A stretch of 64,000 nt of DNA from Acidobacteriota bacterium (GTDB lineage: Bacteria > Acidobacteriota > Vicinamibacteria > Vicinamibacterales > UBA2999), in assembly GCA_963169195.1 (NCBI GenBank), contig CAUJDN010000052.1, positions 1 through 64,000 of the forward strand, written 5' to 3'. The first letter of the stretch is position 1. Each line of letters begins with the position of its first letter. This document shows positions 1 through 64,000 of the stretch, piece by piece. The position numbers and the translations under genes are program-made. The notes below the pieces were generated by a model, which was not told where the DNA came from, did not search any database, and saw nothing but the letters and a program-made list of their open reading frames with translations.

Positions 1-1
1 G

Positions 2-226
2 ATTCACGCAGCGGGCGGGCAGCTGATGGGGCCACACCTGTATTTCGGCGAGTACCTCGACCTGCCTCCGCTGTCGTCCATCATCGAGAAGGCGCCGCGC
101 GTGCTCGGCGTGAGGCCCACGCCGCTGGCGGAGGCGCTGCGCGAGAGCTACGCGTGGTACCAGTCGCAGCCGCGGCGCGCCGTGGACTACGCGTTCGAGG
201 ACCGCCTCATCGCGACCGCCGACTGA
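2..226 (+). CDS. C-terminal end of an SDR-type NAD-dependent epimerase/reductase (partial)
   Basis: The reading frame is open from the first complete codon at the window edge to a TGA, leaving 74 residues without their N-terminus. The ending ([18 protein letters not shown], then [13 protein letters not shown]) resembles the C-terminal helices of extended short-chain dehydrogenases of the dihydroflavonol-reductase/epimerase type, where a helix with an ESYxWY pattern closes the fold. The Rossmann fold and YxxxK catalytic motif would lie upstream of the window, so the assignment rests on this tail alone. It ends 7 nt before the ornithine carbamoyltransferase start and may be in the same transcript. 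Confidence 0.5.
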
Positions 227-233
227 ACCCACG

Positions 234-1235
234 ATGTTCAACCTCCGCAACCGATCGCTGCTGACGGTCCAGGACTACACGTCGCGCGAGTTCCGGTACC
301 TGCTGGATCTCGCGCGCGATCTCAAGCGCGCGAAGTACGCGCGCACGGAGCAGAAGCACCTCCGCGACAGGGAGATCTGCCTGATCTTCGAGAAGACGTC
401 CACGCGCACGCGTTGCGCGTTCGAGATTGCCTGCTACGACCAGGGCGCCCACGTCACCTACCTCGATCCGGTCGGATCGCAGATCGGCCACAAGGAGTCG
501 TTCAAGGACACCGCGCGCGTGCTCGGGCGGATGTACGATGCCATCGAGTACCGCGGGTCCAGCCAGCAGGGCCTCGAGGAACTGGCGGCACATGCGGGCG
601 TGCCCGTCTTCAACGGGCTGACCGCCGAGTACCACCCCACCCAGATGCTCGCCGACGTGATGACGATGCGCGAGTACAGCGACCGGCCGCTGCACGAGAT
701 CAGATATGCGTACGTGGGCGACACGCGGAACAACATGGGGCACTCGCTGATGATCGTCGGGTGCCTGCTGGGCATGGACGTGCGCATCTGCGGGCCGAAG
801 GCGCTCTGGCCGGAGGACGAGTTCACGACGATCGCGCGGCGCCTCCAGGCCAACTCCGGCGCCCGGCTCACCATCACCGAGGATCCGGCCGAGGCCGTCA
901 AGGGGGCGGACTTCATCCACACCGACGTGTGGGTGTCGATGGGGGAGCCGAAGGAAACGTGGAAGGAGCGCATCGACCTGCTGCTCCCGTACCAGGTGAA
1001 CATGGGGCTGATGAAGGCGGCCGGCAACCCGCAGGTGAAGTTCATGCACTGCCTGCCCGCGTTCCACGACACGGGCACCGAAGTCGGGCGGCAGGTGGCC
1101 GAGGCCTACGGCCTCACCGGCGGCATCGAGGTGACGGACGAGGTGTTCGAGTCCGACTGCAACATCGCGTTCGAGCAGGCCGAGAACCGCCTGCACACCA
1201 TCAAGGCGATTCTCGTCGCCACGCTCGGGGACTGA
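234..1235 (+). CDS. arcB: Ornithine carbamoyltransferase (ArcB/ArgF type)
   Basis: Cytoplasmic enzyme that transfers a carbamoyl group between carbamoyl phosphate and ornithine/citrulline. The 333-residue protein is full length for the family. It has the carbamoyl-phosphate loop STRTR at residues 56-60, HPTQ at 134-137, the ornithine-binding SMG loop in DVWVSMGE near 231-238 and the HCLP motif at 272-275. The STRTRCAFE and IGHKES stretches match the E. coli ArgF/P. aeruginosa ArcB subgroup. A carbamate kinase begins 3 nt downstream, which favours the catabolic (arginine deiminase-like) direction. No arcA is present in the window, so anabolic or purine/creatinine-linked use is not excluded. 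No clear Shine-Dalgarno precedes the ATG, and translation may depend on the gene upstream. Confidence 0.9.
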
Positions 1236-1238
1236 GGC

Positions 1239-2177
1239 GTGCTGGTCGTCGTCGCGCTCGGCGGCAACGCCCTCCTGAGACGCGGCGAGCCGCTGACCGT
1301 CGAGAACCAGCGGCGCAACGTGCGGGTGGCCGCCGAGGCGCTCGCGCCCATCGCGCGCGATCACAAGCTGGTCATCGGCCACGGCAACGGCCCGCAAGTG
1401 GGGCTGCTCGCGCTGCAGGCGGCCGCGTACGACACGTCGGGCACCTACCCGCTCGACGTCCTCGGCGCCCAGACCGAGGGCATGATCGGCTACATGATCG
1501 AGCAGGAGCTCGGCAACCTCCTGCCGCCGGATCGAGCGTTCGCCACCCTGCTCACGATGGTCGAAGTGGATCCGGACGACCCGGCGTTCCTGAATCCGAC
1601 GAAGTTCATCGGTCCGGTGTACGGCGAAGCCGAGGCGGCACGCCTGGGCGCGGAGCGGGGCTGGACCGTCAGGCAGGACGGCGACCACTGGCGCCGCGTG
1701 GTCGCGTCTCCGGAGCCCAGGCGCATCTTCGAGATCCGTCCCATCACGTGGCTCCTCGAGCGGGACACGGTGGTCATCGCCGCGGGGGGCGGCGGCATTC
1801 CCACGATGTACTCCGGCGGTGACCGGCGCACGCTCGTCGGCGCGGAGTGCGTCATCGACAAGGATCTGGCCTCCGGGTTGCTCGCGCGAGAGCTGAGCGC
1901 CGATGTCTTCGTCATGCTCACCGACGTGGATGCGGCCTACGCAGACTGGGGTACCGCCACGCCGCGAGCGATCCGGCGCGCGTCGCCAGCCGCGCTGGCC
2001 TCGATGTCGTTCGCGCCAGGATCGATGGGGCCCAAGGTGGAGGCGGCTTGCCGCTTCGCGAGGGACACGGGGAGGCGCGCCGCGATTGGCGCGCTCGCGG
2101 ACCTGAGCCGCATCATCGCCGGGGAGGCGGGGACGACGGTTTCCACAGCAGAACCGGGCACGGCGCTCGAGCCCTGA
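1239..2177 (+). CDS. arcC: Carbamate kinase
   Basis: Interconverts carbamoyl phosphate plus ADP with carbamate and ATP, the last ATP-yielding step of citrulline degradation. The 312-residue amino-acid-kinase fold begins with [14 protein letters not shown] and GHGNGPQVG (phosphate-binding loops) and has the [11 protein letters not shown] segment near residues 179-189 and VIDKDLAS near 205. The start is a GTG 3 nt after the ornithine carbamoyltransferase stop, and the conserved first strand begins immediately, so no earlier start is possible. The tight spacing implies co-translation with arcB. A small GC hairpin follows the stop. The short low-complexity tail ([13 protein letters not shown]) looks non-essential. 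Confidence 0.9.
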
Positions 2178-2178
2178 G

Positions 2179-2193
2179 CCCCGGGTGCCGGGG
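2179..2193 (+). terminator. Small GC hairpin after carbamate kinase
   Basis: CCCCGG pairs with CCGGGG around a 3-nt loop, starting 2 nt after the arcC stop. No T-run follows, so an intrinsic terminator is only a possibility. A new promoter-like box lies 26 nt downstream. Confidence 0.35.
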
Positions 2194-2218
2194 GGACGCC
2201 TTCGCGAAGTCGCCGCGG

Positions 2219-2224
2219 TAGAAT
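2219..2224 (+). promoter_or_regulatory. -10 box TAGAAT, leaderless start of S51 peptidase
   Basis: TAGAAT is followed by exactly 7 nt and then the ATG at 2232, so predicted transcription begins at or next to the start codon. No Shine-Dalgarno sequence is present and no good -35 box is visible. Confidence 0.5.
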
Positions 2225-2231
2225 CCGGCGC

Positions 2232-3047
2232 ATGAACCGCAGGGACTTCCTCACCTCTTCCGTCTTTGGCGCCGTGGCCGTCGCCGTCGGCCACGTACCG
2301 GCCAAGGCCTCGGCCGGGGACGGCCCGCCTGCGCGTGCGCAAGCGCGCGCGAGCGGGCCGACGCGCAAGATCCTCATCGCCGGCGGCGGGTTCAACACGG
2401 CCTTCATTCGCTACATGGCGGAGCTCACCGGCAAGCCGCGCCCAAAGCTCTGCTACCTGCCGACGGCCTCCGGCGACTCGCCGCAGGGCATCATCACGTG
2501 GTACCAGAACTGCGCACCGCTCAACGTCGAGGCCTCGCACCAGGTCAGCTTCATCGCCAGCACGCGCCAGACGCGCAGCTGGGAGGAGGTCTTCCTCTCC
2601 GTGGACGGCATCGTCTGCTCGGGCGGCAACACGCTCAACCAGCAGGCCATCTGGAAGGCCCAGGGCATCGACGTCGTGCTCCGGCAGGCGTGGGATCGGG
2701 GCATCGTGCTCGGCGGCGCCAGCGCGGGATCGCTCTGCTGGTTCGAGGAGGGCACGACCGACTCCCGCCCGAAGGAGCTGACCACGGTGCAGGGCCTCGG
2801 CTTCCTGAAGGGCAGCCACTCGCCACACTACGACGCCGAGAAGGATCGCCGCCCGCTCTACCACAAGCTGATTGGCTCGGGGCAGATGAAGCCGGGCTAC
2901 GCGTGCGACAACGACGCGGGGATCTACTTCGAGGACAACGAGGTGAAGCGTGTCGTGAGCACGCGCGCCGGCGCGAAGTGCTACTACGTAGGCGTGAGCG
3001 GCGGGCAGGTCGTGGAGAAGGTGCTCGAGCCGGAGACGATCTCGTAA
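2232..3047 (+). CDS. Tat-exported S51-family peptidase (peptidase E / cyanophycinase-like)
   Basis: Serine peptidase-like protein of the class-I glutamine-amidotransferase-type fold. The N-terminus MNRRDFLTSSVFGAVAVAVG is a twin-arginine signal, so it probably acts outside the cytoplasm. After residue 45 come IAGGGFN, YLPTASGD, CSGGNTLN and the nucleophile elbow GGASAGS (residues 161-167, Ser164), then HSPHYD (His199), as in PepE and cyanophycinase (family S51). PepE cleaves Asp-X dipeptides and cyanophycinase releases Asp-Arg; the substrate here cannot be chosen. The position after ornithine carbamoyltransferase/carbamate kinase makes arginine- or aspartate-rich peptide breakdown attractive but unproven. 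At 271 residues it is slightly longer than PepE because of the signal and linker. Confidence 0.8.
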   Translation: MNRRDFLTSSVFGAVAVAVGHVPAKASAGDGPPARAQARASGPTRKILIAGGGFNTAFIRYMAELTGKPRPKLCYLPTASGDSPQGIITWYQNCAPLNVEASHQVSFIASTRQTRSWEEVFLSVDGIVCSGGNTLNQQAIWKAQGIDVVLRQAWDRGIVLGGASAGSLCWFEEGTTDSRPKELTTVQGLGFLKGSHSPHYDAEKDRRPLYHKLIGSGQMKPGYACDNDAGIYFEDNEVKRVVSTRAGAKCYYVGVSGGQVVEKVLEPETIS

Positions 3048-3113
3048 GGCAGAAGGCGTAAGGCAGAAGGCAGAAGGAAAAGGCCAAAGGCAGAGGCAGA
3101 AGAAGAGGGAGCG
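3045..3113. repeat. Purine-rich 14-bp tandem tract including a stop codon
   Basis: The unit TAAGGCAGAAGGCG occurs at 3045 and again (last base changed) at 3059, then decays into AAGGC/CAGAAG variants up to the next ATG. The TAA of the first unit is the stop codon of the peptidase gene, and the purine run at the end (GAGGGAG) serves as Shine-Dalgarno for the next gene. Base composition differs sharply from the surrounding GC-rich DNA. Confidence 0.75.
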
Positions 3114-5024
3114 ATGAGCGAGCGGCGTGAGTGGAGAGATCTGGGCATGGGCCGGCGGATCGACCGGCGTGACTTCTTGAACGGCGTCGCCATCGGTGTC
3201 GGCGCCGTCTCGAGCGCCCTGCACGCGCGACCGGCGCGTGCCGAGCCCGTGGAGCAGGCAGGCCAGGCGCTGTCGCCGGACACCTACCCGCCCAGGCGTC
3301 TGGGACTTCGCGGCCAGCACGCGTCCGCCGTCGAGGCCTTCGATGCCATCGATGGCGGCCAGTTCGCGCAGTTCCCTGGCATCGACGTGGACACGCGCGA
3401 GGCCTACGATCTGGTCATCGTCGGCGGCGGGTTGTCCGGGCTCTCGGCCGCGTACTTCTGGCAGGAAGCGCTCGGCCCGACCCAGCGCGTGCTGATTCTC
3501 GACAACCACGACGACTTCGGCGGGCACGCCAGGCGCAACGAGTTCGTCCACGGCGGGCGCACGTACGTGAGCTTCGGCGGGACGATGAGCATCGCGACGC
3601 CGTATCCGTACAGCTACATGGCGAAGCGGCTGGTGGAGGACCTCGGCATCGAGGTCCACCGGAACGCGGAGTTCACCAACCGCGCGCTGTTCGACACCTA
3701 CGGCCTCGGCCCGAGCACGTTCTTCGACCAGGAGCACTTCGGGAAGGACCGGCTGGTGGCCGGAACGGGCCGCATCCCCTGGGACCAGTTCTTCGCGAAG
3801 GCGCCGCTGACAGACGCCGCGCGCCGGGACCTGGTCCGCCTGCACGGCGAGAACCCTGACTACATGGCCGGGATGTCGATGGAGCAGAAGCTCTCGACCC
3901 TCGCGAAGATCAGCTACCAGGCGTTCCTCCTGACCCACGCGAAGACGAGCCCTGACGCGCTGCCGTTCTTCCTCGGGCAGGGCGGGCGCAACAACAAACG
4001 CGTGGACACGACGCCCGCGCTCGAAGCCGCGCGGCGCGGGTCGGTGGGCTTCGACGGCCTGGGCCTGCCGAAGGAGGACCAGTTCCGCCAGGGAAGCTAC
4101 ACGTTCCACTTCCCGGACGGGAACGCGTCGATCGCGCGGCTCCTCGTCTCGCGCCTCGTGCCGAAGGCCATTCCAGGCACGCACGACATGCACACCATCG
4201 GCGACGCCGCCGTTGCGTACGACGCGCTCGACGACAGCGGCGCTGCCGTTCGCGTCCGCCTGAACAGCACGGTGACGCGCGTCGCGCACGATGGCCCGAT
4301 GGAGAAGGCCGGCGCGGTGAAGGTCGCCTACCTCCGCAACGGGCGGATGCACCTCGTGCGCGGGCGCAACGTCGTGCTCGCCTGCTACAACGCGATGATC
4401 CCCAGGCTCGTGCCCGAGTTGCCGCCCACCCAGAAAGAGGCGCTGTCCTACTCGGTGAAGGTGCCGATGCTCTACACCAACGTGCTGATCAGGCGCTGGA
4501 CCGCGTTCAAGCAGCTCGGTGTGGCCAGCATCACCGCGCCGGGGATGTATCACCCGAGCACCAGCCTGGATCCGGGCACCACCGTGGGCGGCTACCGTGG
4601 CGTCACGACCCCCGACGAGCCCATCGTCGTGCACATGGTGCGCAACCCGAACAAGCCGGGGCTGCCGCGGAAGGAGCAGAACCGCCTCGGCCAGCAGGAG
4701 CTGCGCACGATGACGTTCCACGACTTCGAGCTGTCCATCCGCCGCCAGTTCTCGCGGATGCTCGCCGGCACCGGCTTCGACGCGGCCGCGGACATCGTCG
4801 GCATCGCGGTGAACCGCTGGCCCGACGGCTACGCGTATACCTACGACACGCTGGCGGATCCGGACGTCCCCCCCGAGCAGCGGCCGCACGTCATCGGCCG
4901 GCAGCGATTCGGGCGCGTGTCCATCGCCAACTCGGATGCCGGCGCCGCGGCGTTCACCAATCAGGCGTTCGACGAGGGGCACCGGGCGGTGCAGGAGATT
5001 CTCGTGAGCCGGGGCCTCGCCTGA
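3114..5024 (+). CDS. Tat-exported FAD oxidoreductase, spermidine dehydrogenase-like (copy 1)
   Basis: Flavoprotein resembling bacterial spermidine dehydrogenase (SpdH), which oxidatively cleaves polyamines in the periplasm and passes electrons to the respiratory chain. Residues 14-22 (RRIDRRDFL) followed by a hydrophobic stretch form a twin-arginine signal. The dinucleotide-binding motif is DLVIVGGGLSGLSAA at residues 99-113, with LDNHDDFGGHARRNEF following strand 2 of the Rossmann fold. A second FAD-contact region lies near the C-terminus (GRVSIANSDAGA). The 636-residue length fits the SpdH family. The next gene is a paralogue with the same architecture, and a BCCT-like transporter follows. 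The start is supported by GAGGGAG upstream. The substrate is inferred from family resemblance; another amine is possible. Confidence 0.72.
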   Translation: MSERREWRDLGMGRRIDRRDFLNGVAIGVGAVSSALHARPARAEPVEQAGQALSPDTYPPRRLGLRGQHASAVEAFDAIDGGQFAQFPGIDVDTREAYDLVIVGGGLSGLSAAYFWQEALGPTQRVLILDNHDDFGGHARRNEFVHGGRTYVSFGGTMSIATPYPYSYMAKRLVEDLGIEVHRNAEFTNRALFDTYGLGPSTFFDQEHFGKDRLVAGTGRIPWDQFFAKAPLTDAARRDLVRLHGENPDYMAGMSMEQKLSTLAKISYQAFLLTHAKTSPDALPFFLGQGGRNNKRVDTTPALEAARRGSVGFDGLGLPKEDQFRQGSYTFHFPDGNASIARLLVSRLVPKAIPGTHDMHTIGDAAVAYDALDDSGAAVRVRLNSTVTRVAHDGPMEKAGAVKVAYLRNGRMHLVRGRNVVLACYNAMIPRLVPELPPTQKEALSYSVKVPMLYTNVLIRRWTAFKQLGVASITAPGMYHPSTSLDPGTTVGGYRGVTTPDEPIVVHMVRNPNKPGLPRKEQNRLGQQELRTMTFHDFELSIRRQFSRMLAGTGFDAAADIVGIAVNRWPDGYAYTYDTLADPDVPPEQRPHVIGRQRFGRVSIANSDAGAAAFTNQAFDEGHRAVQEILVSRGLA

Positions 5025-5213
5025 ACGCCGATGACGACACCGAAAGGCCGCAGAGGACGCCGTTGCCGCAGGTGGTGCAGGCAACTCGGTACGGCGGAGG
5101 CACAGCAGCGCCGCAGATGCGCCGATCGCGTCTCGGCGGCACATGCCGGCACGCTCGCGCGGGTTCACGGACACCGATGACGCAGACGGAGCAGATGCGA
5201 GGGGAGACGGTCC

Positions 5214-7238
5214 ATGAGCAGGGATGATCGCGACCTCGGGATGTCCAGCGACATCACGCGCCGGGACTTCCTCAACGGCGTGGCCGTTGGCGTGACCGGG
5301 GCGATGAGCGTACCGGCACTGTCCGAAGCCGGCCGCGTCGGACGCGACGCAGGGCAGTCGGGCACGGCTGCCACGACGCACCCCGCTTACTATCCGCCCG
5401 CGCTCACCGGCATGCGCGGAAGCCACGCCGGCTCGTTCGAGGTGATGCACCGCGTGCGCGATGCGCGCGCATGGAAGGACGCGGCCACCGACACGGGGGA
5501 GCGCTACGATCTCGTGGTGGTCGGCGGCGGGATCAGCGGCCTGTCGGCCGCGCACTACTTCCGCGCGGCCGTCGGCCCGGAGGCGCGCGTCCTCGTGCTC
5601 GACAACCACGACGACTTCGGCGGGCACGCCAAGCGGAACGAGTTCACGCACGACGGCCGCATGCTGATGCTGAACGGCGGCACTCTGAATATCGAGGCGC
5701 CGCAGCAGTACAGCGACATCGCGATGGGCCTGCTCCGCCGGATCGGCATCGACATCGATCGCTTCGAGCGGGAGACGGCCGACGACCGCGGCACCTACCA
5801 GCGGATGGGCCTGCGGAACGCGGTCTTCTTCCCGCGGGAGCGGTGTGGCCAGGACCGCCTCGTGGTGGGTACGCCCGGTGGCAGCGCGGCGGGCGCCGCG
5901 TGGGGCGACTTCCTCGCGAAGGCCCCGCTGCCCGACGCAGCCCGCAGGGACATCGAGCGCCTCCAGAGCGCCGATCAGCCCGACTACCTGGCGGGCCTGT
6001 CCGACGTGGAGAAGAAGCGGCAGCTCATGCAGATGAGCTACCTGGACTTCCTGCTGAATGTCGCGAAGGTGCACCCGGACGCAGCCTGGTACTACCAGGC
6101 GCGTACTACAGGTCTCTTCCTGATGATGACCGACGCCGTCCCGGCGTACTACGGCTGGAACTCCGGCTACCCGGGCTTCCAGGGCATGAAGCTCGATCCG
6201 ACGCCGCGCGAGGTGCTCTTCTATGAGCCGGGCGGATCGCATGGCCGCGAGAACCAGGCGCGCGCCAACGAAGGCGGGCGCGCCGTGCACTTCCCGGATG
6301 GCAACGCCACGATTGCGCGCCTGCTGGTCCGGTCGCTCCTGCCAGACGCCGTGCCGGGGAGGAGCCAGGAGGACGTGGTCACCGCGCGCGTGGACTACGG
6401 GAAGCTCGATCGTGCGGGAGCCGCCGTTCGCATCCGGTTGAACAGCGCGGTCGTCCACGTCGCGCACGCCGGCGATCCGGGCACAGCGCGCGAAGTCGAG
6501 GTGACGTACGTCACGGGCGGGCAGACTCGACGCGTGCGCGGTGCGCACGTCGTGCTGGCGTGCTGGAACTCGGTGATCCCGTATCTGTGCCCGGAGATGC
6601 CGGCCGCGCAGCGCGAGGCGCTCGCCTACGGCATCAAGGCGCCCATCGTCTACACCAACGTGTTCATTCGCAACTGGACCGCCTTTGCGAACCTGGGCGT
6701 CGCGAACATCACGGCGCCTGGCGGCTTCCATCCGACGGTGCAACTCGCCGAGCCGGTGACGGTGGGCCAGTATCGGTGCTCGCGCACACCGCAGGAGCCC
6801 ATGGTGCTGCACCTGGTCCGCACGCCCTGCGCACCCGGCAAGCCTCGGAAGGAGCAGCACCGGGCCGGCCGGGCGGAGCTGCTGTCGATGTCCTTCGAGA
6901 CCTTCGAGCGCGAGATCCGCGAGGAACTCGGGCGCATGCTCGGCGACGGGGGCTTCGATTCCGCGCGGGACATCCTCGGCATCACCGTGAACCGCTGGCC
7001 GCACGGCTATACCTACAACTACAACACGCTCTCGGACCCGGTGGCGTGGGCGCTGGCCACGCCGGAGGATCGCGCCTTCGTCGTCGGACGTCGGCCGTTT
7101 GGCCGGATCGCGATCGCCAACGCCGACGCGGGCGGCAGCTCGCACACCGACGCGGCGATCGAGCAGGCGTACCGAGCCGTGCGAGAAGTGGTGGAATCGC
7201 GCGCCGCCGACTACGTCGCGCGCCTCACCGACGGCTGA
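5214..7238 (+). CDS. Tat-exported FAD oxidoreductase, spermidine dehydrogenase-like (copy 2)
   Basis: Paralogue of the preceding gene, with a closely related N-terminus (ITRRDFLNGVAVGV, twin-arginine signal), VVVGGGISGLSAAHYF at residues 101-116 and LDNHDDFGGHAKRNEF. It is 38 residues longer, mainly from an insertion around residues 285-340 (YYQARTTGLFLMMTDAVPAYYGWNSG region) that copy 1 lacks; this could alter the substrate channel or lid. A GAGGGGAG Shine-Dalgarno precedes the ATG. Its TGA overlaps the ATG of the transporter gene, so the two are probably co-translated. The 189-bp gap before it holds no recognisable gene. Tandem duplication followed by divergence suggests two related amines, or a pair working in sequence. 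Confidence 0.72.
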   Translation: MSRDDRDLGMSSDITRRDFLNGVAVGVTGAMSVPALSEAGRVGRDAGQSGTAATTHPAYYPPALTGMRGSHAGSFEVMHRVRDARAWKDAATDTGERYDLVVVGGGISGLSAAHYFRAAVGPEARVLVLDNHDDFGGHAKRNEFTHDGRMLMLNGGTLNIEAPQQYSDIAMGLLRRIGIDIDRFERETADDRGTYQRMGLRNAVFFPRERCGQDRLVVGTPGGSAAGAAWGDFLAKAPLPDAARRDIERLQSADQPDYLAGLSDVEKKRQLMQMSYLDFLLNVAKVHPDAAWYYQARTTGLFLMMTDAVPAYYGWNSGYPGFQGMKLDPTPREVLFYEPGGSHGRENQARANEGGRAVHFPDGNATIARLLVRSLLPDAVPGRSQEDVVTARVDYGKLDRAGAAVRIRLNSAVVHVAHAGDPGTAREVEVTYVTGGQTRRVRGAHVVLACWNSVIPYLCPEMPAAQREALAYGIKAPIVYTNVFIRNWTAFANLGVANITAPGGFHPTVQLAEPVTVGQYRCSRTPQEPMVLHLVRTPCAPGKPRKEQHRAGRAELLSMSFETFEREIREELGRMLGDGGFDSARDILGITVNRWPHGYTYNYNTLSDPVAWALATPEDRAFVVGRRPFGRIAIANADAGGSSHTDAAIEQAYRAVREVVESRAADYVARLTDG

Positions 7239-8368
7239 TGGTCGCACAGGCCATCCTCTCGGCCGCCATCATCGTCACGCTGCTGACGTCGGCGGTCATC
7301 GTCCTCCGGTGGGGCGGCCGGCCCGTCCAGGGGCCGATGCCGTTGTCGCTCCTCGGCTTCATGGCCGTGCTCTTCACGTCGGGACTGGACGTCGGGCTGG
7401 TGATGCTGCCGCTGACCGAGTTTCCCGTGTACGCGCGCGAACCGGCGTATGCCTTCGCCAACCCGCTGGCCGTGGCCTTCGGCTCGTGGGGCTTCCTGGT
7501 CTGGGGCTTCTACTTCCTGACCACGTTCTACTTCCTGGCGGTGGAACCGCACGTGAAGCTGTTCGAGACGCCCCGGGTGAAGTTCATCAACAACCTGGTG
7601 ATCATCGGCACGTGCGCGTTCACCGCGCACCTGCTGCTGCGGAACCTGCCCTTCTACGTGCCGGCGATCGACGATTTGTCCCGCTACGGAATCGTGGCGC
7701 TGACGGTGCTCGTCGCGGTGCTCACCAGCACGCACATCCGGTACGTGCGCCTGCTGAGCGTGTGGTCGATGTGGATGTTCGGAGCGCTCGTCGCGGCCAT
7801 GTGGCTGGCCTCGGGCATGGGCGTCGGGGGGTTCCTGCAGAGCGCCGCGGACATCGGTAGCTACTTCGCCCATCTTCCACGCTTCGTCGTCCCGATGTCC
7901 GACTACCACGCGTTCTACCTGTTCTGGTGGTTCTCGTGGAGCATCATGATCGGCCAGTTCGTGGCGCGCTTCGTCGGCGGGATGCGGACATGGCAGCTGG
8001 CCACTGCCCTGCTGGTGATCCCGTCGATTCCCCTGGCGGCCTGGTTCTCGGTACTCTACTTCTACTTCCGCCAGGGCATGTCAGTGCACCCGATCCTCGC
8101 CGTGGCCATGGTCGTCGTCGGCATCGTGTTCGTGGTGAACTCGCTCGACTCGCTGATTCGCCTCTACTCGGACAATCTCGGGCTGACGGCGCGCCGGCTG
8201 GGCACGCCGGCCTATGTCGCCGCGCACTGGGTGCTGATGTTCGCCCTGGTGCTGGCCTTTCAGTTCACGCCGCTGCAGATCGAGTGGATCGGCCTCGTGG
8301 TGATCGCCCTGTACGCGGCAATCTATGCGCTGCTGCTGCGTCGTTGGGGCCTGGCACGAAACCCCTGA
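7238..8368 (+). CDS. Short BCCT-like membrane transporter
   Basis: Integral membrane protein of 376 residues with about ten hydrophobic segments. The segment HAFYLFWWFSWSIMIGQF near residue 224 corresponds to the betaine/choline/carnitine transporter signature (FYWxWWxSWxPFVGxFIARIS), and PLSLLGFMAVLFTSGLDVGL near residue 30 matches the conserved region around TM3 of that family. Typical BCCT proteins are 500 residues or more with 12 segments, so this one is compact, lacking the N-terminal helices and hydrophilic tails. The ATG overlaps the stop of the flavoprotein gene (TGATG), which implies coupled translation. It probably imports the quaternary or polyamine substrate, or a product, of the two oxidoreductases. 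A membrane anchor or electron-transfer role cannot be excluded. Confidence 0.65.
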   Translation: MVAQAILSAAIIVTLLTSAVIVLRWGGRPVQGPMPLSLLGFMAVLFTSGLDVGLVMLPLTEFPVYAREPAYAFANPLAVAFGSWGFLVWGFYFLTTFYFLAVEPHVKLFETPRVKFINNLVIIGTCAFTAHLLLRNLPFYVPAIDDLSRYGIVALTVLVAVLTSTHIRYVRLLSVWSMWMFGALVAAMWLASGMGVGGFLQSAADIGSYFAHLPRFVVPMSDYHAFYLFWWFSWSIMIGQFVARFVGGMRTWQLATALLVIPSIPLAAWFSVLYFYFRQGMSVHPILAVAMVVVGIVFVVNSLDSLIRLYSDNLGLTARRLGTPAYVAAHWVLMFALVLAFQFTPLQIEWIGLVVIALYAAIYALLLRRWGLARNP

Positions 8369-8374
8369 AAACGG

Positions 8375-8387
8375 CGCAGTTTCTGCG
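8375..8387. terminator. Weak hairpin in a convergent gap
   Basis: CGCAG and CTGCG pair around TTT between the convergent transporter and CoA-ligase genes. The gap is only 40 bp. The element is symmetric and could act in both directions, but the stem is short. Confidence 0.3.
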
Positions 8388-8408
8388 TGCCCTCCAAGCC
8401 GATGTGGG

Positions 8409-9971
8409 TCACGACGTGCGCACGCGCTCCTTTTCCTTCTGCGCGAGCACACGCCTGAGAATCTTCCCGGACGGCGACCTGGGGATGGCCTCCACGAACT
8501 CGACGTGGCGCAGCCGCTTGTAGTGCGCCACGTGCTGCTCCACGAACGCCATGACGGCATCGGCGGTGACGGGCGCCCGGGCCACGACGAACGCCTTCGG
8601 CACCTCGCCGCAATCCCCGTCCTCCACGCCAATCACCGCCGCATCCGCGATGCTCGTGTGCTTCAGCAGCAAGGCTTCGAGCTCGGCCGGCGCCACCTGG
8701 AAGCCCTTGACCTTGATCAGCTCCTTGAGCCGGTCGACGATCTCGAGGTAGCCGTCCTCGTCCACCACACCGATATCGCCGGTGTGCAGCCACCCGTCGG
8801 CGTCCACGGTCTTCGCGGTCGCCTCGGGATTGTTGAGGTATCCCTTCATCACCTGTGGGCCGCGCACCCACACTTCGCCTGCTTCGCCGACGCCGAGGTC
8901 GCGGCCGGTCTCCGGGTCGACAATGCGGCCCTCGGTGCTTGCCATCAACGGACCGACCTTGCCGGGACGATCCGCGCCGGCGACGGTGTAGTGCGTGGCG
9001 GGGCTCGCCTCGGTCATCCCGTAGCCCTGCCGGACCCGCACCCCCAGCCGCGCCTGCACGGCTTCGGTCAGCTGCGGGCCAAAGGGAGCGGCACCGGAGA
9101 AGAGCCAGCGCACGCCCGAGAGGTCGTACTTCTCCACGACGGGATGCTTGGCCAGCGCCACCGCGATCGGCGGGACGATGTGGGCCAGGTCGATGGGCCA
9201 GTCCTGCAGGATGCGGAGGAACGCCTCGAGATCGAACTTCTGCAGCGTCACGCACGTCGATCCGCGCAGCAGCCCGAGGTTCATGACGACGACCATGCCG
9301 TAGATGTGGAAGAACGGCAGCACGCCGACGATTGCCCGCAGCTCCGCCGCCTCGTGGCGATCGATCTGCACGAGGTTCGCCAGCAGGTTGCGATGGGTGA
9401 GCATCACACCCTTGGGCAGCCCCGTGGTGCCGGACGAGTAGGGCAGGACGACGACGTCCGTGACCGGGTCGATCGCGACTACCGGCGGGTCGGTGTCGAT
9501 CGACACGTCCTGCAGCGAGGGCACGCCGTCTGCGCGGTCGAGCGTGGCGATCTCGATGGGCAGGCCGGAGGCCGTGGCACCCACCCGTGCGCGTCCAAGC
9601 AGCGCCTCCGTCGTGAACAGCAGGCGCGCCCCCGCATCCTTCAGCTGGAACGACACCTCTTCCGGCGTGTAGGTCGGGTTGACCGTGGTGAGAGCCGCGC
9701 CCATGCGGGCGACGCCGTGGAAGACCACGGCGTACTCGGGCAGGTTGGGCGCGTAGACGGCGACGACGTCGCCCTTGCGGATGCCGCGTCGCGCCAGGCC
9801 CGCGGCCAGCCGTCGACTGCCCTCGACGAGGCCCGCGTACGTGATGGCGTGGCCCGTGACGCCGTCCACGAGCGCCGGCCGCTCCGGGTACGCCGCTGCG
9901 CCTGCCAGCACGAAGTCGGTGAGCGGCGTGTCGGGCACCACGACATCCGGGAACGGGCTGCGGAACGGCAT
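8409..9971 (-). CDS. AMP-dependent acyl/aryl-CoA ligase (4-coumarate-CoA ligase-like)
   Basis: Activates a carboxylic acid as an acyl-adenylate and transfers it to CoA. The 520-residue ANL-superfamily protein has the P-loop SSGTTGLPKG at residues 179-188, the adenine-binding GYGMTEASP, the hinge GWLHTGDIG and DRLKELIKVKGFQVAP, and the C-terminal catalytic Lys in SPSGKILRR near residue 503. Motif spacing and the FQVAPAELE hinge place it in the 4-coumarate-CoA ligase/firefly-luciferase branch rather than acetyl-CoA synthetases. The start was chosen because GGAGGG lies 4 nt before that ATG; the frame stays open upstream but loses family resemblance. Substrate may be an aromatic or medium-chain acid. 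No pathway partner is adjacent. Confidence 0.85.
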   Translation of the reverse strand: MPFRSPFPDVVVPDTPLTDFVLAGAAAYPERPALVDGVTGHAITYAGLVEGSRRLAAGLARRGIRKGDVVAVYAPNLPEYAVVFHGVARMGAALTTVNPTYTPEEVSFQLKDAGARLLFTTEALLGRARVGATASGLPIEIATLDRADGVPSLQDVSIDTDPPVVAIDPVTDVVVLPYSSGTTGLPKGVMLTHRNLLANLVQIDRHEAAELRAIVGVLPFFHIYGMVVVMNLGLLRGSTCVTLQKFDLEAFLRILQDWPIDLAHIVPPIAVALAKHPVVEKYDLSGVRWLFSGAAPFGPQLTEAVQARLGVRVRQGYGMTEASPATHYTVAGADRPGKVGPLMASTEGRIVDPETGRDLGVGEAGEVWVRGPQVMKGYLNNPEATAKTVDADGWLHTGDIGVVDEDGYLEIVDRLKELIKVKGFQVAPAELEALLLKHTSIADAAVIGVEDGDCGEVPKAFVVARAPVTADAVMAFVEQHVAHYKRLRHVEFVEAIPRSPSGKILRRVLAQKEKERVRTS

Positions 9972-10039
9972 GGACCCTCCGGCGCGAGACGGCGTGATGG
10001 CGGATTGAGTGCGCGGCCTGGTCCGGCGGGCGAGCGGCC

Positions 10040-10357
10040 TCAGCCGACGGGCCGGCCGGGTTCGGCAGCGCCCATCGCGTAGGCGAGCGCGCGCGCCTGG
10101 TCGGAGGGCTGGAAGCGCACGCCAAAGCCCTGGACGCGATCGCGGTACACCACGTCGGCCGGCAGGGAGAATCGGGTGCCTCCGAAGACGACGCTCACCG
10201 TGACGGACTCGCCGGGTTCGGGCGCCACGGCGCTGTCCACGAAGCACCCGCTGGGGCTGAGCGCGGTGATGCGGCACTTCTCATCCCCGGGCGATCCCTT
10301 CCAGGCGCCCTCGTAGGGGCCCGGTTGACGGGCATGCTGGCGCTGCCCACTGACCAT
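10040..10357 (-). CDS. Small PilZ-like domain protein
   Basis: A 105-residue cytoplasmic protein made of one beta-barrel domain. An Arg-containing N-terminal stretch (SGQRQHAR) and SPSGCFVDS, in the place of the D/NxSxxG motif, are followed by strands VTVSVVFGG, FSLPADVVYRD and QGFGVRFQP, the usual PilZ layout. PilZ domains bind cyclic di-GMP, but the canonical RxxxR and (D/N)xSxxG residues are imperfect, so ligand binding is uncertain. A TATCAT box lies 7 nt before the ATG and there is no Shine-Dalgarno, suggesting a leaderless transcript. The CoA ligase gene follows on the same strand after 68 bp. Confidence 0.6.
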   Translation of the reverse strand: MVSGQRQHARQPGPYEGAWKGSPGDEKCRITALSPSGCFVDSAVAPEPGESVTVSVVFGGTRFSLPADVVYRDRVQGFGVRFQPSDQARALAYAMGAAEPGRPVG

Positions 10358-10608
10358 GCGGCGGATGATACCGCAGCACGAGGCGCGGCGAACGCCCGTC
10401 GTATACTTCGCGGGTATGCGATGGCTCGATGGTCGTCCGTGCGTGGTGGCCGGGGGGGCGGCGTGCTCCTCGAGTCGGCCGGAACGGCTCTCGTGGCGCG
10501 CGACGCCGAGGCTGAAGCCCCGTCGCTCCGGGCTGACCGCGCAGCCGGGTCGCGAACCGGGGAAGGGCGTGCATGCCATGCCGGCGCAGTCGCTGTTCCG
10601 GTGACGCC
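10358..10608. other. Divergent intergenic region with possible leader ORF upstream of the APC permease
   Basis: Holds the minus-strand box TATCAT at 10365-10370 for the PilZ gene and, on the plus strand, TATACT at 10402-10407 eight nt before an ATG at 10416. That ATG opens a 62-codon frame ending at 10604, 4 nt before the permease start. The short frame has no recognisable domain and Arg-rich composition, so it may be a translated leader or simply untranslated RNA of about 190 nt. No known riboswitch class was recognised. Confidence 0.35.
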
Positions 10609-12132
10609 ATGAGCCGCGCCGCCGCCTCGCCACACGACACCGTGCCGCCGGACGAGCACGGCTTCCACCGCTCGCTCGGCCTCTTCGACTCGACGATGAT
10701 CGTCGTCGGAGGGATGATTGGCTCGGGCATCTTCCTGGTCAGCGCCGACATGGCGCGGCTGCTGGGGTCGGCGTCCTGGGTGCTCGTGGCGTGGGGCCTG
10801 ACCGCCCTCCTCACGCTGACCGCGGCGCTCTCGTACGGCGAGCTGGCGGCGATGATGCCTCGTGCCGGCGGGCAGTACGTGTACCTGCGCGAAGCGTTCT
10901 CCCCGCTGGCCGGCTTCCTCTACGGGTGGACGCTCTTCGCCGTGATCCAGACGGGCACCGTGGCCGCGGTGAGCGTCGGGTTCGCGCGCTATGCGGGCGT
11001 GCTGTTCCCGTTCGTGTCCGAGGACCGCTATCTCATCCCGCCGGTGCACCTCTCGGAGCGGTACGCCGTGTCGCTGTCCGTCGCGCAACTGGTCGGCATC
11101 GCGGTGATCGCCTTCCTGACGTGGACCAACACCCGCGGCATCGACTACGGACGGCTCGTGCAGAACGTGTTCACCACGGCCAAGACCGCCGCCGTCATCG
11201 GGCTGATCGTGATTGGCATCGCGCTGGGCGCCAGCTGGGAGACCATCAGCGCCAACTTTGGCGACCCGTGGACCGCCATCGGGCCGTCGCCGGTGGCGCC
11301 CGGCCTCGACGCGACCTCGGTCTACGGGCTCCTGGTGGCGCTCGCGATCGCCCAGGTGGGATCGCTCTTCAGCTCCGACGCATGGAACAACATCACGTTC
11401 ACGGCGGGCGAGGTGAAGAACCCGAGCCGCGACGTCCCCCTGTCGCTGGCACTCGGCACGGGCCTCGTGATGCTGCTGTACCTCGCCGCCAACGTCACCT
11501 ATTTCGTGACGCTGCCTCTGCAGGCGGTGCAGACCGTGGCGGCGGACCGCGTGGCCGCGGCATCGCTCGAGGCCGCGTTGCCGGGCATCGGCGCGGCGCT
11601 GCTGGCCGTCGGCATCATGATTTCCACCTTCGGGTGCGCCAACGGGATGCTCCTCTCCGGCGCGCGCGCCTACTACGCGATGGCGCGCGACGGGCTGTTC
11701 TTCAGGGGTGCGGGCCGGCTGAACGCGCGCGGTGTCCCCGCGAGCGGTCTCGTGATCCAGGGCCTCTGGACCGCGCTCCTCGTGCTGCCGCGCACGTACG
11801 ACCCGGCGACCGGCGCGTACGGCAACCTCTACGGCAGCCTGCTGGACTACGTGGTGTCCGCGGCACTGCTGTTCTACATCCTGACCATCGCCGGCGTCTT
11901 CCGGCTGCGGTGGACGCGCCCCGACACCCCGCGACCCTACAAGGCCTTCGGGTACCCCCTGGTCCCGGCGCTGTACATCGCCGCGGCCGGCGGCATCCTC
12001 CTCGTGCTGGCCATCTACCGGCCGACGACGACGTGGCCCGGGTTCGTCATCGTGATGCTGGGCCTGCCGGTGTACGCGCTGTTCTCGCGGAGCGCCGCCG
12101 CGCGCGCGCCCGCGCCGTCGGAAGGCGAGTGA
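10609..12132 (+). CDS. APC-superfamily amino acid permease
   Basis: Inner-membrane transporter of 507 residues with 12 predicted hydrophobic segments. The APC motif SMTIVVGGMIGSGIFL-like sequence (here DSTMIVVGGMIGSGIFL) lies near residue 25, and SYGELAAMMPRAGGQYVYLREAF near residue 80 is the conserved TM2-TM3 region. NNITFTAGEVKNPSRDVPLSL is the loop before TM7, and a RPDTPRPYKAFGYPLVPALY region precedes the last helices, as in LAT-like bacterial permeases. The ATG at 10609 is preferred because the N-terminal tail ahead of the first helix is then about 20 residues; an in-frame ATG 36 nt upstream is possible. Substrate unknown, probably a neutral amino acid. Confidence 0.82.
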   Translation: MSRAAASPHDTVPPDEHGFHRSLGLFDSTMIVVGGMIGSGIFLVSADMARLLGSASWVLVAWGLTALLTLTAALSYGELAAMMPRAGGQYVYLREAFSPLAGFLYGWTLFAVIQTGTVAAVSVGFARYAGVLFPFVSEDRYLIPPVHLSERYAVSLSVAQLVGIAVIAFLTWTNTRGIDYGRLVQNVFTTAKTAAVIGLIVIGIALGASWETISANFGDPWTAIGPSPVAPGLDATSVYGLLVALAIAQVGSLFSSDAWNNITFTAGEVKNPSRDVPLSLALGTGLVMLLYLAANVTYFVTLPLQAVQTVAADRVAAASLEAALPGIGAALLAVGIMISTFGCANGMLLSGARAYYAMARDGLFFRGAGRLNARGVPASGLVIQGLWTALLVLPRTYDPATGAYGNLYGSLLDYVVSAALLFYILTIAGVFRLRWTRPDTPRPYKAFGYPLVPALYIAAAGGILLVLAIYRPTTTWPGFVIVMLGLPVYALFSRSAAARAPAPSEGE

Positions 12133-12190
12133 TTGGGGTCGAGTGGCACGGGCTCCTTCGCCAACCCGATGTGCAGGAGCCCAAGCCGCA

Positions 12191-12196
12191 TACAAT
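12191..12196 (+). promoter_or_regulatory. -10 box TACAAT before the foldase gene
   Basis: TACAAT is followed by 7 nt (AGGAGGG) and then ATG. The purine run touches the start codon and is too close for a normal Shine-Dalgarno, so initiation on a leaderless transcript is more likely. Confidence 0.45.
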
Positions 12197-12203
12197 AGGA
12201 GGG

Positions 12204-13283
12204 ATGTACAGCGCCCTTCGCCCTCATGCGTTCCTGTTGCTCGTGATCGTCACCGCAGCCAGTGGCGGCGCGTGCCGGTCCACGCCGTCCGCCCCGCCCG
12301 CGTCCGCCGACGCGTGGGCCGTGGTCGATGGGCGTGAAATCAAGCGCGACGACGTGGAGAAGGCCTACCGGCGCACGGCACAGGCGCAGCCGGCGCCTTC
12401 GGAAGACGAGGCGATGGCCGCCAAGCTGACCCTCCTCAACGAGTACATCGTCCAGGAGCTGCTGCTGGCCCGGGCACCCGCGCTGAAGATCGATCTGACG
12501 GACGCCGAGCTGGACAAGGCGTATGCCGACGCGCGCAAGGACATCCCCGAGGAGGCGTTCCAGCAGGAGCTGGCACGCCGCAACATCACCGCCGCCGACA
12601 TGCGCGAGGGGCTGCGCCGCGACATGCTGGTGCAGAAGGTGCTCGAGCAGGAAGTGGCCTCCAAGGTGAACGTCACCGAGCAGGAGATCACGGACTTCTT
12701 CAACGCGAACCGCGCGCAGTTCAACCGGCCCGAAGAGGCGTACCGCATCGCGCAGATTGCGGTCACGCCCGTCCCCGATCCGGAGATAGCGAACCGCACC
12801 GGCGACGACGCGAAGACGCCCCAGGAGGCGGCGCAGAAGGCCCAGATGCTGATGGAGCGGCTGAAGCAGGGCGCGCAGTTCGGAGACCTGGCCGCGGATT
12901 TCTCGGAGGACCCGCAGTCGGCGCCACGGGGTGGCGACCTCGGGTTCGTGCCGGTGTCGGCCCTGAAGCAGGCGCCGCCGGCGCTCAGGGACGCCGTGCT
13001 GAAGTCGAAGCCTGGCACGGTGACGACGGTGAGCAACAGCGGCGCGCACACGCTCGTGCTGGTCATCGCGCAGGAGCCGGCCGGCCAGCGCGACCTCGGC
13101 ACGCCCCAGGTGCGTGAGGCCATCACCGAGACGCTCCGCGGCCGGAAGGAACAGTTGCTGCGCGCCGCCTACCTGAGCGCCATCCGGAACGACGCCACGG
13201 TGGTGAACCTCCTCGCCGCGCGGCTGGTGGAGTCGCAGGGGAAGATGCCGAGCCTGTCGCCCGCAGCGCCGGGCAAGCCGTAG
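12204..13283 (+). CDS. Exported parvulin-type peptidyl-prolyl isomerase (SurA/PrsA-like)
   Basis: Assists folding of exported proteins by cis-trans isomerisation of prolyl bonds. The 359-residue protein begins with a hydrophobic signal ending SGGAC, a weak lipobox that may make it a lipoprotein. Residues 35-165 form a helical SurA-N-like chaperone domain (VDGREIKRDDVEKAY, NEYIVQELLLARAP). The parvulin domain spans about 185-295, with AYRIAQIAVTP, FGDLAADFSEDPQSAPRGGDLGF and LKSKPGTVTTVSNSGAHTLVLV, the classic rotamase pattern. It sits 71 bp after the amino-acid permease and ends 8 bp from a convergent D-aminoacylase gene. The role in outer-membrane protein assembly is inferred from family knowledge. 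Confidence 0.85.
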   Translation: MYSALRPHAFLLLVIVTAASGGACRSTPSAPPASADAWAVVDGREIKRDDVEKAYRRTAQAQPAPSEDEAMAAKLTLLNEYIVQELLLARAPALKIDLTDAELDKAYADARKDIPEEAFQQELARRNITAADMREGLRRDMLVQKVLEQEVASKVNVTEQEITDFFNANRAQFNRPEEAYRIAQIAVTPVPDPEIANRTGDDAKTPQEAAQKAQMLMERLKQGAQFGDLAADFSEDPQSAPRGGDLGFVPVSALKQAPPALRDAVLKSKPGTVTTVSNSGAHTLVLVIAQEPAGQRDLGTPQVREAITETLRGRKEQLLRAAYLSAIRNDATVVNLLAARLVESQGKMPSLSPAAPGKP

Positions 13284-13291
13284 GCGGGGCG

Positions 13292-15031
13292 TCAGAAACG
13301 CCGGGGCCCCGGCCCCGGCGCTCCGGACCGTCCCCCCGAGGCCCCGGGTCTCCGGCCCCGCGTCAGTACGCGGCCCGGGAGCGCGTCGATGATGCGGCCG
13401 GCGCGGACGCGCGCCACGCCGTTCACGAAGACGTCGTCGATGCCTTCCGAGTGCTGATGCGGCTCGAAGAACGTCGCCTTGTCCCTGATGGTGGCGAGGT
13501 CGAACACCACGAGGTCCGCGGCCATGCCCTCCCGAACCTGCCCGCGGTCGGCCAGGCCCATGATCCCGGCCGGCAACGAGGTGGCCGCACGGATCGCGTG
13601 CTCCAGCGAGATGGCGCCGCGCTCGATCACGTAGTGCCGGATCTTCCGGGTGAAGCTGCCGTAGAACCGCGCGTGCGTGGACGGCCCGTCCTCCGGCAGC
13701 GCGATGCCGCCGTCGGTGGAGGTCGCCACCCACGGCTGCTTCGCGATGATCTCCATGTCGGCCTCCGCCATCGAGAAGCCGCGCATGCGCGCGCCGCCGC
13801 GGCGATCCGGCAGGCCCTCGAGCTGGATCCTGATGGCGGCCTCGACGGCGTCGAGCCCCCACAGCCTCGCGATCTCCGCCAGCGACTTCCCATAGAGCGC
13901 CGTGTCCGTGAAATCGAAGACGATGATGTTCTCCGCGCCGCCCCGGCGCTGGATCTCGTGCGCGATGTCGGCGCGGAGCTGCCTCGCGGTGGGGGGATCC
14001 CCGAGCACCCGCCGCAGGACCGTGGCGCGGTCGGTGGATCCGGGCCCGGTGGTGGCCCATGCGGGCACGAGGACGGTGGACCCGTCGGTGCCGCTGGTGG
14101 GATACGGGTACTGATCCGCCCACACGTCCACGCCGCGATCCCGCGCGCGCTGGATGAGGCTGACCGCCGCGGTGCTCGAACCCCAGTAGTGCGCACCCTT
14201 GGCCTTCAGGTGCGAGGCCACGACGCGCGCACCCGTGCGCTCACCGACCTCGATGGTCTCGCGCACGGCGTCGAGCAGCGTCGGCGGCCCGGGGCCGTCC
14301 TGGCTGGGAACGTACCAGAGCGGGTCGCTGCCCTCGCTCCGCTCGTGCGAGATGTAGACGCCGTGCACCCCCGGCAGTTCCTTCGCCAGCTCCACGAGCT
14401 CGCCGGTGGTGCTCCAGCGCCCCGGCTCGTACTCCAGGCCGGCCGACATCCCGACGGCGCCCTCCTGCAGCGCCTGCCGCACCAGTGCGCGCATCTTCGC
14501 CATCTCCGCCGCGGTGGACGGCCGCCTCACGTCGTCGCCCATCACCTGGCGGCGGACGGTCCCGTGTCCCACGAGCAGCATCGCGTTCACACCGATGCCG
14601 CGCGTCTCGAGCAGTGCCCGCTGCTCGCTCAGGGGCCAGGGCGAACGCCCGTCCTGATTCACGACGACGGTGGTGATGCCCTGCGACACGAGGTTCGGCG
14701 CGGCGCGCCGCTCGCGTCCCTGATCGCGGAGCCCTCCGCGCAGGCTCGATCCATCGTCGGCGTGCGAGTGGATGTCGATGAAGCCCGGCGCGACGTACCG
14801 GCCCGTGGCGTCCACGACGGTCGCGGCCGTCGCCTCGGCCAGTCGGCCGACCGCGACGATCCGACCGTCCTTCACGGCGACGTCGGCGGGAAACCAGGGA
14901 TTGCCCGTGCCGTCGAGAACGCGCCCGCCGCGGATGACCACGTCGTAGTCCGGCGCCGATGGCTGGGCGCCCGTCGCGGCAGCCAGGCCCGCCGCGAGCA
15001 CGAGGGTGATGGCCGCGGAGGGGCGTCGCAT
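13292..15031 (-). CDS. Exported D-aminoacylase / N-acyl-D-amino-acid deacylase family protein
   Basis: Amidohydrolase-superfamily metalloenzyme that removes acyl groups from N-acyl-D-amino acids. A cleavable Sec-type signal (first 22 residues, ending ATGAQP) directs it outside the cytoplasm. DYDVVIRGGRVLDGTG starts the beta-sandwich, the metal ligands HSH are at residues 88-90 (GFIDIHSHADD), later ligands lie in ISHERSEG, VASHLKAKG and STDGG, and PAGIMGLADRGQVREGMAADLVVFD closes the sandwich. The 579-residue length fits the family. It is transcribed divergently from an APC permease, consistent with exported release and then uptake of amino acids. Its GC-rich tail (after RTRGRRPG) overlaps a perfect hairpin shared with the convergent foldase gene. 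Confidence 0.85.
   Translation of the reverse strand: MRRPSAAITLVLAAGLAAATGAQPSAPDYDVVIRGGRVLDGTGNPWFPADVAVKDGRIVAVGRLAEATAATVVDATGRYVAPGFIDIHSHADDGSSLRGGLRDQGRERRAAPNLVSQGITTVVVNQDGRSPWPLSEQRALLETRGIGVNAMLLVGHGTVRRQVMGDDVRRPSTAAEMAKMRALVRQALQEGAVGMSAGLEYEPGRWSTTGELVELAKELPGVHGVYISHERSEGSDPLWYVPSQDGPGPPTLLDAVRETIEVGERTGARVVASHLKAKGAHYWGSSTAAVSLIQRARDRGVDVWADQYPYPTSGTDGSTVLVPAWATTGPGSTDRATVLRRVLGDPPTARQLRADIAHEIQRRGGAENIIVFDFTDTALYGKSLAEIARLWGLDAVEAAIRIQLEGLPDRRGGARMRGFSMAEADMEIIAKQPWVATSTDGGIALPEDGPSTHARFYGSFTRKIRHYVIERGAISLEHAIRAATSLPAGIMGLADRGQVREGMAADLVVFDLATIRDKATFFEPHQHSEGIDDVFVNGVARVRAGRIIDALPGRVLTRGRRPGASGGRSGAPGPGPRRF
13299..13320. terminator. Perfect 10-bp GC hairpin at a convergent gene end
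   Basis: CGCCGGGGCC and GGCCCCGGCG pair around two C residues, just inside the last codons of the D-aminoacylase gene and 16 bp after the foldase stop. It could terminate or stabilise both transcripts; there is no T-tract. Confidence 0.5.
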
Positions 15032-15077
15032 GGGCCTTCATTCTGGCACGGCCCTTGGACGCCAGCTCAACCTGCCC

Positions 15078-15083
15078 GATAAT
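15078..15083 (+). promoter_or_regulatory. -10 box GATAAT before the second APC permease
   Basis: GATAAT lies 9 nt before an in-frame GTG (15093) and 15 nt before the ATG at 15099. No Shine-Dalgarno is present. The 67-bp gap also carries the start region of the divergent D-aminoacylase gene. Confidence 0.4.
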
Positions 15084-15098
15084 GAGCGCCCAGTGTCG

Positions 15099-16451
15099 AT
15101 GAATTCTCCGCTCCGGCGAGAACTCGGACTGGCCGCCATCACGGCCGTCGTGGCCGGCAACATGCTCGGCTCGGGCATCTTCTTCACGCCCGGCGAGCTG
15201 GCCGCGGTGGCCACCGAGACGTGGCAGGTCTACTTCTTCTGGGCGCTCTGCGGGGCCATCACGCTCTGCGGCGCGCTGACGCTGGCCGAACTGACGACGC
15301 GGCTGCCCCGCGCGGGCGCGGCGTTTCACGTCATCGGCGAGGCCTGGGGACCCTTCTGGGCGTTCCTCACGGTGTGGATGCAGATGTGGGTGAGCGGGCC
15401 GGGCTCGGTGGCCGGCATCGCCATCGTCTTTGGCGAGTTCCTCGTGCTGTTCCTCGGCGGCGCGTCGCCCGTGACGGCGCCCGTCATCGGCGCGTGCGCG
15501 ATTGCCGCCTTCGCCCTCGTCAACCTGCGCGGCGTGGAGTGGGGCGGCTGGACGCAAGTGGGACTGACCGCGGCGAAGATCACCGGACTGCTGGCGCTGG
15601 TGCTCGGAAGCCTGCTGCTGGCCGACGCGGTGCCGCCGGCACCTCCCGTGGGCCAGGCGGCCTCCGGATGGCTCGGGTTCGTCCGCATGGTCGGGCTCGG
15701 CGTCGCGGCGGTCCTCTTCACCTACGACGGCTGGGTGGATGTCGCCAACCTCGCCGGCGAGGTGCGGCGGCCACGCCGGGATCTGCCGTGGGGACTCGCG
15801 CTCGGGGTGACCGGCATCGGCCTGCTCTACCTGGTGGTCAACCACGCCTACCTGCGCGTCGTGCCGCTCGACGCCATGCGGGCGGCGCCGACGACGGTGG
15901 CCAACCAGGTGGCGCAGGCGGCCTTCGGTCCCGCCGGCGGGAGCGCGCTGAACGCCATCATGATGCTCTCGATCTTCGGCGCGCTGGGCGGGCTGGTGAT
16001 GACGCAGCCGCGGCTGTTCTACGCGATGGCCTCGAAGTACGAGCCTGCGGCGGCCTCCACGCCCCTTCATCCGTTCTTCCGCGTTCTGTCTCGCGTGTCG
16101 GGGGCAACCGCCGTCCCGACCGGCGCCATCCTCTTCTGCGCGGCGCTTTCGATCGTGGCCATTCTCTTCTTCGGGTCGTTCTCGCGGCTGGTGACCTTCT
16201 TCGTGGTGCCGCTGCAGCTGAGCAACATCCTCGTCGTGGCCGCGGTGTTCAGGCTGCCGAGAGGCCGGTCAGGCCCTGACGAGTACCGGACGCCGGGCTA
16301 TCCCCTCATCCCGCTGGTGTTCATCGTCGTCATGGCGATGTTCCTGGTGAGCGCCATCGCGTACCAGCCGGTGGACACGCTGATTGGAGTGGCGCTGACG
16401 CTGACCGGGGTGCCCGTGTTCCATCGCCTGACGCGCAGCGCACGGGGGTGA
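15099..16451 (+). CDS. APC-superfamily amino acid permease (LAT-like)
   Basis: Inner-membrane transporter of 450 residues with 12 hydrophobic segments. LAAITAVVAGNMLGSGIFF at residues 11-29 is the APC substrate-binding helix 1, and LAELTTRLPRAGAAFHVIGEAWGPF is the conserved TM2-TM3 region. FTYDGWVDVANLAGEVRRPRRDLPWGL, before TM7, is typical of the heteromeric-amino-acid-transporter-like group. GPDEYRTPGYPLIPLVF precedes the final helix pair. It is divergent from the D-aminoacylase gene, so uptake of the amino acids released by that enzyme is a reasonable inference. A GTG two codons earlier is an alternative start. A decamer repeat follows the stop. Confidence 0.82.
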   Translation: MNSPLRRELGLAAITAVVAGNMLGSGIFFTPGELAAVATETWQVYFFWALCGAITLCGALTLAELTTRLPRAGAAFHVIGEAWGPFWAFLTVWMQMWVSGPGSVAGIAIVFGEFLVLFLGGASPVTAPVIGACAIAAFALVNLRGVEWGGWTQVGLTAAKITGLLALVLGSLLLADAVPPAPPVGQAASGWLGFVRMVGLGVAAVLFTYDGWVDVANLAGEVRRPRRDLPWGLALGVTGIGLLYLVVNHAYLRVVPLDAMRAAPTTVANQVAQAAFGPAGGSALNAIMMLSIFGALGGLVMTQPRLFYAMASKYEPAAASTPLHPFFRVLSRVSGATAVPTGAILFCAALSIVAILFFGSFSRLVTFFVVPLQLSNILVVAAVFRLPRGRSGPDEYRTPGYPLIPLVFIVVMAMFLVSAIAYQPVDTLIGVALTLTGVPVFHRLTRSARG

Positions 16452-16455
16452 TACA

Positions 16456-16485
16456 GCTGCGGGCGGGTGCGGACAGGTGCGATCA
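16456..16485. repeat. Decamer tandem repeat, three units, in a convergent gap
   Basis: Three consecutive 10-bp units (GCTGCGGGCG, GGTGCGGACA, GGTGCGATCA) follow the permease stop by 4 bp. They run into the stop codon of the convergent kinase gene. The middle unit is identical to one at 31611-31620. Confidence 0.65.
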
Positions 16486-17304
16486 CGGCCACGGAAACGC
16501 GCCGATTGACTGGATCGTGAGGGCTGCGCGTTCGGCGCCGCGCTGCAGGCTCCGGGCCACGTCGCGCGAGCGGACGTACTCGGCAAGAAACGCGGCGGCG
16601 AAGCTGTCGCCTGCGCCCGTCGTGTCCACGACACGCGGAACGGGGGCGGCGGGGCAGCCGACGCGACCGGTCGCGCCGAGCGCCATGCTGCCGTCCGCTC
16701 CGAGCGTGACCACGAAGAGTCGCCTGTGCCTGCGGGCGATAAGTTCGAGGTCGTCGATGAGGGCGAGGCTCGAGCCCTGCAGGCCGAAGAAGCCGATGTC
16801 GATGCCGGCCGCGATGCCGGCGACGAACGCGGCCGGGTCGTCCACGTCGGAGAGATCGAGGAAGTCCACGGCGCGAATCCCCGGACAGGGCGCGGAGATG
16901 ACGGACTCGAAGAACGCGGAGATCTGGCGGTACACGGGCATGACGAGCAGGTCCGCTGTCGCGACGAGCGCGCGCTCCGGTGCGCCGATGCGAAAGTCGG
17001 CCAGCACGCCGGCGTCGTATCGGAGGAAGTGCTTCTCCCCCGACGGCAGCTGGTCGATGTACTGGATCGACGTGGTACCGGCACGCTCGAGGACGGCGCC
17101 GGAGAGCCCGAGCCGCCCGATGGCGCTTCTCACCAGCCACGACTCCGCGTCGGTCCCGAGGGCGGTCAGCACCAGGACCTCGTCGGACGCCGCGAATTCT
17201 TCACGTGCGCTGGCCGCAACGTTCAACGCGATGCCGCCGGGCCGGTCGATGCCGAGGTTGACGTAGCGGTCCACTCCGCAGTCGCCCGCGCAGACCACGC
17301 GCAC
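16483..17304 (-). CDS. PfkB-family sugar kinase (fructoselysine 6-kinase-like)
   Basis: Ribokinase-fold enzyme that phosphorylates a sugar or sugar derivative with ATP. The 273-residue protein has the N-terminal GDCGVDRYVNLG and PGGIALNVAA region, a lid-associated FDFLDLSD-like strand (AVDFLDLSDVDDP), and the C-terminal signature VVDTTGAGDSFAAAF with the catalytic Asp. The short length, the DIGFFGLQGSS segment and the AALTIQSIGAFPW ending resemble FrlD, the fructoselysine 6-kinase. It starts with GTG, 1 nt after the stop of the BtpA/SgcQ-like gene, so the two are one translational unit. Its substrate is probably linked to that partner. Adenosine or ribose kinase activity is a less likely alternative. 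Confidence 0.7.
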   Translation of the reverse strand: MRVVCAGDCGVDRYVNLGIDRPGGIALNVAASAREEFAASDEVLVLTALGTDAESWLVRSAIGRLGLSGAVLERAGTTSIQYIDQLPSGEKHFLRYDAGVLADFRIGAPERALVATADLLVMPVYRQISAFFESVISAPCPGIRAVDFLDLSDVDDPAAFVAGIAAGIDIGFFGLQGSSLALIDDLELIARRHRRLFVVTLGADGSMALGATGRVGCPAAPVPRVVDTTGAGDSFAAAFLAEYVRSRDVARSLQRGAERAALTIQSIGAFPWP

Positions 17305-17305
17305 G

Positions 17306-18127
17306 TCACGCGCTCCCCGACGCCCGGGCCGCCCGGACGTGTTCCATCAGCCGCCGCACCTTGTCGGGATCCACGTGCGCGCCGGTCTTGAGACTGGTGC
17401 CGACGATGGCGCCATCGGCGGCGGGCATGAGGGCCGAGGCATTCGTCTCGTCCAGGCCGCTGCCCACGAGCACCGGCACCGCGCCGGCGCCCTGCCGCGC
17501 GTCCTGCAGGTCCCGTGAGGCGGGCGGCACGCCCGTGAGCGTGCCGGTGACGACGATGCCGTCGGCGCCGTGCGCGCGGGCGAGGGCGGCCGACTCGGCG
17601 AGGGGCCGCGGCTGGATCATCCGGGCGTGCTTCACCTGGATGTCGGCGAGCACCAGGACGTCGCGCGCCCCGAGCCGCTCGCGGCACGCCATCAGGCCGC
17701 TGGGGTCGATGGCCATCTCACCGCCATACTCGGGACGCGTCATGCGGTCCACGAAGTAGTCGGTGCGAATGAAGCGCGCACCCGTGGCCAGGGCGACGGC
17801 CAGGGAAGCCTGCGGGTCGTTGAGCAGAATCTCCACACCGATGGGCAGGGCACCGGCCGCCTCGACGAGCTCGCGAGCGACCGCGGTCATGCACGCGATG
17901 GTCTCCGGCGCGGCGGTCACCCTGTGAGGCTGGTCGCCATCGTTCTCCACGAGCACGCCGTCCACGCCGCCCGCGACGAGCGCACCGAGGCCGGCCAGCG
18001 CGTCCCGAACGACCGCTGGCAGCCCAGGCGATGCCGGGTAGCCGGGGAGCGGCGGCAGGTGGATGACGCCGATGACGGGACCGGACTGCGGGAAGACGTC
18101 GAGGAAGCGGGACCGGGATTCGAGCAT
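17306..18127 (-). CDS. BtpA/SgcQ-family TIM-barrel protein
   Basis: Member of the BtpA family (Pfam PF03437). BtpA is linked to photosystem I accumulation in cyanobacteria, and SgcQ is encoded with a sugar PTS cluster in E. coli. The 273 residues contain the family opening VIGVIHLPPLPGYP (residues 18-31), the GGVDGVLVENDGDQPH strand-loop, FIRTDYFVD, VLADIQVKHA, the phosphate-site strand GIVVTGTLTG and VLVGSGLDETNA near the C-terminus, all as in TIM-barrel phosphate-binding enzymes. AGGAGAAGA precedes the ATG. The fused-spacing kinase downstream suggests a two-step route in which a kinase product is processed by this barrel. The reaction is not established for the family. Confidence 0.78.
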   Translation of the reverse strand: MLESRSRFLDVFPQSGPVIGVIHLPPLPGYPASPGLPAVVRDALAGLGALVAGGVDGVLVENDGDQPHRVTAAPETIACMTAVARELVEAAGALPIGVEILLNDPQASLAVALATGARFIRTDYFVDRMTRPEYGGEMAIDPSGLMACRERLGARDVLVLADIQVKHARMIQPRPLAESAALARAHGADGIVVTGTLTGVPPASRDLQDARQGAGAVPVLVGSGLDETNASALMPAADGAIVGTSLKTGAHVDPDKVRRLMEHVRAARASGSA

Positions 18128-18185
18128 TCTTCTCCTGAAGACCTTCGTGCCGTCCTTCGCGTGCGTCCGGTGCCCGTGGGCCCGC

Positions 18186-18752
18186 CTACGGCGCGACCAG
18201 CCCCTTGAACTCGATTCGGACCTGCGGCCCCACCTTCAGCATGCCCAGCATCACCACCGGCGGCTCCACGCCGTAGGCGGTCATGTCGAGCCGCGTGCTG
18301 CCCTCGAGGGCCACGCCGTTGCCGGACGCCTTGACGACCACCGGAAGCGTGACGGGGTGCGACCGGCCCTGGATGGTCATCGTGCCCGAGGCCTGGGCCC
18401 GATCCCCGGCGAGATCGTACTTCTCGATCTGGTAGACGATCTCCGGGAACTGATCGGGCTTCATCGCCTCCATCAGGTGCTCGGTCATCTCGGCGTTCGG
18501 GCACGTGAAGGCCTTGACGGGCACCCGGACGGTGGCGGTCTTGACGCCACCGGCGAAGCCGGGCACTGCCGGCCCGCCGCCGGGCGTGACGGTCATCGTT
18601 CCCTTCACGGTGCACGTCCACCCGCGGATGGTGGAGGTCCCCGAGACGGTGAAGTCCAGGTTCGGCTGCTGCGCGTCGAGGGTGACCGCCCCGGCCAGCC
18701 ACGCGGCCAGGGCGGCCGTCAGACGCGCGGATGTCGCGATCGTCCTTGTCAT
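18186..18752 (-). CDS. Exported YceI-family lipid-binding-like protein
   Basis: Periplasmic lipocalin-like protein of 188 residues. A signal peptide (LTAALAAWLAGAVTLDAQ) is followed by the YceI beta-barrel: LDFTVSGTSTIRGWTCTV, VRVPVKAFTCPNAEMTEHLMEAMK, FPEIVYQIEKY, ASGTMTIQGRSHPVTLPVVV and the final LDMTAYGVEPPVVMLGMLKVGPQVRIEFKG. YceI proteins bind isoprenoid or fatty-acyl ligands. A Cys pair (in GWTCTV and FTCPN) may form a disulfide. It follows the exported FMN dehydrogenase gene by 20 bp on the same strand and may share its transcript. The ligand is unknown. Confidence 0.8.
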   Translation of the reverse strand: MTRTIATSARLTAALAAWLAGAVTLDAQQPNLDFTVSGTSTIRGWTCTVKGTMTVTPGGGPAVPGFAGGVKTATVRVPVKAFTCPNAEMTEHLMEAMKPDQFPEIVYQIEKYDLAGDRAQASGTMTIQGRSHPVTLPVVVKASGNGVALEGSTRLDMTAYGVEPPVVMLGMLKVGPQVRIEFKGLVAP

Positions 18753-18772
18753 GGGCCTTCTGCCTCGTGCTT

Positions 18773-20182
18773 TCACAACCCGAACCCCAGTCGATTCTGG
18801 CGCGTCATGACGGGCACCTTCCCCTCCATGACGAACTGGCTGTCGATCCGATCGATCGCGGTGGTCCGCGTCTGCCGCATCACCATGCGGAATTCGTCGG
18901 TGAGGATCTCGATCACCTTGTCCACGCCCGGCTGCCCGAACGCACCGAGGCCCCAGACGTAGGGACGGCCGATGCCCACCGCGTCGGCCCCGAGGGCGAT
19001 CGCCTTGAAGATGTCGGCGCCGCGCCGCACGCCGCTGTCGATGAAGACGGGCACGCGTCCCTTCACACCCGCGACGACCTCGGGCAGGCACTCGATCGTC
19101 GAACGCAGGCTGTTCTCCGCGCGCCCGCCGTGGTTCGACACGAAGACGCCGTCGGCGCCGTGCTGCACGGCCAGCTCCGCCTCTTCGCGCGTGACGATGC
19201 CCTTCAGCACCACCTTCATGGGCGTGGCGTCCTTGAGGCGCTTGACGTAGTCCCAGTCGAAGGGATGGCGGGGGCCGGCGGGGCCCTCCACGCCGCGGTG
19301 CATGGGCCGCCGGTAGTCGGGCTTGTGGTTGTGGCAGTTCTGGCAGAGCGCGCCGGTGTAGCCCTCCCGGCCCAGGGCGCGCCGATTGAGCTCGCGGTTG
19401 CTGCCGCCCAGCAGGTCGATGGTCCACACCACCACGGGGCAGCCCAGGCCCGCGACCTTCTTGATCGTGCGTTCCGTGATGCCCCAGTCCGCGTTCGCGT
19501 AGAGCTGGAACCAGTGCGGCTCGCCGCGTGCCTCCGCGATCTGCTCGTAGGACTGGGAGCTCTGGTGCGACTGCATCTGCAGGATTCCGCGGGCGCGCGC
19601 GGCCCGGGCGGCGCCGCTCTCGCCTTCGGTGTGGTACGCCTCGAGCGCGGCCACCGGACAGAGGAACAGCGGCGTGTCCCAGCGGCGGCCGAAGAGCGAT
19701 ACCGAGGTGTCGACCTTCGCGACGCTCGCGCCGAGCCGGCGGGGCCGCAGCTGGAGGCGCATGAACCCTTCCCGGTTCGCGACCCTCGTCTCGAGATCGT
19801 CCACCCCCATGTGCAGGTAGGCCCAGTGCACGGGCAGGTTGTTGGCATGGGCCGTCCGCTCGAGATCCCAGACGTTGACGGCCTCGCTCACCGACTCGAT
19901 CACCTGGCCGCCGAACTGGTCGTCCAGCGCGCTGGCCCCGGGTGCCGTCCCGCCGACCGCCGGCTGCTGGTACGCCATCACCTGGCCGCATTCGGGGCAG
20001 AGCGTCCGGGCCGGCAGGCCCGCGTGGGCGTGGCGCCCTGCCTCGCGACCGAACGCCTGGCGCCAGTCTGCGGCCAGGGCGGGGTAGGCCAGGGCGAGGA
20101 GGGGACTGGTCGCCAGGAACTGGAAGAAGCGCCGACGGCTCTCGCGGGTGATCTCGGCGCGGGGCGGGGTGGTCTCGGACAT
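18773..20182 (-). CDS. Tat-exported FMN-dependent alpha-hydroxyacid dehydrogenase with a CxxCH motif
   Basis: TIM-barrel flavoenzyme of the lactate oxidase/flavocytochrome b2/LldD family, oxidising an L-2-hydroxyacid. SRRRFFQFLATSPLLALAYPALA (residues 15-37) is a twin-arginine signal. Family residues visible are the FMN/substrate Tyr in QLYANADW, VVWTIDL, the Lys of MKVVLKGIV, the catalytic His in VSNHGGR and the phosphate loop GVRRGADIFKAIALGADAVGIGRP. Two Cys motifs are unusual: CPEC (62-65) just after the signal, and CQNCH (280-284), a CxxCH in the variable lid loop of the barrel. The latter could bind haem c after export or, with CPEC, a metal. GGAGACGAAG supports the start. Lactate is the likeliest but not certain substrate. 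Confidence 0.78.
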   Translation of the reverse strand: MSETTPPRAEITRESRRRFFQFLATSPLLALAYPALAADWRQAFGREAGRHAHAGLPARTLCPECGQVMAYQQPAVGGTAPGASALDDQFGGQVIESVSEAVNVWDLERTAHANNLPVHWAYLHMGVDDLETRVANREGFMRLQLRPRRLGASVAKVDTSVSLFGRRWDTPLFLCPVAALEAYHTEGESGAARAARARGILQMQSHQSSQSYEQIAEARGEPHWFQLYANADWGITERTIKKVAGLGCPVVVWTIDLLGGSNRELNRRALGREGYTGALCQNCHNHKPDYRRPMHRGVEGPAGPRHPFDWDYVKRLKDATPMKVVLKGIVTREEAELAVQHGADGVFVSNHGGRAENSLRSTIECLPEVVAGVKGRVPVFIDSGVRRGADIFKAIALGADAVGIGRPYVWGLGAFGQPGVDKVIEILTDEFRMVMRQTRTTAIDRIDSQFVMEGKVPVMTRQNRLGFGL

Positions 20183-20218
20183 ACGCTTCGTCTCCGTCTG
20201 GGGACGCGAGTGGTCCGC

Positions 20219-20224
20219 TAGTAT
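20219..20224 (+). promoter_or_regulatory. -10 box TAGTAT before the unknown gene
   Basis: TAGTAT lies 36 nt before the ATG at 20261, giving a short leader that carries an AGGAG Shine-Dalgarno at 20250-20254. Confidence 0.4.
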
Positions 20225-20260
20225 CTGGTATTGGGTGCCGACAGGCAACAGGAGTCCTCG

Positions 20261-21094
20261 ATGAAGCGACTGCGGGCGGAAGACGTGAAGCGCGTGGTGG
20301 GGGCTGCCAGTGAGGCCCTGAACGCGGTGCTCGACACGCGGAGCAAGGTCATCGAACCCGACATGCTCAACTCCGCGGGCAGCGTGAGCGCCGAGTGGTA
20401 TGTCGAGACGCTCTGGCACTACCTCGCGAAGCGGTCGCTGCTCCAGGGCGTCAGCAGCCTCGACGTCGAATTCAAGCAGCCCGCCCGACCGGCCGACCGG
20501 CAGCTCCACTACGCGGTGCCGCACCCTGAGGCGGATGCCCTGGTGATGGCGTTCCACGTGCTGCGCAAGGCCCGGGACCCCCGGCGCCGCGAGAAGATCC
20601 CCGTGGCGCTCATCAAGGTGAACCGCGTCCCGCGCCGACGCCGGCACGGCGTCGCCCCCGATCCGCCTTATCACCCGTATGGCATCGAGGTGCGGCGCCG
20701 GCACCTGAACAGCCTCAAGCGCGTGTCGTGGCATACGCTCGTGTCGGTCATCATGGACGTGGCCCGGCGGGGTGTGCAGTTCGCGGACACGCGCTTCGAC
20801 CGGCTCGACCGGAGCCTGCTCTACATCGTTCCGCGGTTCACGTTCACGCCCCTGGCCGACGCCGCCGCCGAGGACAACCTGTTCATCTACCCCGAGTTCG
20901 GCCTTCCGCAGCCGTGGGCGAAGGGCAGGACGTCAGCCGTCGCGAGGGTCACCTTCTGGGCCGTGGCCAACGAAGCCCCGTGGCCGATTGCCGAAAGCCA
21001 GGTGACGGTGGTGCGGACCAGCCTCGTGGACGGCGTGCGAAGGCCGGTGGACGAGCAGGGGCGCACGGTGGCGAAGCCGACGGCGGTGGCGTAG
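20261..21094 (+). CDS. Protein of unknown function
   Basis: A 277-residue soluble protein not recognised from any family. The start is fixed by AGGAG 6 nt upstream of ATG (MKRLRAEDVKRVVG). It has no signal peptide or membrane segment. The N-terminal third is helical, the middle is rich in Arg/Lys (ARDPRRREK, VPRRRRHG, EVRRRHLNSLKRVSW), and the C-terminal part reads as beta strands (LLYIVPRFTFTP, RVTFWAVANE, QVTVVRTSLVDG). The basic middle could contact nucleic acid or membranes, but there is no recognisable motif. It is divergent from the exported FMN dehydrogenase and separated from the next gene by a hairpin. Confidence 0.75.
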   Translation: MKRLRAEDVKRVVGAASEALNAVLDTRSKVIEPDMLNSAGSVSAEWYVETLWHYLAKRSLLQGVSSLDVEFKQPARPADRQLHYAVPHPEADALVMAFHVLRKARDPRRREKIPVALIKVNRVPRRRRHGVAPDPPYHPYGIEVRRRHLNSLKRVSWHTLVSVIMDVARRGVQFADTRFDRLDRSLLYIVPRFTFTPLADAAAEDNLFIYPEFGLPQPWAKGRTSAVARVTFWAVANEAPWPIAESQVTVVRTSLVDGVRRPVDEQGRTVAKPTAVA

Positions 21095-21098
21095 GGAC

Positions 21099-21134
21099 GG
21101 CCCACAGCGGCGGCGGCCCTTCGGGCCGTGGGCC
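21099..21134 (+). terminator. Nested GC hairpin after the unknown gene
   Basis: An inner stem CGGCCC/GGGCCG with loop TTC lies within an outer GGCCCAC/GTGGGCC pair, 5 nt after the stop. No T-run follows. Confidence 0.45.
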
Positions 21135-21233
21135 TTCGGTGGGCCAGGCTCGATGCAAACGCTGTGCGGGGGTGCACCCGTGCACCTTGAGTGCCCAGAA
21201 CCGCCCGTGGTGACCGCGCGAGGGCACCGGCGC

Positions 21234-21239
21234 TAGAAT
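21234..21239 (+). promoter_or_regulatory. -10 box TAGAAT, leaderless start of M20 hydrolase
   Basis: TAGAAT is followed by exactly 7 nt and then ATG, with no Shine-Dalgarno between. Sequence and spacing match the box before the S51 peptidase gene. Confidence 0.5.
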
Positions 21240-21246
21240 TCCCCGC

Positions 21247-22581
21247 ATGGTGCGGCTCTCTCGCAGGGCATGGCTCTCCGCCGTCGGCGCTGTCACCGTG
21301 TCGGCCGCGGCTCGTCCGCTGGCCCGTGCCCGTCGTGTGCCCGCCATCGACGCGGTGCGCCTCCGGCGCCGTCTCGAGCACCTGTCCACCTTCGGCCGCC
21401 CGCCGCAGGGCACGTTCGAGTCCGGCGTCAGCCGCGTCGCCTATTCCGACGCGGACCTTGCGGCGCGCGCGTGGTTGATGGACGAGATGCGCGGCGCGGG
21501 TTTGCGCCCCCGCATCGACCCGGCCGGCAACATCTTCGCGCGGTGGGGCCCGGAGAACGGCCGTCCGGCCATTCTGTTCGGATCGCACATCGACTCGGTA
21601 CCGGGCGGTGGCAACTTCGACGGCGATCTCGGCGTTCTCGCCGCGCTCGAGGTGATCCAGGCGTGTCGGTCCGCGGGCGTCAGGCCCCGACGGCCGCTCG
21701 AGATGGTCGTCTGGGCGCACGAGGAGAGCACGGCCTTCGGGCGCGGCACGGCGGCGAGCCGCATCGTTGCGGGCGACCTGAAGGCCGGCGATCTGGACCA
21801 GGTGTGGAACGGTCTTCGTCGCGGGGACGGCATTCGCCGGATTGGGGGCGATCCGTCGCGCATCGACGAGGCCGTGCGGCAGGACGGAGCGTGGCACGGC
21901 TACCTCGAGCTGCACATCGAGCAGGGGGGCACGCTGGATCGCGCGCGCGTGCCCATCGGCATCGTCGAGGGCATCGTGGCCATCCACCGGCACGACGTGG
22001 AGGTGGCCGGCTTCGCCAATCACGCCGGCACCACGCCCATGGACGAGCGGCAGGATGCGCTGCAGGCGGCGTCGAGGCTGGTGCTCGCCGTGCGCGAACT
22101 GGTCACGGCCCGCCAGGGGCGTCAGGTGGGCACCGTCGGTCGCCTCGACGTCGAGCCCAATTCGCCGAACGTCGTGCCGGGCCGCGTGCGCCTGAGCGTG
22201 GAGTTTCGCGACTTGTCGGAGTCCACCCTGGCCGCCATGAACGGGGAGCTGCGCGCCCGCGCCGACGCCATCGCCCGCGACACCGGGACGACGATCACCA
22301 CGACGCTGGCGACGACGAACCCGCCCGCGCTGGCCGACGCCGGCGTGCAGGCCGCCATTGGCCGTGCCGCCGACGCGGCCGGGTTGGAGGCGCGCCGCCT
22401 CCCGAGCGGTGCCGGGCACGACGCGCAGATGATCGCGCGCCTGTGTCCCATGGGGATGATCTTCGTCCCGAGCATCGGCGGCGTCAGCCACTCGCCAAAG
22501 GAGCGCACCAGCTGGGACGACTGCGCGCGCGGCGCGGCGGTGCTGCTCGGCGCCGTGCTGGACGTCGACGCCCGCGCGTGA
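21247..22581 (+). CDS. Exported M20 Zn-dependent hydrolase (N-carbamoyl-L-amino-acid hydrolase / allantoate amidohydrolase family)
   Basis: Two-metal amidohydrolase that cleaves carbamoyl-amino acids, ureido acids or allantoate. MVRLSRRAWLSAVGAVTVSAAA looks like a short twin-arginine or Sec signal. The metal-binding and dimer motifs are SHIDSVPGGGNFDGDLGVLAALE (residues about 117-139, His and Asp ligands), WAHEESTAFG (Glu base), LELHIEQG, GFANHAGTTPMDERQD (dimerisation-domain His), LPSGAGHDAQ and PSIGGVSHSPKE (last His). The 444-residue length includes the signal; cytoplasmic homologues are about 410. Substrate cannot be fixed: allantoate, N-carbamoyl-amino acid and beta-ureidopropionate hydrolases share these motifs. 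Export is unusual for the family. Short repeats follow the stop. Confidence 0.83.
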   Translation: MVRLSRRAWLSAVGAVTVSAAARPLARARRVPAIDAVRLRRRLEHLSTFGRPPQGTFESGVSRVAYSDADLAARAWLMDEMRGAGLRPRIDPAGNIFARWGPENGRPAILFGSHIDSVPGGGNFDGDLGVLAALEVIQACRSAGVRPRRPLEMVVWAHEESTAFGRGTAASRIVAGDLKAGDLDQVWNGLRRGDGIRRIGGDPSRIDEAVRQDGAWHGYLELHIEQGGTLDRARVPIGIVEGIVAIHRHDVEVAGFANHAGTTPMDERQDALQAASRLVLAVRELVTARQGRQVGTVGRLDVEPNSPNVVPGRVRLSVEFRDLSESTLAAMNGELRARADAIARDTGTTITTTLATTNPPALADAGVQAAIGRAADAAGLEARRLPSGAGHDAQMIARLCPMGMIFVPSIGGVSHSPKERTSWDDCARGAAVLLGAVLDVDARA

Positions 22582-22591
22582 GAGCGGACAC

Positions 22592-22631
22592 CACGAAGGC
22601 ACGAAGGCCACGAAGAACACGAAGCCCGAAG
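22592..22631. repeat. Short ACGAAGGC-type tandem tract
   Basis: Four to five degenerate copies of an 8-9 bp unit (CACGAAGGC-like) begin 10 bp after the M20 hydrolase stop. They lead directly into the next octamer array. Confidence 0.6.
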
Positions 22632-22640
22632 ATCCCGGAA

Positions 22641-22736
22641 CAGAACCCTCAGAACTTCAGAACCTCAGAACCTCAGAACCTCAGAACCTCAGAACCCCAG
22701 AACCTCAGAACCCCAGAACCTCAGAACCTCAGAACC
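22641..22736. repeat. TCAGAACC octamer array, about 12 units
   Basis: An almost uninterrupted 8-bp tandem array. Units read TCAGAACC with occasional CCAGAACC or one-base variants. It fills most of the 161-bp gap between two convergent genes and ends 6 bp from the stop of the ADOP permease gene. The unit length is not a multiple of 3 and all frames are non-coding. Confidence 0.9.
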
Positions 22737-22742
22737 CGAGAA

Positions 22743-25190
22743 CTACTCTTCCCTGAGCGCCTGCATGACGTCGATGCGCGACGCGCGTGCGGCCGGGATC
22801 AGCGACGCGACGAGCGCCGCCGCTACCAGCACGCCGGCCGCAGCCACCACGGGCAGCACGTCGGGGACGCGGACGGCGGCGATGTAGCCGCCGATCACCC
22901 GCACCAGCGCCAGGCCGCCGACGATGCCGCTGACGATGCCTGCGGCGGCGATGATGGCGCCCTCGCCCAGCACGCGCGCGAGCAGGTGCCGTGGCTCGGA
23001 CCCCACGGCCAGGCGCACGCCGAACTCGCGCGTCCGCGCGCTCACCGAGAAGGCCAGCACGCCCGCCACGCCCACCACGGCGATGAGCAGCGCCACCCCC
23101 GCGAAGCCGCCGAAGACCAGCGCGTTCAGCCGGTCCGGTGCCAGCACCTCCGCCCGCACGTCCTCGAGCGTCGAGGCCCGCTCCACCGGCTGGTCCGGCG
23201 AGAGGTCCCGGATGATCTTCGTGATGGTCGGAACCAGCGCGTACGGGTTGGTGCTCGCGTGCACGAAGAGCCGCCCGCCGCCAATCTCCTGCTCCAGCGG
23301 GTGATACACGGTCATGGCCGGCCCTGGCACCACGTTCTCGTCGTCGATGTCGGCGGCGATGCCGACGATACGGCGCGGGCCGGTGCCGACGTCGATGAAC
23401 GCCATCACCGGATCGGTCCACTTCAGATGGCGGTTGAGCGCCTCCTGCGTGGAGAACATCCGCTGCGCCACGCTCTGGCTGACGATGACGACCGGCTCGG
23501 TGTCCTTCCGGTCGGCGTCGGTGAAGTCGCGGCCGGCGATGATGGTGACGCCGAGCGCGGCGAAGAAGCCAGGCGAGACGGTGCGAAAGCGCGCGCGGGG
23601 ATCCTCCTCCCCGTTGGCCTTGGCGTAGCCCTCGGCCGTGAACTGGAAGCCGGGGCCGAAGACGCCGGCATCCCGCCAGGGTACCGCGGTGCCGACCGCG
23701 ACGCGCTCGACACCGGGCAGCTCCGAGACGCGCCGCAGCACTTCGCGCGTGAACGCCATGATCTGCTCCGGCGGCCGCCCGTACGAGACCGGCACGTGCA
23801 GCGCGAGCACCTCCCGCAGGTTGAAGCCGGTGTTGGCGCGCTGGAGGGCCACGAGCGTGGTGACCAGCATTCCCGCGCCGGCCAGCAGCACGAACGACGC
23901 GGCAATCTGCGTGACGGCGAAGAGGCGCAGGCGCCGGTTGGTGCCCGTGGTGATCCGGACGCCGCCCCCGGACAGGCCGAAGCCGTTCGTGGCGTCGGAG
24001 GAGGGCAGGCGCGGCACGAACGCCAGCAGCACGGCCGCGGCCAGCGCAAGCCCGACGCCCACCCACAGCAGGCTGCCGCTCACCGTGAGATCCAGCGCGC
24101 GCACCGAGAATCGCGAGGCATAGCGCGCGAGGACCGCGACCATCGGCCGTGCGATCAGCACGCCGAGAATGGCGCCCGCGCCGCACAGCACGAGGCTCTC
24201 CGCCAGCAGCGTCCGCCGGAGCGCCCCGGCGCCGGCGCCGAGGGCCGCGCGGATGGCCAGCTCGCCCTCGCGGCGCACCGAGCGCGCGAGGATGAGGTTC
24301 GCCACGTTCGAGCACGCGATGACGAACACGAGCGCCGAGGCCGCGAGCAGCACGAGCAGGACCGTGCGCGCGGATGCCGTGATCTGATCCCGCAGCCGCA
24401 CCGCGTCGATGCGGAAGCCGGCGTTGGACGGGTAGGCCTCCCCGTGCTCCGCCACCATGGCGCCGTGCGCCGCGCGCAGCTCCGCCCGCGCCTGCTCGAT
24501 GTCCGCCCCAGGCGCCAGCCGGCCGAAGAGCTCCGTCATGCGGTGCACGCGCCCGTCCACCATCGTCGCGTCCAGGTGGTGCGGGCTGGTGACGACGTTG
24601 GCGATGATCTCGGTCTCGGCCGGGTAGGGCACCGACGGCTGCAGGACGCCGATGATCGTCGCGGACCGCTCGCCCAGCCGGATGACCTTTCCGATGACCG
24701 TGGGATCGGAGGCCAGCGACTCCGCCCAGAACCGGTGCGTCAGCACCGCCACGCCGGCCGCCTGCGGCCCGTCGTCGGTCGCGTCGATGAGCCGGCCCAG
24801 CACGGGCCGGAGGCCCATCACCCCGAAGTAGCTGCCGCCGACGACCCCCGACCGCACGACCCGCGGCTCGCCGAGACCCACCATGGTGAACTCGATGGTG
24901 GAGAAGTCGCCGAAGGCGCTGAGCGACGTCACGCGCGCCTGCAGGTCCCGGAGCTCGGGAATCGAGAACGCCGCGTTCTCGACGCCAATGCCTTCGGCGC
25001 TCTGCCGGATGTAGATCAGCCGGTCTTCGTCGCGATTGACCAGCGGCTTCAGCAGCACCCCTTCCACCACCGTGAAGATGGCGGCATTGGCGCCGATGCC
25101 GAGCGCCAGGGTGAGGATCACCGTGAGGGTGAGCCCCTTGACCCGGGCAAGGGAACGGAGCGCGTACCGGAAATCGGTGAGCAGGCTCAT
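22743..25190 (-). CDS. ADOP-family duplicated ABC permease (MacB/FtsX-like)
   Basis: Large membrane protein of 815 residues, a fused pair of MacB_PCD plus FtsX units that is characteristic of acidobacterial orphan permeases. Residues 1-45 (FRYALRSLARVKGLTLTVILTLALGIGANAAIFTVV) form the first helix and the GIGANxAxF hallmark. A periplasmic core follows to about residue 265, then three helices containing CSNVANLILARSVRREGELAIRAALGA. The second core domain and terminal helices contain FSVSARTREFGVRLAVGSEPR and the ending IPAARASRIDVMQALREE. No ATPase is encoded nearby, as usual for ADOP proteins. The substrate is unknown; relatives are mechanotransmitters rather than classical importers. AGAGGAT precedes the ATG. 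Confidence 0.85.
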   Translation of the reverse strand: MSLLTDFRYALRSLARVKGLTLTVILTLALGIGANAAIFTVVEGVLLKPLVNRDEDRLIYIRQSAEGIGVENAAFSIPELRDLQARVTSLSAFGDFSTIEFTMVGLGEPRVVRSGVVGGSYFGVMGLRPVLGRLIDATDDGPQAAGVAVLTHRFWAESLASDPTVIGKVIRLGERSATIIGVLQPSVPYPAETEIIANVVTSPHHLDATMVDGRVHRMTELFGRLAPGADIEQARAELRAAHGAMVAEHGEAYPSNAGFRIDAVRLRDQITASARTVLLVLLAASALVFVIACSNVANLILARSVRREGELAIRAALGAGAGALRRTLLAESLVLCGAGAILGVLIARPMVAVLARYASRFSVRALDLTVSGSLLWVGVGLALAAAVLLAFVPRLPSSDATNGFGLSGGGVRITTGTNRRLRLFAVTQIAASFVLLAGAGMLVTTLVALQRANTGFNLREVLALHVPVSYGRPPEQIMAFTREVLRRVSELPGVERVAVGTAVPWRDAGVFGPGFQFTAEGYAKANGEEDPRARFRTVSPGFFAALGVTIIAGRDFTDADRKDTEPVVIVSQSVAQRMFSTQEALNRHLKWTDPVMAFIDVGTGPRRIVGIAADIDDENVVPGPAMTVYHPLEQEIGGGRLFVHASTNPYALVPTITKIIRDLSPDQPVERASTLEDVRAEVLAPDRLNALVFGGFAGVALLIAVVGVAGVLAFSVSARTREFGVRLAVGSEPRHLLARVLGEGAIIAAAGIVSGIVGGLALVRVIGGYIAAVRVPDVLPVVAAAGVLVAAALVASLIPAARASRIDVMQALREE

Positions 25191-25308
25191 GCAATCCTCT
25201 TCGACGTTCGGAGCCGGACCTTCACATCGCAGTCTTCACCACCCCGCCCGGATCGACTGGCCCGGCCCACCGGTGTGACCGGTGCGACCGCGGCATCCCG
25301 GCGCGCAC

Positions 25309-26994
25309 CTACCGTGGCGGGACGACCGGCACGTAGTCGGCGAAGACGTAGGCGAAGAGCATCGAGATGACGCCCATCGCCACCATCAGCACGACGCTGT
25401 GCCTGATGGTGAAGCGGAACAGGCGGCTCTCGTCGGCCGAGCTCATGCCGGTGGCCGCCACGGCCACGGCGATGCTCTGCACCGAGATCATTTTACCCAT
25501 CACGCCGGCGGCCGAGTTCACCGACGCGGTGAGGACCGGGTTGAGCGAGAGCGCGTTGGCGGTGACGACCTGCAGGTTGCCGAAGAGCGCATTGGCGGAG
25601 GTGTCGCTGCCCGTCAGGAACACGCCGAGCCAGCCGACGACGGCGCTGAAGAAGGGGAAGGCCACCCCGGTGGCGGCGAGCGCGAGTCCGAGCGTGGAGG
25701 TCATCCCCGAGTAGTTCATCAGGTACGCCAGGCCCAGCATCGACGCGATGGTCAGCATCGCGTAGGAGAGCTGCGAGAACGTCTCCTTGTAGAGCTTTGC
25801 GAACGTGGCAGGCCTGACGCCGAGCACGAGGGCCGCGACGATGGTGGCGAGGAAGCATGCCGTCCCCGACGCGCTCAGCCAGTTCAGCGTGAAGACCGCG
25901 GCATAGGGCGACGGCTCGGCCACGACGGGCGGCACGCGCGTGATGGCGTTGTGCAGGCCGGGCACCATCAAGCCGTTCAGCCCGGTCGGCGCCTTCGGGA
26001 GGAACGAGGGCATCACGCCGTTGGTCCACGTGTCGATGGCGAGCTTGATCGCGGGCTCGCCCCAGGCCAGCACGAACGCGACGAGCAGCAGGTAGGGCGA
26101 CCACGCCATGACGATCTCGCCCGGGGTGTGCTTCCTGGCCTCTGCGGCCACGGGTCTGTCTCCCTCGAGCCGCATGATCGTCCTCGGCTTCCACAGCTTG
26201 AGCACGGCCACCATCACGACAATGCAGGTGAGGGAGCTGAGGATGTCGGTGAGCTCGGGCCCCATGTAGTTCGAGACGTAGAACTGCATGCCGGCAAAGG
26301 ACACGCCGCAGGCGATGATGGCGGGCAGCACCTCGATCGCGCGCTTCCCTCCGGCCATGACGACGATGAGGTAGCCGGGGATGATGACGGAGATCATCGC
26401 GCACAGGCGGCCCACCATCGCGGAGAGCGGCAGGACCGGCAGGCCCGTGACGGCGGCGAGCGTGGTGACGGGAATGCCGATGGACCCGAAGGCGACCGGC
26501 GCCGTGTTGGCCAGCAGGCAGATGCCGGCGGCGTAGAACGGGTTGAAGCCGAGCCCCGCGAGCATCGCGCCCGACACCGCCACTGGCGCGCCGAAGCCGG
26601 CCGCGCCCTCGATGAAGGCGCCGAACGAGAAGGCGATGAACATCGCCTGCAGGCGGCGGTCGTCGGTGAGCGAGCCCACCGAGTCCTTGATGATCTCGAA
26701 CTTGCCGGTGTGGACCGCCAGTCGGTAGAGCATGATCGACGCGAAGACGATCCACGCGATGGGGAAGAGGCCGTAGGCCGCGCCGTAGAGCGTGGACATC
26801 ACCGCCAGGCCGACGGGCATGCCGTAGGCCGTGAGCGAGACGACGAAGGCGGTGCCGAGTCCTGCGAGCGCCGCCTTCCAGGTCGGCGTGCGCCAGACGC
26901 CCAGCATGAGGAACAGCACGACAATCGGCAGGGCGGCGACGGGCGCCGACAGTGCCAGGCTGCCGCCCAGGGGTTCGTAGTTGTGCTGCCACAT
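25309..26994 (-). CDS. lldP: L-lactate permease (LctP/LldP family)
   Basis: Inner-membrane proton symporter for lactate or glycolate, with 561 residues and about 13-14 hydrophobic helices. Family landmarks are the N-terminal MWQHNYEPLGGSLALSAPVAALPIVVLF, FGAFIEGAAGFGAPVAVSGAML near residue 125, FGSIGIPVTTLA and the C-terminal LTGSDTSANALFGNLQVVTA. The start at MWQHNYEP is the usual LctP beginning; extension upstream lacks similarity. TTATAA-like sequence (27032-27037) on this strand could be a -10 box with a leader of about 35 nt. It complements the FMN hydroxyacid dehydrogenase at 18.8 kb and the GlcD-type oxidase at 42 kb, which could handle lactate or glycolate, although neither is adjacent. 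Confidence 0.88.
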   Translation of the reverse strand: MWQHNYEPLGGSLALSAPVAALPIVVLFLMLGVWRTPTWKAALAGLGTAFVVSLTAYGMPVGLAVMSTLYGAAYGLFPIAWIVFASIMLYRLAVHTGKFEIIKDSVGSLTDDRRLQAMFIAFSFGAFIEGAAGFGAPVAVSGAMLAGLGFNPFYAAGICLLANTAPVAFGSIGIPVTTLAAVTGLPVLPLSAMVGRLCAMISVIIPGYLIVVMAGGKRAIEVLPAIIACGVSFAGMQFYVSNYMGPELTDILSSLTCIVVMVAVLKLWKPRTIMRLEGDRPVAAEARKHTPGEIVMAWSPYLLLVAFVLAWGEPAIKLAIDTWTNGVMPSFLPKAPTGLNGLMVPGLHNAITRVPPVVAEPSPYAAVFTLNWLSASGTACFLATIVAALVLGVRPATFAKLYKETFSQLSYAMLTIASMLGLAYLMNYSGMTSTLGLALAATGVAFPFFSAVVGWLGVFLTGSDTSANALFGNLQVVTANALSLNPVLTASVNSAAGVMGKMISVQSIAVAVAATGMSSADESRLFRFTIRHSVVLMVAMGVISMLFAYVFADYVPVVPPR

Positions 26995-27284
26995 ACCGGG
27001 GTCGCGGCTCCGTGGGAACTGGACCCCGGCCTTATAACACAGGCCCCGCGCGCGGAGGGGCCGGCCCCGGAGATTCCGTTGGGTGAGGCGGCCACCTGAC
27101 GGAATGCCGACAGCCATCCCGCGACGGCCGCTCGTCCTCTGCGAGTCGTGGCCCACTGCAGTGCGCCGCGCTTGGAGCGCCCTGGTGCACGACGACGCGC
27201 GCGTCGATCCGGTGATCTCGGGCGAGTGCGCCGAGCGACCTTGCGGACGTCTCGCGATTCAGGGATGCCGTTCCGGGGCCGGCG
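26995..27284. other. Intergenic stretch with no supported gene
   Basis: This 290-bp gap between the lactate permease start and the MFS gene end holds only a -10-like TTATAA at 27032-27037 for the permease. Short open frames here have arginine-rich shadow composition and no Shine-Dalgarno. Confidence 0.6.
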
Positions 27285-28571
27285 TCACAGGGCGGCGTCG
27301 CGGGTCTCCCTCGACATCCACAGCCCGAGGAGCGACAGCAGCGTGGACAGGGCGAGGTAGTAGCCGACGTACTGCAGGCCGAGGTGCGTGGCCAGCCACG
27401 TGGCCGCGTACGGCGCCAGCGACGCGCCGAAGATGCCCGCGAGGTTGTAGGTGAGCGAGCTGCCCGTGTAGCGGACCGCCGTCGGGAAGAGCTCCGCGAG
27501 GACCGTGCCGAGCGGGCCGTAGGCCAGGCCCACCAGCGCCAGGCCCGCCACCATCACCAGCGTGGCCCCGATGGTGCCCGCGTGGAAGAGCGGAGCGAAC
27601 ACCAGGCCGAAGGCGAACGTGGCAAGGTTCACCCACATCAGCATGGGCCGCCGCCCGCGCTCGGCGAGGATCGCCGACCACGGGATCGTCGCCCCGAAGA
27701 ACAGCACGCCGAAGAGCTGGATGAAGAGGAACTGCTCGCGCGTGAACCCGAGCTGGCTCGTGCCCCATGAGAGCGCGAACACGGTCATCAGGTAGAAGTT
27801 CACGTAGACCGAGAGCCCGATCAGCGTCCCGATGACGAGCGTGCCCATGTGCGACCTGAAGACCGCCAGCATCGGCACCTGCACGCGCTCGTGGCGGGCC
27901 ACGGCTGCCGCGAAGACCGGCGTCTCCGTGATGGACAGCCGCACGTACAGGCCGAGCATCACGAGCGCGGCGCTGGCCAGGAACGGCACGCGCCATCCCC
28001 AGGCGAAGAACTGCGCATCCGTGAGCGTCCGCGACAGCAGCAGGAAGATGCCGCCCGAGCAGAAGAAGCCGACCGGGGCGCCCAGCTGCGGGAACATGCC
28101 GTACCACGCACGGCGTCCCGGCGGCGCGTTCTCCGTGGCGAGGAGCACGGCGCCGCCCCACTCGCCGCCGAGGCCCAGGCCCTGCCCGAAGCGGCACAGC
28201 GCGAGCAGCGCCGGCGCGGCGATGCCGATGCTCTCGTACGGCGGCAGCAGCCCGATGGCCACCGTCGAGAGGCCCATCGTCAGCAGCGCTGCGACCAGCG
28301 TGGTCTTGCGGCCGACGCGGTCGCCGAAGTGGCCGAAGAGCGCCGAGCCGATGGGGCGCGCCAGGAACGCGATGGCGAAGGTGGCCAGCGAGGCGAGCGT
28401 CGCCGTCGCCGGGTCGGACGAGGGGAAGAACAGCGCCGGGAACACCAGCACCGCCGCGGTGGCGTAGATGTAGAAGTCGAAGAACTCGATTGCCGTGCCG
28501 ACGAGGCTGGCGAGGAGGATCTGCCGCGGGGTGTTGACCGGTCGCGGCGCGTGGCGCGGGCTGGCACCCAT
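27285..28571 (-). CDS. MFS transporter, metabolite:H+ symporter (MHS) type
   Basis: Twelve-helix major facilitator of 428 residues. QILLASLVGTAIEFFDFYIYATAAVLVFP at residues 17-45 is the signature first helix of the MHS group (ProP/ShiA/KgtP-like). FGHFGDRVGRKTTLV is the MFS loop 2-3 motif, GLGLGGEWGGAVLLATENAPPGRRAWYG is the TM4-5 region typical of MHS proteins, and SITETPVF follows TM6. Substrates of this group are organic acids, betaine or proline. The ATG overlaps the stop of a degenerate hydrolase gene (TGATG), so it once formed, or still forms, a translationally coupled pair. Substrate not predictable. Confidence 0.85.
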   Translation of the reverse strand: MGASPRHAPRPVNTPRQILLASLVGTAIEFFDFYIYATAAVLVFPALFFPSSDPATATLASLATFAIAFLARPIGSALFGHFGDRVGRKTTLVAALLTMGLSTVAIGLLPPYESIGIAAPALLALCRFGQGLGLGGEWGGAVLLATENAPPGRRAWYGMFPQLGAPVGFFCSGGIFLLLSRTLTDAQFFAWGWRVPFLASAALVMLGLYVRLSITETPVFAAAVARHERVQVPMLAVFRSHMGTLVIGTLIGLSVYVNFYLMTVFALSWGTSQLGFTREQFLFIQLFGVLFFGATIPWSAILAERGRRPMLMWVNLATFAFGLVFAPLFHAGTIGATLVMVAGLALVGLAYGPLGTVLAELFPTAVRYTGSSLTYNLAGIFGASLAPYAATWLATHLGLQYVGYYLALSTLLSLLGLWMSRETRDAAL

Positions 28572-29002
28572 CAGTTGGTGCCGGGGTTGGCGGCCAGGAA
28601 GGGCTCGACCTCGGCCAGGATCGGGTCGATGCGCGCGAACGTGTCCGAGCAGCTCAGGCCGCCGTCCACCGTGATGACGGTGAAGCGCTTGCTCAGCCGG
28701 TCCACGTACCCCCGCTCGTTCCAGGAGCGGCGCGTCTGGCCGCCGCCGTGCAGCAGCATCAGCGCGGGCCCCGTGCCCGTCGTCTCGTAGGCGATCTTCG
28801 TGCCGTCGGGTGAGGTGGCCATCAGGGCCGTGGGCGCCTTGGCGGCCGCGGGCACGTCGGCCTCTCCTGCGGCTGTCGTGGCCGCCGGCTGGGCCGTGAC
28901 CTGCGACGTGGTGCGGGCACAGGCGGACGCGGCGAGCGCGAAGGAGAGCAGGGCCATCGCCCCGGGCGTGCGGGTCACCATTCCGACGAGCGGCGTGGGC
29001 AT
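28571..29002 (-). pseudogene. Internally deleted exported alpha/beta-hydrolase
   Basis: The 143-residue product starts with a signal (MVTRTPGAMALLSFALAASACART, possibly lipoprotein), then reads as the start of an alpha/beta-hydrolase: SPDGTKIAYETTGTGPALMLLHGGGQTRRSW (oxyanion-hole strand) and YVDRLSKRFTVITVD. Immediately after this strand, where LRGHGxS and the GxSxG nucleophile should follow, it jumps in frame to FARIDPILAEVEPFLAANPG, which looks like the last helix of the same fold. About 120-150 residues, including the nucleophile Ser and catalytic His, are missing. AGAGGA precedes the chosen ATG. The gene probably has no hydrolase activity, but its end is still coupled to the MFS gene. 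A functional short lipoprotein is the alternative. Confidence 0.6.
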
Positions 29003-29166
29003 CAAGGGTCCTCTGACGGCTTTCATCGGCACGTGCCTGAGCGTCACAGATACCACAGGCGGCGCGAGCAGTGCGAATGTCCGCGGACGGCGTTCATACC
29101 CGTGGATCGGGACTGGTCACCCCCTCCGGCGTCAGAATGGGGGAGAACCGGACCGAGGAGGACCTC

Positions 29167-30315
29167 ATGCATTCGCTCGCCAACGACCTCGCGGAGGGCG
29201 TGCTCCTGCGCCAGCAGGGCCCGCACCTCTCGCTGTACCAGCCCACGCACCGCCGCCGCCCCGAGAACCAGCAGGATCCCATCCGTTACCGGAACCTCGT
29301 GAAGGCGCTCGAGGATTCGCTTCGGCAGATGCATCCCGCGGCCGGCGTGCGCGAGCTGATCGCGCCCTTTCAGGCGCTGGGGGACGACTGGTCGTTCTGG
29401 AATCACGCGCAGCACGGACTGGCCGTCCTCGCCGCGCGGGGCTTCTTCCGGGCGTACCGGCTGCTGCGCCCCGTGCCCGAGCGCGCGATCGTCGCGGACA
29501 GCTTCCACCTGAAGCCGCTGCTCCGGATCGTGCAGTCGGCCGACCGGTTCCACGTGCTCGCGCTCAACCGCCAGGCGGCGAGGATGTTCGAGGGCAACCG
29601 CGACGCGCTGCGGGAGATCGAGATGGCGCCCGGCGCGCGGACACTGGCCGAGGCGCTCGGCGACGAGCACACCGAGCCGCACACCACGGTCGCCTCCTAC
29701 GGCGGCCCCGGCGGCGGCGGGCACGCGAAACACCACGGTCACGGGTCGAGGAAGGACGAGATCGACATCGATGCCGAGCGGTACTTCCGTGCGGTGGACC
29801 GCGTCGTGGTCGAGCACCACTCGCGCGCGTCGGGGTTGCCGCTCGTGCTGGCATCGCTCCCCGAGCACCAGTCGCCGTTCAGGGGGGTCAGCCAGAACCC
29901 GTTCCTCCTCGAGGAAGGTCTGGCGGGCGATCCATGGGCGCTCGAGGCCGACGACTTGCGGGCCCGAGCCTGGCAGCTCGTCGAGCCGCAGTACGTGGCG
30001 AAGCTGGAGGCGCATGCCGGGCGCTTCCATGCCGCTCGCGCGAAGGGCCTGGGCTCCGACGACATGAAGGCCGTCGCCGCCGCCGCCCATGCGGGCCGCG
30101 TCGCGACGCTGCTCGTCGAGGCGGAGTCGGTCGTGCCCGGGCGGATCGACGGTGAGAGCGGCGAGGTGCACGCGGCGGACCTCGCTCACCCTCACGTGGA
30201 CGATTTGCTGGACGACCTGGCGGAGCTGGTGCTGCGTGCGAAGGGTGAGGTGGTCGTCGTGCCGGCCGACCGCATGCCGACCGGCACGGGGGTCGCGGCA
30301 ATCTACCGGTTCTGA
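29167..30315 (+). CDS. baeRF family 3-like protein (release-factor-type fold)
   Basis: Cytoplasmic protein of 382 residues resembling the bacterial archaeo-eukaryotic release factor family 3 (baeRF3). Recognisable parts are the opening GPHLSLYQPTHRRRPENQQDPIRYRNLVKALED, the DDWSFWNHAQHGLAVLAARGFFRAYRL region near residue 85 and the C-terminal VATLLVEAESVVPGR...DLLDDLAELVLRAKGEVVVVPADRMPTGTGVAAIYRF, which matches the eRF1-C-like end of the family. A Gly/His-rich linker (GGPGGGGHAKHHGHG) lies near residue 185. The family is proposed to act on ribosomes or RNA under stress but has no firm function. AGGAGG precedes the ATG. It is divergent from the truncated hydrolase. Confidence 0.7.
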   Translation: MHSLANDLAEGVLLRQQGPHLSLYQPTHRRRPENQQDPIRYRNLVKALEDSLRQMHPAAGVRELIAPFQALGDDWSFWNHAQHGLAVLAARGFFRAYRLLRPVPERAIVADSFHLKPLLRIVQSADRFHVLALNRQAARMFEGNRDALREIEMAPGARTLAEALGDEHTEPHTTVASYGGPGGGGHAKHHGHGSRKDEIDIDAERYFRAVDRVVVEHHSRASGLPLVLASLPEHQSPFRGVSQNPFLLEEGLAGDPWALEADDLRARAWQLVEPQYVAKLEAHAGRFHAARAKGLGSDDMKAVAAAAHAGRVATLLVEAESVVPGRIDGESGEVHAADLAHPHVDDLLDDLAELVLRAKGEVVVVPADRMPTGTGVAAIYRF

Positions 30316-30405
30316 CGGCGGAGTGCGCGCGCCAGGTTCACGCCGCTCGAGATGACGCCGACGTGGTCGAACCGCTGGGAAACGTCACCGAGGAACGTCC
30401 TGCGC

Positions 30406-30411
30406 GATAAT
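30406..30411 (+). promoter_or_regulatory. -10 box GATAAT before PQQ-type dehydrogenase
   Basis: GATAAT ends 20 nt before the ATG at 30432. The short leader holds GAGGTGA as Shine-Dalgarno. Confidence 0.45.
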
Positions 30412-30431
30412 GTCCATTCGAGGTGAACGAC

Positions 30432-31598
30432 ATGGCCCGATCCATGGTGAGAACGCTCGCGCTTGCTCTCGTGCTGGCCTGCGGCACGGCGCTGGCCGCG
30501 CAGGACGTGTTCCGCTCGGCCCTGCACGACTACCGGCTCGTGACCTATGCCGAGGGCCTCGTGCAGCCGTGGTCCCTGGCCTTCCTGCCCGGCGGCGACG
30601 CGCTGGTCACCGAGCGGCCTGGCCGGCTGCGCGTCATCCGACAGGGGAAGCTCCTGCCCAATGCCGTTGAGGGCGTGCCCGACGTGCTCCACCAGGGCCA
30701 GGGCGGCCTGCTCGAGGTGGCGCCGCATCCGGACTTCGCGACGAACCGGATGCTCTACCTCACCTACTCGAAGCCGCAGGGCGAGAAACAGTCCACGACC
30801 GCGCTCATCCGCGGGCGCTTCGAGAACGATCGGCTCACCGGCGTGCAGCAGCTCTTCGAGTCGGTGTCGAGGGGTCGCGGGCACTACGGCGGCAAGATCG
30901 CCTTCGACGGGAAGGGCTTCCTCTACCTCACCCTGGGTGACCGGCAGGTGCCGCCCGAAGGCAACCTCGAGGCGCACCCCGCGCAGGACCTCACCAACCA
31001 CCACGGCACCATCGTCCGCCTGCACGACGATGGGCGCGTGCCCGCGGACAACCCGTTCGTGAACCGCACGGGCGCGAAGCCGGAGATCTGGAGCTACGGC
31101 CACCGCAACGTCCAGGGCATTGCCATCGATCACGCCACCGGCGACGTCTGGGCCAACGAGCACGGCCCGCAGGGCGGCGACGAGCTGAACCGCATCCAGC
31201 CGGGGAAGAACTACGGCTGGCCCGTGGTCGGCTTCGGCGTGAACTACACCACGGGCAAGGCCATCCACGAGGGCACGCTCCGCGAGGGGATGGAGCCGCC
31301 AACCAATGTCTGGGTGCCGTCGATTGGCATCTCGGGACTGATCATCTACACGGGCGACAAGTTCCCCGCGTGGCGGGGCAACATCTTCTCGGGCGGCATG
31401 GCCGGCCAGCAGCTCGCGCGGCTCACCATGAAGGGCTACACCGTGGCGAACGTCGAGACGCTCGTGCAGGGCCAGGGCCGCATCCGCGATGTGCGCCAGG
31501 GGCCCGACGGCTACATCTACCTGGTCATCGAGGACCGCGACGTGAAGCCGACGTCGATCTACCGCATGGAACCGGTGGAACGGACGACGGTCAGATAG
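30432..31598 (+). CDS. Exported PQQ-dependent aldose sugar dehydrogenase-like protein (YliI type)
   Basis: Soluble six-bladed propeller dehydrogenase of the glucose/sorbosone dehydrogenase family, expected to oxidise aldoses in the periplasm with PQQ. A signal peptide (TLALALVLACGTALAAQ) is followed by the family order: GLVQPWSLAFLPGGDALVTERPGRLRV, GQGGLLEVAPHPDFATN, GHYGGKIAFDGKGFLYLTLGDR (catalytic His region), NHHGTIVRLHDDGRVP, EIWSYGHRNVQGIA, WANEHGPQGGDELNRIQPGKNYGWP and the final RDVRQGPDGYIYLVIED. The 388-residue length matches YliI. The ATG with GAGGTGA is preferred over a GTG three codons upstream. No PQQ synthesis genes are in the window. A decamer repeat follows the stop. Confidence 0.86.
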   Translation: MARSMVRTLALALVLACGTALAAQDVFRSALHDYRLVTYAEGLVQPWSLAFLPGGDALVTERPGRLRVIRQGKLLPNAVEGVPDVLHQGQGGLLEVAPHPDFATNRMLYLTYSKPQGEKQSTTALIRGRFENDRLTGVQQLFESVSRGRGHYGGKIAFDGKGFLYLTLGDRQVPPEGNLEAHPAQDLTNHHGTIVRLHDDGRVPADNPFVNRTGAKPEIWSYGHRNVQGIAIDHATGDVWANEHGPQGGDELNRIQPGKNYGWPVVGFGVNYTTGKAIHEGTLREGMEPPTNVWVPSIGISGLIIYTGDKFPAWRGNIFSGGMAGQQLARLTMKGYTVANVETLVQGQGRIRDVRQGPDGYIYLVIEDRDVKPTSIYRMEPVERTTVR

Positions 31599-31600
31599 CG

Positions 31601-31640
31601 GGTGCGGGCAGGTGCGGACACGTGCGGGCGCGTGCGGGCG
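31601..31640. repeat. Decamer tandem repeat, four units, in a convergent gap
   Basis: Four contiguous 10-bp units (GGTGCGGGCA, GGTGCGGACA and CGTGCGGGCG twice) begin 2 bp after the dehydrogenase stop. The second unit is identical to one after the permease gene at 16466-16475. Confidence 0.8.
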
Positions 31641-31668
31641 GGGTTGCCTTCTGTGACCGCGTGAGCAC

Positions 31669-31693
31669 CTGACGCCGGCGATGGCGGTGTCAG
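31669..31693 (-). terminator. Hairpin at the 3' end of the site-2 protease gene
   Basis: CTGACGCCG pairs with CGGTGTCAG (one G-T wobble) around a 7-nt loop. It lies just beyond the minus-strand stop at 31695. Confidence 0.45.
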
Positions 31694-31694
31694 A

Positions 31695-32822
31695 TCACGT
31701 GCGCGCGGGCGGGCGCCGGGCGTGGTGCGCGGCCAGTGACGATTGCACCATCACGAATTCCCCGACGTTGTCCGGGGTGACGAGGCCGACGACGCGGCCA
31801 TCCTGGACGACGGCGCCAATGCGCGATCCCGTGGTCTGCAGGGTCTGGAAGACCGACTCCAGCATGTCGTTCGCGTCCACGACGGGCACGTCGCGCCGCA
31901 TCACGTCGCCCACGGCCACCGCGTCTCCCCGCTGGGCGAGGGCCCCCTGGAGATCGCGCAACGTCAGGACGCCGACGACCTGCCGATCGCTCATCACCGG
32001 GAAGTCCTGCTGCGTGCCCGTGAGCAGCAGCTCCACGGCGCGCTTCAGCGGATCGTCCGGCGCCAGGGGGTGGAACTCGGTGATCATCGCGCGGCTGACG
32101 GGAATGCCGCCCAGGGCGGACTTCATCTGCACGACGCTGGCTTCCTGCGCCGCGCCAATCCAGACGAAGAGCGCGATGAAGATGAGGAACGGGTTGCCCG
32201 CCGTGAGGCCGAAGAACCCGAAGAGGAACGCCATGCTCTGGCCCAGCGTGGCCGCAATCTGCGTCGCCTGCGTGTAATCCATGCGCGTGGCCAGCAGCGC
32301 GCGAACCACGCGTCCGCCATCCATGGGGAACGCAGGCAGCAGGTTGAACCCGACGAGGAACGCGTTGACCAGCATGAGCCGCTCGAGGAACGGCCCCTGG
32401 ACCACGTTCACCTCCTCGATGGGCGCGAGGCTCGACGTGGTCCACAGCCACGCGTAGAGGAGGCCGGCAATCACCACGTTGACGGCCGGGCCGGCCAGCG
32501 CCACCCAGAGCTCCTGGATCGGATCGCTCGGCATCCGCTCGAGCCTGGCGACCCCGCCAATCGGGAGCAGCGTGATGTCCTTCGTCCTGATCCCGTAGCG
32601 GCGGGCCGTCAGCGCGTGTCCCAGCTCGTGGAGGACCACGCACGCGAAGAGGGCCAGGATGAAGACGATGCCGCCGATGACGGCCGCGACCGTCCGGCCG
32701 AGCATCCAGTGCTGCCATCCCACGAAAGCGAGCAGCAGCAGGAAGGTCGGGTGCATGTACACCGCGATGCCCGCGAGCGAGCCGAGCCGCCAGGTCAGCG
32801 GGGGCAACGGATCCTTGGCCAC
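31695..32822 (-). CDS. Site-2 protease (M50) with C-terminal CBS pair
   Basis: Intramembrane zinc metalloprotease of 375 residues. Two helices at residues about 22-60 lead to the zinc motif HELGH (65-69), and the third ligand lies in FPMDGGRV (Asp168). A further helix pair (SMAFLFGFFGLTAG, LIFIALFVWIG) is followed by two CBS motifs at about 230-290 and 300-360 (FHPLAPDDPLKRAVELLL, VPVVDANDMLESVFQTLQ), which usually sense adenylates. This layout is the common Rv2625c/SpoIVFB-like group. The start is GTG with a TATGCT box 6 nt upstream and no Shine-Dalgarno, suggesting leaderless mRNA. The substrate, probably an anti-sigma factor or membrane peptide, is not nearby. Confidence 0.88.
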   Translation of the reverse strand: MAKDPLPPLTWRLGSLAGIAVYMHPTFLLLLAFVGWQHWMLGRTVAAVIGGIVFILALFACVVLHELGHALTARRYGIRTKDITLLPIGGVARLERMPSDPIQELWVALAGPAVNVVIAGLLYAWLWTTSSLAPIEEVNVVQGPFLERLMLVNAFLVGFNLLPAFPMDGGRVVRALLATRMDYTQATQIAATLGQSMAFLFGFFGLTAGNPFLIFIALFVWIGAAQEASVVQMKSALGGIPVSRAMITEFHPLAPDDPLKRAVELLLTGTQQDFPVMSDRQVVGVLTLRDLQGALAQRGDAVAVGDVMRRDVPVVDANDMLESVFQTLQTTGSRIGAVVQDGRVVGLVTPDNVGEFVMVQSSLAAHHARRPPART

Positions 32823-32828
32823 GCCTAC

Positions 32829-32834
32829 AGCATA
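32829..32834 (-). promoter_or_regulatory. -10 box TATGCT, leaderless GTG start of site-2 protease
   Basis: On the minus strand TATGCT is separated by 6 nt from the GTG start at 32822. Confidence 0.4.
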
Positions 32835-32901
32835 ACGTCAGCGACAGGCCCTCGAGGCGGAGGGGCCACCAGCACGAGGCGGCCCGCTCCGGCGGGGCCC
32901 G

Positions 32902-33369
32902 TCACCGCGCGGCCGCCAGCGTGGAGACGTAGGAGCCCGGCGCGAGCCTGGACGCGATCGACAGCCGGTTCCATGCGTTGATGGTGGCGACCAGCAGCGT
33001 GAGGTTCGACAGTTCCCGATCGTCGAAGTGCCGCCGGCACTGGTCGTACACTTCGTCCGGCACGTGCCCCTCGGCCACGAACGTCACCGCCTCGGCCCAG
33101 TCCAGGGCGGCGCGCTCGCGGTCGCTGTAGTACGGGCACTCGCGCCACGCGTCGAGGGAATAGAGGCGCGGCTCGTGCTCGCCGAGCGCCCGCAGGTCCT
33201 TCCAGTGCATGTCGATGCAATACGCGCAGCCGTTCAGCTGCGAGGCGCGCAGCTTCACCAGGTGCAGCAGGATGGGTTCGAGCCCGCAGCCCTCGAGGTA
33301 CGTCTCGAGGGCGTCCATGGCCGCGTAGACGCCGGGCGCAGCCTTGCTGTAGTCGAATCGTTGATCCAT
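32902..33369 (-). CDS. AhpD-like carboxymuconolactone decarboxylase-family protein
   Basis: Small all-helical protein of 155 residues with the peroxidase-type motif CAYCIDMHWKDLRALGE (Cys48, Cys51, His55), as in AhpD alkylhydroperoxidases and the YnjA-like CMD subgroup. LHLVKLRASQLNGCAYCIDMH and RERAALDWAEAVTFVAEGHVPDEVYDQ are the family helices. It probably reduces peroxides or acts as a disulfide redox relay in the cytoplasm. GAGGTGA lies 8 nt before the ATG. It follows the small DoxX-like gene by 7 bp, and the two are likely one transcript; DoxX-like and AhpD-like genes are often paired in redox-stress settings. Confidence 0.85.
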   Translation of the reverse strand: MDQRFDYSKAAPGVYAAMDALETYLEGCGLEPILLHLVKLRASQLNGCAYCIDMHWKDLRALGEHEPRLYSLDAWRECPYYSDRERAALDWAEAVTFVAEGHVPDEVYDQCRRHFDDRELSNLTLLVATINAWNRLSIASRLAPGSYVSTLAAAR

Positions 33370-33376
33370 GGCGGGT

Positions 33377-33676
33377 TCACCTCGATGCGTCCGGCGCGTG
33401 CCGCGGCCTCGAGGCCAGCAGCAGCGCGCCTGCCGACGCGGAGAAGACCGAATAGTCCATCGGCGACTTCAGTCCGAACGAAATGGCCATCGCGGTGCCG
33501 AAGATGGCCAGCAGCACGGCGCTGCCAAGGGCAGGCATGAACGCGTTCACCTCCGCAGTGTAGGCGACGAACCGCGCGAAGGCGTCACCCCACGGGGCCC
33601 CCGTCCACAGGCCGAACCGCCCGGCCACCGCCGACAGGAAGGCGGCGCCGAGCGCGAGACGAGCGTAGCGTTCCAC
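33377..33676 (-). CDS. Small DoxX-like membrane protein
   Basis: A 99-residue protein with four predicted membrane segments: YARLALGAAFLSAVAGRFGLW, ARFVAYTAEVNAFMP, LGSAVLLAIFGTAMAISFGL and SVFSASAGALLLASR. The pattern resembles the DoxX/SURF4-like membrane family. No ATG is suitable; the GTG giving MERYARLALG is chosen because the first helix follows directly, as in homologues. The AhpD-like gene begins 7 bp after the stop. The C-terminal Arg/His tail would face the cytoplasm. Function of this small group is unknown. Confidence 0.6.
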   Translation of the reverse strand: MERYARLALGAAFLSAVAGRFGLWTGAPWGDAFARFVAYTAEVNAFMPALGSAVLLAIFGTAMAISFGLKSPMDYSVFSASAGALLLASRPRHAPDASR

Positions 33677-33702
33677 GAAGCCGCCGTCGCCAGGGATGAC
33701 GC

Positions 33703-34599
33703 TCAGCGGCCGACGATGATCTTGAACCGGAAGGTCGTGCCGCCCAGGTCCGTCTCTTCGAAGACCGCTCCAATCCCCGTGTCGCCCAGGCCGTCGGGCA
33801 CGCCGGCCCACTGGACCTCGCCGGCGAGCCAGATGAACGGCGCCACGCGGAGCTCGAGGCCGCCGCCGACGTGGTATCCGATGTGCCCCTCGCGGACGCT
33901 GCCGCTGGTGAGCGTGGGCGCGTCCTCTTCCAGCACGTGCCAGCCGAGACCGCCACCGGCGTATCCGGCAAGGCGGTTGCGCGTCGGCTGTCGATACCCG
34001 ACGGTCACCTGGATTGGCGTGATGGTGACCGCATTCGGAATCGCGGTTCGGAAGAGCTGGGAGCCCGAGGCGATCACGCGATGCCCGGTTTCCTCGAAGC
34101 GCTCGATACCCGCCTGCAGGAACAGCCCCCGCCTGAACACCACCTGTGCGCCGCCGCCAATCACGGTGCCGAAGGGGCTCTCCAGGATGGCCTCGAAGCT
34201 GTCCTGGGCTGTGAAGAGCGACCCTCCGAACTGGCCGAAGGCACGGATCATCACGTCGCCGCCCCGTTCCACACGCGACCCCGGCCTCGGGTCCAGGAAC
34301 TCGACAGCGGTCTCGGCGACCCAGCCGCGGGCCCACGACACGCCGGGTGTGCCCGGCGCCGTCTTCACCTCGATCCATCGGCCAGCCTGCTGTCCCGCCT
34401 CCAGGACGGTGCCCGCGGCCACACGGCCAAGGACGACGCTGTCGCCGCGCGGTCGCTCCATGACGGGCGTCGCGCGCGTGATGCGGGCGCGCGTGGGCGT
34501 CTGTGCCCCTGCGTCGGCCGCCACGAGGGGCGCCAGGAGCAGCAGCATCGCTGCGAGTGCGCAGGAAAGGAGTCGCGTTCGAGGCACGTTGGCGTCCAT
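33703..34599 (-). CDS. Exported SH3-like plus outer-membrane beta-barrel protein
   Basis: A 298-residue exported protein. A signal peptide (LLSCALAAMLLLLAPLVAADAGAQ) is followed by a bacterial SH3-like domain at about 35-102 (RITRATPVMERPRGDSVVLGRVAAGTVLEA, GWVAETAVEFL), often a peptidoglycan-binding module. From 107 to the end comes a run of amphipathic strands with alternating hydrophobic residues (VMIRAFGQFGGSLF, GTVIGGGAQVVFRRGLFLQAGIERFEE, LAGYAGGGLGWHVL, IGYHVGGGLELRVAPFIWLAGEVQW), ending FRFKIIVGR, the aromatic-poor C-terminal strand of a small barrel. The ATG overlaps the stop of the upstream lipoprotein gene. It may anchor the envelope or act as a minor porin; no exact family was recognised. 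Confidence 0.6.
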   Translation of the reverse strand: MDANVPRTRLLSCALAAMLLLLAPLVAADAGAQTPTRARITRATPVMERPRGDSVVLGRVAAGTVLEAGQQAGRWIEVKTAPGTPGVSWARGWVAETAVEFLDPRPGSRVERGGDVMIRAFGQFGGSLFTAQDSFEAILESPFGTVIGGGAQVVFRRGLFLQAGIERFEETGHRVIASGSQLFRTAIPNAVTITPIQVTVGYRQPTRNRLAGYAGGGLGWHVLEEDAPTLTSGSVREGHIGYHVGGGLELRVAPFIWLAGEVQWAGVPDGLGDTGIGAVFEETDLGGTTFRFKIIVGR

Positions 34600-35591
34600 C
34601 ACTTGTGTGGCGACGTGAGCGTCTTGGTGGAGGTGGCGACGGCCGTCGCCGATCCGGCAGCGGCCGTGGCGTCGCGTGCCGCGGCTGCCGGGCCGGTCGT
34701 GCGTTCGAAGACCGTGATCAGGGTGCCGCTGCCGCGCCCGCCCTGATCGCCCGATCCGGTGAACGTGCCCGTGAAGATCTGCACGCTGCCGCCCGCGTTC
34801 ACCCGCACCGTGTAGTTCGTCCGGTCGACGCCGCAGCTGCTCCAGTAGTCCACGCGCACGGTGTACTCGCCGCGCGGCGCGCGCCCAACCGGCCAGGTGA
34901 TGTTCTCGTTGCGCACGCCGTCGATGGAGCAGCCTGCGTTCGAGTCGAGGTCCAGCGAGCCGCCGCTGGCCGCCGTCCGGTTCGCGTAATAGACCTCCTC
35001 GCCGGACGGGTCCACGACGTGCAGGTCGACATCGCTGTCCGCGTCCCACGACAGCGTCACCTGCACGTCGCCGGTGCCCACCGACGCGACGGTGGTGGAC
35101 AAACCCGCGTAGGGACCGATGGCGCCCGATGGATCCGCCACGGCGAACCGGAAGTCCAGCTCGCTCAGCGGGATCGCCTGCGGGAAGGTGAGAAGGACCG
35201 CGGCCGTGGTGAGTGGCGCGGGCAGGCGCAGCTCGAAGTACCCGTCGATGCCGCCGGCGGCTTCGGAGGCCAGACTCACGGACCTGCCCTCCACGTACAC
35301 GTACACCGCCTGGAAGGGTGACGAGGCAGCGACGACCGCCGACAGCGTGCCGCCGTTCACCACGGTCGGGTTGCCGGAGACGGTGATCTCCGGGCCGCCG
35401 GCGGGCGCGGGCGCCGCGCCCGGCCGAGACGCCGCGCGCGCGGTCGCCACTTCGACGGAACTCACGAGGCTGGTCAGATCGAGCGACGGCAGATCGGACG
35501 GCGAGATGGGGGAATCGGGGCCCCCGTTGCAGCTCGTCAGCGCCAGCAGCGCCGACGCGGCAAGGACGAGCCCATGGCGCGTTCGCGGCAT
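34599..35591 (-). CDS. Lipoprotein with a C-terminal DUF2135/YfaP-like domain
   Basis: A 330-residue exported lipoprotein: HGLVLAASALLALTSC is a clear signal with lipobox LTSC. Residues about 75-165 form an Ig-like beta domain (ITVSGNPTVVNGGTLSAVV). The domain VQVTLSWDADSDVDLHVVDPSGEEVYYANR, then GSLDLDSNAGC and GEYTVRVDYWSSCG, is the YfaP/DUF2135 fold, in which the DxDSDVDLHV acidic loop may bind calcium. Two Cys (in NAGC and SSCG) could form a disulfide. The C-terminal 50 residues are Ala/Thr-rich. The start is chosen for the signal peptide; a longer frame upstream is arginine-rich and unlikely. It is translationally coupled to the beta-barrel gene downstream. Confidence 0.65.
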   Translation of the reverse strand: MPRTRHGLVLAASALLALTSCNGGPDSPISPSDLPSLDLTSLVSSVEVATARAASRPGAAPAPAGGPEITVSGNPTVVNGGTLSAVVAASSPFQAVYVYVEGRSVSLASEAAGGIDGYFELRLPAPLTTAAVLLTFPQAIPLSELDFRFAVADPSGAIGPYAGLSTTVASVGTGDVQVTLSWDADSDVDLHVVDPSGEEVYYANRTAASGGSLDLDSNAGCSIDGVRNENITWPVGRAPRGEYTVRVDYWSSCGVDRTNYTVRVNAGGSVQIFTGTFTGSGDQGGRGSGTLITVFERTTGPAAAARDATAAAGSATAVATSTKTLTSPHK

Positions 35592-35598
35592 CACCCTC

Positions 35599-35604
35599 GT
35601 TATC
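35599..35604 (-). promoter_or_regulatory. -10 box GATAAC before the YfaP-like lipoprotein
   Basis: On the minus strand GATAAC is followed by 7 nt (GAGGGTG) and then ATG. The purine run abuts the start codon, as in the foldase gene. Confidence 0.35.
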
Positions 35605-35754
35605 GGCACGGTGGGCGATGGCAGCACCCTTGACCGTGAAGGCTGAGTGGCGCGCGCCCGGGCTCGTGCACGCATGTTCACGGCGTGGCGCTCGAACGCA
35701 TCACGACCGGCTGCCCTGCTGCCGATTCCGGGGAATCGGATAGTGTCTTGTTCC

Positions 35755-37026
35755 ATGACTGCGATGACGCGACGAACGTTCCTCGAGGCTGGCGTGGGCG
35801 TGGCGATGGCGCCGGCCGCGAGCGCGCCGGTCGACGCTGCCCGTGCCTCGCGACAGGCCGCCCCTGCCCTGGCCGCCGGCCTCCCCGACGTCGTCGTGGT
35901 GGGCGCGGGCGCGTTTGGCGTGTGGACCGCGCTGACGCTGCGCGAGCGCGGGGCGAGGGTGACGCTGCTCGACGCCTATGGTCCCGGCCACCCGCGAGCC
36001 ACGTCGTGCGACGAAGTGCGGCAAATCCGGATGAGCTACGGCGCCCGCGAAGTCTACTCGCGCCTGGCGATGAACGCGCTCCAGCGATGGAGAGCGCGGG
36101 AAGAGGAGTTCGGACGGAAGCTGCTCTTCCCGGGCGGCCGCCTGGTGATGCGGCGCGCCTGGAACAAGGAACTCGAGGACCAGAAGGCGATCTTCGATCG
36201 GCTGTCGCTCGCGTACGAGGTGCTGCAGCCCGAGGAGATGACGAAGCGCTATCCGCAGGTGGGCTTCGAGGGCGTGGGCGTGGGTTTCCTCGACATCAAT
36301 GCGGGCCTCCTGAAAGCGCGTGAGGCCATCGTGACCATCACGGAGACCTTCGAGCGGAAGGGCGGCGGAATCCGGCTGGCGCGCGCCATGCCTGGCACCG
36401 CCGCGGGACGCACGCTGCAGGACGTGACGATCGACGGCGGCGGCGCACTGTCCGCGGGCGCGTTCGTCTTCGCCTGCGGCCCGTGGCTGCGGCATGTGTT
36501 CCCCGCTCTCCTCGGGAAGGTCATCACCACCGCGCGCATCGAGATCGCCTACATCGGTTCACCCGCGGGCGATTCCAGGTACCGCCAGGGCGTGCTGCCG
36601 AACCTCTCGGAGGAGGGCACGTTTCCCGGCGCGCCGGCCAGCGAGGTCTCCTACACGCAGTCGGACATCGATGCAGGCCTCAAGATCGCGCGCGGCGGTC
36701 CGCGCCTGCCCATCGACCTCGACCGCGACGAGCGGATTGTCTCGGCGTGGCAGATCCATCGCATTCACGAGTACGTGCGCGTGCGCTTCCCCGGGCTGAG
36801 GGAGCCCATCGTGGCCAGTCGTGTGTGCCAGTCGGACGCGGCGCCGGACGGCCATTTCGTCCTCGATCGCCATCCCGGCTACGACAACGTGTGGATCGCC
36901 GGTGGGGGATCGGGGCACGGCTTCAAGCATGGCCCGATGGTGGGTGAGTACATGGCAGACCGCGTGACGGGCCAACCGGCAGCGCCCGAGCTGGAGAGAC
37001 TATTCTCGCTGGCGGGACGGGTCTGA
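35755..37026 (+). CDS. Tat-exported FAD amine oxidase, monomeric sarcosine oxidase-like
   Basis: D-amino-acid oxidase-superfamily flavoprotein of 423 residues. MTRRTFLEAGVGVAMAPAASAP is a twin-arginine signal, so it differs from the cytoplasmic sarcosine/N-methyltryptophan oxidases it resembles. DVVVVGAGAFGVWTALTLRERGARVTLLDAYGPGH at residues 43-77 is the FAD-binding Rossmann motif. SRVCQSDAAPDGHFVLDRHPGYDNVWIAGGGSGHGFKHGPMVGEY carries Cys358 in the position of the Cys that covalently binds FAD in monomeric sarcosine oxidase, and GSGHGFK lies at the Re-face. It probably oxidises secondary amines such as sarcosine or pipecolate. A GATAGT/TAGTGT box precedes the ATG by 8-10 nt with no Shine-Dalgarno. 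Confidence 0.8.
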   Translation: MTAMTRRTFLEAGVGVAMAPAASAPVDAARASRQAAPALAAGLPDVVVVGAGAFGVWTALTLRERGARVTLLDAYGPGHPRATSCDEVRQIRMSYGAREVYSRLAMNALQRWRAREEEFGRKLLFPGGRLVMRRAWNKELEDQKAIFDRLSLAYEVLQPEEMTKRYPQVGFEGVGVGFLDINAGLLKAREAIVTITETFERKGGGIRLARAMPGTAAGRTLQDVTIDGGGALSAGAFVFACGPWLRHVFPALLGKVITTARIEIAYIGSPAGDSRYRQGVLPNLSEEGTFPGAPASEVSYTQSDIDAGLKIARGGPRLPIDLDRDERIVSAWQIHRIHEYVRVRFPGLREPIVASRVCQSDAAPDGHFVLDRHPGYDNVWIAGGGSGHGFKHGPMVGEYMADRVTGQPAAPELERLFSLAGRV

Positions 37027-37042
37027 GGCGCTCGCGGCGTAC

Positions 37043-37105
37043 GGGCCTTCGCTGCGCTCAGGTGGGCCCTCGCGTTGCTCGGGTGGGCGCTCGCTGCGCT
37101 CGCGT
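37043..37105. repeat. 21-bp tandem repeat, three units
   Basis: Three adjacent 21-bp units with the pattern GGGC(C/G)(T/C)TCGC(G/T)(T/C)GCTC-(A/G)GGT lie between the amine-oxidase stop and the next promoter box. Units are about 75-85% identical. The core CTCGCTGCGCTCG is palindrome-like. Confidence 0.75.
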
Positions 37106-37126
37106 GGGAGCGTGTCGGCGCCACGG

Positions 37127-37132
37127 TAGAAT
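37127..37132 (+). promoter_or_regulatory. -10 box TAGAAT before the second sugar dehydrogenase
   Basis: TAGAAT, then 6 nt (GCGGGG), then ATG. This is the same hexamer as at 2219 and 21234. Confidence 0.45.
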
Positions 37133-37138
37133 GCGGGG

Positions 37139-38599
37139 ATGGCGCGTATCGGCATCCCTGGCCTGCTCATCGCAGCCTTCTTCGCGACCGCGGCGATGTT
37201 CGCTCAGGTGCCGGCGCAGTCCGCATCGCAGGCGCCTGCAGCGCCCGGGCCCGGCCAGACCGACGATCCATTCCCCGGGCCCATTCCAGCCACCGAGGGC
37301 GTCATCCGCGTGAACGTGGCGGAGTTCGCCGCGCTCCCCGACATCGACGGCGTGGCCGCGCGCATGATGAACCTGGTGGACGAGCCTGGCACGAAGCGCC
37401 TCTTCGTGAACGACATGCGCGGGCCCCTCTACCGCGTCAGCTACGACGGCAAGGCGGTGGCGCTCTACCTCGACGTGAACGCGCCCGCATGGGGACACTC
37501 CGTGCAGTCCGCGGGCCGCGAGCGCGGCTTCCAGAGCTTCACGTTCCACCCGCAGTTCGGGCGGCCGGGCACGCCCGGCTTCGGCAGGTTCTACACCTAC
37601 CAGGACGTCATCGAGATCTCGCCGACCCCCGACTTCCTCCCCTCCGGCGGGGACACGCCGACGCACGACACGGTGCTCCTCGAGTGGACGGCGAAGACGC
37701 CCGGCGCCCCGGCCTACGACGGCGGCGCGCCGAAGGTGTTGTTCCGGATGCGACAACCCTTCGCCAACCACAACGCCGGTCACATCGCGTTCAACCCGCT
37801 GGCCTCGCCCGGCAGCCCCGAGTTCGGGCTGTTGTACCTGGGCGTGGCCGACGGCGGCAGTGGCGGCGACCCGTTCAACATGGCGCAGAACCTCGGGTCC
37901 GCGTTTGGCAAGCTGTTCCGCATCGATCCGCTCGGGACCAACAGCCGCAACAAGCGGTACGGCATCCCCGCGGGCAACCCGCTCGTGAACACGCCCGGCG
38001 CGCTGCCGGAGATCTACGCCTATGGCATCCGCAACACGCAGCACTTCGCGTGGGACCCGAAGAACGGCAACATGTTCCTCGCCGACATCGGCCAGAACAT
38101 CATCGAGAAGGTGTCGCTCGTGACCGCCGGCGCGAACCTCGGGTGGAACGTGTGGGAGGGCAGCTACCGCTTCATCAGCCGATCCGCTGTCGCCGCCGAG
38201 GGGCGGCGCGCCGACCCGAAGGTGACCTACCCGGTCGTGGAGTACGGGCAGATCGACCCGCTGCTCCAGTCGCAGGCCGCGGCCAACGGCGTGATCGTGT
38301 ATCGGGGCAGCCAGCTGAAGCCGATCGGAAACCTCGTGCTCTTCACCGACATGCCGAGCGGCGAGATCTTCTACTTCAGCGCCGACAGGCTGCCGCAGGG
38401 CGGTCAGGACGCGATTCGCCGGGTGCTGCTCCGCTGGCACGGAGCCGACCGCACCGTGCTGCAGGTCATCCAGGAGAAGAACGTCGCGCAGGGAAAGAAA
38501 CCCGCCACGCGCGCCGATCTGCGATTGTCGATGGCGCTCGACAACCAGGTGTTCCTGCTCAACAAGGGCGACGGCGTCATCCGCCGGCTCGTGCCCTGA
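37139..38599 (+). CDS. Exported glucose/sorbosone dehydrogenase-family propeller protein
   Basis: A 486-residue exported beta-propeller. A signal peptide (IPGLLIAAFFATAAMFAQVPAQ) is followed by a Pro/Gln-rich linker, then LVDEPGTKRLFVNDMRGPLYRV, RGFQSFTFHPQF, ANHNAGHIAFNPLASPGSPEFGLLYLGVADGGSGGDP, GKLFRIDPLG, IYAYGIRNTQHFAWDPKNGNMFLADIGQNIIEKV and GANLGWNVWEGSY, the order seen in PQQ-dependent glucose/sorbosone dehydrogenases. The conserved His-Asn pair (NHNAGHIAFNP) and GIRN motif fit the cofactor site, but the family also includes non-catalytic members. It is more distant from YliI than the protein at 30.4 kb. A strong hairpin follows the stop. Confidence 0.78.
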   Translation: MARIGIPGLLIAAFFATAAMFAQVPAQSASQAPAAPGPGQTDDPFPGPIPATEGVIRVNVAEFAALPDIDGVAARMMNLVDEPGTKRLFVNDMRGPLYRVSYDGKAVALYLDVNAPAWGHSVQSAGRERGFQSFTFHPQFGRPGTPGFGRFYTYQDVIEISPTPDFLPSGGDTPTHDTVLLEWTAKTPGAPAYDGGAPKVLFRMRQPFANHNAGHIAFNPLASPGSPEFGLLYLGVADGGSGGDPFNMAQNLGSAFGKLFRIDPLGTNSRNKRYGIPAGNPLVNTPGALPEIYAYGIRNTQHFAWDPKNGNMFLADIGQNIIEKVSLVTAGANLGWNVWEGSYRFISRSAVAAEGRRADPKVTYPVVEYGQIDPLLQSQAAANGVIVYRGSQLKPIGNLVLFTDMPSGEIFYFSADRLPQGGQDAIRRVLLRWHGADRTVLQVIQEKNVAQGKKPATRADLRLSMALDNQVFLLNKGDGVIRRLVP

Positions 38600-38601
38600 G
38601 G

Positions 38602-38622
38602 ACGCGCGCTTCCGGCGCGCGT
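38602..38622 (+). terminator. 8-bp GC hairpin after the second sugar dehydrogenase
   Basis: ACGCGCGC pairs perfectly with GCGCGCGT around a 5-nt loop, 2 nt after the stop. The convergent HepT-like gene ends 54 bp later. Confidence 0.5.
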
Positions 38623-38675
38623 AGGCCGCTGCGCGGTGGGCTGCGCTGAACCGCCCGGCGGTGGGCGTGTGCCCG

Positions 38676-39095
38676 CTAGGCGCGACCGTGCAAGCGGCGT
38701 CGCACGGCCGCGACGAAGGCGTCGAGGTCGCCCAGGTGGTGGCTGAGGATATCGGCCACGACCTCGAGATCGACGTCGTCATAGCCGTGGACCAGGATGT
38801 TCCGGAATCCCGCCATGTTGCGGAGCGTGCCGGCGAGCGCCTCGTCGAGCCAGCCGTCCTGCAGCAGCAGGTCGAACAGTTCCCGGTTCGTGCGTGGCTC
38901 GCCAAGGCGTCGGTCCGACACGATGTGCGACGCCACGTCGAGCGCGGCCTGGATGGCGATCTGCAGGGTGTGTTCGACGAAGCGCTGCTCTCGGACGTCG
39001 ACGGCCAGGGCCTCAGGTCTCGCCAGCCGGCGCAACTCCGAGAGGCATGTCTCGACGAGTGCCAGCTTCTTGGCGAGGAGGTCAGGGTCCGTCAC
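38676..39095 (-). CDS. HepT-like RNase toxin
   Basis: A 139-residue all-helical protein of the HepT (DUF86) family. The catalytic motif RNILVHGY at residues 98-105 fits the HEPN pattern R-X4-6-H (Arg98, His103) plus the Tyr that is adenylylated by MntA-type antitoxins. VREQRFVEHTLQIAIQAALDVASHIVSD and NRELFDLLLQDGWLDEALAGTLRNMAGF are the usual helices. The toxin would cleave RNA in the cytoplasm. Its GTG start overlaps the TGA of the nucleotidyltransferase gene (GTGA), the standard antitoxin-first operon. It is complete and apparently intact. Confidence 0.88.
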   Translation of the reverse strand: MTDPDLLAKKLALVETCLSELRRLARPEALAVDVREQRFVEHTLQIAIQAALDVASHIVSDRRLGEPRTNRELFDLLLQDGWLDEALAGTLRNMAGFRNILVHGYDDVDLEVVADILSHHLGDLDAFVAAVRRRLHGRA

Positions 39096-39490
39096 GCCTG
39101 CCCTTCTTTGGCGGTCCGATAGCGGGTCAGCACCGGCTCGAGATCGAACGCCTCGTTCCGCGTCTGCACCTCGAACGCGATGCGGGCCGCCCGATCGCGG
39201 TCGACGAGCAGGCGACCGTCACGCAGCACCCTGATGCGCAGATCGGCGGGCGCGTCGTTCAGCACGATGAGGTCCACCGTTCGGCCGAGCGCCCGCTCGA
39301 GTTCGCCCTCGAGGACGAGCCGGGGGCCGTCGAGGCGCTGTGGCGGAGGCGAGGTGAACAGGGCGGCGATGTCGACATCGCTGCCAGCTGTCGCGGTGCC
39401 ACGAGCCATGGAACCAAAGAGGTATACCGCGACCACCCCTTCGCGCGTCGCAAAGACGTCCGCGATCCGCTGCTCCAGCGAGGGCTCCAC
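39092..39490 (-). CDS. MntA-like minimal nucleotidyltransferase antitoxin
   Basis: A 132-residue DNA polymerase beta-like nucleotidyltransferase. The signature GSMARGTATAGSDVDIA at residues 26-42 follows GS-X10-DXD (Gly26, Ser27, Asp38, Asp40), the two Asp residues binding metal. A third acidic site lies in TVDLIVLND. MntA antitoxins silence HepT by adding AMP to its active-site Tyr. The start is GTG with a perfect TATAAT box 6 nt upstream and no Shine-Dalgarno, giving a likely leaderless bicistronic message. The C-terminal helix (FEVQTRNEAFDLEPVLTRYRTAK) is typical of the MntA subgroup. Confidence 0.88.
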   Translation of the reverse strand: MEPSLEQRIADVFATREGVVAVYLFGSMARGTATAGSDVDIAALFTSPPPQRLDGPRLVLEGELERALGRTVDLIVLNDAPADLRIRVLRDGRLLVDRDRAARIAFEVQTRNEAFDLEPVLTRYRTAKEGQA

Positions 39491-39496
39491 GCCCCG

Positions 39497-39502
39497 ATTA
39501 TA
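39497..39502 (-). promoter_or_regulatory. Consensus -10 TATAAT for the mntA-hepT operon
   Basis: Perfect TATAAT on the minus strand, 6 nt before the GTG start. It sits in the 23-bp gap between the ADOP permease stop and mntA. No matching -35 box is visible. Confidence 0.55.
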
Positions 39503-39513
39503 GCGTCCGGTCG

Positions 39514-41952
39514 TCAGTCGTAGCGCAGCGCCCGCACCGGATCGATGCGCGTCGCGCGTCGGGCCGGAATGACGCACGCGAGCAGGCCCGCCCCGGCGAG
39601 GGCGACGACCACGGCGGCGAAGATGAGCGGATCCCACGGCCTCACGCCGAAGAGCAGGAGGCCGAGCCCCTGTGAGAGGAGCGCGGCCACGACCAGCCCG
39701 AGCGTGAGCCCCGCGGCGATCTGCCAGGCGCCTTGCCGCAGGATCAGCATCATCACGCTGCGGCTCTCGGCGCCCAGGGCCATCCGGACGCCAATCTCCC
39801 TCGTCCGGTTGCCCGCGGAGAACGACATGATGCCGTAGAGCCCGATTGTCGCCATCGCAAGCGCCGCGAGGCCGAAGGCCACGAACAGCGTGCCAAAGGC
39901 GCGGTAGAACCACGTGTCGAGCGCGTACTGGTCGGACAGGGATCGCACCCAGTAGAGGGGAAGCGCCGCGTCGATCTGGTTGACCTCGTCCTGGACCGTC
40001 GCCGCGTAGGAGGTGGCCGCCTGCTCGGTCCGCACGGCGAGGCTCATGAAGTTGATGGCGTTCTGCGCGAGCGGCAGGTAGACGCCCTCGTGGCGGGGAT
40101 TGATCGCGCCGATGGCGCCGCCCAGGTGCAGGTCCGGCACGACCCCGACGATGGTCCGCCACGGCGTGTCGTCCTGCCCGAGCCTGACGCGCGCGCCCAG
40201 CGGATCCTTGCCAGGGAAGAACAGCTCGACGAAGCGCTCGTTGACGATGGCGACCGGTTGAGTCTCGGCAGCATCCGTCCGCGCGAACAGCCGGCCGCGA
40301 ACGGGCCTCACACCGACGATGTCGAAGTAGGCGGGGGAGATGACGATGCGCCTGGCCAGCGGATGGTCCTGGTCGGTGGGGTAGGCCACGCCGTCCACCG
40401 TGAGCGGCTGCATCTGACCGCCACGAGCCGGCAGGTCCGACGTCCACGCCACCGCGCGGATGCCGGGGCGGCCCTCGAGCCGCTCGACCAACCCGTCGTA
40501 GAACGCCAGCTGCGATGCCGCGGTCGGGTAGTCCTTCTCGAACAGGCCGACGCGCGCGGTGAGGATGTTCGCGGTGTCGAAGCCGTAGTCGAACCGGGCG
40601 ACGTTGACCACGGTGCGAATCATGAGGCCAGCCGCCACCAGGAGGCCGCACGACACCGCGAGCTGGGCCACGACCAGCACCTTGCTGACGCGGCCCATGC
40701 GCAGGCTCGACGACCCGCGCGACTCGTCGTTCATGATCTCCGCGACGTTCGCATTCGACGCCCGGAGGGCCGGAATCGTGCCCGCCGCCAGCGTCGAGAG
40801 GATCGTGAGACCGACAACGAACGCGGCGACCGCCGGGTCCAGCCGTGCCACGAACCACAGCGGCATCTCCTGCGTGGCCAGGCCGGCATTGAAGAAGTCC
40901 ATGCCGACCTTCGCGACGACGAGGCCGACGACCGTGCCGGCCGCCGCGAGCACCAGCGTTTCGGCGAGCAGCTGCGTGATCGTGCGCCACCGGCTGGCGC
41001 CGAGCGCCGTGCGCACCGCGATCTCCTTGGCCCGCACGACCGTGCGCGCGAGCAGGAGATTGGCCACGTTGGCGCAGGCGATGAGCAGCACGCCGAACAC
41101 CGCGCCCAGCATCGTGTAGAGCATCGCGACGGCCGGCGGGCCGATGAACGTGTCCACCTGGCGCATCAGCGTCACGCCGACGCCCTGGTTCGACGCCGGA
41201 TACTCGGTCGCCAGCCGCCCGGCGATGGCCGACATCTCGGCCTGCGCCTGATCCAGCGTCACGCCGTCCTTCAGCCGGCCTATCGCCTGGACCACGGTGC
41301 CCTCGAGCGCCGGCCCGCCGCTGCGCGAGTAGGCGAGCGGGTCGATGCGCAAGGGCAGCCACGCGTCCATCTGGCTGGGGAAGCCGAACTTCTCCGGCAT
41401 CACGCCGACGATGGTCGTCACCTCGGCGTTGGCGCGGACGGTCCGTCCGACGATGGTGGGATCCCCCTGGAACCGATCCTGCCAGGCGCGATAGCTGAGG
41501 ATCATCACCGGGGGCGTCGACGGATGGTCTTCTTCCGGCCGGAAGGTGCGCCCGAGGATGGGGCGGACGCGCAGGACGTCGAACAGGTGAGCACTGGCGT
41601 AGGCGCCGAGGTAGCGGATGGGCTGGCCCTCGGTGCCGCCGACGTTGACGGTTTCGGCGTAGTAGGCTGCGATGTCCTCGAAGCTCGTCTGCTGCCGGCG
41701 CCAGTCGTGGAAATCGTGGATGCTCACGCCCATGAACTGCACGCCCTGGGCGGGCCTGTTCCGGAAGAGCGCCACCAGCTCGTCTGCGTCCTCGAACGGC
41801 AGCCCCTTCAGCACGGCCACGTACACGATGCTGAACATCGTCGTGGTGAGGCCGATGCCGAGGGCCAGAGCGACGATGGCCGAGAGGCTGAGGCCGGGCC
41901 GGCGGACGAGCATGCGGACGCCGTAGCGGAGGGGGCCGAGAACCGGGCGCAT
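39514..41952 (-). CDS. ADOP-family duplicated ABC permease (second copy)
   Basis: Membrane protein of 812 residues with the duplicated MacB_PCD/FtsX layout. MLVRRPGLSLSAIVALALGIGLTTTMFSIV carries the first helix and GIGxxTxxF hallmark. The first periplasmic core runs to about residue 280, then GVLLIACANVANLLLARTVVRAKEIAVRTALGASRWRTI. A second helix cluster (LVVAQLAVSCGLLVAAGLMIR) starts the repeated half, ending GIMSFSAGNRTREIGVRMALGAESR, then IPARRATRIDPVRALRYD. GGAGGC precedes the ATG. It is only distantly similar to the copy at 22.7 kb, so this is not a recent duplication. No partner ATPase is adjacent. Confidence 0.85.
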   Translation of the reverse strand: MRPVLGPLRYGVRMLVRRPGLSLSAIVALALGIGLTTTMFSIVYVAVLKGLPFEDADELVALFRNRPAQGVQFMGVSIHDFHDWRRQQTSFEDIAAYYAETVNVGGTEGQPIRYLGAYASAHLFDVLRVRPILGRTFRPEEDHPSTPPVMILSYRAWQDRFQGDPTIVGRTVRANAEVTTIVGVMPEKFGFPSQMDAWLPLRIDPLAYSRSGGPALEGTVVQAIGRLKDGVTLDQAQAEMSAIAGRLATEYPASNQGVGVTLMRQVDTFIGPPAVAMLYTMLGAVFGVLLIACANVANLLLARTVVRAKEIAVRTALGASRWRTITQLLAETLVLAAAGTVVGLVVAKVGMDFFNAGLATQEMPLWFVARLDPAVAAFVVGLTILSTLAAGTIPALRASNANVAEIMNDESRGSSSLRMGRVSKVLVVAQLAVSCGLLVAAGLMIRTVVNVARFDYGFDTANILTARVGLFEKDYPTAASQLAFYDGLVERLEGRPGIRAVAWTSDLPARGGQMQPLTVDGVAYPTDQDHPLARRIVISPAYFDIVGVRPVRGRLFARTDAAETQPVAIVNERFVELFFPGKDPLGARVRLGQDDTPWRTIVGVVPDLHLGGAIGAINPRHEGVYLPLAQNAINFMSLAVRTEQAATSYAATVQDEVNQIDAALPLYWVRSLSDQYALDTWFYRAFGTLFVAFGLAALAMATIGLYGIMSFSAGNRTREIGVRMALGAESRSVMMLILRQGAWQIAAGLTLGLVVAALLSQGLGLLLFGVRPWDPLIFAAVVVALAGAGLLACVIPARRATRIDPVRALRYD

Positions 41953-42080
41953 ACGTGCCTCCAGGTAGAGGATGCCGGCCGGGCGATCTGGGGAGAACGG
42001 GCGCAGACGCGTTCGGACTTCAGGTGCTTTGACGAATTCCAGGGCGAGGAAGTTGTCGTCGATCGCCCGCCGTGCCCGGG

Positions 42081-43616
42081 CTACGCCGGGAACAGGACAC
42101 CCGGTGCGAGCTTGCCGGCGGGGTCCAGCGCACGCTTGACCGCGCGCATCTGCTCGAGGCCGTCGGCGCCGTAGAGCTCACGGAGCAGGCGCTGCTTGAG
42201 CGGGCTTCGCCCGACCCCGTGCTCGGCGAGCGGGGCGCCGCCCATCGCGATCACCCCCCGCGCGATCTCGAGGACCGCCTCGCGGCCGCGCTCCACGTCC
42301 TCCAGGGACCTCGGAATCAGGTTCGGGTGCAGGTTGCCGTCGGACGCGTGCCCCCAGATCGCGTAGTCCAGGCCTCGACGCTCGAAGGCGACCCGATAGA
42401 GGGCGATGGACTCGGCCAGCCGCGGGAACGGGACGACGGGATCGGCGGCGGTCTTCTCGATCGCGGGGTGCACCGCGGCCTTGGCGGCGGCGACGCGCGC
42501 GTTGACGCTTGCGGGGATGGCTTCACGCAGGCCGAAGAGCCGCTCGGCCCCGCGGTCGTCCCCAGGGGCCGCGACGACCGGATCGCGGGCAATCCTCTCC
42601 GACCGGAGCAGCCCCTGCAGGCATTCCATGTCGGCCCCTTCGTCCGCGCCGATTTCGAGCTGCACCAGCAGCAACGCCGAGCCCTGCGCCGGGCGCTCGA
42701 CGTTCGCGCGCGCGAAGGCATCGTCGGGGACGACGCGAAGCGCGCGGTCGTCCATGTACTCGATCGCCGAGACGTCGAGTCCTGCCGACCCGTCACGCCG
42801 GGCCATCGCGCTCGCCCGAAGGGCGCCCGTGACGGCGATGGCCTGGGCATCGCCCGCGCAGGTGACAAGCGCCACCAGGACGCGCGGCCGCGCGACGAGG
42901 CGAAGGACTGCGTCCACGACGACGCCGAGCGTGCCCTCCGACCCGACGAAGAGGTCGACAAGGTCCATGTCGGGGCACGCGAAGTAGCCCGCCGAGAGCT
43001 TCGCGACGTCCGGCATGCGGTACGAGGGCACCGGCACGCGGGCGGTCTGCCCGGACGTGAAGACGACCTCGAACCATCCATCGGCCGACGCCGTCACACT
43101 TCCACGGTGGAGGTCGAGGACATCGCCGTTGGCGAGCACCACGGTCAGGGCCTCGACCCAGGAACGCGTCGACCCGTACTTGAACGTCGCCGCGCCGGCG
43201 GCGTTGGTGGCGATGGTGCCGCCCACGAACGCGCCGTCGTAGGTGGGCACGGGCGGGTAGTAGAGCCCATGGGCAGCCAGCGCGCGCTGCAGGGTCGCCA
43301 GGGGCACGCCCGCACCCGCCCGGACGGCGTACCCGGCTGGCGCGTCCATGGCGTTGAGCGCGCGCGTGCTCAACACCACATCGCCGCGCGGGGTCGCGCC
43401 GCCCGTCAGCGACGACTGCGCGCCGATCGGCAGCACGCGATCGGCGCTTGCGACGAGCGCGGCCACCTCGGCCTCGGTGCGCGGCGTGGCCACGCCGGCG
43501 CCGAAGCCCCCGGGCACGAGCGCCGCATCGCTCAGGAAGGACGAGACGACGGCGGGATCCCGATCGATTGCGGGCGGCGACGCCGGCTGCGCCGGTCGCG
43601 CGTGGATGCGATGCAC
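42081..43616 (-). CDS. FAD-linked oxidase, GlcD / D-lactate dehydrogenase-like
   Basis: Flavoenzyme of the vanillyl-alcohol-oxidase superfamily oxidising a 2-hydroxyacid such as D-lactate, glycolate or 2-hydroxyglutarate. VATPRTEAEVAALVASADRVLPIGAQSSLTGGATPRGDVVL is the FAD_binding_4 start, and PTYDGAFVGGTIATNAAGAATFKYGSTRSWV is the FAD pyrophosphate loop. LFVGSEGTLGVVVDAVLRL leads to the C-terminal domain with WGHASDGNLHPNLI (metal/substrate His pair) and EHGVGRSPLKQRLLRELYG. The usual HGH is WGH here. Two GTG starts are possible, 43616 and 43682; the former leaves little sequence before the conserved region. No GlcE/GlcF partners are adjacent, so it is probably a single-subunit type. Confidence 0.82.
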   Translation of the reverse strand: MHRIHARPAQPASPPAIDRDPAVVSSFLSDAALVPGGFGAGVATPRTEAEVAALVASADRVLPIGAQSSLTGGATPRGDVVLSTRALNAMDAPAGYAVRAGAGVPLATLQRALAAHGLYYPPVPTYDGAFVGGTIATNAAGAATFKYGSTRSWVEALTVVLANGDVLDLHRGSVTASADGWFEVVFTSGQTARVPVPSYRMPDVAKLSAGYFACPDMDLVDLFVGSEGTLGVVVDAVLRLVARPRVLVALVTCAGDAQAIAVTGALRASAMARRDGSAGLDVSAIEYMDDRALRVVPDDAFARANVERPAQGSALLLVQLEIGADEGADMECLQGLLRSERIARDPVVAAPGDDRGAERLFGLREAIPASVNARVAAAKAAVHPAIEKTAADPVVPFPRLAESIALYRVAFERRGLDYAIWGHASDGNLHPNLIPRSLEDVERGREAVLEIARGVIAMGGAPLAEHGVGRSPLKQRLLRELYGADGLEQMRAVKRALDPAGKLAPGVLFPA

Positions 43617-43820
43617 CTCGATGGACGCCCTCAACGGGTCACTGCGGTCTCCGCTGCCAGGCGGACCGACGCTCCAGCGCACGCCCGCCGCCGGGCAGGT
43701 TCGTGTGCTGGCAGCCCGCTCGTTGGCGGGGACGACCTCCTGGCCGTCGGGCCGCGCGTGCGCCGTCCGGGTGGCGTTGCTCCTGTTCCTCTGCAGTGTG
43801 CCACAGGCGGGACCGTGGAA

Positions 43821-43860
43821 TGCAGCCAGGGGTGCAGGGGTGCAGGGTGCAGGGGGGTGC
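43821..43860. repeat. Irregular GGTGCAGG tract
   Basis: Four irregular copies of a GGGTGCAG-like 8-11 bp unit lie in the 274-bp gap between the FAD oxidase and thioredoxin genes. No gene is supported in the rest of that gap. Confidence 0.55.
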
Positions 43861-43957
43861 GGCGGGGCGACGTGAGTTGGATTAACGTAGAGCGGAATCG
43901 TCGGTCATGTCTCGATCCACGGATCGCTGACGTGGCCGCGCCGCCGAGCGCCATCGA

Positions 43958-44281
43958 GTGGCGCCCACGGACATCGACGCCGCCCTCGCGGAGGCGCGCC
44001 GCGACGGCAAGCGCGTGCTCGTGGATTTCAGCGCCGACTGGTGCCCGCCGTGCATCGCCATGAAGCACGACGTGTGGCCGGACCCGCAGGTGGCCCGCGC
44101 CATGGCGGACGGCTACGTGCCCCTGCTCATCGACACGGATCGCAACACCGCGGTTCCCGAGCGCTACGGGGTCACCGGCATCCCGACCATCCTCATCCTC
44201 GATCACACCGGCACGGTGGTGCGCGAGGGCGGGTTCTTCTCGGCCTCTGGCATGGTGAGGTTTCTCGAAGGAGGAGCGTAG
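43958..44281 (+). CDS. Thioredoxin-fold protein with CPPC
   Basis: A 107-residue thioredoxin domain without a signal peptide. RVLVDFSADWCPPCIAMKHDVW carries the active site WCPPC (residues 27-31), as in the C-terminal domain of DsbD and in thioredoxin-7 proteins, and VTGIPTILILDHTG includes the cis-Pro. It could reduce disulfides in the cytoplasm or be a detached DsbD gamma-like domain. The start is GTG; an in-frame stop 27 nt upstream rules out a longer protein. No Shine-Dalgarno is obvious. A GC hairpin follows the stop by 10 nt. Confidence 0.82.
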   Translation: MAPTDIDAALAEARRDGKRVLVDFSADWCPPCIAMKHDVWPDPQVARAMADGYVPLLIDTDRNTAVPERYGVTGIPTILILDHTGTVVREGGFFSASGMVRFLEGGA

Positions 44282-44290
44282 AGAGCACGT

Positions 44291-44311
44291 CGCCGCCGCG
44301 CACCGGCGGCG
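44291..44311 (+). terminator. Hairpin after the thioredoxin gene
   Basis: CGCCGCC pairs with GGCGGCG around a 7-nt loop, 9 nt after the stop. There is no T-run. Confidence 0.45.
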
Positions 44312-44437
44312 TGAAGCACACGCGCGGGGTCTCTCGCGTCGGCATCGTCTTCAACGGCGCACGCTGACGCGGAATCGTCAGTCTTCGCGCAGAGCCTTGT
44401 GCGTCGGCTGTTCGCCAGAAAGGCGCTGCAGTCGAGG

Positions 44438-45088
44438 TCAGTGAATGATCCCGCGGCTGAGCGCGATGCTCACCGCGGCGGTCCGATCCTGCGCGTCCAA
44501 CTTGAGCAGGATGCTCTTCACATGGGTCTGGACGGTTTCCTCGCTGATGCCGCACACCGTGGCAATCTCGCGATTGCGCAGGCCCTGGCGGATGTGGCCA
44601 ACGACCTCCACCTCCCGCGGTGTCAGCACAGGCCGGGCGGCGCGGCCGGCAAGCTTGGCCCGCACCTCCGGGCTCATCAGGGGCGGCCGGCCCCGGTGGA
44701 CGTCGCGCACGGCCTGCACGAGGTCGGCAAAGGCCGCTTCTTTCAGCACGTAGGTGGCCGCTCCAGCCTCCAGCGCCCGGTACATGTCCTCGTCGCCGTG
44801 GAACATCGTCAGCACGACGATGCGGGCGCGAGCGTCGATGTGTCGGATGGCGGCAATCGCGTCCACGCCGCTCATGCGGCCCAGCTGCAGGTCCATGAGC
44901 GTAACGTCGGGCCGCAGCGCCGAGTACAGCTCCACAGCCTCCTCGCCCGAACCGGCCAGGCCCGCCACCTGCATGTCCGCCTGTCGAGCGATCAGCATCG
45001 ACAGACCTTCGCGTACGATGCGGTGATCGTCCACGCAAAGCACGCGAATCGGCTCTGCCGGTTCAGGCGACGCGGGGGTTGGTTCCAT
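44438..45088 (-). CDS. NarL/FixJ-family response regulator
   Basis: A 216-residue two-component transcription regulator. The receiver domain (residues 14-130) has the acidic pair VDDH, phospho-acceptor Asp66 in TLMDLQLG, Thr in VLTMFHGDED and Lys in YVLKEA. The LuxR-type helix-turn-helix at about 150-216 reads LTPREVEVVGHIRQGLRNREIATVCGISEETVQTHVKSILLKL. Its first 26 nt overlap the end of the sensor kinase gene, so the pair is translationally coupled. The divergent TonB receptor operon beyond the kinase is the most likely target, an inference from position. Confidence 0.92.
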   Translation of the reverse strand: MEPTPASPEPAEPIRVLCVDDHRIVREGLSMLIARQADMQVAGLAGSGEEAVELYSALRPDVTLMDLQLGRMSGVDAIAAIRHIDARARIVVLTMFHGDEDMYRALEAGAATYVLKEAAFADLVQAVRDVHRGRPPLMSPEVRAKLAGRAARPVLTPREVEVVGHIRQGLRNREIATVCGISEETVQTHVKSILLKLDAQDRTAAVSIALSRGIIH

Positions 45089-48017
45089 ACGGGACCGTCA
45101 CCTCGACCTGGGTTCCTCGACCCGACTGGCCCTGGATGCGGACGGATCCGCCGGCGGCCCGGGCGCGCTCGCGCATGCTGACCAGGCCGAGGCCGCCCGT
45201 GTGCGAGGCCTTGGTGTTGTCCACGCCGCGCCCATCATCGGTCACCCGCAGCACGACGCAATCGGCCGCGTAGCGCAGCTCGGCGCGCACCTCTTCCGCG
45301 CGCGCGTGGCGAACGGCGTTGGTGATGGCCTCCTGGCCGATGCGCAACAGGTGCTCCTCGGCCTCCGAACGGCACGATCGCACCGTCCCCGCGACGCCGA
45401 ACCGGAAGCGTATCGTGGACCCGGCGGTGAGGTGCTCGCCCGTCGTGCGCAGCGCCGCGGCGAGCCCCAGCTGCTCGAGGGCCGGCGAGCGGAGACCGAG
45501 TATCGACTGGCGCGCCTCGCGCACGTACTGCTCGACGCCGTGTCGGAGGTCGATGAACTGGCGGTTCAACTGGGGTGCCGAGGCCTGCACATCCGCCGCA
45601 ATCGCGTCGCAGCGCAGCGCGACGCCGAAGAGCCCCTGGAGCAGGGTGTCGTGGATCTCGCGGGCTACGCGGGCCCGCTCGGCGAGCAGGATGGACATCT
45701 CGGCCCGGATGCGCCGCAGGTGCAGCCGCCAGGCCAGCGTCACCACACCCAGCACGGCCGCGAGACACAGGGTGAAGAACCAGGGCGTCTGGTAGAACAT
45801 CGGCTCCACCTCGAACGCCCACGCAGCAGCCCGATCCGGCCATGTGCCGTCCGTGTTGGTGGCCATGACGTGGAAGCGGTAGGCGCCTGGCGCCAGGTTG
45901 GTGTAGGACGCCGACCTGTGGGTCCCGGCGTCCACCCAGCCGGCGTCGAACCCGTCCAGGCGATAACGGAATCGGATGGTGGCCGGCGACGCCAGCGCGA
46001 GCGCCCCGAACTGGATGTCGAGGCGCCGCGTACCGGGGGCCAGCGTCGCCACGCTGCCGTCGGTGGTGGCGTGTCCGTCGACGACAACGGTGTCGACGCT
46101 CGCATCGACGGGACGGGCTCCGGAGATGCGCGTGGGTTCCACAACCGACAGGCCCCGGCTGGTGACGAACCAGAGGCGGCCGTGCGGGTCGCGAATTGCG
46201 CCCCGGTGTCCGTACCAGCGGGGGTTGCCCGCCAGGCCGTCGGCCTTGTTGATGTAGGCGAGCGGCACGGGGTCGGCCGGGGCCGACAGGTGTCGCCGCA
46301 GGTCGTCGGCCGACACGCGCAGCAGGCCGGATCGCACGGCCACCCAGAGTTGGCCGTCATCGTCCTCGACAATGGCGGTCAGTCCCTCGAGGCGATGGCC
46401 GTGGGCCTCGCGCGCGATCGTGAAACGCCCTTCGGCCAGCCGTGCCAGGCCGGTCTGGCCACCCACCCACAATGCGCCGGTCGTGTCGAGGTGCCAGGCA
46501 CGAATGGCGCCGATATCGGGTCCTGTCTCGCCACCGTATTCGCGCGTGCGCCCATCCGGGTCCACACTTGCCAGGCGGCCGTCGGTGGTGGCCAGCCACA
46601 GCGTGCCGCCGACGGTGGTCTCCATCCACGTGAGCTTGGCGCGCTGGAGTGCCGGCGGGACCGCCGCCGGCCGAATTCCGTTCGCATTGGCCACGTGCAG
46701 GCCCCGCTCCGCGTCGGACAGCCACAGCCCGCCGCGGCGATTCGAAGCCACCAATCCGATGGATCGCAGCGTGCCGAGGCCTCCCGACGGCTCGTGGCGG
46801 CCGGCATCGTCGAACCACCAGATCCGCTCGCCGGCCGACATCCAGAGCCGGCCCCGCTCGTCGGCATGAATCGCCTTCACTTCGCCGCGATGCTTGACGA
46901 CAGGCGCGCCGATGTCGCCGCCTGGCGGGAACAGCAGCAGCGAGTCGGCGGTCATGATCCAGATGCCCTGCGGCGTGCTCTCCACACCGCTGACGAGGCC
47001 AAGGCTCTGGATGGGCGTGGCGACGAACCGTGTGAGACGGTTCAACCCGTCGAGCGTGCCGGCCCAGATGTTGCCGTCGCGATCCTCGAACACAGAGACC
47101 ACACCGTTGCCGAGCAGACCCGTCGTCACGGTGGACTGCTCCACGACTGGCCGGCCGTGCGCGTCGGCGGTCACCCGCCACAGGCCCTGGCCGCCCGTGC
47201 CAACCCACAGGTGGCCCGACCGGTCGTGAAGCAGCCGATTCCCCCGGGCGATCTCGCCCGGAACCACGGGGCGTGGGGAGTCGAGGCGGCCCGCGAACCC
47301 GTGCGCGCCGTCGGTGCGCCAGACGACGCCGGTGTCATCCACGCTCAGACCGAACACAGGCTCCTCGCGCACTGGTGGGACGCCGAGTGACTCGAAGCGA
47401 TGCCGGTCCGGCGTTGCCGACACCAGCACGCCGCGTCGTGTCCCGACGAGCAACCGGCCGTCCGACGCGACCGCGAGGGCGTGGACCTCGACCCGATCGA
47501 GGCCTTCGGCCCGCCAACGGGCCCCCGCGCCGCCGTGGAAGCGGAACAGGCCACCGAGATGGCCGGCCCAGACGGCGCCGTCCCGGTCCTCGGCCAGAGC
47601 GCGGACCGAGCCGGCGTCCAGACCGTCGGCCATCGAAAACGAGTCGACCTCCGCCATTACGCCCGGCGCCGTGCGCCGGTACCGGATGACACCGCCGTCT
47701 TCGCCCAGGCCGACCCAGAGCTCGCCACCGCGCGCCATCAGGATGGCGCGCACGGACCGTCCGACCGAGGACCCGGCTACCGGCGTGAACCGCGCGCCGT
47801 CGAAGCGGACGAGGCCGCCGTCCGTGCCCAGCCAGAGGAAGCCGTCCTGATCCTGCGTGATCGCGAGCACCTCGCTCGACGGCAGGCCGTCGTGGATGCT
47901 CCACGCCGTGAGGCTGTAATCGCTGAGAACGTTGCGCAGGTCTACGGCCCGGGCAAAGGATGGCCCCGGCCCGGCCAGTGACAGGAGCAGGGCGAGCGCC
48001 ACGCCTCGAACCGTCAT
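45063..48017 (-). CDS. Reg_prop/Y_Y_Y propeller sensor histidine kinase
   Basis: Membrane sensor of 984 residues. A signal peptide (VALALLLSLAGPGPSFARA) leads to two-component regulator propeller repeats across about 30-640, each with WxGTxGGLxRFDG-like signatures (ITQDQDGFLWLGTDGGLVRFDG, VFEDRDGNIWAGTLDGLNRL). A Y_Y_Y domain follows at about 650-735 (IRFRYRLDGFDAGWVDAGTHRSASYTNLAPGAYRFHVMATN). One membrane helix lies at 742-761, then HisKA_3 with His788 (REIHDTLLQGL) and a HATPase_c domain (TNAVRHA, DDGRGVD near 926, GGLGLVSMRERA). It resembles sensors for extracellular polymers or their fragments. GGGAGGA precedes the ATG. The ligand is unknown. Confidence 0.93.
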   Translation of the reverse strand: MTVRGVALALLLSLAGPGPSFARAVDLRNVLSDYSLTAWSIHDGLPSSEVLAITQDQDGFLWLGTDGGLVRFDGARFTPVAGSSVGRSVRAILMARGGELWVGLGEDGGVIRYRRTAPGVMAEVDSFSMADGLDAGSVRALAEDRDGAVWAGHLGGLFRFHGGAGARWRAEGLDRVEVHALAVASDGRLLVGTRRGVLVSATPDRHRFESLGVPPVREEPVFGLSVDDTGVVWRTDGAHGFAGRLDSPRPVVPGEIARGNRLLHDRSGHLWVGTGGQGLWRVTADAHGRPVVEQSTVTTGLLGNGVVSVFEDRDGNIWAGTLDGLNRLTRFVATPIQSLGLVSGVESTPQGIWIMTADSLLLFPPGGDIGAPVVKHRGEVKAIHADERGRLWMSAGERIWWFDDAGRHEPSGGLGTLRSIGLVASNRRGGLWLSDAERGLHVANANGIRPAAVPPALQRAKLTWMETTVGGTLWLATTDGRLASVDPDGRTREYGGETGPDIGAIRAWHLDTTGALWVGGQTGLARLAEGRFTIAREAHGHRLEGLTAIVEDDDGQLWVAVRSGLLRVSADDLRRHLSAPADPVPLAYINKADGLAGNPRWYGHRGAIRDPHGRLWFVTSRGLSVVEPTRISGARPVDASVDTVVVDGHATTDGSVATLAPGTRRLDIQFGALALASPATIRFRYRLDGFDAGWVDAGTHRSASYTNLAPGAYRFHVMATNTDGTWPDRAAAWAFEVEPMFYQTPWFFTLCLAAVLGVVTLAWRLHLRRIRAEMSILLAERARVAREIHDTLLQGLFGVALRCDAIAADVQASAPQLNRQFIDLRHGVEQYVREARQSILGLRSPALEQLGLAAALRTTGEHLTAGSTIRFRFGVAGTVRSCRSEAEEHLLRIGQEAITNAVRHARAEEVRAELRYAADCVVLRVTDDGRGVDNTKASHTGGLGLVSMRERARAAGGSVRIQGQSGRGTQVEVTVPYGTNPRVA

Positions 48018-48152
48018 GGATCCTCCCTGCCCGGCACTGATGCGCGTGGGCGCCGGGCTGCTGACCGGCAGAAGGATATACCACAGCCTGCCTTGCGGCG
48101 GCGTTCGGAGTCCCTCCCTGATTCCGGGGATGCGCGCCCCGATCCATCTGGC

Positions 48153-48158
48153 TAGAGT
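48153..48158 (+). promoter_or_regulatory. -10 box TAGAGT before the TonB receptor operon
   Basis: TAGAGT lies 6 nt before an in-frame GTG (48165) and 63 nt before the preferred ATG (48222), within the 204-bp divergent gap shared with the sensor kinase. A response-regulator operator could lie here; no clear inverted repeat was identified. Confidence 0.45.
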
Positions 48159-48221
48159 TGCCCGGTGACAGGCGCGGCGACGTCTGCCGCGCGGCCTTCT
48201 TCCGTGACGGAGAGGAGCACC

Positions 48222-51146
48222 ATGGCGACACCGCGTCTTCTTCTCGTCGGATCCCTCGTGGCGTGCCTGGTCGCCGGAAGCGCCGAGGCACGCCAGGGCG
48301 TCTCGGGCCTTCGCGGGCGAGTGGTGGACCAGCAGAAGGGCGTGCTGCCCGGCGTGACGTTGACGGTCACGCACCGGGAAAGCGGCGTCACCCGCGAGAC
48401 CGTGACTGGCAGCGACGGCTCGTTCTCGGTTCCGGCCCTCGTCCCAGGGCCATATCGAGTGACAGCCGAGCTCGCCGGCTTCAACCGCTACCAGTTCGAG
48501 GAACTGCAGCTTCGGGTGGGGTCCACGGCCCAGCTCGAGGTGGTCCTCCAGGTCGGCGGGCTGACCGAGAGCGTCACCGTCACGTCTGAAGCGCCACAGG
48601 TGGACCTGACGTCGACCGAGGTGGGTGGCTCGGTCGCCACGGCTGAGCTGACGAACCTGCCGTCGGGCAACCGCAACTTCACAGGCTTCGTCGCGTTGCT
48701 GCCGGGAGTGGTCTACAACCCGACCTCGGACTCCTCGTCCGACAACGTCAACATCAACGGCCAGCACGGCAGCGGCGTGGTGTACCTGATGGACGGTGCC
48801 AGCAACAACGACGACCTCCGCGGCGGCAGTGCCGGCGCCCAGGCCCGGACGCCGCTCGAGGCGATCCAGGAATTCCAGGTCGTCACGAACCAGTTCGACG
48901 CGGCTTATGGCGGCGCCACGGCCGGCGTCATCAACGCCGTGAGCAAGCAGGGTACGAACAGGGTCCGCGGCAGCGCCTTCGGGTACTTCACCAACCAGGG
49001 CCTCACCGCCAAGGACTTCTTCGTCGAGCAGCAGGGGCTCGACAAGCCGGAGGCCTCGCGCAAGCAGTGGGGTGGCACCGTCGGCGGCCCGATCGTCCGC
49101 GACCGGATGCATTTCTTCTTCAGCTTCGAGCGTTCCGATCTGGACGAGGGTCGCAGCCGCGTCTACCCGACGCGTCCCGACAAGAGCTTCACCGCGACGC
49201 AGGAGACCAACTCGTTCAACTACCTGGGGCGCATCGACCATCAACTGGGCAGTGGCGCGAACTACTCGGTGCGGGCACTGTGGGACCACCAGCCCAACTA
49301 CAACCAGGTGCTCGGCGACGGCACCAAGGACACGCTTTACATCGAGAAGGACGACGATGTGACTCTGGTGGGCACGTTCAACTGGATCACGAGCCCGACG
49401 CAGCTGCTGACGCTGCGCGGCTCCTATGTGCAGGAGCGGCCGGACCGCGGCATGCCGCAGTACTTCGAGGCGCCCTGGTCCGAGGCGCCTCCGATGCTCG
49501 ACTTCCTCAGCTACTATGACCAGGCCGGGAACGACTACGCGGACGTCCGCGAGATGAAGGTGTACGGGTTCGAGTCGCAGTTCACGTGGTTCCTGCCGGG
49601 CCGCGTCGGCAGCCACGACGTGAAGATGGGCACGCAGTACCAGCTCGGTGAGCACCTCCGCAACGACCAGCGCTTCACCAACGGCAGCTTCGCGTTCGCG
49701 ACCGATCTCGACTTCAACCCGGCCGACCCGCGCACCTACCCGGAACGACTCACGATCCGCGTACCGGGGCGCGCGCGGCTGCTCACGAGGACGCACTCCA
49801 TCGGTGCCTTCGTGCACGACAAGTGGCAGGCGACCCCGAACCTCACACTGAACATCGGCGTGCGCTACGACCTGCACGTCTCGCCGTTTCGAAACAACTG
49901 GAATCCGTTCTTCGCCGATCCCGGCGCCTATCCGATCGACACGAACAACTTCCAGCCGCGGGTCGGGTTCGCCTACAACATGGGCGGCCGCTCGGTCATT
50001 CGCGGCGGGTACGGCCTCTTCTACGAGAAGCAGTGGATCGATCGCTTCGAGACCTTCCAGCTGAACCGCGTGTTCTCCGACTCGTTCATCGCGCAGTTCC
50101 CGACCAACGCAGCCGATCCGGGGCCGAGCAACGGCCGGCTGCCGACGAACCCCTTCCTGGTGAACGGCCCGGTCGTCAACCGCACGCTGCTGGACCAGAT
50201 GTTCCCGCCGGGCAGCTTCTCGCGAAATACGGGTGACGTGTACATCGACAATCCCGACCGCATCCTGCCTGCACAGCACCAGGCCACGGTCGGCTACGAG
50301 CGGCAGATTCGCGACAACCTGTCGTTCGCCATCGACTACGTCCACTCCTGGAACCGCAATCAGCCCATCCGCTACAACTTCAACGCGCCGGTGCGCGCCA
50401 ACACGAGCCGCACGGGGCCCATCAGGCGCGTCGACTTCCTCGGGCTCGCCTCGCAGCTCGGGCTGTCGCCCTTCAACGACGATGTCTACACGTATCAGTA
50501 CGTGGCGTCCTCGCAGTACGACGGCGTGGCCATGCAGCTCGAGAAGCGCTTCTCGGGATACTGGAGCGGGCGCGTGAGCTACAGCATCGGCTACGCGCGT
50601 GGCAACACCAGCGGGCTGCCCACCGCGGTCAACGACTTCCAGGTGCTGGACGCTGCCAACCTCGATCGGAACGAAGGCCCGACCAACTACGATCGGCGGC
50701 ATACGCTGTCGCTCAGCGGCCGACTGGACCTGCCCGCGCTGAAGGGCGTGACGCTGGCCGCCACCGCCCGGATGATGAGCGGGTCGCCCTTCACCGTCTT
50801 CGACAGCTCCACCGATGCCGACCAGAACGGGGTGCTCGTCGATCCGCTGCCGGCCGGCTCCTACAGCGGCGCCGGCGAGAACGGGATCACCGTGGAAAGC
50901 GACGGCGGCCGGAACGGCGCCTATGGCCCGCGCTTCCTGCAGGTCGACGTCCGCGCCGGCTATCGCGTGCGACTGCCAGCCGACCGCACCGTCGACCTGT
51001 TCGCCGAGGTGTTCAACCTGACCAATCGCGCCAATTTCAACAACCCCACCGGCGACCGCCGGTCCGGCAACTTCCTGGTGCCGACCTCCCTGCGCGGCGG
51101 CGGATTCCCCCGCCAGCTGCAGCTGGGCGTGCGGCTCGGGTTCTGA
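48222..51146 (+). CDS. TonB-dependent receptor, Oar-like with carboxypeptidase-regulatory domain
   Basis: Outer-membrane receptor of 974 residues. A signal peptide (LLLVGSLVACLVAGSAEARQ) is followed by a carboxypeptidase-regulatory-like domain at about 22-105 (GLRGRVVDQQKGVLPGVTLTV, DGSFSVPALVPGPYRVTAELAGF). The plug begins with VGGLTESVTVTSEAPQVDLTSTEVGG and includes INGQHGSGVVYLMDGASNNDD and EAIQEFQVVTNQFDAAYGGATAGVINAVSKQGTN. The barrel ends QLQLGVRLGF with the terminal aromatic. This architecture is the Oar type abundant in Acidobacteriota. ATG 48222 has GAGAGGAG upstream; the GTG at 48165 would add 19 residues before the signal and is less likely. The next gene follows by 20 bp. Confidence 0.9.
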   Translation: MATPRLLLVGSLVACLVAGSAEARQGVSGLRGRVVDQQKGVLPGVTLTVTHRESGVTRETVTGSDGSFSVPALVPGPYRVTAELAGFNRYQFEELQLRVGSTAQLEVVLQVGGLTESVTVTSEAPQVDLTSTEVGGSVATAELTNLPSGNRNFTGFVALLPGVVYNPTSDSSSDNVNINGQHGSGVVYLMDGASNNDDLRGGSAGAQARTPLEAIQEFQVVTNQFDAAYGGATAGVINAVSKQGTNRVRGSAFGYFTNQGLTAKDFFVEQQGLDKPEASRKQWGGTVGGPIVRDRMHFFFSFERSDLDEGRSRVYPTRPDKSFTATQETNSFNYLGRIDHQLGSGANYSVRALWDHQPNYNQVLGDGTKDTLYIEKDDDVTLVGTFNWITSPTQLLTLRGSYVQERPDRGMPQYFEAPWSEAPPMLDFLSYYDQAGNDYADVREMKVYGFESQFTWFLPGRVGSHDVKMGTQYQLGEHLRNDQRFTNGSFAFATDLDFNPADPRTYPERLTIRVPGRARLLTRTHSIGAFVHDKWQATPNLTLNIGVRYDLHVSPFRNNWNPFFADPGAYPIDTNNFQPRVGFAYNMGGRSVIRGGYGLFYEKQWIDRFETFQLNRVFSDSFIAQFPTNAADPGPSNGRLPTNPFLVNGPVVNRTLLDQMFPPGSFSRNTGDVYIDNPDRILPAQHQATVGYERQIRDNLSFAIDYVHSWNRNQPIRYNFNAPVRANTSRTGPIRRVDFLGLASQLGLSPFNDDVYTYQYVASSQYDGVAMQLEKRFSGYWSGRVSYSIGYARGNTSGLPTAVNDFQVLDAANLDRNEGPTNYDRRHTLSLSGRLDLPALKGVTLAATARMMSGSPFTVFDSSTDADQNGVLVDPLPAGSYSGAGENGITVESDGGRNGAYGPRFLQVDVRAGYRVRLPADRTVDLFAEVFNLTNRANFNNPTGDRRSGNFLVPTSLRGGGFPRQLQLGVRLGF

Positions 51147-51166
51147 TAGCGTCAGCAGGCCGTACC

Positions 51167-52372
51167 ATGCAGACCTTCCGCGCCCCCGTCAGCCTCCTGG
51201 CTGCCACCACGCTCGTCACCGGGGCCCTCGTCGCCGGGCAGGCGCCCCCGCCGCCCGATGGCCTCGACTACCAGATGTTCAGGACGACCATCCAGCCCAT
51301 GTTCGTCGCCAAGCGCGAGGGGCTGGTCCGTTGCGTGCAGTGCCACGGCCGCGGCGCCGGGACGGGCGGCCTTCTGATCCTGCCGCCCGCCGCGGGCACC
51401 ACGACCTGGAGCGACGAGCAGTCGCGGAAGAACTTCGACGCCGTGCGGCGGCTCGTCGTGCCGGGTAACCCCGAGGCCAGTCGGCTGCTCATGCACCCCC
51501 TGGCGCGGAGCGCCGGCGGCGACCCGTTCCACGGCGGCGGCAAGCACTGGGATTCGAAGCAGCACCCCGAGTGGCAGGCTCTCGCCCGATGGGTCAACAC
51601 CGGGACAGCCGCCACCACGACCGCGGCTGCTTCGCTCGACTTCGATGCCTACCGCACGACGGTGGAGCCCGTGTTCCTGAAGGAGCGCGACGGTCCGGCC
51701 GGCCGCGTTTCGTGCGCCGGGTGTCATTCCGGCATCGCCACGCGGTTGCGCCTGGCAGCGCCGCCGGAACGCGGCAGCTGGTCCATGGAGCAGTCGACGC
51801 AGAACTTCGCCGCCGCGTCGCAGCTCGTGGTTGCCGGCAAGCCGCTCGAGAGCCGCCTGCTCGTGCATCCCCTGGACGCCGCGGCCGGCGGCGATCCGAG
51901 CCATTCAGGCGGCAAGTTCTGGAAATCGCAGGACGACCCCGAGTGGCGAGCCCTGGCCGCGTGGGTGAGCGCCGCCACACCCGCCACAGGGGCCGCGGCT
52001 CCGGCGGCCCGGGCGCTGGACTACGAGTTCTTCAAGGCGCGCATCCAGCCGATGTTCACGGCCAAGCGCACGGGCCTCGTCCGCTGCACGCAGTGTCACA
52101 CGCGCGGCACCGGCAGCGGCTTCGCCCTCCAGCCCCTGGCTCAGGGCGCGACGAGCTGGACCGAGGAGCAGTCGCGGAAGAACTTCGAGTCGGCAACGCG
52201 GCTGGTGGCGCCGGGCGACCCGACGGCGAGCCGGCTGCTGATGCACCCGCTCGCCAGGACTGCGGGCGGCGATCCGTTCCACGGAGGCGGCAAGCACTGG
52301 ATCGCGCAGTCCGACGCCGAGTGGCAGACGCTGGCGGCGTGGGTGCGCGGCGCCACGCTGACGGCCCGATGA
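51167..52372 (+). CDS. Exported cytochrome with three tandem mono-haem (CxxCH) domains
   Basis: A 401-residue exported protein: a signal peptide (VSLLAATTLVTGALVAGQ), then three direct repeats of about 112-117 residues spanning roughly 33-145, 158-269 and 284-400. Each repeat has one haem c motif: CVQCH (56-60), CAGCH (183-187) and CTQCH (307-311). The shared pattern is F...IQPMF..KR.GLVRC.QCH, then W..EQS..NF..A..LV.PG.P..SRLL.HPL and GGDPFHGGGKHW.....EWQ.LA.WV. HPL and GGKHW His residues may act as axial ligands. Repeats 1 and 3 are closest. It is probably a periplasmic triheme electron carrier or oxidase subunit, not recognised as a named family. It lies between the TonB receptor and a propeller gene in one operon. 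Confidence 0.75.
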   Translation: MQTFRAPVSLLAATTLVTGALVAGQAPPPPDGLDYQMFRTTIQPMFVAKREGLVRCVQCHGRGAGTGGLLILPPAAGTTTWSDEQSRKNFDAVRRLVVPGNPEASRLLMHPLARSAGGDPFHGGGKHWDSKQHPEWQALARWVNTGTAATTTAAASLDFDAYRTTVEPVFLKERDGPAGRVSCAGCHSGIATRLRLAAPPERGSWSMEQSTQNFAAASQLVVAGKPLESRLLVHPLDAAAGGDPSHSGGKFWKSQDDPEWRALAAWVSAATPATGAAAPAARALDYEFFKARIQPMFTAKRTGLVRCTQCHTRGTGSGFALQPLAQGATSWTEEQSRKNFESATRLVAPGDPTASRLLMHPLARTAGGDPFHGGGKHWIAQSDAEWQTLAAWVRGATLTAR

Positions 52373-52398
52373 CGACACTTTCGATCCGGAGGCAGCCC

Positions 52399-53430
52399 AT
52401 GACTCGTCGGTACCTCGTCTTCCTGGTCCCCGCCCTGGTGCTGCTCGTCGGCACGCCCGCCCTCCTGGGCCGCGCCAACGTCGTGCGCATCATCCAGACC
52501 AACGCGGCGGGCGACAACGCGCACGTGATCGACCCTGCCACCAACAAGGTGGTGGGCGTCATCGAGGGCGTCGAGATCGTGCACGGCGTCACGTCGGCGC
52601 CCGACGGCACTCGCATCTACCTGAGCAACGAATCGCTCCACACGCTCGACGTCGTGGACGCGAAAACGCTGAAGGTGACCAGCCGCATCCACCTGAGCGG
52701 CCGGCCCAACAACGTGGCCGTCACGAAAGACGGGCGCAAGGTCTACGTGGGCATTGCCCAGGCGCCCGGTGCGCTGGACGTCATCGACACGGTGGCGCTG
52801 GCCAACGTGAAGACGGTGCCCGTGGAAGGCTCCATTCACAACGTGTACGTCACCCCGGACGGCCGCTTCGCCGTGGCCGGCTCCATCCCCGCCAGCACCA
52901 TCAGCATCGTCGACACCAGCACGGACACGCTGGTGCGGAAGATCAAGATGAGCGCCGGCATCCGGCCCATGACCTTCGACTGGAACCCGGACGGCTCGAC
53001 GAAGCACATCTACGTGCAGCTCTCCAACTTCCACGGCCTGGCGGTGGTGGACTTCGCGTCGGGGAAGGAGATACGGCGCATCGAACATCCGCCCATCCCC
53101 GGCGAGCACGCGCACACCGACGGCCTGCAGGGCGCGCCGGCGCACGGCCTGGGCGTGTCGCCCGACGGCAGGACGCTGTGGTCCACGAGCAAGGTCTACA
53201 GCCACGCGTACGTGTTCTCGCTCCCCGACCTGAAGCCCCTCGGCACCGTGTTCGCCGGCCAGCACCCCGAGTGGGTGACCTTCACGCCCGACAGCCGCTT
53301 CGTCTACATCGGCGCCGCGGGCGACAACATGACGTTCGCCATCGACGTGCGGACGTTGAAGGAAGTCGCACGCATCCCGGTCGGCCAGGTGCCGAAGCGC
53401 GTGGCCACCGCCGTTCTGCAGATGGACTGA
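52399..53430 (+). CDS. Exported YVTN-type beta-propeller protein
   Basis: A 343-residue secreted propeller. A signal (RYLVFLVPALVLLVGTPALL) is followed by repeats of about 42 residues with YVTN/lactonase-like signatures: AHVIDPATNKVVGVIEGVEIVHGVTSAPDGTRIYLSNES, VVDAKTLKVTSRIHLSGRPNNVAVTKDGRKVYVG, VIDTVALANVKTVPVEGSIHNVYVTPDGRFAVAG. ATG 52399 is chosen for GGAGG 6 nt upstream; an ATG overlapping the cytochrome stop is possible but poorly spaced. Such propellers accompany cytochromes in alcohol/amine dehydrogenase, nitrite reductase and denitrification clusters, but no copper or haem ligands specific to these were found. It is the last gene before a strong convergent hairpin. Confidence 0.78.
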   Translation: MTRRYLVFLVPALVLLVGTPALLGRANVVRIIQTNAAGDNAHVIDPATNKVVGVIEGVEIVHGVTSAPDGTRIYLSNESLHTLDVVDAKTLKVTSRIHLSGRPNNVAVTKDGRKVYVGIAQAPGALDVIDTVALANVKTVPVEGSIHNVYVTPDGRFAVAGSIPASTISIVDTSTDTLVRKIKMSAGIRPMTFDWNPDGSTKHIYVQLSNFHGLAVVDFASGKEIRRIEHPPIPGEHAHTDGLQGAPAHGLGVSPDGRTLWSTSKVYSHAYVFSLPDLKPLGTVFAGQHPEWVTFTPDSRFVYIGAAGDNMTFAIDVRTLKEVARIPVGQVPKRVATAVLQMD

Positions 53431-53433
53431 ACG

Positions 53434-53455
53434 GGCGCGGGTGTGCACCCGCGCC
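53434..53455. terminator. Perfect 10-bp hairpin at a convergent junction
   Basis: GGCGCGGGTG and CACCCGCGCC form a perfect stem with a 2-nt loop, 3 nt after the propeller stop and 12 nt from the convergent lipoprotein gene end. It is likely a bidirectional terminator, although without a T-tract. Confidence 0.6.
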
Positions 53456-53467
53456 GAGTCGCCCGGT

Positions 53468-53911
53468 TCAGCGGTCGGGGATGGTGGTGGCTGGCACAGC
53501 CTCGTCGAGCGTGGCGGTCCACTCCTGGTCGGACTCGATGACGAGGTACGAGACGCGCGGCTCGTCGGCCGCGTACGCCGTGCCGGCCCCCGCGCCGACG
53601 TGGTCCACGAGCGTCTGGAGCGGGCGCCCGCTGACGGAGCTGTGCAGCGAGACCTGAAGCCGGCCGCCGCTGGCCGGTGCCTCGCCTCGCGCCTCCCACC
53701 GCAACCTGAGGGCGCCGGTGGTGACGTCGAACGACTCGGTCTGGCGGTTGCCGCGACCCGACCACGTGCCGAGCGGGTGCCACCTGCTCGTGACCGCGGG
53801 CGCCGCCCGCGCGACCGGAGTGGCCGGCGCCTGGCACCCCGCCCATGCGGGAACGAGGGCCGCGATCACGAGCGCCCGCGTCCACGCTCCACCGTGCTGC
53901 GGTACCCTCAA
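53468..53911 (-). CDS. Small exported lipoprotein, function unknown
   Basis: A 147-residue protein not recognised from any family. ALVIAALVPAWAGC is a lipoprotein-type signal with Cys in the lipobox. The mature part is a beta-rich domain: SRWHPLGTWSGRGNRQTESFDVTTGALRLRWEARGE, GGRLQVSLHSSVSGRPLQTLVDH and RVSYLVIESDQEWTATLDEAV. The pattern resembles small jelly-roll-like exported domains in which stabilising side chains cover a sandwich. It would start with TTG directly at the octamer repeat tract; a shorter GTG start cuts into the signal. It lies downstream of the molybdenum-hydroxylase genes on the same strand and may be co-transcribed with them. Confidence 0.6.
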   Translation of the reverse strand: MRVPQHGGAWTRALVIAALVPAWAGCQAPATPVARAAPAVTSRWHPLGTWSGRGNRQTESFDVTTGALRLRWEARGEAPASGGRLQVSLHSSVSGRPLQTLVDHVGAGAGTAYAADEPRVSYLVIESDQEWTATLDEAVPATTIPDR

Positions 53912-53940
53912 GACCCCAAGACCCTCAAGACCTCAAGACC
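53908..53940. repeat. TCAAGACC octamer array, four units
   Basis: Four 8-bp units (TCAAGACC, with CCAAGACC once and one extra C) sit between the FAD-subunit stop codon and the lipoprotein start. The unit is a two-base rearrangement of the TCAGAACC unit at 22.6 kb. Confidence 0.75.
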
Positions 53941-54954
53941 CTACGTGGTCGCCCCCATCGGCCCACCGCGCACCGCGCGGCGCACCAGGTTGCGCATCAG
54001 TGGCACCTTGTAGGCGTTGTGCCGCAGCGGCACGGCGCCCTGGATGGCCAGCTCGGCCGCCATGGCGGCCGTCTCGTCGCCCAGCGGCCGTCCGGCGATG
54101 GCCTGCTCGACGGCCTGCAGCCGCAGCGGCCGTGCGGCCACGGCGCCGACCGCGATGCGTGCGTCGGCGATGCGCCCGCCGTCCGCCTTGATGGCGGAGG
54201 CCACGTTCACGAGCGGGAAGTCCCACACTTGACGATCGCGCACCTTCTCGAAGTAGAAGCGCGCGCCCGCCCACGTCGCCGGGATGCGGATCGCGGTGAG
54301 CAGCTCTCCCGGCTCGAGGACCGTCATGCGCGTGATGTCGATATCCGGCCCCCTGAAGTAGTCGGCGGCCTGGACGATCCGCTCGGCGCCCTTGCGGCGG
54401 ATGACCATCTGTGCGTCGAGCGCGATGAGCGCGGGTGCCGTGTCGGAGGGGCTGACCGCCACGCACCGGTCGGCGCCGAGGATGGCGTGCTCCCGGTTGA
54501 CGGCCGTCGGCGTGTCGGCGTAGCAGATGTTGCCGCCGGCGCGATAGCAGTGCCACCCGCGGCGGTAGTACCAGCACCGCGCGTCCTGCGACACGTTGCC
54601 GCCCAAGGTGCCCTGGTTGCGGATCTGTGGCGAGGCGACCAGTTCGGCGGCCTCCGCCAGGACGCTGAAGCGCTCGCGGATACCCGCATGCTCGGCCACG
54701 GCGGTCAGCGTCGTCATGGCGCCGATCTCGAAGCCGCCGCCGCTCTCGCGGATGCCCTGCAGCTCCGCGATCTGGCCGAGCTCGACGACGACGCTCGTGC
54801 GTTTCGTGCGGTCCTTCAACCAGTCGAACGAGTCCATGCCCCCGGCCAGGGCCCAGGCGTCCTGGCCGCGCGCGTCCAGCAGGTCCAGTGCCTCGTCCAC
54901 GCTGGCGGGCTGGTACAGCTGGAACGGCGGAATCACGTCGTGAACGATCGCCAT
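53941..54954 (-). CDS. Molybdenum hydroxylase FAD subunit with [4Fe-4S] loop (PaoB/HcrB-like)
   Basis: CoxM/XdhB-type electron-transfer subunit of 337 residues. The FAD motifs are ALAGGMDSFDWLKDR (residues 35-49) and QIRNQGTLGGNVSQDARC (110-127). Four Cys at 127, 136, 144 and 164 (in RCWYYRRGWHC, GGNICYA and GADRCVAV) lie in an insertion seen in PaoB and 4-hydroxybenzoyl-CoA reductase beta, where it carries a [4Fe-4S] cluster; HAILGADRCVAVSPSD is particularly PaoB-like. The C-terminal CO_deh_flav_C domain follows. GAGGAG precedes the ATG. It is the third gene of a 2Fe-2S, Mo, FAD operon. It lacks its own signal, so it probably travels with the Tat-signal subunit. Confidence 0.85.
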   Translation of the reverse strand: MAIVHDVIPPFQLYQPASVDEALDLLDARGQDAWALAGGMDSFDWLKDRTKRTSVVVELGQIAELQGIRESGGGFEIGAMTTLTAVAEHAGIRERFSVLAEAAELVASPQIRNQGTLGGNVSQDARCWYYRRGWHCYRAGGNICYADTPTAVNREHAILGADRCVAVSPSDTAPALIALDAQMVIRRKGAERIVQAADYFRGPDIDITRMTVLEPGELLTAIRIPATWAGARFYFEKVRDRQVWDFPLVNVASAIKADGGRIADARIAVGAVAARPLRLQAVEQAIAGRPLGDETAAMAAELAIQGAVPLRHNAYKVPLMRNLVRRAVRGGPMGATT

Positions 54955-54972
54955 GGTGGTGCTCCTCGGTCC

Positions 54973-57450
54973 CTAGATGTGTGCCGCCAGCGGGTCCTGC
55001 ATCGGCCGGCCGTGCTCGAGCGCCATCAGGATGCTGTCCAGCGTCACCGGCGCGCGTCGATAGATGTCGTCCCCGAGCGCGTCGGAGAGCGCGTTGAGGA
55101 TGGCGCACGCGCCTGCGGCGACCGGCGGCTCGCCGATGCCGCGCGCCCCCACCGGGGTCTCCGGATCCGGGATGTTCACGGCATCCCACTTCATGTTCCG
55201 CGGCACGTCGAGGATCGTCGGCGGGCGGCTCTGATACATCCGCTGCGTGAGCGAGAGGCCGTAGTGCGGGTCGTACACGGTCTTCAGCGCGAGCGTGTGG
55301 CTCATGCCGAGAACCGAGCGACCGAGCACCTGCCCGCCGTACGCGCGCGGGTGAACGATGCTGCCCGAGTCGCCGACGGCGGTGTAGTCGACGAGGTGGT
55401 ACTCGCCGGTCTCGACGTCGACTTCGACTTCGGCGAATCCGGCCACGAACGAGAAGCTGGCGCCGTCGCGCGGGTACGTGTCGCGCGCCACGCCCATGAG
55501 GCCCTGCCCGGCGAGTGCCTGCGCGGAGGACACGGTGAACTTGTTGATGTTCTCCGGCAGCTCGTGCCCGTCGTACTTGCCGCCCATCTCGATGGCCCGC
55601 GCGGCGACCTGGGCCAGCGTGAGGCTGCCGCCGGGGCCCGACACGCGCTCGCCGGCGACCCGATAGGCCCCGGGGTCGCCGCCGAGGGCCCTCGCCGCTA
55701 TCTCCTTCGCCTTCGCGATGGCATCCGACGCGGCCGCGTGCGCCGCCCGCGTCATGGCGTGCGTCGTCTGGCTGCCGCCGGAGACGCAGGTCCACGGGAG
55801 GTTCTTCGAGGTGTCACCCCAGCTGAGGACCACCTTGTCCCACGGCACGTCCATCATCTCGGCGGCCACCCGGTGCACGTCGAAGACCGACTCGGTGCCG
55901 AGGTTGCCGACGCCGGACTGTACGTACATCCGTCCGTCCGGCTTGATGACGAACAACCCGTCGAAGCCGGTGGAGCCGGCGACGAAGGTGCTGACGGCGA
56001 CGCCGACGCCGCGGACCTTCGATCCCAGGCGCTGGCCGGACCGTGCCTTGCGCTCGTCCCAGCCGAAGAGCGCCTTGCCGCGATCGAGCGCCTCGCGCAC
56101 GAACGCGCTGGTGGCGTAGCCGCGCTGGCCCTGCGCGTTGGCGGGCCCCAGCTTCGCCTTGCCCACCGGCGCGTTGATGCGCCGCATCTCCACCTGGTCG
56201 ATGCCGAGCTGGCGTGCCGCCTTGGCGATGACGGGCTCGACGATCATGATGGCCTGCAGCCCGCCCGGCTGGCTCTGCGCGCGCCGGGGCGGCGTGTTGG
56301 TCAGCACCGTCGTGGCGCGGGAGCGCATCGCCTCCGGCTGGTACAGCAGCGAGACGAAGCGCGATCCGCTGGCCGCGTCGCCCTGCGCCTCGTACGCGCT
56401 GTTCTCGCCAAGGGTGAACAGGTCGAGGGCGAGCAGCCGGCCGTCCTTCCCGAAACCGGCCTTCACGCGGCCGTGCACCGCGGGCCGGATGCCCCCGATG
56501 TAGTTCTCCTCCTCGCGCGTGATGCGCATGAGGACCGGCGCGTTGGCCTTCTTCGAGAGCAGGGCCGGGATCATGCACTGGACCGATCCCGTGGCGCGAC
56601 TGCCAAAGCCTCCGCCCGTGTACTCCGTGATCAGCACCACGTCCTTGGGATCCAGCCGGAGCCACCGCGAGATCGAGGCCACCGTCTGCACCGCACTCTG
56701 CGTCCCCGAGTGCATGTAGAGCCTGCCGTTCTGCCAGTACGCGAGCGCGGAGCGCGGCTCGAGCACGTGGTGCTGGTTGTTCGACACGTAGAAGGTCTCG
56801 TCGAGCACGAGCGCCGCGTTCCTGAAGCCGGCCTCGAGATCGCCGTACGACCACTCGACCTGGGGCTTGCCCATCGGGAGCCGGCCCTCGCCCGCCTCGG
56901 CGAAGTCGGCGTCGGTCCACTTCAGCTGCTGGATCTCCAACGGGCCGGGCGGCGTGCCGGGTGCGGCGGCGGGGCGTCCCCACACATTGCCTTCGACGCG
57001 CGGGTTGGGGCCATCCGGCCTGAGCGCCGCGAGCGGATCCACGACGAAGGGCAGCGGCTCGAAGTCCACGCGGATGGCCTCGATGGCCGCCGCGGCCGTC
57101 TCTTCGTCCACGGCCGCCACGGCGAGGATGGGCTCGCCGGCGTACACGGGCTCGTCGGTGAGCGCGCGCTCGGACTTCGGGTTGGCGCGAATCGTCTCGC
57201 CGAGGTCCGTGACCGTGTCGGCGGGCGCGGGCAGCTCGCTCGCACGGAGGATGGCGCGCACGCCGGGCATCGCCTCGGCGGCGCTCGTGTCCACGCTGCG
57301 GACGCGGCCGTGCGGGATGGGGCTCAGCAGGAGCTTCGCGAACAGCATCCCCTCCGCCCGGAAGTCCTCCGCGTACTTCGCCCGGCCCGTGACCTTGGCC
57401 AGCAGGTCCGGCGTCACGTAGTTCCGGCCAACGAGCGTCGTGTCAGCCAC
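54973..57450 (-). CDS. Molybdenum hydroxylase catalytic subunit (xanthine dehydrogenase / PaoC family)
   Basis: Large molybdopterin-binding subunit of 825 residues. The N-terminal hammerhead domain (VTGRAKYAEDFRAEGMLFAKLLLSPIPHGRVRSVD) is followed by the cofactor-binding domain: EYTGGGFGSRATGSVQ, VLMRITREEE, YTAVGDSGSIVHPRAYGGQ and the catalytic GARGIGEPP with Glu774. The substrate could be a purine, aldehyde, N-heterocycle or aromatic CoA ester; the active-site pattern with the 4Fe-4S partner is nearest to periplasmic aldehyde oxidoreductase (PaoABC). It starts with GTG and overlaps the 2Fe-2S subunit gene by 8 nt. No MocA or XdhC maturation gene is adjacent in the window. Confidence 0.87.
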   Translation of the reverse strand: MADTTLVGRNYVTPDLLAKVTGRAKYAEDFRAEGMLFAKLLLSPIPHGRVRSVDTSAAEAMPGVRAILRASELPAPADTVTDLGETIRANPKSERALTDEPVYAGEPILAVAAVDEETAAAAIEAIRVDFEPLPFVVDPLAALRPDGPNPRVEGNVWGRPAAAPGTPPGPLEIQQLKWTDADFAEAGEGRLPMGKPQVEWSYGDLEAGFRNAALVLDETFYVSNNQHHVLEPRSALAYWQNGRLYMHSGTQSAVQTVASISRWLRLDPKDVVLITEYTGGGFGSRATGSVQCMIPALLSKKANAPVLMRITREEENYIGGIRPAVHGRVKAGFGKDGRLLALDLFTLGENSAYEAQGDAASGSRFVSLLYQPEAMRSRATTVLTNTPPRRAQSQPGGLQAIMIVEPVIAKAARQLGIDQVEMRRINAPVGKAKLGPANAQGQRGYATSAFVREALDRGKALFGWDERKARSGQRLGSKVRGVGVAVSTFVAGSTGFDGLFVIKPDGRMYVQSGVGNLGTESVFDVHRVAAEMMDVPWDKVVLSWGDTSKNLPWTCVSGGSQTTHAMTRAAHAAASDAIAKAKEIAARALGGDPGAYRVAGERVSGPGGSLTLAQVAARAIEMGGKYDGHELPENINKFTVSSAQALAGQGLMGVARDTYPRDGASFSFVAGFAEVEVDVETGEYHLVDYTAVGDSGSIVHPRAYGGQVLGRSVLGMSHTLALKTVYDPHYGLSLTQRMYQSRPPTILDVPRNMKWDAVNIPDPETPVGARGIGEPPVAAGACAILNALSDALGDDIYRRAPVTLDSILMALEHGRPMQDPLAAHI

Positions 57451-58060
57451 GGGCCACCCCCCTGGACAGCGCGGCGCCGCGATGGAGCGCCGTGAGGATC
57501 TTGTCGTAGTCCTGGCACCGGCACAGGTTGCCGGAGACGCCGCGCGCGAGCTCCTCGCGCGTCGGGTCCGGGTGCTTCTTCAGGTAGCCGACCGCGGCCA
57601 TGATGAAGCCCGACATGCAGAAGGCGCACTGGAAGCCCTGCTCGTCCACGACGCCCTGCTGGACGGGGTGCAGCGTGCCATCGGCCGCGGCCAGGCCCTC
57701 GATGGTCACGATCGTTTTCGTCCGCACCGCGTGCGTGAGCACCGAGCACGCGTAGCGCGGCACGTCGTCGACGAGCACGGTGCAGGCGCCGCACTCGGCG
57801 CGATCGCAGCCGAGCTTGGTGCCCGTGAGCCCGAGCTTGTAGCGAAGCGTGTTGGCCAGGGTCTCCTGCGGGGCGACGTCCACGCGCCGCGCCTGGCCGT
57901 TGACCGTGAGGGTCAGCAACCGCTCGACGCCGCCCGTCCTGGCGGCCTGGCCGGAGAGCAGGGGACTGCCGCGGAACAGGTACGCGGCCGACGAGACGGC
58001 CACGCTCCCGGCAATCACGCCCTTGATGAAGTTGCGACGTGAGACCGTCGTCTGAGACAT
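57443..58060 (-). CDS. Tat-exported [2Fe-2S] subunit of a molybdenum hydroxylase
   Basis: Iron-sulfur subunit of 205 residues. VSRRNFIKGVIAGSVAVSSAAYLF (residues 6-29) is a twin-arginine signal that would export the folded heterotrimer, as in PaoA. The plant-ferredoxin-type cluster uses Cys85, 90, 93 and 105 (GCDRAECGACTVL, ACSVL), and the second cluster Cys145, 148, 180 and 182 (GFQCAFCMSGFI, GNLCRCQDYDKI). GAGGTGA lies 5 nt before the ATG. It is the first gene of the operon; a TATAGT box (58118-58123, minus strand) lies about 58 nt upstream. Confidence 0.92.
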   Translation of the reverse strand: MSQTTVSRRNFIKGVIAGSVAVSSAAYLFRGSPLLSGQAARTGGVERLLTLTVNGQARRVDVAPQETLANTLRYKLGLTGTKLGCDRAECGACTVLVDDVPRYACSVLTHAVRTKTIVTIEGLAAADGTLHPVQQGVVDEQGFQCAFCMSGFIMAAVGYLKKHPDPTREELARGVSGNLCRCQDYDKILTALHRGAALSRGVARG

Positions 58061-58117
58061 ATCCGTCACCTCGCCAGCACGGCAATGGTCCGAACGCCCG
58101 ATCCGTCGATCGCGCAG

Positions 58118-58123
58118 ACTATA
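58118..58123 (-). promoter_or_regulatory. -10 box TATAGT before the molybdenum hydroxylase operon
   Basis: TATAGT on the minus strand, 58 nt before the ATG of the 2Fe-2S subunit, gives a leader of about 50 nt that includes GAGGTGA. The rest of the 227-bp gap shows no gene. Confidence 0.4.
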
Positions 58124-58287
58124 GCGCAGCCCGGACGCGATGGCGCCGGTATCTGGCCCGCGTCCGTGGGGCCGGGCTTCCGCGCTTTGCTCTTTGTTCG
58201 CTCGAGCGATTCCGTGGCGGCCGCCTCCTCCGTTCGTCGCCCGCAGAACGCATCACGCTGAACTCCCTCCTGCCGCAGCCTGTTCGT

Positions 58288-60663
58288 TCAGAAGCGCGCC
58301 ACCAAGGCGATGCGCACCGTGAACGGCTCGACCGGGTGGAAATGAAGGCCGTCCATGCCTCCCTCGGGCTCGTCCCGCAGCCGCGACGTGTAGAAGTAGT
58401 CGATGTCGGAGCTCCTCGAGTCGAGCAGGTTCAACAGGTCCGCCTTGATCCGCCAGACGCGCGACATCTGGTAGCCGGCCTCGGCGCTCACCAGGTTGGA
58501 CGCCCGGCTGCGCACGCTGTTGTCCTCCACGAGCGGCCGCGGACCGAAGGAGCGCCAGCGCAGGCCGCCGCTCCACCGGCCGGCCGGGGTGAGCGTCATC
58601 CCGGCGGTCGCCACGCCTTCGATGGCGCCGGGAATGCGGTCGCCCTCGGACGCGCCGTCCGTGAAGCGCGCGCGCGAGTAGGCGACGCTGCCGTCGAGTG
58701 TCAACCAGCGCGTCGGGCGGTAGTCCGCGTCCCACTCGATGCCGACCCGGTGGCTCGGCCGGCTCGCCTCCGTCGTCCCCGCATCGCCGATGAAGAGCAG
58801 CTCGGAGTCGATCCACAGCCCCCAGACGGCCAGCGTGGTGTGCAGGCGCGGCAGCGCGAGGGTGCGCAGGCCCACCTCGGCGCCGCGCGCACGGACCAGC
58901 GGGTCGACCGCCTCCACGGGTTCGCCGCTGACCGGGTCCTGCCGAATGGTGGCGCCGCGCCCGTCGTTGCTATGAAAGCCGCCGCCGGCGCTCGCGTACA
59001 GCTCCGTGCGCCGCCATGGGCCGAAGGCGACGCTCAGCTTCGGATTGGCGATGCCGTCGGACGTCGAGCCACCGTTGACCGGATCGCCCGCATCGACGTT
59101 CCAGCGATAGACGTCGCCGCGGAGGCCGAGCGTGGTCCGCACCACGTCCGACCACTGCGTCTGCACCTCCGCGTATAACCCGCCGCTCGTCTGGCCCACG
59201 CCGTCCTCGCGGACGGTCGAGAGGCGCCGGCGTGCCGCCGTGCGGTGCAACCCGACCTCTGCAATCGAGTCTCGCCGCACCTCGCCGCCGATCGTGACCT
59301 GCGAGCGCCGCCCGAACACGGTGGCCGGCCGCGTGTGGCTGGCGCGCCCGCCCGCGACGAGACGGTCGTCACGCTGCTCGAACTGGTCGCCATTCTCCGC
59401 GTCGTCGAGGAAATACGTGAAGTTCGAGAAGAGATCCAGGCCGTAGCCGAAGGCGTAGCCCTCGACATGCGTGGCGCCGGCGTCGGTCGTCCGCTGCCAC
59501 TCCGCCATCCCGCCGATGCGGTGCGTCTTGCCGCCGTTGGTGCGATCCAGGTACCCGAATCGCGAGAGCGCGCCCTCGTCCACCGCGCGCCTGGGAATCT
59601 GGTCCGACGCGTTCCAGTCGGCCTGGTACGCGATCGCCGAGAAGGACAGGCCGTTGGTCGCGGTGCCCTGGCTGTAGCGCACGAGGCCGTTCCATCGACG
59701 CATCACGTCGGGCCGATCCCAGGGACCGTCGTGGCCCATGGCCTCGCCGGCGACGAGCAGGTGGCCGCGGCCGACGGCCGGCGATGCGGCTGCCAGCACG
59801 CGACCGTAGCCGTAGGGCCCGCCCTCGATGCGCGCGATTGGCGCGTCGAGCACGTTCACGTAGCGCACGCGGATGGCGCCGGCCGCCGAGAAGTCCCCGG
59901 CGTCCGCCGCGTAGGTGCCCTTGCGGTACTGGATGCCGCTCACCAGCTCGGGGATGAGGAAGTTCATGTCCGCATAGCCCTGCCCGTGGCCGTGCGTGGG
60001 CAGGTTGACCGGCATCCCCGCAACCGACAGCGCGAGATCGGTGCCGTGATCGATGTTGAAGCCGCGCAGGTAGTACTGGTTGGCCTTGCCCTCGCCGCTG
60101 TGCTGGCTGACGACCATGCCGGGCACGCTCTCCAGCGCCTCGGCCGGCCGCCGGCGGGCCCGCTCGTTGAGCTCGAGCGGCGTGATCACGCCGGTGCTCG
60201 CGGCGTCGGCCACGCCAACGAGCTCGTCCTGCTCCGACACCGTGGACAGGTTGCGGAACGTGCTCCGGCCGCTGACGACGACCGACGCGGTGGCGGCGAC
60301 GTAGAGCGTCGCGTCCTGCGTCATGGAGGCGCCCGCGCTGACGGCCACGTTCCGGCGCAGGAGCGTGACGAAGCTGGGGAGCGAGAAGCGCACCGAGTAC
60401 GAGCCCGGGGGCACGGCCTCGATCACGTAGCGCCCGTCCTGCCCCGTCTTCGCGGTCAGTGGGGCGCCGCCCGGCTCCAGCTCCACCAGCACGGCGGGCA
60501 GCGGCTGGCCCGTCGTGTCCAGCACCACTCCCTCCACGCGACCGGGGCCGGTCGCCTGCGCGGCCGTGGCCCGCGGCCACGCGATGACGAGCGCGACGGC
60601 CGCGCACACGAGCGCCGTCCAGCGCGCCGGGGACACGCGTCCCCATCTGCGACGTGTCTTCAT
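58288..60663 (-). CDS. TonB-dependent receptor with carboxypeptidase-regulatory domain (second)
   Basis: Outer-membrane receptor of 791 residues. A signal (WTALVCAAVALVIAWPRATAAQ) is followed by a regulatory-like domain (GRVEGVVLDTTGQPLPAVLVEL, DGRYVIEAVPPGSYSVRFSLPSFVTL). The plug includes TPLELNERARRRPAEALESVPGMVVSQHSGEGKANQYYLRGFNIDHGTDLALSVAGMPVNLP, a true siderophore/vitamin-type plug with the NIDHGTD loop. The barrel ends EPFTVRIALVARF. The His-containing NLPTHGHGQGY loop and a downstream partner rich in His point to a metal or metal chelate as ligand. It differs from the Oar-like receptor at 48 kb by its shorter length and genuine TonB-box plug. GGAG precedes the ATG. It ends 227 bp from the molybdenum hydroxylase genes. 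Confidence 0.9.
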   Translation of the reverse strand: MKTRRRWGRVSPARWTALVCAAVALVIAWPRATAAQATGPGRVEGVVLDTTGQPLPAVLVELEPGGAPLTAKTGQDGRYVIEAVPPGSYSVRFSLPSFVTLLRRNVAVSAGASMTQDATLYVAATASVVVSGRSTFRNLSTVSEQDELVGVADAASTGVITPLELNERARRRPAEALESVPGMVVSQHSGEGKANQYYLRGFNIDHGTDLALSVAGMPVNLPTHGHGQGYADMNFLIPELVSGIQYRKGTYAADAGDFSAAGAIRVRYVNVLDAPIARIEGGPYGYGRVLAAASPAVGRGHLLVAGEAMGHDGPWDRPDVMRRWNGLVRYSQGTATNGLSFSAIAYQADWNASDQIPRRAVDEGALSRFGYLDRTNGGKTHRIGGMAEWQRTTDAGATHVEGYAFGYGLDLFSNFTYFLDDAENGDQFEQRDDRLVAGGRASHTRPATVFGRRSQVTIGGEVRRDSIAEVGLHRTAARRRLSTVREDGVGQTSGGLYAEVQTQWSDVVRTTLGLRGDVYRWNVDAGDPVNGGSTSDGIANPKLSVAFGPWRRTELYASAGGGFHSNDGRGATIRQDPVSGEPVEAVDPLVRARGAEVGLRTLALPRLHTTLAVWGLWIDSELLFIGDAGTTEASRPSHRVGIEWDADYRPTRWLTLDGSVAYSRARFTDGASEGDRIPGAIEGVATAGMTLTPAGRWSGGLRWRSFGPRPLVEDNSVRSRASNLVSAEAGYQMSRVWRIKADLLNLLDSRSSDIDYFYTSRLRDEPEGGMDGLHFHPVEPFTVRIALVARF

Positions 60664-60748
60664 GTCACACTCCACCCTGACAGACGCGCGCCCGCAGCGG
60701 CGGGCACGCCACTTCACTCCACCCGGAAAGAAGGAACGCGAAGGGGCG

Positions 60749-61255
60749 TCAGGCCGGAGGACCGCGGACGGGCGGCTGTGGGCGTGCCGGCGCGCGGTGA
60801 TCGCGCGCGGTCGCGTCGGGGGGCGGGGCAATCGTCTCTGCGGGCGGGGGAACGAGCGGAGCGGGCGGGCCTTCGACCAGCGCGACGCCGAAGTGCGCCA
60901 CGCTGTCGCGCCCGTGATCGTGGGACGCCGGCGCGCCGTGAGAATGCGCCGGAGAGGCATCGCCCGTCTCGGGGGCGTGCTCACCAGCCGTCGCCGCCGA
61001 GTCTTCGGCGCCGTCCAGCCAGGCACCCTCGTCAGCTGTGAGCTCGTCGAGGTGTGCGTGCGGGAGCCCGGCCCGATGGGCGGCGTCGTGGTCCGCGTCG
61101 CCGAGGGTTCCGAGCTCGGGCCCGTGCGTGTGGTCGTTGCGGTGCGTGGCCAGGTGCGCCACCGGCGCCAGCTGGGCGGCCACCACGAACACGCCGAGCA
61201 GGACCGGCGCGGCGACGCGGCGGATGCCCTGGATCGACGTGCGGCCCGTCCACAT
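60749..61255 (-). CDS. Exported histidine-rich protein, possibly metal-binding
   Basis: A 168-residue protein with an N-terminal signal/anchor (VAAPVLLGVFVVAAQLAPVAHLA) followed by a low-complexity mature region with clustered His and acidic residues: HLATHRNDHTHGPELG, DADHDAAHRAGLPHAHLDE, SPAHSHGAPASHDHGRDSVAHF. The C-terminal 45 residues are Pro-rich. It matches no recognised family. His clusters of this kind bind Zn, Ni, Co or Cu. It lies immediately upstream of the second TonB receptor on the same strand (85-bp gap), so the pair may form a metal uptake unit. A TATCGT box lies 10 nt before the ATG. The longer upstream frame belongs to the decayed nucleotidyltransferase. Confidence 0.65.
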   Translation of the reverse strand: MWTGRTSIQGIRRVAAPVLLGVFVVAAQLAPVAHLATHRNDHTHGPELGTLGDADHDAAHRAGLPHAHLDELTADEGAWLDGAEDSAATAGEHAPETGDASPAHSHGAPASHDHGRDSVAHFGVALVEGPPAPLVPPPAETIAPPPDATARDHRAPARPQPPVRGPPA

Positions 61256-61265
61256 GCCGCCTAAG

Positions 61266-61271
61266 ACGATA
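61266..61271 (-). promoter_or_regulatory. -10 box TATCGT before the His-rich gene
   Basis: TATCGT on the minus strand, 10 nt upstream of the ATG at 61255. It may drive the His-rich protein and TonB receptor. Confidence 0.3.
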
Positions 61272-61362
61272 GCGCAGAGGCGCCCGTGGCCCAAACGCGC
61301 TCGTCCGGGATCCTTCCCTCGGCTGCCGTGGTCCTCCGGAACGTCTGCCGCGCGGCTTTCGC

Positions 61363-61815
61363 TCACGCGCAAGCGATCACCACGCTCGGCCAGGACGCCT
61401 CGCACGTCTTCGATGTCCTTGGATCGGCCCGCGAGGATCTTGGTGGGATGTCCACGCCGGCGACGTCAACGTGTATCGCCCGCGACAGGAACAGCTCCTC
61501 GAGTCCGGGCCCAGCCAGAACGATGTCGAGGGCCAGGCCCGAACGCTCATGCCCGAGCGGGAGAACGCGGGTCTGGCTGACGAACGCGTCGGTCAGCGGG
61601 AGCCGAGGGGCGAAGCCGTGGGTGTCGAGGGCGACCACGAGCCGCGCGGGAGCGACACGTCCGAGCTGTACGGTGACGTCGACGTCTGTCGTCAGGCGCG
61701 GCCGGCCCCATAGAAGAGCGGCCTGCGCGCCGAAGACGTACCAGCGCAGATCGAGCGAAGTGAGCGCGCCGGCCAGGTTCGCCAGCAGCTCAGCGGGCGG
61801 CGGTGCGGACGGCAC
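61363..61815 (-). pseudogene. Frameshifted nucleotidyltransferase (AbiEii-like toxin family)
   Basis: The frame from the GTG reads as a nucleotidyltransferase: ELLANLAGALTSLDLRWYVFGAQAALLWGRPRLTTDVDVTVQLG, with GAQAAxLxGxxRxTxDVDV, then LDIVLAGPGLEELFLSRA. Near position 61445 the family resemblance stops and the frame runs on as PRSSRADPRTSKTCEASW. The neighbouring frame at the same place reads TKILAGRSKDIEDVRGVLAERGDRLR, the typical C-terminal motif of these proteins. A one-base shift therefore seems to have split the gene, and an expected short segment before KILAGR is also missing. The second half continues toward the His-rich gene. A sequencing error is the alternative. Confidence 0.65.
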
Positions 61816-62041
61816 GGAGCGCCTCCGAGACGCGCAAGTGGACCGCGAGGTCCTCGGCACGGTCCCTGGCGCCTGGCCAATCCGGTCTCAGGCTCCTCGC
61901 GTAGGCCAAGAGGTCCGCGCCCGTCGCCAGCACTTCCGCAGCGGAACGCCCACGCTTCCGTTCCTTCCAATACGCGGCCTTGGCATCCTCGACGCGGGCC
62001 CAGTCCCGCCGAACGAACGCCCGGATGGCATTCCGATCCAC
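61790..62041 (-). CDS. Small helical partner of the nucleotidyltransferase (putative antitoxin)
   Basis: An 83-residue, mostly helical protein: MDRNAIRAFVRRDWARVEDAKAAYW, KRGRSAAEVLATGADLLAYARSLRPDWP, then AEDLAVHLRVSEALRAVRTAAR. Small proteins with this opening often precede nucleotidyltransferase genes of the AbiEii/MNT group. Its end overlaps the nucleotidyltransferase start by 26 nt, a normal toxin-antitoxin arrangement. It is intact although its partner is frameshifted. The GTG start is chosen because RNAIRAFVRRDWA begins the conserved helix. Function is inferred from context only. Confidence 0.5.
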   Translation of the reverse strand: MDRNAIRAFVRRDWARVEDAKAAYWKERKRGRSAAEVLATGADLLAYARSLRPDWPGARDRAEDLAVHLRVSEALRAVRTAAR

Positions 62042-62084
62042 GGCTGAATCAGACCCGGAGTAGAGTGCGTGCTGGAGGTACCTG

Positions 62085-63311
62085 ATGCAACGACGCGATC
62101 TGTTGAAGCTCGCCGCGACCGCTCCCGCCGCGGCCCTCGCCGGTGCGGGCCTGGCGGCCGCCCAGACACCACGGGCCCTCCGGTTGCGCCCGGGCGGAAC
62201 GGACGACGGGTTCGACCCGTGGGTGGAGATCATCGCCCCGGCCTTCCGGCACAACGCCGCGGAGGTCAGCCGCCTGGCCGGTGGCCGGCCCATCCTCGCC
62301 GTCATCAAGAACAACGCCTATGGGCTCGGCGACCAGGTGGTCGGCCCCATCGTCGACGGCTGTCCCCAGGTGACCGGCCTCGCGTGCGTGCGGCCCGCCG
62401 AGGCGCTCGCCATGCGCGCGATGGGCGTGCGCAAGCCGATCCTGACAATGGCCGAGCTCGGTGTCGAGGAGTCGGCCGAGCTGGTCCGGAAGGACGTGAC
62501 CTTGTCGTGCTGGATGGACGACGCCGGCGACCGCCTGGCGAGAATCGCAAAGGCGGCGAAGCGGCGCGTGCCGGTCCATCCGTATGTCGACACGGGCATG
62601 AACCGGGAGGGCATGCCGCTCGCGCGGGCCATCGGGTGGCTGGAGGCGCTGGCCAGCCAGCCAGACGTGCGGATCGACGGCATCTACCAGATGTTCGTGC
62701 ACGACGTGGAGTTCGATCGGGTCCAGCTCGAACGGTTCACGGCCTTCCTCGACCGCGCGGCAGCCGCCGGCATCCGGCCGCGGCTGCGCCACGCGGCCGC
62801 GACTTACGAGCTGCACCGCGTGCCCGAATCGCACCTGGACGCCGTGCGTGTGGGCAACGCACTGTTCGGCTCGCCGGCGGGCCCTGACGTCACGCACCCG
62901 TTCGATCCGAAACCGGTGTTCCGGCTGAAGGCCCGTGTGGTGCGCGTCGAGCGCGTCGAGGTCGGGGAGAGCGCGGGCTTCAACCGCGGCTTCCGCCCCT
63001 CGACGGCGACGTCCGTGGCACTGCTGCCGGTGGGGCACACCGATGGGTACGCCAGCGCAGCCGCCGGTGTCTGCGAGGTGCTGATTGGCGGCCGGACGTA
63101 TCCGGTCGTCCCGGGCGGCGTGAACTCCGCGCACACGATCGTCGACGTGGGCGCCGCGCCGGTGGTCCGTGTTGGCGATCTGGCGACGCTGGTGGGCCCG
63201 GACCACGCCGCGATTCTGCCCGCGGAGGTCGGCGCACGCACGAAGACCGGCACACTGCAGGTGATGACGCGGCTCAGCGCACTCCTGCCCCGCCGCGTGG
63301 TGGAGGCCTAG
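62085..63311 (+). CDS. Tat-exported alanine racemase-like protein lacking the catalytic Tyr
   Basis: Fold-type III PLP protein of 408 residues. MQRRDLLKLAATAPAAALAGAGLAAA is a twin-arginine signal. The PLP Lys75 is in LAVIKNNAYGLG, the barrel contains HPYVDTGMNREG and IYQMFVHDVEFDR, and DAVRVGNALFG gives the pyridine-N Arg. In the C-terminal domain, where alanine racemases have GESVSYG with the catalytic Tyr, this protein has GESAGFNRG (Phe299). The following IGYADG is VGHTDG (His318), and the CMDQ loop of the family is replaced by GVNSAHT. It probably binds PLP but is unlikely to use the standard two-base racemisation. GGAGG precedes the ATG. It could be a lyase or a binding protein for D-amino acids. 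Confidence 0.78.
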   Translation: MQRRDLLKLAATAPAAALAGAGLAAAQTPRALRLRPGGTDDGFDPWVEIIAPAFRHNAAEVSRLAGGRPILAVIKNNAYGLGDQVVGPIVDGCPQVTGLACVRPAEALAMRAMGVRKPILTMAELGVEESAELVRKDVTLSCWMDDAGDRLARIAKAAKRRVPVHPYVDTGMNREGMPLARAIGWLEALASQPDVRIDGIYQMFVHDVEFDRVQLERFTAFLDRAAAAGIRPRLRHAAATYELHRVPESHLDAVRVGNALFGSPAGPDVTHPFDPKPVFRLKARVVRVERVEVGESAGFNRGFRPSTATSVALLPVGHTDGYASAAAGVCEVLIGGRTYPVVPGGVNSAHTIVDVGAAPVVRVGDLATLVGPDHAAILPAEVGARTKTGTLQVMTRLSALLPRRVVEA

Positions 63312-63316
63312 CCGGC

Positions 63317-63330
63317 TGCCTGAAGAGGCA
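63317..63330. terminator. Short hairpin in a convergent gap
   Basis: TGCCT and AGGCA pair around GAAG, between the racemase-like gene and the convergent antiporter gene. Confidence 0.3.
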
Positions 63331-63356
63331 CAGGTACCGGGCAGAAGGCGTCGAGC

Positions 63357-64000
63357 TCAGTGCGCTGGCGGACCGTCCAGCCGGCCCACCTCACCCGCCC
63401 GTGCGAGGGCATTGCGGAAGAGGATGGGCCCGACGAGTACGTGCAGGCCGCTGAGCGCCACGACGAGCGTCTGCACGGGACGGCCCCACTCCGGGAACTC
63501 GGCGGCGACGAGCACGCCGAGCCCCAGTGTGACCCCCGCCTGCGAGACGAGCCCCATCCAGAGCATCTGGCTGGTGTCGTCGGTCAGCCCTGCGGCGCGC
63601 AGGCCCATTTCGGCGCCGGCGCGCAGGGAGAGGACCCGCACGATGGCCACCGCAAGGGCGGGCACGCCAATCACCGCGAGCGCGTCGAGCTGAAGGCTGG
63701 CGCCTGCGGCCGCAAAGAACAGGATGAGCACCGGCAGCGCGCTGCGCTCCACGGCGTCTCGGAGCGCGTCGGCGCGGGCCGGAGCGATGTTCTCGATCAC
63801 CAGTCCCGCCGCGAGCGACGCGAGCAGCGGCTCGAGGTGCCACCACCGCGCGACCTGGCTCAGGATCACACAGAGCGCCAGCAGCACGAGCGTGAGTTCG
63901 CGGCCCACGAGGCGGAGGTAGAGGGCGAACAGCCCGCCGACCACCCCTCCGAAGGCCAGCGAGCCCAAGACTTCCCAACTGAGGTGCACCAGCAGGCTGC
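63357..64000 (-). CDS. Cation:proton antiporter family membrane protein (N-terminus beyond window)
   Basis: The frame stays open to the window edge, leaving the C-terminal 214 residues. Six hydrophobic segments are visible: WEVLGSLAFGGVVGGLFALYL, LTLVLLALCVILSQVA, LEPLLASLAAGLVIENI, ALPVLILFFAAAGASLQLDAL, GVPALAVAIVRVLSLRAGAEMG and MGLVSQAGVTLGLGVLVAAEFP. LASLAAGLVIEN followed by AVERSALPVLILFFAAAGASLQLD matches the conserved half of Kef/NhaP-type (CPA2) exchangers. WMGLVSQAGVTLGLGVLV corresponds to the late helix with the conserved GLxxxAG motif. No TrkA-N domain follows the helices. An internal GTG at 63989 is unlikely to be the start because the first half of the fold is missing. Confidence 0.72.
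   Translation of the reverse strand, partial: SLLVHLSWEVLGSLAFGGVVGGLFALYLRLVGRELTLVLLALCVILSQVARWWHLEPLLASLAAGLVIENIAPARADALRDAVERSALPVLILFFAAAGASLQLDALAVIGVPALAVAIVRVLSLRAGAEMGLRAAGLTDDTSQMLWMGLVSQAGVTLGLGVLVAAEFPEWGRPVQTLVVALSGLHVLVGPILFRNALARAGEVGRLDGPPAH

Follow-up and report, generated by a model that had tools for sequence, protein, structure and literature searches.

A 64,000-nucleotide stretch of contig CAUJDN010000052.1 from an Acidobacteriota bacterium (the window) carries on its minus strand a gene for a predicted FMN-dependent 2-hydroxyacid dehydrogenase, followed directly downstream by a gene for a YceI-like exported protein. The features at this locus, with residue numbers referring to the enzyme, are:

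18189..18752, minus strand: YceI-like exported protein, directly downstream of the enzyme gene (PF04264, E = 9.4e-18)
18773..20182, minus strand: predicted FMN-dependent 2-hydroxyacid dehydrogenase with a CxxCH lid, 469 amino acids (PF01070, E = 6.8e-100)
19130..19132, minus strand: H351, catalytic base (with K327, R354, Y228, and D256), conserved inside and outside the clade
19238..19240, minus strand: R315, candidate haem propionate contact (98/98 in the clade, 2/50 outside)
19256..19414, minus strand: active-site lid or loop 4, residues 257-309 (from the alignment and the AlphaFold2 model)
19331..19345, minus strand: CQNCH, residues 280-284, predicted haem c attachment site (C280, C283, and H284 in 98/98)
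19736..19738, minus strand: R149, clade-enriched arginine that is older than the motif (from the alignment)
19826..19828, minus strand: H119, candidate distal haem ligand (98/98 in the clade, 3/50 outside)
19988..19999, minus strand: CPEC, residues 62-65, lineage-specific (21/98 clade members)
20072..20140, minus strand: twin-arginine-type signal, residues 15-37 (SRRRFFQFLATSPLLALAYPALA), with S15, R16, and R17 invariant in 14 close orthologues

The Pfam profile search of the window protein returns FMN_dh (PF01070) over residues 118-451, and the remaining matches are weak and fall to related barrels. No cytochrome b5 or cytochrome c domain is matched by Pfam, and we therefore withhold the label of a class I cytochrome c. 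The protein also scores far below the cut-offs of the NCBIfam equivalogs for lactate oxidase, LldD, and MftD. The catalytic residues Y228, D256, K327, H351, and R354 are all kept when 98 clade members are compared with 50 other FMN_dh proteins. By its whole-barrel profile match and these residues the protein is a member of the FMN_dh family, and its sequence predicts that it binds FMN and oxidizes a 2-hydroxy acid. A preliminary description of this DNA had reported an exported FMN enzyme at 18773-20182; the coordinates are correct, the gene lies on the minus strand, and the PF01070 match and twin-arginine-type signal agree with that description.

Only 20 bp separate the YceI-like gene from the enzyme gene in the window, and the two genes are likely to share a transcript. 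Of 16 distinct crown-group loci, 13 have the same gene pair. No YceI-like gene was found beside the other, non-crown clade loci examined, which marks it as a lineage-specific partner. Past the YceI-like gene, the window encodes BtpA and a PfkB-like kinase. A further gene on the plus strand (21247-22581) has a Tat-like start (MVRLSRRAWLSAVGAV) and resembles M20-type amidases/peptidases by eye.

Direct translation places CQNCH at residues 280-284, after the strand that ends at D256 and before W310, which is the variable lid of the family and the position given in the preliminary description. C280, C283, and H284 are invariant in 98/98 relatives, with 41 different XX pairs between the cysteines; the only other lid position that is invariant throughout the clade is N262. 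This invariance argues that the motif is not a product of chance. CxxCH is absent from the lids of all 50 FMN_dh proteins outside the clade. The lid predicted to hold the haem has ~44-66 residues. The final AlphaFold2 model (residues 38-469, 109-row alignment, pLDDT 88.7, pTM 0.85) shows residues 278-284, including the motif, as a short helix, and pLDDT values in the lid are 71-91. It supersedes an earlier model built from 14 sequences (pLDDT 64.7), which was too poor in the lid; the row for the Methylobacterium plasmid protein was left out of the alignment used for folding. A search with the model identifies spinach glycolate oxidase (1gox, TMt 0.91) as the closest fold in the PDB. The motif is not surrounded by a cytochrome c fold, which counts against haem c in the lid.

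Homologues were collected at several distances. A scan of a genome collection yielded 14 close relatives, all with CQ[NS]CH. Proteins with ~45-50% identity came from 43 searched genomes of the window's family, and their lids include CGACH, CLSCH, CVACH, CAACH, CKSCH, and CSMCH. The clade sample of 98 is drawn from Acidobacteriota, Gemmatimonadota, and one Methylobacterium; the last sequence comes from a plasmid record of Methylobacterium bullatum and has CTDCH in the lid. Scores in Gemmatimonadota have a bimodal distribution, with a match of at least ~450 bits in 93 of 395 genomes and no more than 355 bits for the other matches. The lids follow the same division, with CxxCH in 49/49 of the distinct high-scoring proteins read and in 0/16 of the low-scoring ones. 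Among Acidobacteriota the clade is present in ~22 of 396 sampled genomes. One genome carries a second copy of the enzyme (L018, alongside L006) in which the frame is broken past query residue 364, through either a frameshift or an assembly error.

Maximum-likelihood trees were built from 80 and 148 rows after the lid columns had been removed. In the 80-row tree all CxxCH rows fall on one side of a single branch with support of 96. The 148-row tree gives the same split with support of 97, and a single motif change suffices, as against a mean of 42.1 on shuffled labels. The motif was thus gained once and never lost in this sample.

The preliminary description offered two readings of the motif, covalent haem c in the lid or a zinc site formed by both CxxC pairs (C62, C65, C280, and C283), and proposed that homologues be aligned to see whether the pairs and the histidine co-vary. 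The CPEC motif is indeed found at residues 62-65 on direct translation, and both pairs occur in the window gene and in most of its crown-group relatives, as a shared zinc site would have it. However, the N-terminal CxxCG is present in only 21/98 clade members, against 98/98 for the lid CxxCH; the other 77/98 keep the lid motif without it. The ~45-50% identical proteins from the 43 family genomes have no N-terminal CxxC pair, and the pair is also missing from L010, from L026, and from every member outside the crown group, all of which retain the lid motif with His284. The two-pair site is therefore no general explanation and cannot be the reason for conservation of the lid motif, and we regard it as barely credible. 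Homologues keeping the cysteine pairs and losing His284 had been named as the outcome favoring zinc, and the alignment shows the opposite: His284 is as invariant as the lid cysteines (98/98), and the N-terminal pair is not tied to the lid motif. The N-terminal CxxCG, a crown-group feature, sits in a low-confidence hairpin of the AlphaFold2 model and may form a zinc site of its own or a disulfide.

Two further residues accompany the motif. H119 and R315 are found throughout the clade, and we link them to the motif because the two nearest rows lacking CxxCH (L060 and L063) lack them as well, with A or I at position 119 and W at position 315. Tryptophan also occupies position 315 in 38/50 non-clade FMN_dh proteins. 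By contrast, R149 and N262 are already present in L060 and L063. In an ungapped alignment, H119 corresponds to Ala140 of flavocytochrome b2, which precedes Tyr143 by three residues. In b2, Tyr143 lines the active site and touches one of the haem propionates when the b2 domain is docked. Since H119 neighbors the equivalent of Tyr143 at the same mouth, it probably serves as distal ligand to a haem that the lid would hold over the active-site opening, giving bis-His coordination with H284. The propionates of this haem may be held by R315, perhaps together with R149. Two other candidate ligands were rejected: M294, in an "RPM" sequence 10 residues after H284, is present in only 66/98 members and is Asn in many Gemmatimonadota, and H286 occurs in 25/98, mostly in the crown group.

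These same residues bear on two haem-free readings of the lid. C280 and C283 could form a structural site for zinc or another metal with histidines such as H119 and so stiffen the lid. A CxxC pair with one or two histidines can bind zinc, H119 is invariant along with the motif, and export of folded metalloproteins is what the Tat system provides. Yet CxxCH with free XX is the signature of haem c, the arginine gained with the motif suits propionates better than a zinc site, and ligation of one zinc by an adjacent Cys-His, here Cys283-His284, is unusual. We consider a lid metal site unlikely. A regulatory or structural C280-C283 disulfide is more improbable still; CxxC can form one in the oxidizing periplasm, and the lid is a mobile loop, but a disulfide leaves the invariant His284, His119, and Arg315, and the exact CxxCH in 98/98 members, unexplained.

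Wherever the N-terminus of a clade row can be read, it shows an RR-type signal and, after it, a hydrophobic stretch; the L059 and L187 sequences are truncated. In nine Gemmatimonadota members (L174, L175, L176, L180, L181, L183, L184, L185, and L188) the signal resembles that of Tat lipoproteins, with RR followed by a lipobox Cys (that of L174 reads RRDFLRWLAASP), so that some enzymes of the clade may be membrane-anchored. The source genome of the window has two TatC genes. It also contains a cytochrome c maturation cluster (L134, contig C31, 5473-12568) encoding a CcmA-like ABC protein, CcmB, CcmC, CcmE, and CcmF, the last fused to a CcmH domain in a protein of 823 residues. The cytochrome c assembly family PF01578 is present in 50/50 clade-bearing genomes tested, which agrees with haem c and lends it weak support; its absence could have refuted haem c. 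Of the attributes of a c-type cytochrome, CxxCH with a conserved His in an exported-type protein and attachment machinery in the genome are both found, and covalent haem is predicted. The twin-arginine-type signal itself counts against haem c in the lid. Tat exports folded proteins and c-haem is normally attached to unfolded segments, which makes a haem c protein with such a signal unusual. In this fold, however, the lid is a surface loop that moves, and attachment after folding is therefore plausible. A precedent is offered by Split-Soret cytochromes c, for which Tat signals are predicted (PMC4429474).

We therefore return to haem c as the preferred reading, and put at roughly three in four the probability that the window gene encodes a Tat-exported, single-chain flavocytochrome c with a lid haem ligated by H284 and probably H119, which relays electrons from FMN to cytochrome c. 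The suggestion of haem c in the preliminary description gains from the invariance of His284, the freedom of the XX positions, the restriction of the motif to an exported clade, and the presence of c-haem maturation genes. In the proposed enzyme, thioether bonds to C280 and C283 would attach the haem, with H284 as the proximal ligand, H119 on the active-site rim as the distal one, and R315 (perhaps also R149) contacting the propionates. A 2-hydroxy acid would be oxidized at FMN through the usual His351 chemistry, and electrons would then leave FMN one at a time for the lid haem, from which a cytochrome c, either soluble or in the membrane, would accept them.

A cytochrome c gene adjoins the enzyme gene in L142 (PF00034) and L116. 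L142 is an unannotated stretch of Methylobacterium bullatum plasmid 1 (4650-5426 and 5809-7104), where the cytochrome c ORF lies just upstream of the lid-CxxCH enzyme. These neighbors are in line with cytochrome c as the acceptor, but they are rare; none occurs in 20 Gemmatimonadota neighborhoods, and a conserved cytochrome c partner gene was rejected for this reason.

Yeast L-lactate:cytochrome c oxidoreductase, or flavocytochrome b2 (1FCB), has the FMN barrel and catalytic residues in common with the lid-CxxCH enzyme. In both, as predicted for the latter, a bis-His haem beside FMN relays electrons to cytochrome c. The haem b of b2, however, is bound non-covalently in a separate N-terminal domain of 86 amino acids, 0.53 nm from FMN (PMC6472588), whereas the haem predicted here is covalent and held by the lid, with no cytochrome domain; the cytochrome b5-like domain of b2 is absent from the window protein in the Pfam search. 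The lid-CxxCH enzyme would work like b2 without being a b2. Glycolate oxidase, lactate oxidase, and mandelate dehydrogenase (PF01070) share the catalytic His, Arg, and Lys, but PF01070 enzymes outside the clade lack the lid motif and have other residues in place of H119 and R315. p-Cresol methylhydroxylase, flavocytochrome c sulfide dehydrogenase, and flavocytochrome c3 transfer electrons from flavin to haem c outside the cytoplasm, as predicted here, but these are FAD enzymes of other folds with a dedicated cytochrome domain or subunit of 74-174 amino acids (PMC6472588). None of the enzymes in that review of cytochrome-carrying flavoenzymes has the haem in the barrel's own lid (PMC6472588). 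Our literature search, which covered sources outside subscription journals, found no account of an FMN_dh-type enzyme with haem c in its lid, and the family is apparently undescribed. A flavocytochrome variant with a lid haem is strongly predicted. We also lean towards the broader view that these proteins form a widespread, undescribed class of flavocytochromes, in which the substrate lid of a TIM-barrel FMN enzyme carries a bis-His haem c and the barrel rim supplies its distal ligand.

If the prediction holds, a flavin dehydrogenase was converted into a cytochrome c reductase by using its flap as a haem holder, without domain fusion. Such a conversion would have arisen once and would now be found in at least two phyla, including ~1/4 of the sampled Gemmatimonadota genomes. 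Use of the Tat-type signal would require the c-haem machinery to attach haem to a loop of a protein that is already folded and loaded with FMN. Two questions become testable: whether a loop in a Tat substrate can receive c-haem once the protein has folded, and how a haem on a moving lid would gate electron transfer from the flavin. So compact an enzyme would suit mediator-free biosensors. Many proteins now annotated as "alpha-hydroxy-acid oxidizing" would be re-annotated as respiratory enzymes rather than oxidases, and would pass electrons directly from hydroxy acids into the respiratory chain.
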